Source of the DNA: an uncultured Bacilli bacterium
Lineage (GTDB): Bacteria; Bacillota_I; Bacilli_A; RF39; UBA660
NCBI GenBank assembly: GCA_947588925.1
Contig: CANQAT010000003.1
Location: 1 to 45,795, forward strand
Length of the DNA: 45,795 nt
Direction: 5' to 3'
A model generated the notes under the pieces. The model searched no databases and was not told the origin of the DNA. It saw nothing but the letters and a program-made list of their open reading frames with translations. Position numbers and translations under genes: made by a program. Positions 1 through 45,795 of the stretch are shown in pieces; the first letter of the stretch is position 1; every line of letters starts with the position of its first letter.

Positions 1-2
1 AG

Positions 3-1637
3 GGATTTACATTAGTAGAGTTACTAGCAGTAATATTAATATTATCATTTATAGCAATAATAGCAGTACCAATAGTAATAAATATAATAACAGAAGCTAA
101 AGAAAGAAGTTATGTATTAAGTATTAAAAGCTATGTAAGAGCAGTAGAACAATCTATATATAATGAAAATTTAAATAGGGAGTTTAATCCTACTGAATGT
201 ATAATAAATAGTAGCGGTAATATGGTCTGTGATGGAGAAAATTTAGTTATTAATGTAGATGGAAATAAACCGATTAGTGGAGTTATATATGTAAAAGACA
301 AGAAGATAACTAAAGTACTAAATATAGAGTACAGAAATTTAAAAAACTATATTACAAAAAATTATTTAGATAATGAATATATTATAACAGATGAGTATAT
401 ACCAATACCAAAATTATATAAGGGATTAACACCTGTGATATATAAAGTTGACCACTGGGAAGTAGCAGATATAACAGGTAATTGGTATAATTATTCTAAT
501 CAAGAGTGGGCAAATGCGGTTATATTAGAAAAAGAAACAGAAAAAAATGTGGGAGATACATTAGATATAGAAAAAGAAGTAAGGGCAATGTTAGTATGGA
601 TACCAAGATATTCATATACAATAGGAAATACATACGGAATTAGGTTAGAAGGAGGCGGGATTCCTTCTGAGAAAACCCCTGGGGCTATAGATATAAAATT
701 TGTGAGTATTACTACAAAAGATATTAATATACCAACATATGAAGGTAATAATCCTAAAAATTGGTACACACATCCTGCCTTTACATTTGGTGGTGAAGAA
801 CTCTCAGGATTATGGGTAGGAAAATTTGAAGCAAGTCATGTTCTTGGACAGAAAATATTAGATTGTGTCAATGAAGAATGTAATGAGGCAGATAACATAA
901 GAATATTGCCAAATGTATCTGCACTAAGAAACAATAATATATCAAGTATGTTTTATGTATCAAGGTCAATGTCAAGAGAAAATAATTCATTTGGACTAGA
1001 TAGAAACGAAGTTAATACGCATTTGATTAAAAATAGTGAATGGGGAGCAGTAGCTTATTTATCTCAAAGCACATATGGGAAATATGGTAATAAAATTTAT
1101 AGTGATACTAATAAGGCGGTATATCATAATAATTCAAAAGACTTTATAACAGGAAGTAGTAATGGTACCCCGGATTTTATAAATGATTATACAAGTAGTT
1201 GCGATTATAGTGATATTTTAGATAGAGGAAATGGTACAGGATATTGTGGTGCGGGAGCCTCTACGACAGGAAATATCACAGGTATATATGATATGAATGG
1301 TGGGGCTAGTGAATTTACAATGGCAAATTATAATAAAAAAACGAATAAAGATGGCTTTGCTTCCTCCTTCTTTCTTGATGATTCTAACGAAAAATATTAT
1401 GATTTATATTTAGATAAAAATATTACTTCTGCCTGTGATAAATATGGATGTTACGGACATGGTTTAACAGAAGTTTATAAATGGTATGGAAGCTTTATGG
1501 CTAATTTTTCTGATGATTTTGTTTGGCATATAAGGGGCGGTATGTATGATGATAATGGTGGAATATTTAACTCAAATAATGATTATGGGGCAGGAGATTG
1601 GGATGATAAACCAGTTCTTAGAGTTGTAATAAGTTAA
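3..1637 (+). CDS. Prepilin-type N-terminal domain protein with FGE-sulfatase/C-type-lectin-like C-terminus (5' truncated by window edge)
   Basis: Frame upstream of the listed ORF (ATG 222) is open to base 3 and reads GFTLVELLAVILILSFIAIIAVPIVINII, a class III prepilin motif. C-terminus has WGAVAYLSQS, TGNITGIYDMNGGASEF and IRGGMYDDNGG...VLRVVIS, as in the paralog at 5938. Confidence 0.85.
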   Translation, partial: GFTLVELLAVILILSFIAIIAVPIVINIITEAKERSYVLSIKSYVRAVEQSIYNENLNREFNPTECIINSSGNMVCDGENLVINVDGNKPISGVIYVKDKKITKVLNIEYRNLKNYITKNYLDNEYIITDEYIPIPKLYKGLTPVIYKVDHWEVADITGNWYNYSNQEWANAVILEKETEKNVGDTLDIEKEVRAMLVWIPRYSYTIGNTYGIRLEGGGIPSEKTPGAIDIKFVSITTKDINIPTYEGNNPKNWYTHPAFTFGGEELSGLWVGKFEASHVLGQKILDCVNEECNEADNIRILPNVSALRNNNISSMFYVSRSMSRENNSFGLDRNEVNTHLIKNSEWGAVAYLSQSTYGKYGNKIYSDTNKAVYHNNSKDFITGSSNGTPDFINDYTSSCDYSDILDRGNGTGYCGAGASTTGNITGIYDMNGGASEFTMANYNKKTNKDGFASSFFLDDSNEKYYDLYLDKNITSACDKYGCYGHGLTEVYKWYGSFMANFSDDFVWHIRGGMYDDNGGIFNSNNDYGAGDWDDKPVLRVVIS

Positions 1638-1666
1638 AAAACGTATTTAAAATATTACGTTTTTTT
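1636..1666 (+). terminator. Rho-independent terminator
   Basis: AAAAAACGTA / TACGTTTTTT inverted repeat followed by T-run. Confidence 0.8.
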
Positions 1667-1689
1667 GATATACTAATATCGGTGGTAAT

Positions 1690-2562
1690 ATGGATTTAAT
1701 AATAGGCTCACATGTATCGTTTAATAGTAGTGAACAACTTTTAGGAAGTGTTAAAGAAACACTAGGATATGGCGCTACTACATTCATGTTTTATACAGGA
1801 GCTCCTCAAAATACTGTAAGGGTGCCAATAAATTTAGAACTTACAAAAGAGGCTTTAATTCTTATGAGTGAAAATAATATAGATATTAAAAATGTAGTTG
1901 TGCACGCACCATATATAATTAATCTTGCAAATTCTAATAATTTTGATTTCAATGTTAGATTTCTTAAAGAAGAGTTATCAAGAGTAGAAGCTTTGGGTGT
2001 TGATAAACTTGTTTTACACCCCGGAAGTCACGTTAATTTAGGAGTAGATGTAGGAATTAAAAACATAGTAGATTCTCTTAATATGGCATTAGATGATGAT
2101 ACAAAAGTTACGATATGCCTTGAGACTATGGCAGGTAAAGGAACTGAACTAGGCAAATCTTTTGATGAGATAAAAAAAATTATAGATGGAGTAAAACTAA
2201 AAGATAAGATTGGTGTATGCATGGATACTTGTCACTTAAACGACGCAGGTTATGATTTAAAAGATTTTGATACTATATTAGATGAGTTTGATAAGATAGT
2301 AGGTCTTAAATACTTAAAAGTAATACATATAAACGATTCTAAAAATTTAATAAGTACACATAAAGATAGACACGAGAATATTGGATTTGGTACTATTGGA
2401 TTTGATACATTAATAAATATTATTTATAACGATAGATTAAAAGGAATTCCAAAGATACTTGAAACTCCTTATGTAGAGAAATACCCTCCATATAAATACG
2501 AAATAGAAATGATAAGAAATAAAAAATTTAATCCAAATTTAAAAGAAGATATATTAAAATAA
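1690..2562 (+). CDS. nfo: Deoxyribonuclease IV (AP endonuclease, Nfo family)
   Basis: GSHVSF start, VVHAPYIINLAN, LVLHPGSH, CLETMAGKGTELG, VCMDTCHLNDAGYD, HINDSK. Confidence 0.95.
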   Translation: MDLIIGSHVSFNSSEQLLGSVKETLGYGATTFMFYTGAPQNTVRVPINLELTKEALILMSENNIDIKNVVVHAPYIINLANSNNFDFNVRFLKEELSRVEALGVDKLVLHPGSHVNLGVDVGIKNIVDSLNMALDDDTKVTICLETMAGKGTELGKSFDEIKKIIDGVKLKDKIGVCMDTCHLNDAGYDLKDFDTILDEFDKIVGLKYLKVIHINDSKNLISTHKDRHENIGFGTIGFDTLINIIYNDRLKGIPKILETPYVEKYPPYKYEIEMIRNKKFNPNLKEDILK

Positions 2563-2814
2563 ATAACCTTTATATCTTTTCTTATAGTATAAAACTAAAT
2601 TTTTAATCTTTATAAAATCATCTTTGTTTATGTGACTTTCTAAATCGTTTAAATATTTAGTCTCATCTTTAAGAATATCTTGATAATTATTTTTAACTAA
2701 ATTAAGTAAGTATTCAAGTTCATCATTATTTAGATGTATATCGTTTTTAATACCAAAATCATTTAACTTATTTATATCGAGTAAATCTATATAATTTCCA
2801 ATTAGACTTTTCAT
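2554..2814 (-). CDS. Small conserved protein, DUF2624/YqfT-like
   Basis: Internal Met MKSLIGNYIDLLDINKLNDFGIKNDI... is a more plausible start than the ORF-track Met; next to nfo as YqfT is in Bacillus. Overlaps the nfo 3' end convergently. Confidence 0.5.
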   Translation of the reverse strand: MKSLIGNYIDLLDINKLNDFGIKNDIHLNNDELEYLLNLVKNNYQDILKDETKYLNDLESHINKDDFIKIKNLVLYYKKRYKGYLF

Positions 2815-2884
2815 ATATTCACCATTATAATATATGATTAAATAATATAATAATGAGTAAAATAAATTGTGGGTGATAAAAATC

Positions 2885-4957
2885 ATGAAGAAGAAAATAA
2901 ACAAGTATAAATATCATAAAAAGAAAGTAACCCTAGAAGAGATAATTGAAAAAAGATATAAAATATTAGTAGGTGTAGTAATTTCTATAATGTCCTTGCT
3001 TTTATGTGCGCTATTTTTTATTCAAATAATAAAGAATAACTACTATAAAGAAAAACTTGATAAATTAACTATTACAGTAATAGAAGGTGATTCTGCGCCA
3101 AGAGGTAGAATATATGATAGAAATGGAGTACTTATAGTAGATAACGTATCAGTTAAAACTATTTACTATAAAAAGCCAAGTAATATTAAAGATAGTGAGG
3201 AAGTAGAAATTGCATATAAAGTTGCGCAGTTTATAGATGTAGATTATAGTAAACTCTCTTTAGATATGCTTAAAAACTTTTGGATACTTAATAATAAAGA
3301 TGAGTCTAATGATAGAATAACTGATAGTGAATGGAAGGACTATCAAAATAGAAAACTATCTAGTAGTGATATTAAAGAGTTAAAATTAAGTAGAGTAACG
3401 CTTGAAGATTTAAAAGACTATAATGAACTTGATAAAGAGGCATGTTATATTTATAACCTCATGAATAAAGGTTATTACTATACAGAAAAAACTATAAAAA
3501 ACGAGGGCGTTACTGACATAGAATTTGCTAAAATAGCAGAAAATATAGATACATTAAAAGGATTTAATGTAAAACTAGATTGGGAAAGATACTATCCTTA
3601 TGGAGACGCATTTAAATCTATATTAGGTAGCGTTTCATCTAGTAGTAGTGGTATTCCATATAACTTAAAAGAATATTATTTAGATAAAGGCTATGCACTT
3701 ACAGATAGAGTAGGTACAAGTTATATAGAGTATGAGTATGAAGATTATTTAAGAGGAGTAAAACCTAAATATCAAGTAAATAGTGATGGAAGTTATACTT
3801 TAATTTCAAATGGTTCAAGAGGTAATGATATAGTACTTACAATAGATATAAAATTACAAAAAGAAGTAGAAAAGATACTTGAAGAAGAATTAATCAAAGC
3901 TAAAAAAGAAAAAGGTACTAAATATTATGATAAGTCTTATGTAATAATAAATGATCCAAAGACTGGTGAAATACTTGCAATGGCTGCAAAACAAATAGTA
4001 GAAAATGATGATGGAACGTATTCTATTTATGACTACACTCCGGGTGTTATAACATCATCAGTAACTCCTGGTTCTATTGTAAAAGGAGCTTCCCATATTG
4101 TTGGATATAATACGGGTGCCCTAAAGATTGGTGAGGTAAGAAAAGATGAATGTATTAAAATAGCTTCTACGCCACTTAAATGTTCATATAAAGATTATGG
4201 TAAAATAGATGATCTTGGTGCGTTGAAGTATTCATCTAATATATATCAGTTTTATACTGCAATAAAAGTTGGAGGAGGTATTTATAAATATAACGAACCA
4301 TTAGTTATAGATGAGAGTGCTTTTGATATATATAGAGATACATTTAAAGAGTTTGGACTGGGTGTTAAAACAGAAATAGACTTGCCTAATGAGTCACTAG
4401 GATATAAAGGTACAAATAGATTATCTGGACTTCTTTTAGATTTTTCAATAGGACAGTATGATACATATACTCCAATACAAATAGCTCAGTATATGTCTAC
4501 AATTGCAAATGATGGAGTAAGACTTAGACCATTTCTACTTAAAGCAGTATTTAAAAGTAGTGAAGAGTCTTTATCAGAATTAATCTATGAAACAAGTGTA
4601 AAAGAATTAAATAAAGTCTCAACTGATAGTATTTATATAAATAGAGTAAAAGAAGGATTTAGACAAGTACTAGCTAGTGGAGGTACTGGATCTGGGTATA
4701 TATCTTCAAAATATAAACCTGCAGGTAAAACAGGAACAGCAGAAAGCTTTGTTGATACAAATAAAGATGGAGTAATAGATACTCCAACTATTACAAATAC
4801 ATTTTCAGCTTATGCTCCTTACGATAATCCAGAAGTCGTTTTTACTGTAATTTCACCTGATATAGCCTTAAATGACAATAAAAAAACTGCTATTAGTAGT
4901 GTAAATAAAAGAATAAGTCAAAAAGTTAGCAAAAAATACTTTGAAATTTATGGATAA
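2885..4957 (+). CDS. Penicillin-binding protein (class B transpeptidase with dimerisation domain)
   Basis: N-terminal TM, RGRIYDRNGVLI, SxxK-like TPGSIVKG, SSN motif, KTGTAE box. Confidence 0.9.
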   Translation: MKKKINKYKYHKKKVTLEEIIEKRYKILVGVVISIMSLLLCALFFIQIIKNNYYKEKLDKLTITVIEGDSAPRGRIYDRNGVLIVDNVSVKTIYYKKPSNIKDSEEVEIAYKVAQFIDVDYSKLSLDMLKNFWILNNKDESNDRITDSEWKDYQNRKLSSSDIKELKLSRVTLEDLKDYNELDKEACYIYNLMNKGYYYTEKTIKNEGVTDIEFAKIAENIDTLKGFNVKLDWERYYPYGDAFKSILGSVSSSSSGIPYNLKEYYLDKGYALTDRVGTSYIEYEYEDYLRGVKPKYQVNSDGSYTLISNGSRGNDIVLTIDIKLQKEVEKILEEELIKAKKEKGTKYYDKSYVIINDPKTGEILAMAAKQIVENDDGTYSIYDYTPGVITSSVTPGSIVKGASHIVGYNTGALKIGEVRKDECIKIASTPLKCSYKDYGKIDDLGALKYSSNIYQFYTAIKVGGGIYKYNEPLVIDESAFDIYRDTFKEFGLGVKTEIDLPNESLGYKGTNRLSGLLLDFSIGQYDTYTPIQIAQYMSTIANDGVRLRPFLLKAVFKSSEESLSELIYETSVKELNKVSTDSIYINRVKEGFRQVLASGGTGSGYISSKYKPAGKTGTAESFVDTNKDGVIDTPTITNTFSAYAPYDNPEVVFTVISPDIALNDNKKTAISSVNKRISQKVSKKYFEIYG

Positions 4958-5000
4958 TTTGCTATAATATACTAGTAATGTTGAAAAAGGAGGAGATACT

Positions 5001-5168
5001 ATGGCAAAAAAAGGAGAAGCTAGAGCTAGAATAACTCTTAAATGTACAGAGTGTGGAGAAGAAAATTATCGTACTGAAAAAAATAAAAAAAATACTACTG
5101 ATAGAATTGAACTTAATAAATTCTGTTCTAAATGTAAAAAAACTACACTTCATAAAGAGACTAAATAA
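5001..5168 (+). CDS. rpmG: 50S ribosomal protein L33 (55 aa, absent from ORF track)
   Basis: Translation [66 protein letters not shown] upstream; two CxxC motifs. Confidence 0.93.
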
Positions 5169-5200
5169 TAACAATTATAAATTAAGGGAGGAGGAGTGTA

Positions 5201-5758
5201 ATGTTTAACGTTAATGATATCAAAAATGGTATGACTATACTTTTTGAAGATAACATATATACTGTTTTAGAGTTTTCACATGTAAAACCTGGTAAAGGTG
5301 CGGCTTTTGTTCAAGCAAAATTAAAAAATTTAAGAACTGGTTCAATAGTTGAAAAAAGATTTAATTCAGGTGTAAAACTAGAAAAAGCAATGGTTGATAA
5401 AGTCGGTATGCAATTCTTATATGCTAGTGGGGATACTTATAACTTCATGAATATGGAAACATATGAGCAAATAGAACTTACTAAAGAACAACTTGGAGAT
5501 AATGTTAATTATTTAAAAGAAGGTTTAGATGTACTTGTATCTTTCTATGAAGGGGAGTTACTTGGTATAATACTTCCAGCACAAGTAGATTTAAAAGTAA
5601 TTAAGACTGAACCTGCTGTAAAAGGAAATACTACAAATAACGCAACTAAGGATGCAACACTCGAAACTGGATTAGTAGTTAGAGTACCACTTTTCATTGA
5701 ACAAGATGAGGTAATATCAATTTATACAGAAGATGGAAAGTATGCGTCTCGTGCTTAA
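5201..5758 (+). CDS. efp: Elongation factor P
   Basis: Full-length EF-P pattern: HVKPGKGAAFVQAKLKNLRTG, FNMETYEQ, GLVVRVPLFIEQDEVI. Confidence 0.96.
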   Translation: MFNVNDIKNGMTILFEDNIYTVLEFSHVKPGKGAAFVQAKLKNLRTGSIVEKRFNSGVKLEKAMVDKVGMQFLYASGDTYNFMNMETYEQIELTKEQLGDNVNYLKEGLDVLVSFYEGELLGIILPAQVDLKVIKTEPAVKGNTTNNATKDATLETGLVVRVPLFIEQDEVISIYTEDGKYASRA

Positions 5759-5785
5759 AAGACGTAAAGTAAACGTATATGTATT

Positions 5786-5847
5786 AAAAGACTAGATAAT
5801 AATAAACTCAAGGAAATATAAAGGTTTATTAGTTATCTAGTCTTTTT
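5786..5847 (+). terminator. Rho-independent terminator after efp
   Basis: AAAAGACTAGATAA...TTATCTAGTCTTTTT long inverted repeat. Confidence 0.8.
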
Positions 5848-5877
5848 ATTATTATTTTAAAAAAAATTATATTAATC

Positions 5878-5906
5878 TTGACAGTTAAGTTTAGTGCTGA
5901 TAAAAT
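5878..5906 (+). promoter_or_regulatory. Sigma-A type promoter of lectin-prepilin gene
   Basis: TTGACA (5878-5883), 17-nt spacer, TAAAAT (5901-5906). The ORF-track TTG start coincides with the -35. Confidence 0.8.
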
Positions 5907-5937
5907 AGATAGTAAGTATAAGATAAGGAGGAAAGAT

Positions 5938-7521
5938 ATGAGAAATAAAGGTTTTACACTTATAGAATTATTAGCAGTAATAGTAATACTTGCTATTATC
6001 GCACTAATAGCTGTACCAATAATATTAAATATAATTGGACAGGCTAAAGGAGAAGCAATAGAAAGGAGTAAAGAGTTATATCTTGAAGCTGTAAAAGAAG
6101 CAGTAGCAAGAAAAAACTTAACAGAAGAGTTTAATCCTACTACATGTACAGTTAAATCTGATGGTAATTTAAACTGTAAATCAGGTGATAAAACAGTTGA
6201 TTTAACAGTAGAATCAAATGGAACAAGACCAACAGGTGGAACAGTTACACTAGAAGATGGAGTAGTAAAAAGCGAAACATTAGTGTTTGGTGGAGGTACT
6301 AGTACAACAGAAGAATATGTAGATGAGAGTGGCGCAAACAAACCAGAACTAGTAGATGGATTAATTCCAGTTATCTATGATGAAACATCAAAACAGTGGA
6401 AGATAGCAGACCCAACAAAGGATGAATGGTATAACTATGATAAAAAACAATGGGCAAATGCAGTTATACTAAGTGATAAAGGAAAAAATAAAAAAGCAGG
6501 AGAAACATTAACACTTCCAACTTCAACTACTGACGCAAGTAATTCAGATGTAAGAGCAATGTTTGTATGGATACCAAGATATGAATATAAAATGCCTGAA
6601 AATGTAACTACAAGTAATCCAGCTTTGATAGAGATAAAATTTATAAGTAAAGATGTATCAAAAGAAACAGATGGATACATTTTACATCCGGGATTCACAT
6701 TTGGGGATGAAACTCTATCAGGAATATGGGTAGGAAAGTTTGAAACAAGTGCTAAAGCAGATAGTACTTGCTATAGTTCTGCTTCTAAAAACAATTGTAA
6801 TAATACTACTCAAGATCCATATATACTACCAAATGTATATTCGCTTAGATATCAAACTGTAAGCAATCAATTTGAAACAGCAAAAAAATTTAATCAGAAT
6901 TTAAATAATGCTTTAGATAGCCATATGATGAAGAATAGTGAATGGGGAGCAGTGGCTTACTTATCACATTCAAAATATGGAAAAAAAGATGAGGTATATA
7001 TAAACAATTGTAAAAATTATATAACAGGAATAGGAGCAGATAGTGTAAGCGCTTCATTAACTGATACTACATGCACAAATGATACCAATAAATATAATGG
7101 AACAAGTGGAGTAAATGCATCAACAACAGGAAACGTATATGGAATATATGATATGAGTGGTGGTGCACGGGAATATGTAATGGGATATTTAACAACTGCG
7201 ACTTCATCTGGTACTTGGGGTTCAACTTCAAGTAGTAATTATGCAGGATTTACGACTGAACCTGAAAATAAATATTTCGATTCATATACAACAACGACTA
7301 CAACGGATGAAGAATATAAAGGGCATGCTTTAGGAGAAACTTCAGGTTGGTATGGTGATACCGCTAGCTTTGTTTTTTCGAGTTATCCGTGGTTCGAACG
7401 CGGGGGCTACTGTGACTCTGCGTCGCGTGCGGGCGTGTTCAACTTCAACTTCGACGATGGCAATAGTAACAGCCTCAGTTCGTTCCGCGTCGTCTTAGCC
7501 CCAACTCCTTATGTTGAATAA
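5938..7521 (+). CDS. Prepilin N-terminal domain fused to FGE/C-type-lectin-like domain; candidate DGR target protein
   Basis: ATG 5938 (after AGGAGG) starts MRNKGFTLIELLAVIVILAIIALIAVPIILNII. C-terminus GNVYGIYDMSGGAREYVMGY and WFERGGYCDSASRAGVFNFNFDDGNSNSLSSFRVVL. Confidence 0.9.
   Translation: MRNKGFTLIELLAVIVILAIIALIAVPIILNIIGQAKGEAIERSKELYLEAVKEAVARKNLTEEFNPTTCTVKSDGNLNCKSGDKTVDLTVESNGTRPTGGTVTLEDGVVKSETLVFGGGTSTTEEYVDESGANKPELVDGLIPVIYDETSKQWKIADPTKDEWYNYDKKQWANAVILSDKGKNKKAGETLTLPTSTTDASNSDVRAMFVWIPRYEYKMPENVTTSNPALIEIKFISKDVSKETDGYILHPGFTFGDETLSGIWVGKFETSAKADSTCYSSASKNNCNNTTQDPYILPNVYSLRYQTVSNQFETAKKFNQNLNNALDSHMMKNSEWGAVAYLSHSKYGKKDEVYINNCKNYITGIGADSVSASLTDTTCTNDTNKYNGTSGVNASTTGNVYGIYDMSGGAREYVMGYLTTATSSGTWGSTSSSNYAGFTTEPENKYFDSYTTTTTTDEEYKGHALGETSGWYGDTASFVFSSYPWFERGGYCDSASRAGVFNFNFDDGNSNSLSSFRVVLAPTPYVE
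7378..7500 (+). other. Candidate DGR variable region (VR) at 3' end of the lectin-prepilin gene
   Basis: About 70/123 G+C by hand count against very AT-rich flanks, with abrupt change in codon usage (CGC, GCG, CCG, GTC, GGC). Encodes the RGG...AGVFN...FRVVL pattern typical of CLec-fold DGR VRs. Confidence 0.75.
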
Positions 7522-7529
7522 AAGATGAT

Positions 7530-7556
7530 AAAGATGATTAATCCATCATCTTTTTT
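7530..7556 (+). terminator. Rho-independent terminator
   Basis: AAAGATGAT-TAATCC-ATCATCTTT plus T-run. Confidence 0.85.
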
Positions 7557-7738
7557 GTATATATTCAACATATACGTACAAAATATATAAAGAAATAAAT
7601 AAAACATATTGCAAAAATTTAATTTGCAGGATATAATATTTTTATAAAAAATGTATAGTGTTTACACTCACAACACGTTTTAAATAAGCATTTAAAGGTA
7701 ACATTTTCGTTAAATCAAATTTTTGTTTAAACTCCCCC

Positions 7739-7766
7739 TTGACAGGGGGGGGGGGGGGGGTATGAT
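7739..7766 (+). promoter_or_regulatory. Candidate phase-variable promoter with homopolymeric G spacer
   Basis: TTGACA (7739-7744), G16 (7745-7760), TATGAT (7761-7766). Confidence 0.85.
7745..7760 (+). repeat. Poly-G mononucleotide tract (16 G)
   Basis: Directly visible; exceptional in an AT-rich genome. Confidence 0.95.
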
Positions 7767-7803
7767 AGAATAGGAGTATAAGTATAAGATTGGGAGGAAT
7801 GAT

Positions 7804-9354
7804 ATGAAAAATAAAGGTTTTACACTTATAGAATTATTGGCAGTAATAGTAATACTTGCTATTATTGCATTAATAGCAGTACCAATAATATTAAATATAA
7901 TTGGACAGGCTAAAGAAAAATCAAGATTAGCAAGTGTTGAACTTATAAGCAGTACAGCAGAATTGTATTATGCAAATAGTATACTAGTTGATGATAGCAA
8001 TTTAACTGGTAATTTATATGATAAGGTTGTTAACAACATGAATGGAGAAATGCCTAGTAATGGGCAGGTGTATGTAGATAAAAATGGTAATATAGCTTTT
8101 GCACTCAGTTATGATAATTATTGCTATACTAAAGAGTTTTCAAGTCCTGAAATAAATAAAGAAAGAACAGATAATTGTGTTGCTCCAATAAATTATTTAG
8201 CAGTCTCACAAAATACAAGTGAAACAGCTACATTTTTAAATGGAAATATACCAAAAAATAAAATAGAAGCAATAGAATTTGTAACCAATATAGATGTCCC
8301 TGAAAATGCTTTAGGAAGATTTGACGCTTCAGAAAAGCAAAATGGTAGTATTCTTGCATGGTATTTTGATAATGATAACAATGGATTATATGAACTTTAT
8401 ATAGGTGAAGAGGGTGGTGTTAAAGCAAATCCTAATTCTGGAATGTTATTTTTAAACTTTAAGTCATTAAAAAAATTAAATTTAGAGTATTTAGATACAA
8501 GTAATTCCACTAATATTATGGGAATGTTTAGGTATTGTAGCAGTCTAACGGAACTTGATTTATCTAGTCTTAATACAAAAAATGTAGTTAATATGATGTC
8601 GTTATTTTCCTTTAGCAGTAATTTGGAAAGAATAATAGGGTTGGAAAACCTTAATACAAGCAAAGTGACAGACGTAGCTGGAATGTTTCAGGGATGTAGC
8701 AGTCTAATAGAGCTTGATGTAAGTCACTTTGATACAAGAAATGTATCAACTATGTTAACTATGTTTTCTAGTTGTACTAATTTAAAGAAAATAAAAGGTT
8801 TAGAAAAATTTGATACAAGTAAAGTAAACAACATGAGACAAATGTTTGTTGGATGTAGCAGTTTAACAAGTCTTGATGTAAGTCATTTTGATACATCTAA
8901 TGTAACAAATATAGAAGGAATGTTTAGTGATTGTAGTAGCCTAACCGAACTAGATTTGAGTAATTTTAATACAAGTAATGTAATTGATATGACGCTTTTG
9001 TTTAACAAATGTAGAAGTTTAGAACATTTGAATTTGGGTAAATTTGATAATGATAGAATCACAAGTGTGTATTGTATGTTTAACGAATGTAATAGTTTAA
9101 AGGAATTGGATTTAAGCAATTTTAATACGAGTAATTTAATTGATATGTCGTATATGTTTGCGGCTTGTAGTAGTTTAACAGAACTAAATTTAACTAATTT
9201 TGATACATCAAGTGTAACAAACATGACAGGTATGTTTGAAGATTGTACAGAATTAACTTCAATATTAGTTTCTGATAAATGGAAAGAAAATAGTACTCTT
9301 GACAAAACGGATATGTTTAATAACTGTGGGACTGAAGAACTTACAGTTATATAA
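7804..9354 (+). CDS. Prepilin N-terminal domain fused to BspA/DUF285-type repeats (surface adhesin candidate)
   Basis: MKNKGFTLIELLAVIVILAIIALIAVPIILNII followed by repeated 'MFxxCSSLTELDLSxFNTSNVxxM' units. Confidence 0.9.
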   Translation: MKNKGFTLIELLAVIVILAIIALIAVPIILNIIGQAKEKSRLASVELISSTAELYYANSILVDDSNLTGNLYDKVVNNMNGEMPSNGQVYVDKNGNIAFALSYDNYCYTKEFSSPEINKERTDNCVAPINYLAVSQNTSETATFLNGNIPKNKIEAIEFVTNIDVPENALGRFDASEKQNGSILAWYFDNDNNGLYELYIGEEGGVKANPNSGMLFLNFKSLKKLNLEYLDTSNSTNIMGMFRYCSSLTELDLSSLNTKNVVNMMSLFSFSSNLERIIGLENLNTSKVTDVAGMFQGCSSLIELDVSHFDTRNVSTMLTMFSSCTNLKKIKGLEKFDTSKVNNMRQMFVGCSSLTSLDVSHFDTSNVTNIEGMFSDCSSLTELDLSNFNTSNVIDMTLLFNKCRSLEHLNLGKFDNDRITSVYCMFNECNSLKELDLSNFNTSNLIDMSYMFAACSSLTELNLTNFDTSSVTNMTGMFEDCTELTSILVSDKWKENSTLDKTDMFNNCGTEELTVI

Positions 9355-9377
9355 GAACTCTAAATTAGTTATTAAAG

Positions 9378-9409
9378 AAAAAACTTTATCTAAAATGATA
9401 AGTTTTTTT
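9378..9409 (+). terminator. Rho-independent terminator
   Basis: AAAAAACTTTATC...GATAAGTTTTTTT. Confidence 0.75.
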
Positions 9410-9504
9410 GAATTTGAATGTAAAGTTTCTATTTTAATACAATATATTATTGAATAAAGATTAATTTTATGATAAAATTTATATGTAATAGGCAAGGTGG
9501 TTAT

Positions 9505-9867
9505 ATGAACAATAAAGGCTTTACCTTAATAGAATTAACTGCTATTATAGTAGTATTAGTAGCTATATTTCTTGTTAGTTTTCCATCATTATTAGGCTTA
9601 GCTAAAGATAATGAAGAAAAACAATATAATAATATGGTCGATAATATATGCACAGCAGGTAAAGAATATATATATTCAAATATAGAAAAATATAGCGAAG
9701 AAATGCAAAATAGTGGTATAATTCAGATATATGTTAATACACTTATATCTTATGGGAATGTAGACGGTAGTATAATTAATCCTAAAACAGATGAAAGTAT
9801 AAATAAAGACACTTTAGAATATAAAGTTTTATCTGATAAGTCTTTAAATTGTACATATAGAGATTAA
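9505..9867 (+). CDS. Prepilin-like protein (short)
   Basis: ATG 9505 preceded by AAGGTGG; MNNKGFTLIELTAIIVVLVAIFLVSFPSLLGLAKD. Confidence 0.8.
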   Translation: MNNKGFTLIELTAIIVVLVAIFLVSFPSLLGLAKDNEEKQYNNMVDNICTAGKEYIYSNIEKYSEEMQNSGIIQIYVNTLISYGNVDGSIINPKTDESINKDTLEYKVLSDKSLNCTYRD

Positions 9868-9884
9868 TGAATGGAGGGGAAAAA

Positions 9885-10115
9885 ATGTTAGAGTTAGGTG
9901 AGATAGTAAATTTAAGCGATGATAAGGAATACATTGTTGCAAACATATTGAATTTGCACACTTCTAGATATGTATTTTTAGTAACAAATTCTAAGCCTTT
10001 AGAATTAGTAGTTGCTAAAGAAAAAATAGAGGGTGAAAACATAGTTCTAGAAGAGGTGAAGGATAATAGCGAGTTAGATTACGTTTTAAGTAATATAGCT
10101 AATTCAAAAGATTAA
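9885..10115 (+). CDS. Small acidic hypothetical protein
   Basis: ATG 9885 follows GGAGGGG SD. MLELGEIVNLSDDKEYIVANILNLHTSRYVFLVTNS...; possibly DUF1292-like, unconfirmed. Confidence 0.6.
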   Translation: MLELGEIVNLSDDKEYIVANILNLHTSRYVFLVTNSKPLELVVAKEKIEGENIVLEEVKDNSELDYVLSNIANSKD

Positions 10116-10117
10116 AT

Positions 10118-10146
10118 TTGACATATATTGAAAAATGTGTTAGAAT
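10118..10146 (+). promoter_or_regulatory. Sigma-A promoter
   Basis: TTGACA, 17 nt, TAGAAT. Confidence 0.75.
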
Positions 10147-10175
10147 ACGTGTTATATTTTTGGAGGGGAAGAAAA

Positions 10176-11876
10176 ATGGAAGAAAATATAGAAAGAATTA
10201 TGAAACCTTATTTTGATAAAATGAAGGAGTTTGAAACACCAGCAATTGATATTGAAGAGTTAAATAGACTAAGAAGCAGACTTGATTATTTGAGAAATAT
10301 GGTTATATTTGAATCAAGAGAAAAGACTGATGAAGAAAAAAGAGTAGAAGCAGAAGAAAGAGAAAAAGAAATAAATGATTATATTAATGGGGATAAGAAT
10401 GATAATTTTTATAGTGGCCTTTATTCAAATGCTTCAGATATAAGAAGAAGATTAGAAGAAGAGTATAACAAAAAAGATAGACTTAAAGAAACTGCAAGAT
10501 TAGAAAGATTATCTCAATATGAGAATGAAATAATAGATATTAGAATTAAGATTAATGATCTTGAAAATCCTAAAGAAAATAAACCAGGTTTGGTAGATTT
10601 AAGAGAGCTTATTGATATTAAGAATGAAATGAGAAAAGGTTTGTTTGATCTAAGAAAACAATTACAGCAGGAGCACGAACAAATATTAAATAAGACAAAT
10701 GAACTTATGGTAAATTATAATTCCAAAGGTGAATTTGGTGGGGACGCTCTTACTGACTTAATTCAAGAAAGAAATAAATTAGAAAAAAGAGACTTTGAAA
10801 TATCTACTTTATTAAGAAAAATAGAAGAAAATTTAAAATTAACTAATTTAACAGACGATGAAATATCTGCTGCTATGAGAAGTTTAACAGAGGAACAAAG
10901 AGAAGAGTTAAATAGAAGAAATATACTTCGTAATGTTGCTAATGAAAAAGTAGAAGAAACTACTTCTAAATCTGAAAGCGATAAAGAAGAAACAGCTGAA
11001 GTTACTAGAGATAAAAAAGGTAATATAGTAGTTGAAGATGAAGAACAATTATTAGCTGCTATAAGAGACGAGATAATGAATGAACTTCATATTTCAGGAA
11101 CTGTTAAAGTAGATTCAAAAGACGGTGTTAAATATGCAAAAGTTGATTCTGGTGATGGTTTAAATTCAACTACGGCAAGACTTGGTGAAGAGGATAAAAT
11201 ACAATTACCAAATGGTGAGTATTTACTTTCTAGCGATTTTGATAAAGCAATAGAAGCCTTTTATAATAAACAAAAGGGTAAGAAGCTTATTGTTAAATCA
11301 TCTAATAGAAAATATAAAGTCACACCAAAAACTATTAATAAATTAAAAGAAAGTTTAAAAAATGCAGCTATAGTTTCATTATCAAAGAATAGTGCAACAT
11401 CTAAATTAGATCTAGTTGCAGGAAAAACTGCAAAAGATAGAGCAACTGTTGCAGAAGTTAGTGATGTTAAAGTTCCAACAGGAAATTATCTATTAGAAAC
11501 TGATGTAGTTAAGGCATTGAACAATGTGTTTGAACCAACAAGAATACAAAAAATAAAAGACCGTTTAAGGAATTTTAAAAATAGAATGAAAGAAATTATA
11601 AATGAAGTAAAAGAAGAAAATTACGATGATATGTGGAAAGATGATGAAACTGAAAAATCTGAAAGTGAATCATTAGATGTAGTAGAAACTGACAAGCTTA
11701 GAGTATTGCCAAGAGAAGGAGTAGAACCTGTAGAACCAGTTGTTAGTGAGGGTACTATTCTTGCAAGAAGTTATGATGATTCACCATACGAAGCAGACTC
11801 AGAGAGAGTTATATATACTCCAAAGGGAGAATGGCCTTATGAAGAAGAAGAGGTTATTGAACATAGACATAGATAA
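10176..11876 (+). CDS. Large coiled-coil hypothetical protein
   Basis: ATG 10176 after GGAGGGGAAG; MEENIERIMKPYFDKMKEFE, long charged helical segments. Confidence 0.65.
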   Translation: MEENIERIMKPYFDKMKEFETPAIDIEELNRLRSRLDYLRNMVIFESREKTDEEKRVEAEEREKEINDYINGDKNDNFYSGLYSNASDIRRRLEEEYNKKDRLKETARLERLSQYENEIIDIRIKINDLENPKENKPGLVDLRELIDIKNEMRKGLFDLRKQLQQEHEQILNKTNELMVNYNSKGEFGGDALTDLIQERNKLEKRDFEISTLLRKIEENLKLTNLTDDEISAAMRSLTEEQREELNRRNILRNVANEKVEETTSKSESDKEETAEVTRDKKGNIVVEDEEQLLAAIRDEIMNELHISGTVKVDSKDGVKYAKVDSGDGLNSTTARLGEEDKIQLPNGEYLLSSDFDKAIEAFYNKQKGKKLIVKSSNRKYKVTPKTINKLKESLKNAAIVSLSKNSATSKLDLVAGKTAKDRATVAEVSDVKVPTGNYLLETDVVKALNNVFEPTRIQKIKDRLRNFKNRMKEIINEVKEENYDDMWKDDETEKSESESLDVVETDKLRVLPREGVEPVEPVVSEGTILARSYDDSPYEADSERVIYTPKGEWPYEEEEVIEHRHR

Positions 11877-11884
11877 TCATAAAG

Positions 11885-11917
11885 ACTAATAAAAATAAAA
11901 TTTTTATTAGTTTTTTG
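11885..11917 (+). terminator. Rho-independent terminator
   Basis: ACTAATAAAAAT-AAA-ATTTTTATTAGT plus T-run. Confidence 0.8.
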
Positions 11918-11962
11918 TTTTTTTCGCACTTTTACATGATATACTATTTATAAGGTGGTAAT

Positions 11963-14900
11963 ATGGATTCTAAGATAAAAACATTAGTTGAAAAATTAAA
12001 TCTTTCTAAAGAATGTGTAACTGAATTAGAAAGTGCTAAAATAGATAAAATAGTAGGTAATAAGGATAAAACTAATTATTGTTTTTATATAAATACTTTA
12101 AAAACTCTTCCTGTAGATTTATATAAAGAATTTGTGGATAAATTAAAAAATGCATTTAATATAGAAAATGTAAGTGCGATTTTTAATGTCTTAGAAGAGG
12201 ATAATGATATAAAAGAAGAGTATGTAAGAAATATTATAGAATTCTATAGTAAAGATAGTACTATGTTAAGTATGTTTACAAAAAATAAAATAGATATAAA
12301 TGATGATAAAGTAATTATATATGTAGATAATGTTGCCGAGTTAAAAAAACTAGAGGAATATAAAATAAACATAGAAGAATATTTAACTAGAGTTGGATAT
12401 AAAAATAATAAACTTGATATTTTAGTTGATGAAGATGAGTCTTTAAAACTTCAAGAAGAAATAGAATCATCAAAAATAGATACTAGTAATATAGATTTAT
12501 CACGACTAAATGAAACGCCAAAAGAAGAAAAGCCTAATTGGAAAAAGAATTATGCGCCAAAAAAGGTAGAAACAGTAGATGATCCTAAAGTAATACTAGG
12601 TAGAGTAATAGATGATGAGAATACTAGAATAGATACCATAACAGGTAAAATGCCTCTTGTAACATTTGAAGCTCAAGTATTTGATATGGAAGTAAGGGAA
12701 ACTAAAACTGAACTTAGAATACTAACTTTAAAAATAACAGATAAAACTGATAGTATACAAGCAAAATTATTTATTAACGATAGCGAAGAGTTAAAAAGAA
12801 TTACTAAATTAATTAAAGTTGATAATTGGTATAGATTTAGAGGTTCCATAAAAGAGGATAAATTTACAAACGATGATGTACTTAATATAATGGATATAAA
12901 TTATAGCAATCATGAAGACATTAAAATAGTAGATGACGCCGAAGTAAAGAGGGTTGAGTTGCACGCACATACTATGATGAGTCAAATGGATGGTGTGACT
13001 AAAGTTGATTTAAATAAACACACTTGTGAGCTTGTAAGTCGCGCGATAGAGATGGGATATAGAGGAGTTGCTATAACAGATCATAGTGGATGTCAAGCTT
13101 TTCCTATAGCTTATGGAATAATAAGCTCACACAATAAATCGATTGAAGATCCTAAAGAACATTTCAAAGGATTATATGGAACTGAACTTACACTTGTAGA
13201 TGATACAGTAAATATAGTAGTAAGACCTAGTGATTTAAGTTTAAAAGGTACTACTTTTGTAGTATTTGATACAGAGACTACTGGATTTAATGCTGCTGGA
13301 TGTGACCAAATGATTGAAATTGGTGCGGTTAAAATAAGAGATGGAGTAATAATAGATAGATTTGATGAATTAATCGATCCAAAAAGACATATTCCAGATA
13401 GAATTACAGAACTAACACTAATTACTGATGAAATGGTTAAAGGTAAAGATAGTGAAGAAGAAGTAACTAAGAAGTTCTTAAAATGGACAGATAATTTGCC
13501 TATGGTCGCTCATAATGCTAAATTTGATATATCATTTATAGAAATGGCTATGAAAAAGTATAACTTAGGAGAATTTCAAAATACAGTAATAGATACACTT
13601 GAATTATCACGTGCTTTAGATCAAGGATTTACAAGACATGGCTTGTCCGCCCTTGTTAAAAGATATAATGTTCCATGGGATGAGGACGCTCACCACAGGG
13701 CAGATTACGACGCAGAGGGTACAGCTTTAGTATTCGATAAAATGTTACAAAAACTAATAACTCAGAATTTTAAAACTATAGCTGATTTAGAAAAACTAAT
13801 ACCAAAAGATGAGATACATAAATTTGGTAGGACGTACCACTTTAATGCAATTGCCTTAAATAAAGCTGGATTAAAAAACTTATTTAAGATTATATCACTT
13901 GCCAATACTACTTATCTTTATAAAACACCTAGAATACTTAGAAGTAAACTAAATGAGCTTAGAGATGGACTAATTATAGGTAGTGGGTGCTACGAATCTG
14001 AAGTATTTATAGAAGCGCGTAGTAAAGAAGGAGAAGAGTTAACTAATATAATTAATTTCTATGATTATGTAGAAGTACAACCACCAGAAGTTTACAATCA
14101 TTTGATACAAACTGGTGACTTTAAAGATGAATATGAGCTTAAGGAACACATAAAAAAGGTTATAAATGCCACTAAAGACGCAGGAAAAATTATTGTAGCA
14201 ACAGGTGATGTACACCATTTTACACGTGAAGATAAAATATATAGAGAAATTATTGTAAATCAAAAAGTACCAGGTGGAGGAAGACATCCTCTTGCAAAAA
14301 GTAGTATAACTAATATCCCTTCGCAGCACTTCCGTACAACAAGGGAAATGCTTGAGGATTTTAACTTTTTGGATGATGATCTAGCTTATGAAATAGTCGT
14401 TTTAAACACTAATAAAATACTAGATATGGTAGATGAGATTGAAGTAATTATAGATACAGGTGGTATACCTTTTTCTCCAAGAGTAAAAAGCGATGATGGT
14501 AAAAGTTACTTAGATTGTCCTCGTGTGGTTACAGATTTAGTATATGAAAAAGCTAAAGATTGGTACGGCGAAGTATTGCCACATAATATAGAATCTAGAA
14601 TTGCAACAGAGCTTTATGGAGATATAGTTTACAAATGTATAAAAGATAATCTATTAAAAGAAAATTCATTAACTGATGAAGAATTAGAAGATAAAATATA
14701 TCCTTTAATGCACGATAAAATACTAGAAGGTTTTGATAGTGTTAAAGATATGTTAAGAAAATACTTGAGTGAAAAATGGACTATAGAAGATGGTGAGTTA
14801 AACGATAAATCACTAGAGAAAAAGTTAAAGAAATCTTTAGGTGGTATTATAGGTGGAGGATTTGATCCTATATATTTAATTGCCCAAAGATTAGTTAAAC

Positions 14901-16630
14901 ACTCAAATGATGATGGATATTTAGTAGGTTCACGTGGTTCTGTAGGATCTAGCTTTGTTGCTACTATGATGGGTATAACAGAGGTTAACCCTCTACCTGC
15001 TCACTATAGGTGTTTAAACTGTAAAACTAGTATATTTAATGATGATGATGGTAATAGTTTAGGTGCGACTTATTCTAGTGGATTTGATTTGCCAGATAAG
15101 AAATGTCCTAATTGTGGATGTGATATGTACAAAGATGGACAAGATATGCCATTTGCTACATTCCTAGGTTTTAATGCAGATAAAGTACCTGATATAGACT
15201 TGAATTTCTCAGATTTAAACCAAGCAAGTGCGCATGAATATACTAAAGTACTATTTGGAGTTGATAACGTTTATCGTGCGGGAACTATTGGTACAGTTGC
15301 AGATAAAACTGCGTATGGATTTGTAAAAGGGTACTGTGAAGATAAAAACATAGTTATGAGGAACGCTGAAGTAGAGAGGCTTGCAATAGGTTGTACTGGT
15401 GTTAAAAGAACCACTGGTCAACACCCCGGAGGAATAGTAGTAGTGCCAGATTATATGGATGTATCAGATTTTACTCCATATCAATATCCTGCAGAAGATT
15501 CAACAAGTGCTTGGAGAACAACTCACTTTGATTATCATGCTATCGATCAAGACTTACTTAAACTAGATATTCTAGGACATTCAGATCCAACTCAACTACG
15601 TATGATACAAGATTTAACTGGTACAGATATACTTAAAGTACCAATGGATGATAAAGATACTATGAGTATATTTACATCAACTAAGGCACTTGGGGTAACA
15701 AATGAACAAATTATGAATGATACAGGTACACTTGGTATACCAGAATTTGGTACAAACTTTACAATAAGCATGGTTGCTGAAACTAAACCTACTACATTTG
15801 CAGAACTTATTAAAATATCTGGACTTTCACATGGTACGGACGTATGGCTTGGCAATGCTCAAGAATTAATAAAGAATAAAGTTGTTCCATTTAAAGATGT
15901 TATAGGGTGTCGTGACGATATAATGGTATACCTTATGTATAAGGGTGTAGAGCCTATAAAAGCATTTAAAATAATGGAATTTGTACGTAAAGGTAAAGCT
16001 TCTAAAGATCCTGAGACTTGGGAAGCACATAAAAAAACTATGGAAGATGCAGGAATAGAGAAGTGGTTTATAGATTCTTGTGGTAAGATTAAGTACATGT
16101 TCCCTAAAGCACACGCAGCTGCTTATGTTATAAGTGCGTTTAGAATTGCTTGGTATAAAGTACATATGCCAGTTTACTTTTACGCGTCATGGCTTACAAG
16201 TAAAGCAACAGATGTAGATGTTGAAGTAATGATAAAAGGTTACGATGCAATAAAAAATAAAATACTTGAAATACAGAATAAAGGCTTTGACGCCTCAAAC
16301 AAGGAGACAGGACAACTTGAAAGTTTAAAAGTAGCTCTAGAGGCTACTGCTCGTGGTATTAAATTTTTACCAATAGATTTACAAAAGTCAGAAGCAACAA
16401 CTTGGGGTGTTAGAGATGATACTAGTATCTATCCACCATTTTCAAGCATAGATGGACTAGGTGATACTGTTGCAACTAATATAGTAGAAGAAAGAACAAA
16501 GAGACCTTTCTTAAGCATAGAGGAGGTTCAACACAGAGCAAAAGTTTCTACAACATTGATAGATAAAATGAAATTTATGGGAATATTTGAGGGGTTAAGT
16601 GATTCAAATCAAATGAGTTTGTTTGATTAG
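11963..16630 (+). CDS. polC: DNA polymerase III PolC-type alpha subunit
   Basis: OB domain, PHP (ELHAHTMMSQMDGV), DEDD exonuclease (FVVFDTETTGFNA), VGSRGSVGSSFVATMMGITEVNPLPAHYRC, PDIDLNFS. Confidence 0.98.
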   Translation: MDSKIKTLVEKLNLSKECVTELESAKIDKIVGNKDKTNYCFYINTLKTLPVDLYKEFVDKLKNAFNIENVSAIFNVLEEDNDIKEEYVRNIIEFYSKDSTMLSMFTKNKIDINDDKVIIYVDNVAELKKLEEYKINIEEYLTRVGYKNNKLDILVDEDESLKLQEEIESSKIDTSNIDLSRLNETPKEEKPNWKKNYAPKKVETVDDPKVILGRVIDDENTRIDTITGKMPLVTFEAQVFDMEVRETKTELRILTLKITDKTDSIQAKLFINDSEELKRITKLIKVDNWYRFRGSIKEDKFTNDDVLNIMDINYSNHEDIKIVDDAEVKRVELHAHTMMSQMDGVTKVDLNKHTCELVSRAIEMGYRGVAITDHSGCQAFPIAYGIISSHNKSIEDPKEHFKGLYGTELTLVDDTVNIVVRPSDLSLKGTTFVVFDTETTGFNAAGCDQMIEIGAVKIRDGVIIDRFDELIDPKRHIPDRITELTLITDEMVKGKDSEEEVTKKFLKWTDNLPMVAHNAKFDISFIEMAMKKYNLGEFQNTVIDTLELSRALDQGFTRHGLSALVKRYNVPWDEDAHHRADYDAEGTALVFDKMLQKLITQNFKTIADLEKLIPKDEIHKFGRTYHFNAIALNKAGLKNLFKIISLANTTYLYKTPRILRSKLNELRDGLIIGSGCYESEVFIEARSKEGEELTNIINFYDYVEVQPPEVYNHLIQTGDFKDEYELKEHIKKVINATKDAGKIIVATGDVHHFTREDKIYREIIVNQKVPGGGRHPLAKSSITNIPSQHFRTTREMLEDFNFLDDDLAYEIVVLNTNKILDMVDEIEVIIDTGGIPFSPRVKSDDGKSYLDCPRVVTDLVYEKAKDWYGEVLPHNIESRIATELYGDIVYKCIKDNLLKENSLTDEELEDKIYPLMHDKILEGFDSVKDMLRKYLSEKWTIEDGELNDKSLEKKLKKSLGGIIGGGFDPIYLIAQRLVKHSNDDGYLVGSRGSVGSSFVATMMGITEVNPLPAHYRCLNCKTSIFNDDDGNSLGATYSSGFDLPDKKCPNCGCDMYKDGQDMPFATFLGFNADKVPDIDLNFSDLNQASAHEYTKVLFGVDNVYRAGTIGTVADKTAYGFVKGYCEDKNIVMRNAEVERLAIGCTGVKRTTGQHPGGIVVVPDYMDVSDFTPYQYPAEDSTSAWRTTHFDYHAIDQDLLKLDILGHSDPTQLRMIQDLTGTDILKVPMDDKDTMSIFTSTKALGVTNEQIMNDTGTLGIPEFGTNFTISMVAETKPTTFAELIKISGLSHGTDVWLGNAQELIKNKVVPFKDVIGCRDDIMVYLMYKGVEPIKAFKIMEFVRKGKASKDPETWEAHKKTMEDAGIEKWFIDSCGKIKYMFPKAHAAAYVISAFRIAWYKVHMPVYFYASWLTSKATDVDVEVMIKGYDAIKNKILEIQNKGFDASNKETGQLESLKVALEATARGIKFLPIDLQKSEATTWGVRDDTSIYPPFSSIDGLGDTVATNIVEERTKRPFLSIEEVQHRAKVSTTLIDKMKFMGIFEGLSDSNQMSLFD

Positions 16631-16631
16631 A

Positions 16632-16870
16632 AAAGTTAGGAATTTAAAAGTTTATTTTGAAAATAATGCTGTTAAATTAATCAATGACATATATGATATA
16701 GATGAGTGGCAAGGCTAGATATGGTGCTATTTGATAAACACGTAGGTATAGTATCGTACAAAAGAAGTAAAAAAAGTATAACTTATGTAATACATCATGC
16801 CAATCAGATATATTATGAAGAAGATATTCTAAAAAGAATGGATGTAGTAGGGCATTATAGAATTAGTTAG
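16632..16870 (+). pseudogene. Truncated, frameshifted DUF1287-like gene remnant
   Basis: KVRNLKVYFENNAVKLINDIYDIDEWQG, then frame change, then DMVLFDKHVGIVSYKRSKKSITYVIHHANQIYYEEDILKRMDVVGHYRIS; DUF1287-like HIGIVS / viHN / GHYR pattern; no N-terminus. Confidence 0.6.
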
Positions 16871-16943
16871 AAAAGTACAAGACTTTAAAATATATATAGT
16901 TGATTTAAAAACAGTGAATAACTATTAAAACCAACATATTTAA

Positions 16944-16972
16944 TTGACTATGTGTATAAATTAATGTATAAT
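16944..16972 (+). promoter_or_regulatory. Sigma-A promoter of DUF3800 gene
   Basis: TTGACT, 17 nt, TATAAT. Confidence 0.8.
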
Positions 16973-17006
16973 TTGTGTTGGACAAACTTGACGAGGTGGA
17001 TTTATT

Positions 17007-17723
17007 ATGAAAAAAACAACGTATATAGTAATTGATGAAAGTGGAGCAACACATCAAAAGCAAAATGATTATTTTGTAATTGCGGGGTATATAACTAAAC
17101 AAATTTATTCAGTTAAGTCTACTCATAAAATTATAGAAAAAAATTTAAAATTAAACTATCCATATTTAGCAAAATATAGTGAATTAAAAGGTTGTTATTT
17201 AAGATCATATCAGAAAGCAGAATTTTTAAATGAATTGTTTAAAATACCTACAACAATACCGATTGCTATAATAGTTGATAAAAAACATCTGTTTAAAAGG
17301 CAACAACACGATGAAAATATAAAATATAATTATTTTATTCAAATACTTTTGAGTTATTTACTTCATAATTTCCCAGGATTATTAAACGGCGATGAAATAC
17401 AATTAATACTAGATAATAGAAACGTTAGTGTTGGTTCCATGAATTCATTGCAAGATTATTTGAATTCTGCTCTTGGGTTAATATATAATAAAAAGTTTAA
17501 AGTAATATATAAAAATTCAACTGAACATAGAGAGGTGCAAATGGCAGATTTAATATCGAATGTATTATATGGGTATTACAATTTTAGAAATGAGTATTCT
17601 ACATATAATTTGGTACCATCAATGAGAAACACTATTATTTCTAGATTCCCTTATAAGTATTTTAAGGAACCAATTTGTAGTAAAAAATCTCAAAATGAAG
17701 TTGACAAACTAGTAAATATTTGA
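17007..17723 (+). CDS. DUF3800 domain protein
   Basis: N-terminal IDESG, central LILDNRNV, C-terminal EVQMADLISNVLYGYYN, the DUF3800 acidic-residue pattern. Confidence 0.8.
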   Translation: MKKTTYIVIDESGATHQKQNDYFVIAGYITKQIYSVKSTHKIIEKNLKLNYPYLAKYSELKGCYLRSYQKAEFLNELFKIPTTIPIAIIVDKKHLFKRQQHDENIKYNYFIQILLSYLLHNFPGLLNGDEIQLILDNRNVSVGSMNSLQDYLNSALGLIYNKKFKVIYKNSTEHREVQMADLISNVLYGYYNFRNEYSTYNLVPSMRNTIISRFPYKYFKEPICSKKSQNEVDKLVNI

Positions 17724-17731
17724 TATATTAT

Positions 17732-17800
17732 TTGTACAAGACCTGGAAATGTCGGTTAGATAAAAAACCTAATCGTGCTGTATGTACGAGGCACTCCAGG
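17732..17800 (+). ncRNA. Candidate structured RNA (DUF3800-associated)
   Basis: CCTGG(17742)/CCAGG(17796) closing helix around GGTTAG/CTAATC and GTGC/GCAC hairpins; upstream TTGTAC (17732) can pair with GTACGA (17784) as a pseudoknot. Confidence 0.55.
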
Positions 17801-17802
17801 CT

Positions 17803-17828
17803 AAAAAGATAGGGAATCCTATCTTTTT
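17803..17828 (+). terminator. Rho-independent terminator
   Basis: AAAAAGATAGG-GAAT-CCTATCTTTTT, perfect 11-bp stem. Confidence 0.9.
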
Positions 17829-17860
17829 GTTTTAGAACAAGTAGTATAACAAATTTATTT

Positions 17861-19909
17861 TTATACCCAAAACATGAACATATAATAAAATTTATCTATA
17901 TTTGTTAAGTCCTTATTTAAGAAAAATGTAAACATGTTAAGTATAATACTTATTGTTATAAATACTATAAGTATTTTTTTTAGATTATGATTTAATAAAT
18001 TTTTACTTAGTAATGACAATATTACAATAACTGTACTTAAAGATAACAACCAACCAAAATCTGATATATATCTTGGAAGTATACCTGCCATCTGCGTATC
18101 AGCTATTACTATAATTAAGGCAAATATTAAAGAAGCAATACTTATTTTGAATAAATCTTTATTAATAATTTTTTTAAATTTATATGATAGAACACCTAAT
18201 ACGCATATTGCGTTAGTAAATAGAAATCCTCCGTACATATACTCACTTATAGTGTTTCCAAGATATGTCGTAGTAACACTATATTTCTCTATAAAAGGAA
18301 ATATAGTAGATATGTGAATTGGAGCGATCAAAAAGTGATATAGACCTAAAAATGTTCTATCAAATACAAACCCTCTTTTTGTCATATCATTAGTTGTTAA
18401 ATTATAATTCGCTCCAAAATCAAATGGACTTTTAAATCTCGCAAAATTATAATACATTAAAAATAGTGCGATTACTATATAGGGAGCTACCAAAATTAAA
18501 GTCTCTTTTATAGATTTTTTACTAAATAATTCTCTTTTTTTAAATATATACGGATAAAATATTATAGCTATAAAGAACATCGATAATAAAACTTGTGGTC
18601 TGCACCCCGCAACGAGTGCGGTGAATAGACTTCCTAAAAATAAATATCTCTTTTTTAGTTTATCATAGTTAGTCGATTTTATATAAAAAGCAAGACCAAA
18701 CATCGCAAATGCAATAGCAAATACAATAGGCAAGTTATAGAAAGTCGGATATCCTACAAATGATGAAAGACCACTTGCAAATATAAAGAATATAGATAAA
18801 AACATATACCAAATATAAGATGTGTTTTTAAAATATTTATTTAGTATTTGATACATTAGATAGAATACTGAACATATAAATATACATATTGCAATTGATA
18901 TCGCTAAATTGTTAGGTAGATCACTTTTAGTTACAACATAATATGGCAAGTATAGTAATATACAAGGAACAACTCCAAAATAGGAATAATACCTACCATT
19001 ATAGTAAGAATAATCCCAGTAGTATTCTTTGTATCTTTCAAGTTGTTCATCTCTATATTTAGTGTCATATGGGTTTTCTAGTGATAGTAATTTATCAGAT
19101 ACATCTAAATCCAAATAAAAATGATTGTTGGCAAGCGCACGAGCCAAATTTTTATATTGAGAGTACTGTGATGTAGGAGCTACTGTTTTAGTTTTTTTAT
19201 TGTAGAATGTCATATTATAACTAAATATAGATAATATCGATATAAAAAGTATAGTTAGAGTGAGTGCTTTCTTATTATTAAACTTTATCTTATAAAAAAT
19301 AGATTTAGGATTTATAATAAATATAAATAAGATAAAAAATAAGGAAATAATTAAACGAAAATCATTTATAAATAAAGGTACTTTTTTATTTACAGAAATA
19401 GTGTTTAATTTAAAATCTTTAACTTCTTTATCAAATACTAGTTTAACATTTGAAGTAGTACCGCTAGAATGTACTGTTAAATATTTACTATTTTCTAACT
19501 TGTTTACGTAAGTTCTACTTCCTGCGTCTAAATATAATTTATTTGCTTCATCAGTAAAATATAGTTCATATGAAAATCTAAGACTTCTTTTGCCACTAAA
19601 GTCTATATAGATATTATTTATTTTTTGATTTACATTAAATTCTATGTAGGCATTTTCTACATCAGTTACGCTACACAATTCTCCTGTACAAGTAATTCCA
19701 TTATAGGTATAGTCTTTAATTTCTTTAAAATCTTTGAAAAATAAAGATTCATAATGTCTAAAATTAAATATTGTAATTTCTAGTATAGTACTAATTGATA
19801 TGGCAATAAGTAAATATTTAGATAAAACTTTTAGATATTCGTTTTTAAATACATTTAATTTTCTTAAAATTAAAAATAGTATTATAAGTACAAAAAATAC
19901 ATAAATCAT
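17861..19909 (-). CDS. Polytopic membrane protein, GT-C glycosyltransferase-like
   Basis: MIYVFFVLIILFLILRKLN start with AGGAGCG SD on minus strand; many TM helices and a lumenal/ectodomain segment. Family assignment is tentative. Confidence 0.6.
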   Translation of the reverse strand: MIYVFFVLIILFLILRKLNVFKNEYLKVLSKYLLIAISISTILEITIFNFRHYESLFFKDFKEIKDYTYNGITCTGELCSVTDVENAYIEFNVNQKINNIYIDFSGKRSLRFSYELYFTDEANKLYLDAGSRTYVNKLENSKYLTVHSSGTTSNVKLVFDKEVKDFKLNTISVNKKVPLFINDFRLIISLFFILFIFIINPKSIFYKIKFNNKKALTLTILFISILSIFSYNMTFYNKKTKTVAPTSQYSQYKNLARALANNHFYLDLDVSDKLLSLENPYDTKYRDEQLERYKEYYWDYSYYNGRYYSYFGVVPCILLYLPYYVVTKSDLPNNLAISIAICIFICSVFYLMYQILNKYFKNTSYIWYMFLSIFFIFASGLSSFVGYPTFYNLPIVFAIAFAMFGLAFYIKSTNYDKLKKRYLFLGSLFTALVAGCRPQVLLSMFFIAIIFYPYIFKKRELFSKKSIKETLILVAPYIVIALFLMYYNFARFKSPFDFGANYNLTTNDMTKRGFVFDRTFLGLYHFLIAPIHISTIFPFIEKYSVTTTYLGNTISEYMYGGFLFTNAICVLGVLSYKFKKIINKDLFKISIASLIFALIIVIADTQMAGILPRYISDFGWLLSLSTVIVILSLLSKNLLNHNLKKILIVFITISIILNMFTFFLNKDLTNIDKFYYMFMFWV

Positions 19910-20045
19910 AAAACGCTCCTTCACTTCATCAACATTATAGCACATTTTCTATTCATGTCAAAAATATTAAAAATATTAAACTCTACAAATGGTATAGTAA
20001 TAAATTTAATTTGTGTGCTATAATAGTTGTGAAAGGTAGGGAACT

Positions 20046-22544
20046 ATGATAGAGTTAGTAAATTTAAGCAAAGTGTATAAATCAAAAAAAGGTGCTTCTA
20101 CAACCGCTTTAAACGATATAAATTTAAAGATAGGAAATAAGGGCATGGTATTTATAGTAGGTAAAAGTGGAAGTGGTAAGTCAACTCTTCTTAATTTACT
20201 TGGAGGACTAGATGGAGTTACTAGTGGTAAAATACTTATTAATGGTAAAGATATTAGTAACTTTGAAAGTAGAGAGTACGATGCATATAGAAATACATAT
20301 ATAGGATTTGTATTTCAAGAATTTAATATACTAGAAGAATACAACATATATGAAAATATAAGTCTTTCACTAGAACTTCAAAATATAAAATCAACTAAAA
20401 GTGATATCGATAAACTTTTAGATAAACTTGGAATAAGTGGACTTGGAAATAGAAAAGTAAATGAATTATCAGGTGGACAAAAGCAAAGAGTCGCACTTGC
20501 AAGAGCCTTAATTAAAAATCCTGAGATAATTTTAGCAGATGAGCCAACTGGAAACTTGGATAAAACTTCAAGTGCGCAAATATTTGAAATATTAAAAGAA
20601 ATAAGTCGTGAAAAACTAGTAATAGTAGTCTCACACGATATAGAATCTGCTAAAACTTACGCAGATAGAATAGTAGAAATAGAAGATGGCAAAATAAAAA
20701 ATGATACAGATACTTTAGGTGAAAGTGAAATAAAACCATTCAAATTAAAGAAATCAAAACTACCTAATCTATTTGCCTTAAAGATGGCACTTGCCAATTT
20801 TAAATATAAACCATTTAAACTAATTATGACAATTATTTTAACGACATTCTCTTTAATATTTATGGGAGTTACAATAAACTTTTATATGTTTGATAAAAAT
20901 CTATTTATTACAAACACAATGAAAGATAACAATAATTATGTTTACGATGTTAAAAATACAAAATTCTTTTATAGTTATGGATTTATTGATTCTATTGATT
21001 TAAAACTTACTTTAGATGACTTAAAGAACATTGAACCTATAACTAAATCTAAAGTGAATGCAATATATTCTTTATATGATAATAACAAGTTATTAGAATT
21101 TGAATTTGGACCTAGTGAGGAACAAAATGACTTTTACAGGTCAGAACCTTCAACTAGTTTTGTCGATGTGAAAGATACAAGACTTTTAAATAATATAATA
21201 GGTAGTATTCCTGTTAATAATAACGAAGTGGTAGTACATAAATATTTTGCGGATTATGCAATAAAATTTGGAATAAAACTAGTAGATGATACCTTATACT
21301 TTCCAAAAGATTATAATGATTTAGTAACTTCTAGAAAAGAGATTAAACTTGGTAGTAATAGTGTTATAATAACTGGTATTATTGATGATGATGACACTTT
21401 ATATAAAGATGCAAAAGAAACAGGACGATTCAAAAGTAGTAGTTTGGAACAATATTTTAGTGAAAATTATTATGGAAAAGGTAGTTATATATATAGTATT
21501 GGATTAATTGATAATATAGCCTTAAACGAAGATAAATTATCAGTTTTAGATTCTACAATGCTTACAACGAGAATCGGACTTAGTGAAATATTTGTTTCGG
21601 ATGGAACACCTTTTAAAGTGTTTGATAGTGAGATTAATGTAATTGATGAAAATGGAAACAGTAGTATATTGAACCTAGAAAAGGAAGAGGTTTTAGTATC
21701 TTTAAATTCATTAAAGAAAATATATGGACAGTTTAATGGAACATTCGATAATAATTTACTTGAATTTATAAAAAATAATGCTAATTTAACTTATGATGAA
21801 GCTTTAGCAAGGTTTGTAAGTGATTATTTAAAAGAACATTCAAATCTTACACTTACTTTACATAATTATGCAAATGAAAAAATGTATAGTGTTACTGTAA
21901 AGGGTGTCACACTAGATGATACAAACTATGTAAGTTATGATTATATTAATGATTCTGAAATTAAAACAAAAGAGATTGTAGGTGCAAGAGTATACGATAA
22001 TGATATTAACAATTTAAAAAATACATTTAGTAAATTAATATTTAGAGATAATTATGATAGGGGAGATGAGGGAACTTTTTATACTTTCACTTTGGAAAAT
22101 CACGATGACATTAGTTCTATAATCGGCATATATAAATCTTTATCAAAGTATATTCTAGTAATTAGCCTAGTATTTGTATTATTTAATATATTATTATTTT
22201 CAAACTTTATAGCAGTTACGATATCATATTCTAAAAAACAAATAGGTATTTTAAGAGCCCTTGGCGCAAAGGCAAAAGACGTTACAAAGATATTTAGCTT
22301 TGAAGCTTTGATAATTGGAATTATTTCTTGGATACTCTCTATTATAGGATTTACTATTATTTGTAATTTACTTAATAATTCTATATTTGGAAGTATGTAT
22401 TATACATTAAATGGAATAGTTAGAAATCCATTTATACCAATAATAATGCTTGTTTATACTATTGCAATATCATTCTTAATAACATTTATATCTACTAGTA
22501 AAGTAACAAAGATTAAACCAATAGATGCTATATTAAACAAATAG
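20046..22544 (+). CDS. ABC transporter, ATPase fused to FtsX-like permease (copy 1)
   Basis: Walker A GKSGSGKST, LSGGQKQRVALARAL, ILADEPTGNLD; C-terminal permease 'KKQIGILRALGAKAKDV'. Confidence 0.9.
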   Translation: MIELVNLSKVYKSKKGASTTALNDINLKIGNKGMVFIVGKSGSGKSTLLNLLGGLDGVTSGKILINGKDISNFESREYDAYRNTYIGFVFQEFNILEEYNIYENISLSLELQNIKSTKSDIDKLLDKLGISGLGNRKVNELSGGQKQRVALARALIKNPEIILADEPTGNLDKTSSAQIFEILKEISREKLVIVVSHDIESAKTYADRIVEIEDGKIKNDTDTLGESEIKPFKLKKSKLPNLFALKMALANFKYKPFKLIMTIILTTFSLIFMGVTINFYMFDKNLFITNTMKDNNNYVYDVKNTKFFYSYGFIDSIDLKLTLDDLKNIEPITKSKVNAIYSLYDNNKLLEFEFGPSEEQNDFYRSEPSTSFVDVKDTRLLNNIIGSIPVNNNEVVVHKYFADYAIKFGIKLVDDTLYFPKDYNDLVTSRKEIKLGSNSVIITGIIDDDDTLYKDAKETGRFKSSSLEQYFSENYYGKGSYIYSIGLIDNIALNEDKLSVLDSTMLTTRIGLSEIFVSDGTPFKVFDSEINVIDENGNSSILNLEKEEVLVSLNSLKKIYGQFNGTFDNNLLEFIKNNANLTYDEALARFVSDYLKEHSNLTLTLHNYANEKMYSVTVKGVTLDDTNYVSYDYINDSEIKTKEIVGARVYDNDINNLKNTFSKLIFRDNYDRGDEGTFYTFTLENHDDISSIIGIYKSLSKYILVISLVFVLFNILLFSNFIAVTISYSKKQIGILRALGAKAKDVTKIFSFEALIIGIISWILSIIGFTIICNLLNNSIFGSMYYTLNGIVRNPFIPIIMLVYTIAISFLITFISTSKVTKIKPIDAILNK

Positions 22545-22693
22545 AAAAGGTACGCTTTTTCTATTTTTATATAATAAAAACATATGATTATGTGTTTAAC
22601 ATATCCTTTTTATTTTAGAAACATTAAACTCTACGAATGGTATAGTAATAAATTTAGTTTGTGTGCTATAATAATGGAGAAAGGTAGGGAACT

Positions 22694-25210
22694 ATGATAG
22701 AATTAGTAAATTTAAGCAAAGTATATAAATCAAAAAAAGGTGCCTCTACAACAGCTTTAAATGATGTTAATTTAAAGCTTGGAAATAAGGGCATGGTATT
22801 TATAGTAGGTAAAAGTGGAAGTGGTAAGTCAACTCTTCTTAATTTACTTGGAGGACTAGATGGAGTAACTAGTGGTAAAATACTTATTAATGGTAAAGAT
22901 ATTAGTAACTTTGAAAGTAGAGAATACGACTCATATAGGAATACATATATAGGATTTGTATTTCAAGAATTCAATATATTAGAAGAATATAACATATATG
23001 AAAATATAAGTCTTTCACTAGAACTTCAAAATATAAAGCCGAATAAAACTGATATTGATAAACTTTTAGATAAACTTGGGATAAGTGGACTTGGGAATAG
23101 AAAAGTAAATGAATTATCAGGTGGACAAAAGCAAAGAGTCGCACTTGCAAGAGCCTTAATTAAAAATCCTGAGATAATTTTAGCAGATGAGCCAACTGGA
23201 AACTTGGATAAAACTTCAAGTGCGCAAATATTTGAAATGTTAAAAGAAATAAGCAAAGAAAAACTAGTAATAGTAGTCTCACACGATATAGAATCTGCTA
23301 AAAATTATGCAGATAGAATAGTAGAAATAGAAGATGGTAAAATAAAGAGTGATACAGATACTTTGGGTGAAAGTGAAATAAAACCATTCAAATTAAAGAA
23401 ATCTAAGCTACCTAATCTATTTGCTCTAAAAATGGCACTTGCAAATTTTAAATATAAACCATTTAAACTAATTATGACAATTATTTTAACTACATTCTCT
23501 TTAATATTTATGGGAGTTACTATAAACTTTTATATGTTTGATAAAAATCTATTTATTGCAAACACTATGAAGGATAACAATAATTATGTTTATGATGTTT
23601 ATAATACCGAGTATACTCATTGTAATGATAACAGTAATTGCCCTTTGAATTTAAAACTTGATGATACTGATTTAAAAAATATAGAAAGTATTACTAAGTC
23701 TAAAATAAATCCCATATATAGTCTTTATGACAATAATAAAGAATTAAGTTTTGAGTTTGGAGATAGTGATATAGAATCTGAGTTTTATGGTAGGGATTTT
23801 CAAACCTTTGGAGATTTTTTTAAATTTGTAGATACTAAAGATTATAGATTATTTTCAAATATAATAGGTGAAGTGCCTACTAATAGTAATGAAATAGTTA
23901 TACATAAATATTTAGCTGATTATATAGTTAAATTTGGAATAAAACTAGTAGATGATACTTTATATTTTCCAAAAGATTATAATGATTTAGTAACTTCTAG
24001 AAAAGAGATTAAACTTGGAAGTAATAGTGTTATAATAGTTGGAATAATTAATGATGATGATAGTTTATATATAAATGCCAAAGAAACTGGTAAGTTTGAA
24101 AGTCAAAATTTACATGATTATTTTTATGAGAATTACACTGAAAAAGGGGAATATGTATATATAAATGGTATAGACAATATTAAACTAAATGTAGATCCTG
24201 TCTCAATTTTAGATAGAGCAACTTTAATGAAAGGCTCTGATTCAGATTTGAAGACTGTTGCTTATGGAAACTTTAAAGTAATAGATGATGAGATTAATGT
24301 AGTAGGTGAAGCTGGTAATACATCTATTTCCAAACTTAATAAAAATGAGATTGTAATCACTTTAGATACGTTAAAACACATATATAATAGTGAGAATAAA
24401 ACATTTGATAATGACTTATTAGAGTATATAAAAAGCAATAATTTAGCTTATGATGAAGCGCTTATTTCTTTTATAAGTCAATATTTAAGGGAATTTTCTA
24501 AAGATGTTATACTTAATTTAAGTTATTTAGGTAATCCAACAGGAAATACAACTAGTGTGACTATAAAGGCAGTTTCAATGGGTGATACTAACTATGTAAG
24601 TTATGAATATTTAACTGAAAATAAACCTAGAGAAAAAGAAATAGTAAGTGTAAGAATATATGACGATAATATAAATAACTTAAAAAATGCATTTAATAAT
24701 TTAAAATTACAAGAAGACTTAACATCAAATGAAACTGGTGTATTTTATACATATATGGTAGATCACCTTTACGACATAAGAAATATAATATACTTATATA
24801 AATATTTATCAAAGTATATTCTAGCAGTTAGCCTAGTGTTTGTGTTATTTAATATATTATTATTTTCAAACTTTATAGCAGTTACGATATCATATTCTAA
24901 AAAACAAATAGGTATTTTAAGAGCTCTTGGCGCAAAGTCAAAAGATGTCACAAAGATATTTAGTTTTGAAGCGTTGATAATTGGAATTATTTCTTGGATA
25001 CTCTCTATTATAGGATTTATTATAGTTTGTAATTTGCTTAATAATTCTATATTTGGAAGTATGTACTATACATTAAATGGAATAGTTAGAAATCCATTTA
25101 TACCAATAATAATGCTTGTTTATACTATTGCAATATCATTTTTAATAACATTTATATCTACTAGTAAAGTAACAAAAATTAAACCAATAGATGCTATATT
25201 AAACAAATAG
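22694..25210 (+). CDS. ABC transporter, ATPase fused to FtsX-like permease (copy 2, tandem paralog)
   Basis: Near-identical ATPase and permease ends to copy 1; divergent ectodomain. Confidence 0.9.
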   Translation: MIELVNLSKVYKSKKGASTTALNDVNLKLGNKGMVFIVGKSGSGKSTLLNLLGGLDGVTSGKILINGKDISNFESREYDSYRNTYIGFVFQEFNILEEYNIYENISLSLELQNIKPNKTDIDKLLDKLGISGLGNRKVNELSGGQKQRVALARALIKNPEIILADEPTGNLDKTSSAQIFEMLKEISKEKLVIVVSHDIESAKNYADRIVEIEDGKIKSDTDTLGESEIKPFKLKKSKLPNLFALKMALANFKYKPFKLIMTIILTTFSLIFMGVTINFYMFDKNLFIANTMKDNNNYVYDVYNTEYTHCNDNSNCPLNLKLDDTDLKNIESITKSKINPIYSLYDNNKELSFEFGDSDIESEFYGRDFQTFGDFFKFVDTKDYRLFSNIIGEVPTNSNEIVIHKYLADYIVKFGIKLVDDTLYFPKDYNDLVTSRKEIKLGSNSVIIVGIINDDDSLYINAKETGKFESQNLHDYFYENYTEKGEYVYINGIDNIKLNVDPVSILDRATLMKGSDSDLKTVAYGNFKVIDDEINVVGEAGNTSISKLNKNEIVITLDTLKHIYNSENKTFDNDLLEYIKSNNLAYDEALISFISQYLREFSKDVILNLSYLGNPTGNTTSVTIKAVSMGDTNYVSYEYLTENKPREKEIVSVRIYDDNINNLKNAFNNLKLQEDLTSNETGVFYTYMVDHLYDIRNIIYLYKYLSKYILAVSLVFVLFNILLFSNFIAVTISYSKKQIGILRALGAKSKDVTKIFSFEALIIGIISWILSIIGFIIVCNLLNNSIFGSMYYTLNGIVRNPFIPIIMLVYTIAISFLITFISTSKVTKIKPIDAILNK

Positions 25211-25263
25211 AAAAAGTGCACTTTTTCTATTTTTGTGTTATACTATTTGTGGAGGGTGATATT

Positions 25264-26238
25264 ATGTGTACAGCAGTAACATATAAAACAAAAGATAGTT
25301 ATTTTGGTAGAAATTTAGATCTTGAGTATTCATATAAAGAAACAGTTACGATTACGCCACGAAATTATCCATTTAAGTTTAGAAAAGTAGGTGAGAATAA
25401 TAAACATTTTGCTATTATAGGAATGGCTTATGTTAGTGATAATTATCCACTTTATTATGACGCGATTAACGAAAAAGGACTTGGTATGGCAGGACTTAAT
25501 TTTCCTTCGAATGCACATTATTTTGATGTAAAAGATGGTTTAAACAATATATCTCCATTTGAGTTAATACCATATATATTATCTAACTATTCCGAGGTTA
25601 AAGAGGTTAAAGAGGCACTCAAAAGTATTAATATAGTTAATATTAATTTTAGTGATGAGCTTCCTTTATCACCACTTCACTGGATTATAGCAGATAAAAC
25701 ATCATCGATAACAGTAGAATCAGTAAAAGATGGATTAAAGGTGTACGATAATCCAGTTGGAGTTTTAACTAATAATCCTACATTTGATATGCAGATGTTT
25801 AATTTAAATAATTATATGAGTTTATCTATTGAGCCGCCAGTTAATAATTTTTCTAAAAAATTAGAATTTTCTACATATAGTAGGGGAATGGGAGCTTTAG
25901 GACTACCGGGTGATTTATCTAGTCAATCAAGATTTGTAAAAGCGACATTTACAAAAATGAACTCATTATCAGATGAAACAGAAGTATCAAGTGTAAATCA
26001 ATTCTTTCATATTTTAACATCGGTTGAGCAGCAAAGAGGATGTGTTCATATGGGTGAGGATAAATACGAGATAACTATATATAGTTCTTGTGCGAATATG
26101 GATAAATGTATTTATTATTACACCACTTATGATAATAGAAGAATAATAGGTATAGATATGCATAAAGAACCCTTAGATGGTAGTGAGCTTATAAATTATG
26201 ATTTAATTAAGAATGAAGAATTTTATATTCAAAATTAG
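25264..26238 (+). CDS. Choloylglycine hydrolase family protein (bile salt hydrolase / penicillin V acylase)
   Basis: MCTAVTYKTKDSYFGRNLDLEYS (Cys2 nucleophile, GRNLD), VLTNNPTFDMQM, YSRGMGALGLPGDLSSQSRFVKATF. Confidence 0.93.
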   Translation: MCTAVTYKTKDSYFGRNLDLEYSYKETVTITPRNYPFKFRKVGENNKHFAIIGMAYVSDNYPLYYDAINEKGLGMAGLNFPSNAHYFDVKDGLNNISPFELIPYILSNYSEVKEVKEALKSINIVNINFSDELPLSPLHWIIADKTSSITVESVKDGLKVYDNPVGVLTNNPTFDMQMFNLNNYMSLSIEPPVNNFSKKLEFSTYSRGMGALGLPGDLSSQSRFVKATFTKMNSLSDETEVSSVNQFFHILTSVEQQRGCVHMGEDKYEITIYSSCANMDKCIYYYTTYDNRRIIGIDMHKEPLDGSELINYDLIKNEEFYIQN

Positions 26239-26248
26239 GAGGTAAAAA

Positions 26249-26785
26249 ATGAAAAAAATATTAATATGTTTAATTGCTCTTGTAGCAGGTTTAACCCTAA
26301 CTGGGTGTGAAGACAAATTAAAAACAACTATTAAAGATATAGCTGAGTTAAATGAGATAGATGGCGTTACTATGACAATAAAAAAGGATACACTTACTAG
26401 AACGGGAGCTACTATTATAATTACTGATGTGAGTGGTAAGAGTAACATATATGGTGATGAATATAGATTAGATAAAAAAGTAAATGGAAAATGGGAAGAA
26501 TTAGAAGTTATATATAAAGGCGATTATGGTTGGAATTTAGTTGGATATACTAAAGATAAAAATAATAAAATAGAGATGGATATGAACTGGGAATGGTTAT
26601 ATGGTTCTCTTGAAGATGGAGAATATAGAATAGTTAAAGACACAGCTACAATTCAAATGGATAAAAAATATAGCTTTTCAGATTGGAAAGAGATATATAA
26701 TAATTTAAATAGTGAACCAAATGATGATAAAGATTCTGATATTAAAAACTATTATTTTTCAGTTGAGTTTATGATAGGAGAATAA
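26249..26785 (+). CDS. Putative lipoprotein
   Basis: MKKILICLIALVAGLTLTGCED lipobox. Confidence 0.75.
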   Translation: MKKILICLIALVAGLTLTGCEDKLKTTIKDIAELNEIDGVTMTIKKDTLTRTGATIIITDVSGKSNIYGDEYRLDKKVNGKWEELEVIYKGDYGWNLVGYTKDKNNKIEMDMNWEWLYGSLEDGEYRIVKDTATIQMDKKYSFSDWKEIYNNLNSEPNDDKDSDIKNYYFSVEFMIGE

Positions 26786-26786
26786 A

Positions 26787-27269
26787 TTGAAAAAAATATT
26801 GATTTCGCTACTGTTTATACATTTTATAACTGGTTGTTCTAATAATAGTATAACAAAATACATAGAAAAAAATATGAATTTAGATGTATCATCTTGCAAG
26901 GTTATAGAAAGTAGTGATACTCACGGGGGATTTTTAGGTGATGGAGAGACCATTTTTAAAGCAGATTGCTCTAGTGTTAAAGATGAAATATTAAGTGAGC
27001 TTAAAACTTGGAATGCTTTGCCACTTTCTCAAAATCTAGATGTAATTATGTATGGTGGGACTTTAGATGGAACTACTTATGGATATGATTTTGGTATAAA
27101 AAATGGTATTCCTAAAATAGATAACGGATATTATTACTTTATAGATAGAAGTAATTATGCAAAAGATATAAATAGTGATAAAGATATTTTTAGAATTTCA
27201 TTTAATTTTGATATAGCACTTTACGATATAGACACTAATACATTTTATTTTTACAAAATAGATACATAA
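26787..27269 (+). CDS. Putative lipoprotein (TTG start)
   Basis: KKILISLLFIHFITGCSNN lipobox; starts at TTG. Confidence 0.65.
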   Translation: MKKILISLLFIHFITGCSNNSITKYIEKNMNLDVSSCKVIESSDTHGGFLGDGETIFKADCSSVKDEILSELKTWNALPLSQNLDVIMYGGTLDGTTYGYDFGIKNGIPKIDNGYYYFIDRSNYAKDINSDKDIFRISFNFDIALYDIDTNTFYFYKIDT

Positions 27270-27336
27270 ACTAGTGTCTTTTTCTATTTCCAAGAGTATC
27301 GGCTTAATATAACTTTTGGAAATATTTTTCCAAAAG

Positions 27337-27365
27337 TTGACTATGCTTGATTTTAATGATATAAT
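27337..27365 (+). promoter_or_regulatory. Sigma-A promoter overlapped by a 12-bp inverted repeat
   Basis: TTGACT-17-TATAAT; AACTTTTGGAAA-TATT-TTTCCAAAAGTT at 27311-27338 overlaps the -35. Confidence 0.7.
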
Positions 27366-27387
27366 TTATTTAGAAAGGAAGAATTAT

Positions 27388-28596
27388 ATGATAGAAAGGG
27401 TAGAATATTTAGACGAATTAAAAAGATGGAAAGATAAGAATTTAATAAAAGTAGTAACTGGAATAAGAAGATGTGGTAAATCCACACTATTTGAACTTTT
27501 TATAGAATATTTAAAGAGTACAGGAGTTAAAGATAACCAAATAATATCAATAAATTTAGAGAGTTTAGATTATCAATTTTCTAATTATAAAGAGTTATAT
27601 GACTATGTAAATAAGAAAATAACTTCAAATAATAAATACTATGTTTTTTTAGATGAAGTTCAAAATGTACCTGAATTTCAAAGAGCCGTTGATTCACTTT
27701 ATATAAAAGAAAATGTAGATGTTTATATAACTGGTTCAAATGCATATCTTTTATCTGGAGAACTTGCCACACTACTTTCAGGAAGATACGTAGAAATAAA
27801 AATGTTGCCTTTATCTTTTAAAGAGTATGTAACTGCATTTAATGGAAATAACAATTATCAACAATTATTTCTTGATTATATGAAAAATGGAGGCATGCCG
27901 GGGAATATAGATATATTAAAAACCAATTCAAATGATGTTGATAAATATTTAGATGGAATATTTTCAACAATAGTATATAAGGATATAATGTCTAGAAATA
28001 ATATAACTGATAAAATGCTTTTAGAAAGTGTATTAAAATATATATTTGATAGTATAGGAAGTCCAGTTTCAACAAAAAAAATAAGCGATACATTAACTAG
28101 TAAAGGGTTATCTACGAGTAATCATACTGTTGAAAATTATATAACTGCATTTATAGAGAGTTTTCTAATATATAAAGCAGAGAGGTTTGATGTAAAGGGT
28201 AAAAATTTACTTGCTAGAGACTATAAATATTATGTAGTTGATTCAGGTTTAAGAAGTTATCTTTTAGGCAAGAAATCAGATAGTGATATGGGTCATATAC
28301 TAGAAAATATAGTTTATCTTGAATTATTAAGAAGAGGATATAAGGTATATGTTGGAAAAGTAGATGATTTAGAAATAGATTTTGTCGCTTCTAATAGAGA
28401 TGGATTAAAGTATTATCAAGTTGCCCTTACTTTGAGAGATGAAAAAGTTCTTGAAAGAGAACTTAAGTCATTACAAAAAACAGGAGACTTTTATCCAAAG
28501 TATCTTTTAACTCTTGATATGGATTTAGAAGCAGATTATAATGGTATAAAAAAGATAAACGTTGTAGATTGGTTATTAAATGGGGATAAAGACTAG
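27388..28596 (+). CDS. AAA_14/DUF4143 family ATPase
   Basis: VVTGIRRCGKSTLFELF, VFLDEVQNVPEFQRAVDSL, ITGSNAYLLSGELATLLSGRYVEIKMLPLSFKEY. Confidence 0.9.
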   Translation: MIERVEYLDELKRWKDKNLIKVVTGIRRCGKSTLFELFIEYLKSTGVKDNQIISINLESLDYQFSNYKELYDYVNKKITSNNKYYVFLDEVQNVPEFQRAVDSLYIKENVDVYITGSNAYLLSGELATLLSGRYVEIKMLPLSFKEYVTAFNGNNNYQQLFLDYMKNGGMPGNIDILKTNSNDVDKYLDGIFSTIVYKDIMSRNNITDKMLLESVLKYIFDSIGSPVSTKKISDTLTSKGLSTSNHTVENYITAFIESFLIYKAERFDVKGKNLLARDYKYYVVDSGLRSYLLGKKSDSDMGHILENIVYLELLRRGYKVYVGKVDDLEIDFVASNRDGLKYYQVALTLRDEKVLERELKSLQKTGDFYPKYLLTLDMDLEADYNGIKKINVVDWLLNGDKD

Positions 28597-28646
28597 TGTT
28601 TTTTTTCTTTATGTGTTATAATTGAATTGTAAACATAGGAGGCATT

Positions 28647-29009
28647 ATGCAATCTAAAAAGTACATAATTATCAAGTTTTATCTTAAATACTTAATACTT
28701 TTATTACTATTTAAAGTTATATGGGTATTTCAATACTTTGATAATTATTTTATAGTATATATACCACTATCATATTTAGTAGTAAAATATACTTTTATAT
28801 ATCCTTTAGAAAAGAATAAATATACAAAAAAAGATTATTTATTGCCAGTAATTATAGGATATACAATATTGAATTTAATTTTTAGAATGCATTTATTATA
28901 CGATATATGTATCATAGTATTTTTACTAGTATTAAAAGATAAAAATGCGCAGATTGAACAAGAAACTAGTAAATATATTAAAGAATATTATGAGAAGAAA
29001 AATAAATAG
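28647..29009 (+). CDS. Small membrane protein
   Basis: Hydrophobic segments; SD AGGAGG before ATG; extended -10 TGTGTTATAAT upstream. Confidence 0.6.
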   Translation: MQSKKYIIIKFYLKYLILLLLFKVIWVFQYFDNYFIVYIPLSYLVVKYTFIYPLEKNKYTKKDYLLPVIIGYTILNLIFRMHLLYDICIIVFLLVLKDKNAQIEQETSKYIKEYYEKKNK

Positions 29010-29020
29010 GGTGATTTTTA

Positions 29021-29404
29021 ATGAAGAAAAATTTATTTGTTTTAACAGTTATACTTTTTTCAGGTTTATTAATTGGGTGTTCTAGCAAAACATACAATAT
29101 AGACTTGCCAGATAAAAGTGATATAGAAAGCATTACAGTTTTAAATGATGGTATATTAAAAGATATAAGTGAAAATGAATTTGAAACTATATTTGATATA
29201 TTAAAAAATAAAGAAACAAAAGAGGATAGTATTCAAGATGGACCTGTAGGTGTGTCTAATTATATTACTTTAACGCTCCATACAGAAAGTAAAAAATATA
29301 CAGTATATGTATATGAAAAAGGGAGTAAATATTATATAGAACAACCTTATAATGGTATTTATAAAATATCAAGTGATGAATACGATATACTTAAACAAGT
29401 ATAA
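29021..29404 (+). CDS. Putative lipoprotein, DUF5301-like
   Basis: Lipobox LLIGCSS; C-terminal KYYIEQPYNGIYKIS. Confidence 0.7.
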   Translation: MKKNLFVLTVILFSGLLIGCSSKTYNIDLPDKSDIESITVLNDGILKDISENEFETIFDILKNKETKEDSIQDGPVGVSNYITLTLHTESKKYTVYVYEKGSKYYIEQPYNGIYKISSDEYDILKQV

Positions 29405-29424
29405 GATGTTTAAATTAGTTTGCG

Positions 29425-29475
29425 CAACTAAAAAGATAGATAGGTCAACTAAAATTATTCTATTTGCAACTAAAA
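29425..29475 (+). promoter_or_regulatory. Three CAACTAAAA direct repeats at exact 21-bp spacing (candidate response-regulator operator)
   Basis: CAACTAAAA at 29425, 29446 and 29467, 12-nt gaps. Confidence 0.65.
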
Positions 29476-29530
29476 CTATGTATATTTTAAATAAAAAATG
29501 TAGTAAACTTAAATCGTTAAGGAGGATTTT

Positions 29531-32122
29531 ATGATAGAACTTAAAAATGTATGTAAGACATACAAATCAAAAAAGGGAAGTAAGACAAAAGCACTCAATA
29601 ATATATCTTTAAAGTTTGATGAAAAAGGTATGACTTTTATACTTGGTAAAAGTGGAAGTGGTAAGTCCACACTTTTAAACATACTTGGAGGACTTGATAA
29701 ATACGATAGTGGAGATATGCTAATACTAGGTAAGAGTAGTAAGGACTTTAATGCTTCTTTATTTGACTCATATAGAAATACCTATGTTGGATTTGTATTT
29801 CAAGAGTTTAATATATTAGAAGACTATAACGTATACGAAAATATCGTTTTAGCCTTACAGTTACAACAAAAGGATATAGATAAAGAAAAAATAGATAACT
29901 TACTTGATAAATTAGAGCTAAGTGATTTAAAAACTAGAAAAGTTAACGAACTATCAGGTGGACAAAAACAAAGAGTCGCAATCGCACGCGCACTAATAAA
30001 AGACCCTAAAATAATACTTGCAGATGAACCAACTGGAAATCTCGATAGTAAAACAGGTAAACAAGTTATGGACTTACTAAAAGAAATAAGTAAAGAAAAA
30101 CTTGTAATTATAGTTTCACACGATACAGAATCCGCTGATAAATATGGTGATAGAATAATTGAAATTAAAGATGGTAGCGTTATAAAAGATACAAAAGAGT
30201 GTGTAACTAAAGGTGATAAAGATACCTATAAACCTATTAAATCAAAACTACCATTTAAAGATAGTTTTAAACTTGGAATAGGTAGTTTAAGACATAAAAA
30301 AATTAAATTAGTATTTACAATATTACTTACAATAGGCACTTTACTATTTTTAAGTATTATGGATACATTGTCAAATTATAATGTAGAAGAAGCTCATTCA
30401 AAACTATTAGTAGATAAAAAAGAAGAATCTATAAAAATAGAAAAGTATTATTTCTTTAATAAAAAGTATGATAAATATGACTTTTATAATAAAGACCAAG
30501 TTAAATTAACTATAGAAGATGAAAAATATATAAATTCAAAACTTAAAAATAAGTATTATCCTATATATAAATTACAGGAGTCATACTCATTTATGCAAAT
30601 TGGTGAGGCATTAAAGATAGGAGATATCGCCCACAATAGTTTTTATTTAGAAATGGGTGCGTACCGAACTTTAAATATAGTAGTTGTAGATAATTTTAAC
30701 GATTTTACAAAAGAAAAAATAATAGGAAGATATCCTAGTAATTATAATGAAATATTAATTCCAAATTATATGGCTGATTTAATTATTGAGGGTGGTATTA
30801 CAACTTATGAGAAAAACGATGTAGATGAGTTTAGTGATGATTATACATTTAAGCCTAAAGATTATGAAGATATAATAAATAGTAATAAAACATTCTATTT
30901 TGGAAGTAAAGGTAAAGTAAAAATAGTTGGAATAATAGATTATGATTTATCTAAATATAATTCATTAAAAAATAAAGAATATGATTATGGTGCTATGACT
31001 GATGAGCAATATGATTTACTTGATGAACTTATTTTAAAAGAAAAAAATTTATATAATAATGTCTATGTAACTAATGGATTTATAGAAAAACTAGATGTTG
31101 CTAATATAGAAGAGTTAGATGAAAATACTGTTTTCTTTAATTTAGATAGTGATAGTATAGATTTACAAAGAGAGGGTTATTATATAGCCCCAGCAATACT
31201 TCAAAATGAATTAGAGTATTATGATGGAACTAAGTGGGTAAAAACTAAAAAGTTAAATAAAAACGATGTTATTATAAATATATATCAATTAATGCAAGGC
31301 TCTTCACAAGACTACGAAAAAGGATTAGAAAAGTATATTTCAAATAATCCAGATGTAGATGTAGAAACACTAGAGAAAAGATACTTTGTTAATTACATAA
31401 AAGATTTTGATGTAATCGGTAAAAAAGTAAATCTAAAAGTTAAAAATAGAATTGATGAAGTCGTTAACGATTATAAAGATTTAAACATTATTGGTATTAC
31501 AGGATTTAGTGATACTCAAAGTAGAAATTATTATTTATCTAATGATTTAGTTGGCGAATATAAAATAGAAGTAATACAAAAAACTGGTTATCTTGTACCA
31601 ATGTCAGATTATAAAGACTTTAAATATATGTTAACTACATTCCCTTATAATAGTGAAATACAAGCAGTCACACCTTATAGTGAAGAAGTTACAATGCTTG
31701 TAAGGACTATAGATATATTAAAAGATATAGCATTCTATGTAAGTTTAGTATTATTTATATTTACAGTATTTTTGATAGGTAACTTTATTATGACAAGTAT
31801 TCACTACCGTAAAAAGGAGATTGGAGTTTTAAGGGCACTTGGAGCAAGAAGTTTTGATATTGTTAAGATATTCTTATGGGAAGGTATTGTAATGTCATTC
31901 ATATCAGCTACTATTGCATCAATATTACTTGTTTTAGTAACTAATTTACTAAATAATGTAATTATGGCAGGTACAAATTTGATACTAACACCTTTTATAC
32001 TTAATATAAGACAGTTTGTATTAATATATTTAGTTGTATTTATAGTAACTATTATATCAAGTATTATACCGATAATTAAGATATCTAAAATGAAACCAAT
32101 AGACGCTATATTAAATAAATAG
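29531..32122 (+). CDS. ABC transporter, ATPase fused to FtsX-like permease (third paralog)
   Basis: GKSGSGKST, LSGGQKQRVAIARAL, 'RKKEIGVLRALGARSFDI' permease motif. Confidence 0.9.
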   Translation: MIELKNVCKTYKSKKGSKTKALNNISLKFDEKGMTFILGKSGSGKSTLLNILGGLDKYDSGDMLILGKSSKDFNASLFDSYRNTYVGFVFQEFNILEDYNVYENIVLALQLQQKDIDKEKIDNLLDKLELSDLKTRKVNELSGGQKQRVAIARALIKDPKIILADEPTGNLDSKTGKQVMDLLKEISKEKLVIIVSHDTESADKYGDRIIEIKDGSVIKDTKECVTKGDKDTYKPIKSKLPFKDSFKLGIGSLRHKKIKLVFTILLTIGTLLFLSIMDTLSNYNVEEAHSKLLVDKKEESIKIEKYYFFNKKYDKYDFYNKDQVKLTIEDEKYINSKLKNKYYPIYKLQESYSFMQIGEALKIGDIAHNSFYLEMGAYRTLNIVVVDNFNDFTKEKIIGRYPSNYNEILIPNYMADLIIEGGITTYEKNDVDEFSDDYTFKPKDYEDIINSNKTFYFGSKGKVKIVGIIDYDLSKYNSLKNKEYDYGAMTDEQYDLLDELILKEKNLYNNVYVTNGFIEKLDVANIEELDENTVFFNLDSDSIDLQREGYYIAPAILQNELEYYDGTKWVKTKKLNKNDVIINIYQLMQGSSQDYEKGLEKYISNNPDVDVETLEKRYFVNYIKDFDVIGKKVNLKVKNRIDEVVNDYKDLNIIGITGFSDTQSRNYYLSNDLVGEYKIEVIQKTGYLVPMSDYKDFKYMLTTFPYNSEIQAVTPYSEEVTMLVRTIDILKDIAFYVSLVLFIFTVFLIGNFIMTSIHYRKKEIGVLRALGARSFDIVKIFLWEGIVMSFISATIASILLVLVTNLLNNVIMAGTNLILTPFILNIRQFVLIYLVVFIVTIISSIIPIIKISKMKPIDAILNK

Positions 32123-32146
32123 TATATAAATAAAATGGGTTAAGTT

Positions 32147-32184
32147 AAAAATGTAAAAATTTTGCACTATTTTTACATTTTTTT
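32147..32184 (+). terminator. Rho-independent terminator
   Basis: AAAAATGTAAAAAT-TTTGCACT-ATTTTTACATTTTT plus T-run. Confidence 0.8.
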
Positions 32185-32203
32185 GAATAAAAAAAGAGTA
32201 ATT

Positions 32204-32467
32204 TTACTCCATTGAATTAACTTTTTTACTTAATCTTGATTTGTTTCTAGCTCCAGTTTTTTTAGAAGTTACTCCTTTACTAGACGCTTTATCTATAGCT
32301 TTAATAGCTACTTTTAATTTATTGTTTGCGCTTTCTTTATCTTTTGCTGCAACAGCTCTTTCTACGTTTTTAATAGCAGTTTTCATACTAGCTGCAAATT
32401 CGTTATTAACTTTTTCTTTCTTTTCATTAACTAAAACTCTTTTTTTAGCATTTTTTAAATTTGGCAT
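32204..32467 (-). CDS. rpsT: 30S ribosomal protein S20
   Basis: MPNLKNAKKRVLVNEKKEKVNNEFAASMKTAIKNVERAV...; SD GGAGGTGAAC on minus strand. Confidence 0.95.
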   Translation of the reverse strand: MPNLKNAKKRVLVNEKKEKVNNEFAASMKTAIKNVERAVAAKDKESANNKLKVAIKAIDKASSKGVTSKKTGARNKSRLSKKVNSME

Positions 32468-32565
32468 AAGTTCACCTCCAAGCCACATATACCCATATTT
32501 TAGCAAAAATTATAAAAAAATGCAATAAAATAAATAAAATTGTTAAAAATAATATTGGTGATTTT

Positions 32566-33585
32566 ATGAATAAAGAAGTAGATCTTAGCAAATATCAAAT
32601 AAGGACTGACCTTGCAATAGATTACGTGAATGAAAATAAAGAGTTAAAGGGAGTTAAATATAAAACTGAAGTAGTAAATGGAATTAAAGTTACAAATGTT
32701 GAACTTGAATTAGAAAATGAACTATCTAAAAAGAAAGGCAAATATATTACTTTAGAATTTGAAGATGTAACTGATTATAAAAATAGAGATAATATTATTA
32801 GTACTTTGACATTTGTATTAAAAAAATTAATTAAACCTAAGAAAAACTCTTTTGGATTAATAGTAGGGCTAGGAAATGATTCTTCTACTCCTGATTCGCT
32901 TGGCCCACTCGTTGTAAAAGATATAATAGTTACTAATCATCTTTATTTATTGAATGAACTTAGTAGTGGTTACAAAAGACTTGCCGCAATATCTCCAGGA
33001 GTTATGGGTGAAACTGGTATTGAAACCAGTGATATAATAGAGGCAATAGTAAAAAAAGTAAAACCTAGTTATTTAATCGCAGTAGATTCACTTGCAAGTA
33101 AATCTATAGAAAGACTTAACAAAACTATTCAAATAACTGATACTGGAATTCATCCGGGAAGTGGAGTCGATAACAAAAGAAAAGAATTAAGCTTTGAGTC
33201 ACTAGGTATACCAGTTATTGCTATTGGAGTTCCAACAGTTGTAGATGCATCTATTATAGTTTCAGATACTATTAACTTTATATATAAAAATTATGCATTT
33301 AATAAAGAATATATGAAAGATCCTAAGAGTAAATTTACATTTAATAATGTTAATTATCTAAGTAAAAAAATAAAAGAAAATAAATTAGATAAAGAAAAGC
33401 TATTAGGATTAGTAGGAACACTAGATGATGAAGAGTTGGAGGCACTTATATATGAAGTATTAAATCCAGTAGGCTACAATTTGATGGTAACGCCAAAAGA
33501 AATAGATTTTATTATAGAAAAATTGTCGAAAGTCATATCTATTTCTATAAATAATTCAATTCATAATATTGACAGAAATAAATAA
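32566..33585 (+). CDS. gpr: GPR endopeptidase (germination/spore protease)
   Basis: YQIRTDLAID, VGLGNDSSTPDSLGPLVV, SPGVMGETGIET, AVDSLASKS, TDTGIHPGSGVDNKR; next to rpsT as in Bacillus. Confidence 0.95.
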   Translation: MNKEVDLSKYQIRTDLAIDYVNENKELKGVKYKTEVVNGIKVTNVELELENELSKKKGKYITLEFEDVTDYKNRDNIISTLTFVLKKLIKPKKNSFGLIVGLGNDSSTPDSLGPLVVKDIIVTNHLYLLNELSSGYKRLAAISPGVMGETGIETSDIIEAIVKKVKPSYLIAVDSLASKSIERLNKTIQITDTGIHPGSGVDNKRKELSFESLGIPVIAIGVPTVVDASIIVSDTINFIYKNYAFNKEYMKDPKSKFTFNNVNYLSKKIKENKLDKEKLLGLVGTLDDEELEALIYEVLNPVGYNLMVTPKEIDFIIEKLSKVISISINNSIHNIDRNK

Positions 33586-33598
33586 ATTGTGATATATT
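33569..33598 (+). promoter_or_regulatory. Promoter of pilin copy A
   Basis: TTGACA, 18 nt, TATATT. Confidence 0.7.
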
Positions 33599-33629
33599 TA
33601 TATCATAGGTAAAGTAAGGTGGTGAAAAA

Positions 33630-34043
33630 ATGAAAAATAAAGGTTTTACATTGATAGAATTATTAGCAGTTATCGTAATACTTGCAATCATTGCATTAAT
33701 TGCAACACCAATCATACTAGGAATTATAAATGACGCAAGAACTGAAGCAAAGAAACGTTCTGCAGAACTTGCTTATTCAGGTGTAGAGTACGCAGTAACA
33801 TCATACATGTTTGAACATAGTGGTAACGTTCCAGGAACAGTAAATGATTTAAAAGATCATTTTAGAGCAGACAATGTTACTTTTACAGTATCTGGAGATA
33901 CAGCAACAATAACAGATAAAGCAAATAATAAATTATGTACAGTAACATATGTTGCTGGAGAAAATGGTAAAGAAGCTGCATTCAAAGTAACATGCGAGGG
34001 ATTAATGGATGAAAAATTAATCACAGTAGGTACTTCAAAATAA
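33630..34043 (+). CDS. Type IV pilin-like protein, copy A
   Basis: KGFTLIELLAVIVILAIIALIATPIILGIINDARTEAKKRSAELAYSGVEYAVTSYMFEHSGNVPG. Confidence 0.9.
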   Translation: MKNKGFTLIELLAVIVILAIIALIATPIILGIINDARTEAKKRSAELAYSGVEYAVTSYMFEHSGNVPGTVNDLKDHFRADNVTFTVSGDTATITDKANNKLCTVTYVAGENGKEAAFKVTCEGLMDEKLITVGTSK

Positions 34044-34063
34044 AACTCATACTTGAGTTTTTT
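34043..34063 (+). terminator. Terminator after pilin copy A
   Basis: AAACTCA-TACT-TGAGTTT plus T-run. Confidence 0.8.
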
Positions 34064-34106
34064 TCTTGTTTTTAAAGTAATATTGCAACATTTCTTCGAA
34101 AAAATA

Positions 34107-34136
34107 TTGACAAAAATAGATAAAAAGTGATATATT
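34107..34136 (+). promoter_or_regulatory. Promoter of pilin copy B
   Basis: TTGACA, 18 nt, TATATT. Confidence 0.7.
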
Positions 34137-34167
34137 TATACTGTAGGTGAGGTAAGGTGGTGAGAAA

Positions 34168-34575
34168 ATGAGAAATAAAGGTTTTACACTTATAGAATTA
34201 TTAGCAGTAATAGTAATACTTGCAATAATTGCATTAATCGCAACACCAATCATACTAGGAATTATAAATGACGCAAGAACAGAGGCAAAGAAACGTTCTG
34301 CAGAACTTGCTTATTCAGGTGTAGAGTACGCAATTACATCATATATGTTTGAACATAGTGGTAACGTTCCAGGGTCAGTAGCTGATTTAAAAGATCACTT
34401 TAAAGCAGACAATGTTACTTTTGATTCTTCAAATGGAAAAATAACAGATAAAGCAGGAACTGAATTATGTACAGTATCATATGAAAATGGAGCTGAAGGT
34501 AAACAAGCTGCTTTCAAAGTAACATGTGGAGACTTAATGGAAACAAAGCTTATTACTGTTGGAACTTCAAAATAG
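34168..34575 (+). CDS. Type IV pilin-like protein, copy B
   Basis: Near-identical first ~60 aa to copies A and C; variable segment DSSNGKITDKAGTELCTVSYENGAEGK. Confidence 0.9.
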   Translation: MRNKGFTLIELLAVIVILAIIALIATPIILGIINDARTEAKKRSAELAYSGVEYAITSYMFEHSGNVPGSVADLKDHFKADNVTFDSSNGKITDKAGTELCTVSYENGAEGKQAAFKVTCGDLMETKLITVGTSK

Positions 34576-34657
34576 CATCATGAATTAACTATAAAAAAAC
34601 AATACCAAAAATATAAGTAGCAAATAGCTACTTTTTTGATATTACTTTGCAAAGATA

Positions 34658-34687
34658 TTGACAAAAATAGGTAAAATGTGATAAATT
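34658..34687 (+). promoter_or_regulatory. Promoter of pilin copy C
   Basis: TTGACA, 18 nt, TAAATT. Confidence 0.65.
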
Positions 34688-34718
34688 TATATCGTAGGTA
34701 AAGTAAGGTGGTGAAAAA

Positions 34719-35126
34719 ATGAAAAATAAAGGTTTTACACTTATAGAATTATTAGCAGTTATCGTAATACTTGCAATCATTGCATTAATCGCAACACCAA
34801 TCATATTAGGAATAATTAACGACGCAAGAACTGAAGCAAAGAAACGTTCTGCAGAATTAGCATACTCAGGAGTAGAATATGCAATTACATCATATATGTT
34901 TGAACACAGTGGTAACGTCCCAGGATCATTAGCTGATTTAAAAGATCATTTTAAAGCAGATAATGTTACTTTTGATTCTACAAATGGAGAAATAAAAGAT
35001 AAAGCAGGAACTAAACTATGTACAGTATCATATGTACAAGGCACTGAAGGTAAACAAGCTGCTTTCAAAGTAACTTGTGATAAATTGATGGATGAAAAAT
35101 TAATCACAGTAGGTACTTCAAAATAA
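34719..35126 (+). CDS. Type IV pilin-like protein, copy C
   Basis: As copies A/B; same AAACTCATACTTGAGTTT terminator as copy A. Confidence 0.9.
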   Translation: MKNKGFTLIELLAVIVILAIIALIATPIILGIINDARTEAKKRSAELAYSGVEYAITSYMFEHSGNVPGSLADLKDHFKADNVTFDSTNGEIKDKAGTKLCTVSYVQGTEGKQAAFKVTCDKLMDEKLITVGTSK

Positions 35127-35188
35127 AACTCATACTTGAGTTTTTTTTTTCTTAATGATATAATACTTTTGTTTGAAAGGGGTGCCTT

Positions 35189-36502
35189 ATGAAAAAATCT
35201 GTAGTTGCCTTAGTAGGAAGACCAAATGTAGGAAAAAGTACATTATTTAATAAAATGGTAGGTAAAAAGATATCTATAATAGAAGATACTCCAGGGGTTA
35301 CTCGTGATAGAGTATATGGAAGTGTTAACTATAAAGATTATAAGTTTCATTTGATAGATACAGGTGGTATCGAACTTGGTAAAAGTGATTTTAATGATGA
35401 AATAAAAGTTCAAGCAATGCTTGCAATAGATGAAGCAGATATAGTAGTATTTGTAGTTGACGGCAAAGAAGGATTAACGAGTGATGACTTTTTAGTACGA
35501 GATATGCTTAAAAAAGTATCTAATAAAGTTATTGTTGCTATAAATAAATGTGATAGTAAAAAGATAAAAGAAACAGAGTATGACTTTTATGAATTGGGAT
35601 TTTCTAATATCGTTAAAGTAAGCGGTGAACAGGGAGACGGGATATACGATTTACTAGATTTAATAACTAGTAACTTCCCTAAATATGAAGAAGATATAGA
35701 TGATACAAAAGTTAGATTTTCTATTATAGGAAGACCAAATGTAGGTAAAAGCAGTTTAGTAAATGCAATACTTAATGAAGATAGAGTTATAGTATCTAAT
35801 GTGGCTGGAACAACAAGAGACGCAATAGATACTGAATTTAACTACAATAATGAAAAATATGTAGTAATAGATACAGCTGGTATGAGAAAAAAAGGAAAAG
35901 TATATGAAAATATAGAAAAATATAGTTTAATTAGAAGTTTAAAAGCAATAGACAGATCAGATGTGTGTGTTCTTGTTATTAATGCAGAAGAAGGTATAAT
36001 AGAGCACGATAAACATATAGCAGGTTACATTAAAGACGCAGGAAAACCATGTGTAATCGCTGTAAATAAATGGGATTTAATAGAAGATAAAGATAGTGCG
36101 ATAAAGAAATGGAAACAGGATATAATGGCTGACTTTTCATTTATGGATTATGCAAAAATAGTATTTTTAAGTGCGAAAACTAAAAAGAGAATTCACACTT
36201 TAATGCCAGAAGTATTAAGTGCTTATGAAAATAGTAAAAGAGAAATTAAGACAAGTCTACTTAATAGTGTTATAAACGACGCATATGAACTTAATTTGCC
36301 TCCAAGCTATAAGGGTAGAAGACTTAAGATATACTTTTCAACTCAGGTTAGAACAATGCCTCCAACATTTAATATACAAGTAAATAGCAAGGGGCTTGTA
36401 CACTTCTCATATGAAAGATATTTAGAAAACAAAATAAGAGAGTCCTTTGATTTTAGTGGTACACCCATAGTTATAAATTTTAAAAGTAAAGGTGAAGAGT
36501 AG
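35189..36502 (+). CDS. der: Ribosome biogenesis GTPase Der (EngA)
   Basis: Two G domains, GRPNVGKSTLFN and GRPNVGKSSLVN, NKWD, C-terminal KH-like domain. Confidence 0.97.
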   Translation: MKKSVVALVGRPNVGKSTLFNKMVGKKISIIEDTPGVTRDRVYGSVNYKDYKFHLIDTGGIELGKSDFNDEIKVQAMLAIDEADIVVFVVDGKEGLTSDDFLVRDMLKKVSNKVIVAINKCDSKKIKETEYDFYELGFSNIVKVSGEQGDGIYDLLDLITSNFPKYEEDIDDTKVRFSIIGRPNVGKSSLVNAILNEDRVIVSNVAGTTRDAIDTEFNYNNEKYVVIDTAGMRKKGKVYENIEKYSLIRSLKAIDRSDVCVLVINAEEGIIEHDKHIAGYIKDAGKPCVIAVNKWDLIEDKDSAIKKWKQDIMADFSFMDYAKIVFLSAKTKKRIHTLMPEVLSAYENSKREIKTSLLNSVINDAYELNLPPSYKGRRLKIYFSTQVRTMPPTFNIQVNSKGLVHFSYERYLENKIRESFDFSGTPIVINFKSKGEE

Positions 36503-36546
36503 CTTTACTTTTTTAGTTTGTGTGTTATAATTTAGTAGGTGGTAGT

Positions 36547-37836
36547 ATGGAGTTAAATAGTAAAAAAATATTAAAAATAATTAGTATATGTATAATGATA
36601 CTAATCCCTTTTTTGCAAGTGTTTGGAAGATATCTTGAAAAATACAATATAATTAATAACAGTGATTCTATTAATCCAGCAATTATATTTTATGTAGCTA
36701 CTCCAGTCTTATTATTTATATATATAAGAGATTTAATTAAAAGTAAAAGAAAACTAGATATATTTGATTATTTATTTTATATACTAACATTCGCTGGAAT
36801 AATAGCTTCTGTTTTTGCTATAGATAGCTATTTATCTATATTTGGAAAAGCATTAAGACATGAAGGCTTTCTAACAGTATTAAGCTATTATTTGTTATTT
36901 ATAAATTGGAAGAATAATGGAACTAAAAAAGAAGTATGTGATTTTATAAAATTAGTAGTCTTAATTGGAATTTTAAACTCTATATATTCAATACTTCAGA
37001 TATATACGAACTTTAGCTTTATTTTAAGATTCTCACAGGATGATACTATGGCATTTGGTTTATGTATTAATCCAAATTTCTTTGGAAGTTTAATGGTAAC
37101 AGTACTAAGTATTGTTTCTTGTTACTTTTTGATGAATAAAAACTCTTCTATAAAAGAATATTTAATTATAATATTATTATTTATAGGTCTTATAAATTCA
37201 CAATCAACAGGACCATTTTTAACTATTGTAGTAGCGCTTATATTCATATCTATATTCCTATATAAAAAGAAAAACTTAGTTTTAAGAAAATTAATTATAT
37301 TAACGTTTATTTTACTTGCAACTTATTCATCTATATATCTTTTAAATAAATATGTATATAGAATTGATAGATGTGAGATGTGCGATATAAATAAAACTAT
37401 TGAAAATGGTGGGAATGGTAGATTAAATATATGGAAAAATAGTTTAGGCGTTATAAAGGATAACTTCTTTACAGGTGTTGGATTTGATAATTTTCATTTA
37501 GCATATCCTAATCCTAAAATTGATTCAAGTATAAGTTTAACCGTTACAAATGGAGAGGTTAGCGCTTCTCCTATGAAGAGTTACTTTATTGTTGATAACG
37601 CTCATAATGTTTATTTGCACACCCTTTCTACAACTGGTATTATTGGTCTTATCCCATATCTGATGTTATGCTTATTTACATTTATTAAAGGATTAAAATC
37701 TAAAAATAAATTAATGTTTTTATTACTTAGTGGATTTGTCGCATATTCGGTTCAAGCATTTGCTAATATAAGCGTTATTGAAGTCGCTCCAATATATTAT
37801 ATAATAATCGGATTAATGTTATCTATAAAAGATTAA
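36547..37836 (+). CDS. O-antigen ligase/polymerase-like membrane protein
   Basis: Multi-TM; NGRLNIWKNSLGVIKDNFFTGVGFDNFHLAYP and DNAHNVYLHTLSTTGIIGLIPY (Wzy/WaaL pattern). Confidence 0.8.
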   Translation: MELNSKKILKIISICIMILIPFLQVFGRYLEKYNIINNSDSINPAIIFYVATPVLLFIYIRDLIKSKRKLDIFDYLFYILTFAGIIASVFAIDSYLSIFGKALRHEGFLTVLSYYLLFINWKNNGTKKEVCDFIKLVVLIGILNSIYSILQIYTNFSFILRFSQDDTMAFGLCINPNFFGSLMVTVLSIVSCYFLMNKNSSIKEYLIIILLFIGLINSQSTGPFLTIVVALIFISIFLYKKKNLVLRKLIILTFILLATYSSIYLLNKYVYRIDRCEMCDINKTIENGGNGRLNIWKNSLGVIKDNFFTGVGFDNFHLAYPNPKIDSSISLTVTNGEVSASPMKSYFIVDNAHNVYLHTLSTTGIIGLIPYLMLCLFTFIKGLKSKNKLMFLLLSGFVAYSVQAFANISVIEVAPIYYIIIGLMLSIKD

Positions 37837-37843
37837 CCAATTT

Positions 37844-37877
37844 AAGCCTCTTACATAAACTAATGTAGGAGGTTTTT
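37844..37877 (+). terminator. Hairpin plus T-run whose right arm contains the downstream SD
   Basis: AAGCCTCTTACAT / ATGTAGGAGGTTT (two G-T pairs) then T-run; AGGAGG lies in the stem just before ATG 37879. Confidence 0.75.
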
Positions 37878-37878
37878 C

Positions 37879-38121
37879 ATGGCTTTTTCAGATTCCTTTT
37901 TTAATAGAATAGAGAAAAAAACTAATGTTGGAAAAGATACTATAATAGAACTTGCTAAAAAATTACAACAAAACGATTTAAAAAATGAGGGAACGCTTAG
38001 AGAAGTAATACAAACATTAAGTAAAATGACAGGTAGAGATGTATCAAAAGAACAAGAAGATAAAATAATAAACGCAGTTGTTACAGATAAAGTTCCAAAA
38101 GATATCGATAAGTTAATTTAA
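37879..38121 (+). CDS. spoVIF: Stage VI sporulation protein F-like
   Basis: SFFNRIEKKTNVGKDTIIELAKKLQQNDLKNEGTLREVIQTLSKMTGRDVSKEQEDKIINAV resembles SpoVIF/YjcC. Confidence 0.8.
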   Translation: MAFSDSFFNRIEKKTNVGKDTIIELAKKLQQNDLKNEGTLREVIQTLSKMTGRDVSKEQEDKIINAVVTDKVPKDIDKLI

Positions 38122-38190
38122 TTAACTTTTTTCTTTTTAAATAAACTTGTTTTAGTATATAAAATATTATATAATTAAACTGGTGAGACT

Positions 38191-38682
38191 ATGGAATATT
38201 TAGATATATATGATAAAGATAGAAATTTAACAGGTGAAAAGATTTTAAGAAGTAAAGATATGAATATTCAAGGTGGATATATAAATATCGTTATAGTGTT
38301 TATTCAAAATAGTAAAGGCGAATTTTTAATACAAAAGACATCCAAAGAAAAGGGAAGTATATTTGCAACTACAGGCGGGTTTGTTAAAAGCGGAAGTACT
38401 AATAACAAAACCATTGTAGAAGAGATTAAAGAAGAACTTGGAATAGATATAGATATCAATGATTTGACATTAATACATACTGTTTATCATAAACATGCGA
38501 TACAGGACGCATACTACGTTATAAAAGATATAGATATAAATAAACTAAAGCTTCAAAAAGAAGAAGTAGAGTATGTCAAGTGGATGAGTATAGAAGAAAT
38601 TGAAGCCTTAATAGAAAAAGGAGAATTTAGAAAAGGGAACATAGACTCGTTTAGATATATAAAAGAAAATAAATTAAATTAA
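38191..38682 (+). CDS. NUDIX hydrolase
   Basis: GGFVKSGSTNNKTIVEEIKEELGIDI NUDIX box. Confidence 0.9.
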   Translation: MEYLDIYDKDRNLTGEKILRSKDMNIQGGYINIVIVFIQNSKGEFLIQKTSKEKGSIFATTGGFVKSGSTNNKTIVEEIKEELGIDIDINDLTLIHTVYHKHAIQDAYYVIKDIDINKLKLQKEEVEYVKWMSIEEIEALIEKGEFRKGNIDSFRYIKENKLN

Positions 38683-38704
38683 CTAAAATATTACGTACAC
38701 GAGG

Positions 38705-38787
38705 CTATGGATATATGATGAAAACAAAAATTTAACAGGTGAAAAGATTTTAAAAAGTAAAGATATGAATATTTATTCAGTGGCACC
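38705..38787 (+). pseudogene. 5' fragment of a second NUDIX gene copy
   Basis: 'aaatttaacaggtgaaaagattttaa.aagtaaagatatgaatatt' matches the intact gene start; early deletion breaks the frame. Confidence 0.75.
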
Positions 38788-38902
38788 AAAGATTTACAAC
38801 TTCCTTTATTTTTTATAAGGAAATATAAAAAAAGAAATAATTGTTGTAAAAACTATTTGGCAATATTTTCATTAATTATTATACTTAATTTTTTTAACGC
38901 TT

Positions 38903-39907
38903 TCATAAAGATTCATCTCTATTTGACAATATATCATCTTTATTAGCTATACCTTTTAAAGCTCTTAAAATATCTTTATCTAATATTTTATATTCACTTA
39001 CACCTACTGGTTTATTAATATACTTTAAAGTATAATCCACTATTTTATTACTTTTATTTTGACATAATATTAATCCAATTGAAGGATTATCATTTTCATC
39101 TTTTATTTCTTCATCTAATGCAGTTAAATAAAATCCCATTTTACTAGCAAACTCAGTTTTAAATTCAGTAGCTTTAAGTTCTACTGCTATATAACATTTT
39201 AATTTAATATGATAAAAAAGTAAGTCGATATAAAAATCCTGATTATCAACTGTTATTTTATATTGATTACCAACAAATGAAAAGCCTGATCCTAATTCTA
39301 ATAATACATTTTTTAATTTTTCTAACATTTTATTTTCTAATTCTTTTTCTTTATAGTCTTCTGTTAATTCGATTAAGTCGAAAACATAAGGTTCTTTCAT
39401 CATATTATTTGCAAGGTCACTATTCTTTTTTAAGGTTATACTAAAATTATTATGTTTAATTGTCTTTTCTTGTCTATTATATAAATTTGTGTCTATTTGA
39501 TAAATTAAAATACTATCTGACCATCCTTCTTCAAGACACTTATTCATATACCATTTACGTATTCCCTTATCTTTAACTTTTTGTATTAATGTAATATTAT
39601 GTTTCCAAGGTAATTGTGCAACCAATTGCACAAATTCATTATTATCTTTATATTCATTATAAAAGGACTTCATATATTTCAAATTACGAACCGAAAACCC
39701 TTTTAATTTAGGAAAAGATAATTTTAATTCCATAGCAACATTATCAATAAATTTATTTCCCCAATTACTATTTTCTTCTAGTGTTTTACCAATATTATAA
39801 TATAGATGTACTAATCTTTTATTTGCATTACTCATAATTTCAAGTTGCGTATTTGTTATTTCCTCTTTAATACTATTTGTTATTTCTTGAAATGATTTAT
39901 CTAACAT
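38903..39907 (-). CDS. DUF1016 (YhcG-like) PD-(D/E)XK nuclease domain protein
   Basis: LVHLYYNIGKTL, FPKLKGFSVRNLKYMKSFY, VAQLPWKHNITLI, FVGNQYKITVDNQDFYIDLLFYHIKLKCYIAVELKATEF. Confidence 0.93.
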   Translation of the reverse strand: MLDKSFQEITNSIKEEITNTQLEIMSNANKRLVHLYYNIGKTLEENSNWGNKFIDNVAMELKLSFPKLKGFSVRNLKYMKSFYNEYKDNNEFVQLVAQLPWKHNITLIQKVKDKGIRKWYMNKCLEEGWSDSILIYQIDTNLYNRQEKTIKHNNFSITLKKNSDLANNMMKEPYVFDLIELTEDYKEKELENKMLEKLKNVLLELGSGFSFVGNQYKITVDNQDFYIDLLFYHIKLKCYIAVELKATEFKTEFASKMGFYLTALDEEIKDENDNPSIGLILCQNKSNKIVDYTLKYINKPVGVSEYKILDKDILRALKGIANKDDILSNRDESL

Positions 39908-40009
39908 ATTTATCCTCCCTTATATAAGTATTATACCATTTATTTGATATAGTTTGAACTACGTTAAATAAAAATTCTATATTTTGTCACCTAAATGCTA
40001 CCAAAAATG

Positions 40010-40216
40010 CATACTGTTTATCATAAACATGCGATATAGGACGCATACTACGTTATAAAAGATATTGATATAAATAAACTAAAACTTCAAAAAGAAGAAG
40101 TAGAGTATGTCAAGTGGATGAGTATAGAAGAAATTGAAGCCTTAATAGAAAAAGGAGAATTTAGAAAAGGGAACATAGACTCGTTTAGATATATAAAAGA
40201 AAATAAATTAAATTAA
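40010..40216 (+). pseudogene. 3' fragment of the second NUDIX gene copy
   Basis: Matches 38475-38682 with about three substitutions, one changing CAG to TAG (GCGATACAGGAC to GCGATATAGGAC). Confidence 0.9.
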
Positions 40217-40321
40217 CTAAGATACACGTACTTTGTCAAAAAAAATATTCAAAATATATTTCAATTTTAATAATTATGTGCTAAAATGATTATAGTAGAC
40301 GTTAGAATTGGAGGAATAACC

Positions 40322-40723
40322 ATGGGTTTTATAAAAGGTTTATTTAACGATAAGGAAGAAGCACAAACAGGAGGAAATGAATACTACGATATAAAAGCAG
40401 AAGAAGCCTATACAGAAGAAGGCGGAGCTAAAATGATTTTACTTGAACCACGCGCTTATTCTGAAGCACAACAAATAGCAGATCATTTAAAAAAAAGAAA
40501 TACTGTTGTTGTAAATCTTAAAAGAGTAACGAGTGATCAAGCAAAACGTATCATGGATTTTTTGAGTGGATGTATATATGCAATTAAAGGAAACATTCAA
40601 AAAATAGGTAGTGGTATATTTTTATGTACTCCTAATAATATAAACGTACAAGGTAAAATAACTGATGATACAGAAAAAGATAAAGATAAAGACGAAGAAG
40701 AAAATATAAATTACGAGTGGTAA
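40322..40723 (+). CDS. sepF: Cell division protein SepF
   Basis: MGFIKGLF..., ILLEPRAYSEAQQIADHLKKRNTVVVNLKRV, RIMDFLSGCIYAIKGNIQKIGSGIFLCTP. Confidence 0.95.
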   Translation: MGFIKGLFNDKEEAQTGGNEYYDIKAEEAYTEEGGAKMILLEPRAYSEAQQIADHLKKRNTVVVNLKRVTSDQAKRIMDFLSGCIYAIKGNIQKIGSGIFLCTPNNINVQGKITDDTEKDKDKDEEENINYEW

Positions 40724-40782
40724 AACACTTGAAAAAGAGAAAAAATTGTGCTATCATATGAAGCACAACGTTTGAGGTTGAT

Positions 40783-41268
40783 ATGCTTATGGAAAATAAT
40801 AGTAAAACGTTTAAAAATTATAGTCCTGAAGAAGTCGATAAATTTTTAGATCAAATTATTAAGCAAGTAGAAAGAATGATTGAAGATAATAAGGCTAAAA
40901 ATAAAGAACTTATCTTAAAGGATCAAAAGATTGAAGAGTTAAATCGCACTATTGCTAATCTCCATGTAAAGGAAGAAAAACTTGCTCAATATGAACGTAT
41001 GGAAGGTACTTTAAATAGAGCAATAGTAATGGCTCAAAAGACATCTGACCAGATTAAATCAAGTGCGCACAAAGAATCTGAAATAATTTTAGAAGACGCA
41101 AAGAGAAATGCTAGTCGCATTGTAAATGAATCACTATTAAAAGCAGAAAAAACTGAAATGGAAGCAGATATGCTAAAGAGAAACATAAACATATTCAAAC
41201 GTAAATTAAGAGGTTTAATAGAGGCTCAACTTGAAATGGTTGACGATATAGAAAAAGTAGATTTTTAA
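40783..41268 (+). CDS. divIVA: DivIVA-like coiled-coil cell division protein
   Basis: YSPEEVDKFLDQIIKQVERM..., long coiled coil, location after sepF and before ileS. Confidence 0.8.
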   Translation: MLMENNSKTFKNYSPEEVDKFLDQIIKQVERMIEDNKAKNKELILKDQKIEELNRTIANLHVKEEKLAQYERMEGTLNRAIVMAQKTSDQIKSSAHKESEIILEDAKRNASRIVNESLLKAEKTEMEADMLKRNINIFKRKLRGLIEAQLEMVDDIEKVDF

Positions 41269-41275
41269 AACAAAA

Positions 41276-41466
41276 GATAGAGACGATATATAATGTAGTT
41301 TATAGAAAGTTCGTGGGTGATGGAAACGAATAACAAGTTATATATGTATCACTCTTGATGTGAGTATGAAGATATTTCCGGTAACGCGTTATAGTATTTG
41401 AGTGTATTATTAATAAAATAAGGTGGTACCGCGGGTAAAACTCGTCCTTAGGGATTGAGTTTTTTT
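41276..41466 (+). promoter_or_regulatory. T-box leader, Ile specifier (AUC)
   Basis: AGAG/CTCT and ATATATAA/TTATATAT helices flank loop GTATCA containing ATC (41348-41350); AAGGTGGTACCGCGG; terminator AAAACTCGTCC...GGGATTGAGTTTT. Confidence 0.93.
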
Positions 41467-41485
41467 GTATGTGAGAGGAGTTTTT

Positions 41486-42454
41486 ATGATACTTAATATA
41501 TTAATTTTAATAATAGGTTTTGTACTTTTAATTAAAGGCGCAGATATATTAGTTGATGGAGCTAGCTCTATCGCACGTAATTTAAAAGTATCAAGCTTAC
41601 TTATAGGACTTACAGTTGTAACATTTGGAACAGGAATACCAGAACTTGCAGTATCTATTAAATCAATAGTATCAGGTAATTCAGATATGTTACTAGGTAA
41701 CGTAATTGGTAGTAATATTATAAACATATTGCTGATACTTGGTATATCTAGTGTAATATGCCCATTAAGGGTTAAAAATAATACGATACATAAAGAAATA
41801 CCTATGATGATATTAATTTCAATCTTATTAGTAACGCTATTTAATGATAGTTTATTTGATATCGATAAAGTTAATATTATTACTAGGTCAGATGGCGTTG
41901 TTATACTACTGTTCTTCTTAGTATTTATATACTATTTAATATCTATAATAAGGAAAAGAAGAGGGCAGGATGATGATACACTTATAGATAATCCAAAATA
42001 TCCGATATTTAAATCTATATTATTTGTAATATTAGGTCTTGCTTTTGTAATAGCCGGAAGTAATTTTGTAGTTGATAATGCAGCCATTATAGCTACATCT
42101 CTAGGACTTAGCGATAGATTAGTGGGTATTACTATTATCGCAATTGGAACATCACTTCCAGAGCTTGCAACATCTATATCTGCTTCAAAGAAGCAGGAGC
42201 ACGATCTACTTCTAGGTAATATAGTTGGAAGTAATATATTTAATATAGGAATTGTACTAGGACTTCCTGTTGCTATATTTGGTAGCATCTCAGGAGCTCA
42301 CTTTAGTTATGTAGATTTAATAGTATTATTGATATCAGGGTTTATGCTTTTAATAAGTGCTGGAACAAAAAAAGAAATAAGTAAAAAAGAGGGTATAGTG
42401 ATGTTACTAATATTTATAATTTATTATGCTTATATAATAGGAGGAGTAATATGA
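41486..42454 (+). CDS. Calcium/sodium antiporter (CaCA, YrbG-like)
   Basis: GADILVDGASSIARNLKVSSLLIGLTVVTFGTGIPELAVSI and second repeat IGTSLPELATSISASKKQEHDLLLGNIVGSNIFNIG. Confidence 0.92.
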   Translation: MILNILILIIGFVLLIKGADILVDGASSIARNLKVSSLLIGLTVVTFGTGIPELAVSIKSIVSGNSDMLLGNVIGSNIINILLILGISSVICPLRVKNNTIHKEIPMMILISILLVTLFNDSLFDIDKVNIITRSDGVVILLFFLVFIYYLISIIRKRRGQDDDTLIDNPKYPIFKSILFVILGLAFVIAGSNFVVDNAAIIATSLGLSDRLVGITIIAIGTSLPELATSISASKKQEHDLLLGNIVGSNIFNIGIVLGLPVAIFGSISGAHFSYVDLIVLLISGFMLLISAGTKKEISKKEGIVMLLIFIIYYAYIIGGVI

Positions 42455-45400
42455 AATTTCAAGAATTAGATAAAAGAAAAAATAGTGAGGTAGAAAGCTC
42501 ATTAACAGAGAAGTTTTTAAGTGAGGATTTACTTGAAGAGACAATAGAAAATAGAAAGAATAGTGAAAACTTTGTGTTCTATGATGGACCTGCAACTGCA
42601 AATGGAATGCCCGGTATTCACCACATGCTTGCTAAACTACTTAAGGATACTTTCTGTAAATATAAAACCATGAAAGGATATAGAGTACTTAGAAAAGTAG
42701 GATGGGATACACATGGACTTCCTGTTGAAGTACAAGTAGAAAAAGAACTTGGATTTAGTGGTAAAGGCGATATAGAGAAGTATGGTATAAAAGAATTCAA
42801 TAAAAAGTGTAAAGAAAGCGTATGGAAAAATGAAGCAGCGTTCAAAGACTTTACAAACAAAATGGGACAGTTTATAGATTTAAAAAATCCATATATAACT
42901 TATGATAATAACTATATTGAAACAGAGTGGTGGATACTTAAAAAATTCTTTGATGAAGGATTAATCTATAACGGACTTAAAATACTTCCATACTGTCCTA
43001 GATGTGGTACAGGTCTTGCAAGTCATGAGGTTGCGCAAGGTTATAAAGAGATTACTGTTAATACTGTAACAGTTCCATTTAAAGTAAAGAGTATGGAAAA
43101 TACTTATTTACTTATTTGGACAACAACACCTTGGACACTTATGTCTAATGTTGCCGCATGTGTAAACCCAAATGAAAAATATGTAAAGTGCTTATCTAAA
43201 GGTTATAACTTTATAGTTGCAGAAAAACTAGCTAAAAAAGTATTAGGCGATGAGTTTGAAGTAGTAGAAGAGTATATGGGTAAGGATTTAGAATACTTAG
43301 AGTATGAACAATATATGCCAATACTTAAAGTAAATAAAAAGGCATTCTATGTAACTTGTGATGAGTATGTAACTATGGAAGATGGTACAGGTATAGTACA
43401 CATTGCTCCTGCGTTTGGACAGGACGACTACGAAGTAGGTCTTAAATATGATCTTCCAGTACTTAATCCAGTTGACGAGAACGGTTGTTATAAAGAAGGT
43501 CCTTGGAAAGGTAGACTTGTTGTAGATAGTGAACTTGAAATAGAGATAATCAAATATTTAGCTGAACAAGATAAAATATTTAAAAAGCAAAAGATGGTAC
43601 ACAATTATCCACACTGTTGGAGATGTAAAACTCCACTTGTATACTATTCTAAGCCAAGTTTGTATATAAAAGTTACTGCTTTTAAAGATAAGATAATAGA
43701 AGCTAATAAAACAGTTAATTGGTATCCAGATTATGTAGGAGAAAAAAGATTTGGTAACTGGCTTGAAAACTTAAACGACTGGGCAATATCAAGAAATAGA
43801 TACTGGGGAACTCCAATTCCACTTTGGGAATGTGAATGCGGTCATAAAGTAATGATAGGTTCACGTAAAGAGTTGGTAGAAAAAGCAATAGAAGATATAG
43901 ATGAGACTATAGAATTACATAGACCATATGTAGATGATATACATATTAAATGCGAGAAGTGTGGTAAACCTATGACAAGAGTTAAAGAGGTTATGGACTG
44001 TTGGTTTGATTCAGGTTCAATGCCTTTTGCTCAGTACCACTACCCATTTGAAAACAAAGAACTATTTGAAAGTCAATTCCCAGCTGATTTCATCAGTGAA
44101 GGCATAGACCAAACAAGAGGATGGTTCTATTCATTACTTGTAATATCTACATTCTTAACAGGTAAAAGTCCATATAAAAATGTACTTGTAAATGATTTAA
44201 TAACTGATAAATTTGGGCAGAAGATGCACAAGAGTAAGGGTAATGCAGTTGAGCCATTTACAGTATTAAATAAGTATGGAGCAGACCCAATTAGATGGTA
44301 TATGCTATATGCCTCACCAGTTTGGACGCCACTTAGATTTGATGAAGATGGTATAAAAGAAGTAGATTCTAAATTCTTTAGTACTCTTAAAAACACTTAT
44401 ACATTCTTTATGATGTATGCAAATATTGATAATATAGACCCAAAAGAATATGAAATAGACTATAAAGATTTAGATGAAATAGATAAATGGTTGATATCTA
44501 AATATAATAAACTTGTTAAAAATGTAACTCTTGCTATGGATAGATATGACCTTACATATACGACAAGAGAAATACAAAACTTTGTATCAGAGGATTTGTC
44601 TAACTGGTATATAAGACGTAATAGAAGAAGATTTTGGGCAAGCGAGAACGATACATCTAAACTTGCAGTATATAAAGTTACTTACGATATATTAAAAGGT
44701 GTTTGTAAGTTAATCGCTCCAATCGCACCATTTACAAGTGAAGAGATTTATACTAAATTAACAGGTGAGAAGTCAGTACATTTAGCAGATTATCCAACAT
44801 ATGATGAAAAACTAATAAATGAAAAAATAGAAGCTAGAATGGATTTAGTAAGAGATTTAATAAGTCTTGGTAGAAATATAAGAGAAGAAGTTAAAATAAA
44901 AGTTAGACAACCTTTAAGTGAAGCTTTAATAGATGCTAAAAACAAGTCTTTAATAAGTGATTTAAAAGACCTTATTAAAGAAGAGTTAAATGTTAAAGAA
45001 GTTAAGTTTATAAGTGATGTTGAAAACTATATGAACTTTAGTGTTAAACCAAACTTTAAAGAAGTAGGTAAGGTATTTGGACCTCTTATGAAAGAATTCC
45101 AAGATAAATTAACTCATCTTTCAACAAGTGATATAACTAAATTAAAAAATGGCGAAGTAATAAAAATGACAATTGGGGATAAACAGTACGATATAGATCT
45201 TAATATGGTAGATATCAAAACTGAATCTAAAGAAGGATTTGATGTTGCAACAGATACAAATAATTTCATAATACTTAATACAGAACTTACAAATGATTTA
45301 GTTATGGAAGGTATTGCAAGAGAGCTTGTATCTAAAGTACAAAACTTAAGAAAAGCAAAAGACTTTGATATCGCAGATAGAATAATTTTGTATTACAACG

Positions 45401-45552
45401 GTGATGATGAAGTAACTGAAGCAGTAACTAAGTTTGACGAATTTATCAAAAATGAGACATTGTCTGTTGATATAGTTGTTAAGTTTAATCTAAAAGAAGA
45501 AGTAGACTTAAATGGTCATACAACATATATTGATGTAGAAAAGAAAAATTAG
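42451..45552 (+). CDS. ileS: Isoleucyl-tRNA synthetase
   Basis: GPATANGMPGIHHMLAK (HIGH), KMHKSKGNAVEP (KMSKS-like), GWDTHGLPVEVQVEKELG; ATGA overlap with upstream gene. Confidence 0.97.
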   Translation: MKFQELDKRKNSEVESSLTEKFLSEDLLEETIENRKNSENFVFYDGPATANGMPGIHHMLAKLLKDTFCKYKTMKGYRVLRKVGWDTHGLPVEVQVEKELGFSGKGDIEKYGIKEFNKKCKESVWKNEAAFKDFTNKMGQFIDLKNPYITYDNNYIETEWWILKKFFDEGLIYNGLKILPYCPRCGTGLASHEVAQGYKEITVNTVTVPFKVKSMENTYLLIWTTTPWTLMSNVAACVNPNEKYVKCLSKGYNFIVAEKLAKKVLGDEFEVVEEYMGKDLEYLEYEQYMPILKVNKKAFYVTCDEYVTMEDGTGIVHIAPAFGQDDYEVGLKYDLPVLNPVDENGCYKEGPWKGRLVVDSELEIEIIKYLAEQDKIFKKQKMVHNYPHCWRCKTPLVYYSKPSLYIKVTAFKDKIIEANKTVNWYPDYVGEKRFGNWLENLNDWAISRNRYWGTPIPLWECECGHKVMIGSRKELVEKAIEDIDETIELHRPYVDDIHIKCEKCGKPMTRVKEVMDCWFDSGSMPFAQYHYPFENKELFESQFPADFISEGIDQTRGWFYSLLVISTFLTGKSPYKNVLVNDLITDKFGQKMHKSKGNAVEPFTVLNKYGADPIRWYMLYASPVWTPLRFDEDGIKEVDSKFFSTLKNTYTFFMMYANIDNIDPKEYEIDYKDLDEIDKWLISKYNKLVKNVTLAMDRYDLTYTTREIQNFVSEDLSNWYIRRNRRRFWASENDTSKLAVYKVTYDILKGVCKLIAPIAPFTSEEIYTKLTGEKSVHLADYPTYDEKLINEKIEARMDLVRDLISLGRNIREEVKIKVRQPLSEALIDAKNKSLISDLKDLIKEELNVKEVKFISDVENYMNFSVKPNFKEVGKVFGPLMKEFQDKLTHLSTSDITKLKNGEVIKMTIGDKQYDIDLNMVDIKTESKEGFDVATDTNNFIILNTELTNDLVMEGIARELVSKVQNLRKAKDFDIADRIILYYNGDDEVTEAVTKFDEFIKNETLSVDIVVKFNLKEEVDLNGHTTYIDVEKKN

Positions 45553-45569
45553 GGAAACCTAATTTTTTC
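45544..45569 (+). terminator. Terminator overlapping ileS stop codon
   Basis: AAAAATTAGG-GAAA-CCTAATTTTT. Confidence 0.85.
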
Positions 45570-45599
45570 GTTCTTAAAATGTGTATAACCTGTTAGAAA

Positions 45600-45643
45600 T
45601 GTGAAAGATTTGTGAAAATTTTGTGCATTTTTTGTGAAATTTT
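45600..45643 (+). repeat. Four tandem 11-bp units (TGTGAAANTTT-like)
   Basis: TGTGAAAGATT, TGTGAAAATTT, TGTGCATTTTT, TGTGAAATTTT at 45600, 45611, 45622, 45633. Confidence 0.7.
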
Positions 45644-45795
45644 CATTTTTTTTAAATTTTTTGAGGAAAAAAAAAGGAAATTCGAAAGTTTTGTAGAATG
45701 ATATATATAGGAGGTACGGAAAATGATTTTTAGTTTAGGATGAGTAGTTTGCTAGTAAAAGAATAAGAAGGAAAGAAAGGAGATATATGTTAGAA

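Follow-up and report, generated by a model that had tools for sequence, protein, structure and literature searches.

A poly-G promoter spacer before a prepilin-BspA gene of an uncultured Bacilli bacterium: very probably one of about 20 slippage-tuned switches

Known homopolymer switches and the prepilin locus

Switching by promoter homopolymers is already known (Neisseria, Treponema, mycoplasmas), and what is new in the system described here is its host and its scale. In Neisseria, the porA promoter is highly active with 11 G, 2.2-fold lower with 10 G and 13-fold lower with 9 G (PMC3639595), and a homopolymer spacer between -35 and -10 also sets expression from the fetA promoter (PMC5320596). 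Both resemble the present locus in that poly-G or poly-C separates the -35 from the -10 of a surface-protein promoter, but they are single genes of a Gram-negative pathogen, whereas here a whole paralogous family of a Bacilli genome is involved, the tracts are longer (11–20) and the -10 is TG-extended. Treponema pallidum is similar in two respects: poly-G links the -35 to the -10 of the tp0126 promoter, where 17 bp is the optimal distance, and several paralogous tpr genes each have their own poly-G (PMC7864442). The tpr tracts, however, reach into or beyond the -10 instead of filling the spacer, and the protein families differ. In Mycoplasma hyorhinis, every member of the vlp family has its own promoter homopolymer and switches independently (PMC10502178). 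The likeness is that of a surface-protein family with one promoter homopolymer per gene, although the vlp system combines poly-A with lipoproteins and the present one poly-G with prepilins. The vlp genes are clustered, while the prepilin genes here are spread over many contigs. In the many BspA-like surface genes of Candidatus Mycoplasma girerdii, metagenomic reads show tandem repeats of varying length (PMC5476646), but those are dinucleotide repeats acting by frameshift and not promoter spacers. In the gut bacterium Bifidobacterium breve, G-tract slippage controls sortase-pilus surface appendages; the tracts lie within coding sequence, and spacer tracts are merely mentioned (PMC9187656). A literature search, with most subscription journals outside its reach, found no description of such tracts in the lineage studied here.

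The window, i.e. the whole 45,795-nt stretch analysed, is contig C3 of an incomplete 1.28 Mb assembly in 80 contigs. At 7739–7766 on the forward strand it reads TTGACA, exactly 16 G and then TATGAT, as the initial annotation had stated, with the -35 box at 7739–7744 and the G16 tract, the proposed hypermutable spacer, at 7745–7760. The window is 27.6% GC, and G16 is its sole G/C run of at least 6. No match to TTGACA-G16-TATGAT appeared in 100 dinucleotide shuffles, and a first-order Markov model with the composition of the window predicts ~1e-6 G/C runs of at least 16 in 1.28 Mb; chance or low complexity was rejected as the origin of the tract. CCCCC stands immediately 5' of the -35 box (7734–7738), and a ribosome-binding site, GGGAGG, is found at 7792–7797, all on the forward strand.

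The open reading frame behind this promoter (7804–9354, forward strand) encodes a 516-aa prepilin with leucine-rich repeats, recognized by a prepilin signal (PF07963) and a match to PF03382 (DUF285/BspA-type leucine-rich repeats; E 6e-56), and this combination suggests a surface-exposed product. Terminator-like hairpins followed by T runs are predicted from folding on the same strand 3' of the upstream gene (7522–7557) and 3' of the switched gene (9377–9409), the former missed by a consensus terminator scan whose criteria demand more G-C pairs. Because they flank both sides, they suggest that the prepilin-BspA gene is transcribed alone from the G16 promoter.

The upstream gene (5938–7521, forward strand; PF07963, weak PF03781) is a paralogous prepilin. 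Its non-tract promoter, TTGACA-17-TAAAAT, was recovered by inspection and by promoter scan at 5878–5906 (forward strand), in agreement with the earlier description. The 3' end of this gene (7395–7521) is strikingly GC-rich relative to the window and encodes a C-type-lectin-like C-terminus ending in ...SFRVVLAP; related ...SFRVVLAS endings are present in prepilin operons on contigs C29, C32 and C37. The window also starts inside another prepilin gene (3–1637; GFTLVELLAVILILSF...), so that a conserved prepilin start coincides with the contig break.

Distribution and length of G tracts in the genome

All 18 runs of at least eight G in the genome are located at prepilin-like loci. Seventeen belong to TTGAC(A)-Gn promoters, each at a prepilin locus or at a contig end with matching flank; 13 of these are intact as far as the -10, and contig ends truncate the other four, which retain the upstream flank. 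The -35 box is TTGACA in 16 of the 17 and TTGAC followed by G in the other one, and the paralogous tracts range from G11 to G20. Four more contigs (C7, C9, C30 and C49) terminate at TTGAC or TTGACA plus a few G. The genome encodes about 49 prepilin-like N-termini, and several paralogous prepilin genes each own a separate tract, as in vlp-type families. The window promoter is one of about 20 near-copies, all before related prepilin genes, and very probably serves as one dial in an on/off switch made up of multiple genes. The remaining run, a G9, is found in the first codons of a prepilin gene (C25:201–340, L178; MKRTFVRTGGGHLEYRNGFTLIELL), where this in-frame coding tract probably mediates translational phase variation.

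Tract lengths, compared between paralogs and species as assembly consensus values that may be off by one or more, differ among promoters with near-identical flanks: C4 (G11) and C7/C71 (G18) are identical at 55/60 upstream and 59/60 downstream positions, C1 (G13) and C12/C36 (G19) at 56/60 downstream positions, and the number of G within such groups is 11, 13, 14 and 18, or 13, 19 and 19; G runs are troublesome to sequence (PMC9187656). That the tracts are sequencing or assembly artefacts is nonetheless extremely improbable. The end of contig C37, with G20 followed by A11, does have an artefact-like look, and a number of contigs terminate within a tract or close to one, but ten tract promoters are assembled on both sides with the whole prepilin start included, and the same design is found in separately assembled relatives.

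We propose that the promoter is of sigma-A (sigma-70) type and that G16 would serve as its hypermutable spacer, in which slipped-strand replication would add or remove G's. The distance between TTGACA and the extended -10 TGATAGAAT (7763–7771) would shift accordingly, and with it transcription of the prepilin-BspA gene. Within one prepilin family, about 20 promoters would switch independently, the window promoter among them, and each cell would consequently display its own combination. We hold it very likely that a slippage-tuned spacer switches this gene as one of about 20 such promoters. Its reading as a slippage-tuned surface-protein promoter goes back to the initial annotation and is favoured by the confinement of long G runs to prepilin loci, by the length differences between paralogs and by the recurrence of the design in relatives, all observed directly, as is the promoter anatomy; the -10 box and the spacer had to be revised. 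The slippage rate, the effect on transcription, surface display and adhesion are what we infer from these features.

The tract promoters are related by duplication and have conserved flanks, and the tracts might accordingly be relics or neutral expansions inherited with the duplicated promoter, with no regulatory role. This is very unlikely, given that long G runs occur nowhere else in this 27.6% GC genome, that the tract is placed differently in one relative (G010), that another prepilin gene of the same genome carries the in-frame coding tract on C25, and that the design recurs before pilin-like genes in an alphaproteobacterial MAG. The proposal that CCCCC upstream of the -35 box pairs with the tract holds up in part: CCCCC is kept in the sub-family formed by the C1, C12, C36 and window promoters, but the other tract promoters have ttcctc in its place. 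A CCCCC/GGGGG hairpin was rejected as a general mechanism, as CCCCC is not conserved beyond this one sub-family.

Position of the -10 element and predicted ON lengths

The window promoter has its homopolymer between a recognizable -35 and -10 in the order TTGACA-G16-TATGA-TAGAAT, and the same layout is seen in the 13 intact promoters of the genome. All intact tract promoters have a TG-extended -10 after the tract, in the form of TGATAGAAT, TGATAAAAT, TGAGATAAT or TGAGACAAT. In the alignment, TGA-TAGAAT of the window is matched by TGA-TAAAAT in the paralog at 5938, which has TGATAAAAT with a 17-bp spacer and a -10-to-ATG distance equal to that of the window promoter within one base, and TGATARAAT is conserved in the homologs. 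On the basis of this homology with tract and non-tract promoters, the -10 of the window promoter would be TAGAAT at 7766–7771, with a spacer of 21 bp at G16. The conserved element is thus probably the extended TGA-TAGAAT (7763–7771, forward strand), the best candidate in the alignment, and not TATGAT.

This changes which tract lengths are expected to be active. The initial annotation had taken TATGAT as a -10 with a near-optimal 16-bp spacer, which is probably wrong, and its optimum of ~17 G gives way to a predicted optimum of G12, because the conserved -10 lies 5 bp farther downstream. Of 11 non-tract TTGACA plus extended -10 sites in the genome sequence examined, 7 have a 17-bp spacer, a count that leaves out two interrupted-tract copies at 18 bp. 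Taking the 17-bp optimum from these promoters, G12 (perhaps G11–G13), with a spacer near 17 bp, should be the ON state, and G16 as assembled is probably OFF or only weakly active, except if TATGAT (16 bp) serves as the -10. A spacer of exactly 17 bp is present in the tract promoters of C1 (G13), C4 (G11) and C28 (G11), which would therefore be ON by their spacing; the remainder have 19–24 bp, and no complete tract promoter has a spacer below 17 bp.

TATGAT (7761–7766, forward strand; 5/6 to consensus) may serve as a second -10 in the window copy. It is possible, though we think it rather unlikely, that the switch is real but that this copy uses TATGAT, in which case G16 would be near-optimal at 16 bp and the assembled state ON, or that both -10 elements work, with two ON windows (~G12 and ~G17). 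TTGACA-16-TATGAT matches the consensus at 11/12 positions, and TATGAT arises from a T at 7761 that is peculiar to the window copy and missing from its homologs; what the homologs conserve, however, is TGATARAAT and not TATGAT, and the TTGACA promoters of this genome are usually paired with a TG-extended -10 at 17 bp.

The many spacers of 19–24 bp, far above the optimum, are also compatible with a tract that owes less of its effect to spacing than to its DNA structure (rigid or prone to G-quadruplexes) or to altered regulator binding, as suggested for opc and tprL, in whose promoters poly-G/C affects transcription without a simple spacing effect (PMC7864442). We consider this unlikely here, since the tract sits exactly between a well-formed -35 and -10, in G010 too although it is 4 bp farther from the -35 there, and since the spacers of complete tract promoters never fall below 17 bp and reach exactly that value in three cases. 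Tuning of the -35/-10 distance by tract length is the explanation that we retain.

Recurrence in relatives, additional layers of variation and meaning

Tract promoters recur within the genus. In G012 (MAG Lapin-028__bin7, uncultured Bacilli), 12 TTGACA-G9+ sites were detected, several of them before prepilins (G13, G13 and G16); contig ends interrupt many of these sites. G010 has G10 and G11 tracts in the spacers of prepilin promoters, four bases farther from TTGACA and again before TGG-TARAAT and a prepilin. Exact TTGACA-G9 is present in 5/16 genomes of the genus and 5/291 of the family, counts that are only a guide because some sites are other than such promoters and the pattern misses G010. 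Outside this lineage, the alphaproteobacterial MAG E02__bin238 has several TTGACA-G11–15 promoters (L057, L069, L070, L099, L119, L126 and L131), some of which precede pilin-like RSMIEMLGVL proteins; these poly-G spacers suggest convergence. TTGACA-G matches before prepilins in Gastranaerophilales and in a MAG named Fusobacterium NALB_7963_5 were rejected as spacer promoters; they read as a coding leader (L-T-G-G...), and these tracts are therefore probably translational. The Gastranaerophilales-type prepilins have G11–G16 in the coding leader, apparently a translational switch (L053–L055, L063, L071, L075 and others), and the NALB MAG, which has the same genes, may be mislabelled or mixed.

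Two further features were observed around the tract promoters. The genome has 20 CRAACRNRYGTTC sites, and 18 of them, a count with one site in the reversed pattern, end 3 nt before the TTGAC(A) of tract promoters that are intact, interrupted or cut by a contig end. A LexA/DinR-like box, CRAACAWATGTTC, stands at this distance from TTGACA in 18 promoters, on contigs C2, C4, C7, C9, C28–C30, C32, C37, C46, C49, C52, C53, C62, C64 and C71 (loci L270, L271, L276–L280 and L282–L292). A lexA gene is present (C33, L272), and a similar box adjoins the -35 of its own promoter. The window promoter has no LexA-like box, and the pattern suggests SOS control of most tract promoters with the window promoter excepted. 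The second feature concerns the prepilins behind the G19 promoters of C12 (L013:2808–3572) and C36 (L015:2868–3632), which are near-identical as far as the final ~115 bp of coding sequence; this end is hypervariable and has a hairpin with a GYAA loop behind it. It looks like the variable region of a DGR (diversity-generating retroelement), and no template repeat matching these tails was found in the incomplete 80-contig assembly. C66 encodes a DGR-like reverse transcriptase (L022:2216–3268, reverse strand) and has at its edge an A-rich stretch that resembles a template repeat, of which no second copy was found in the assembly. The window gene 5938–7521 was rejected as a target of this reverse transcriptase, as it has no template-repeat match, and the other reverse transcriptase (C11) is a group II intron maturase. 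Only tentatively, and with considerable doubt, could these features be joined into a layered system in which about 20 slippage-tuned prepilin promoters would mostly be under SOS control through a LexA box next to the -35, some products would have DGR-diversified tails, and DNA damage, slippage and targeted mutagenesis would jointly set the adhesin variants of each cell.

If the switch reading is true, a small-genome uncultured Bacilli lineage reserves all of its long G tracts to randomize a large, adhesin-like family with prepilin anchors. Phase variation at the level of transcription, familiar mainly from pathogens, would then extend to a lineage for which it has apparently not been described before, and a metagenomic test would be at hand, in which tract length per locus and per host would report changes in the surface repertoire over time.
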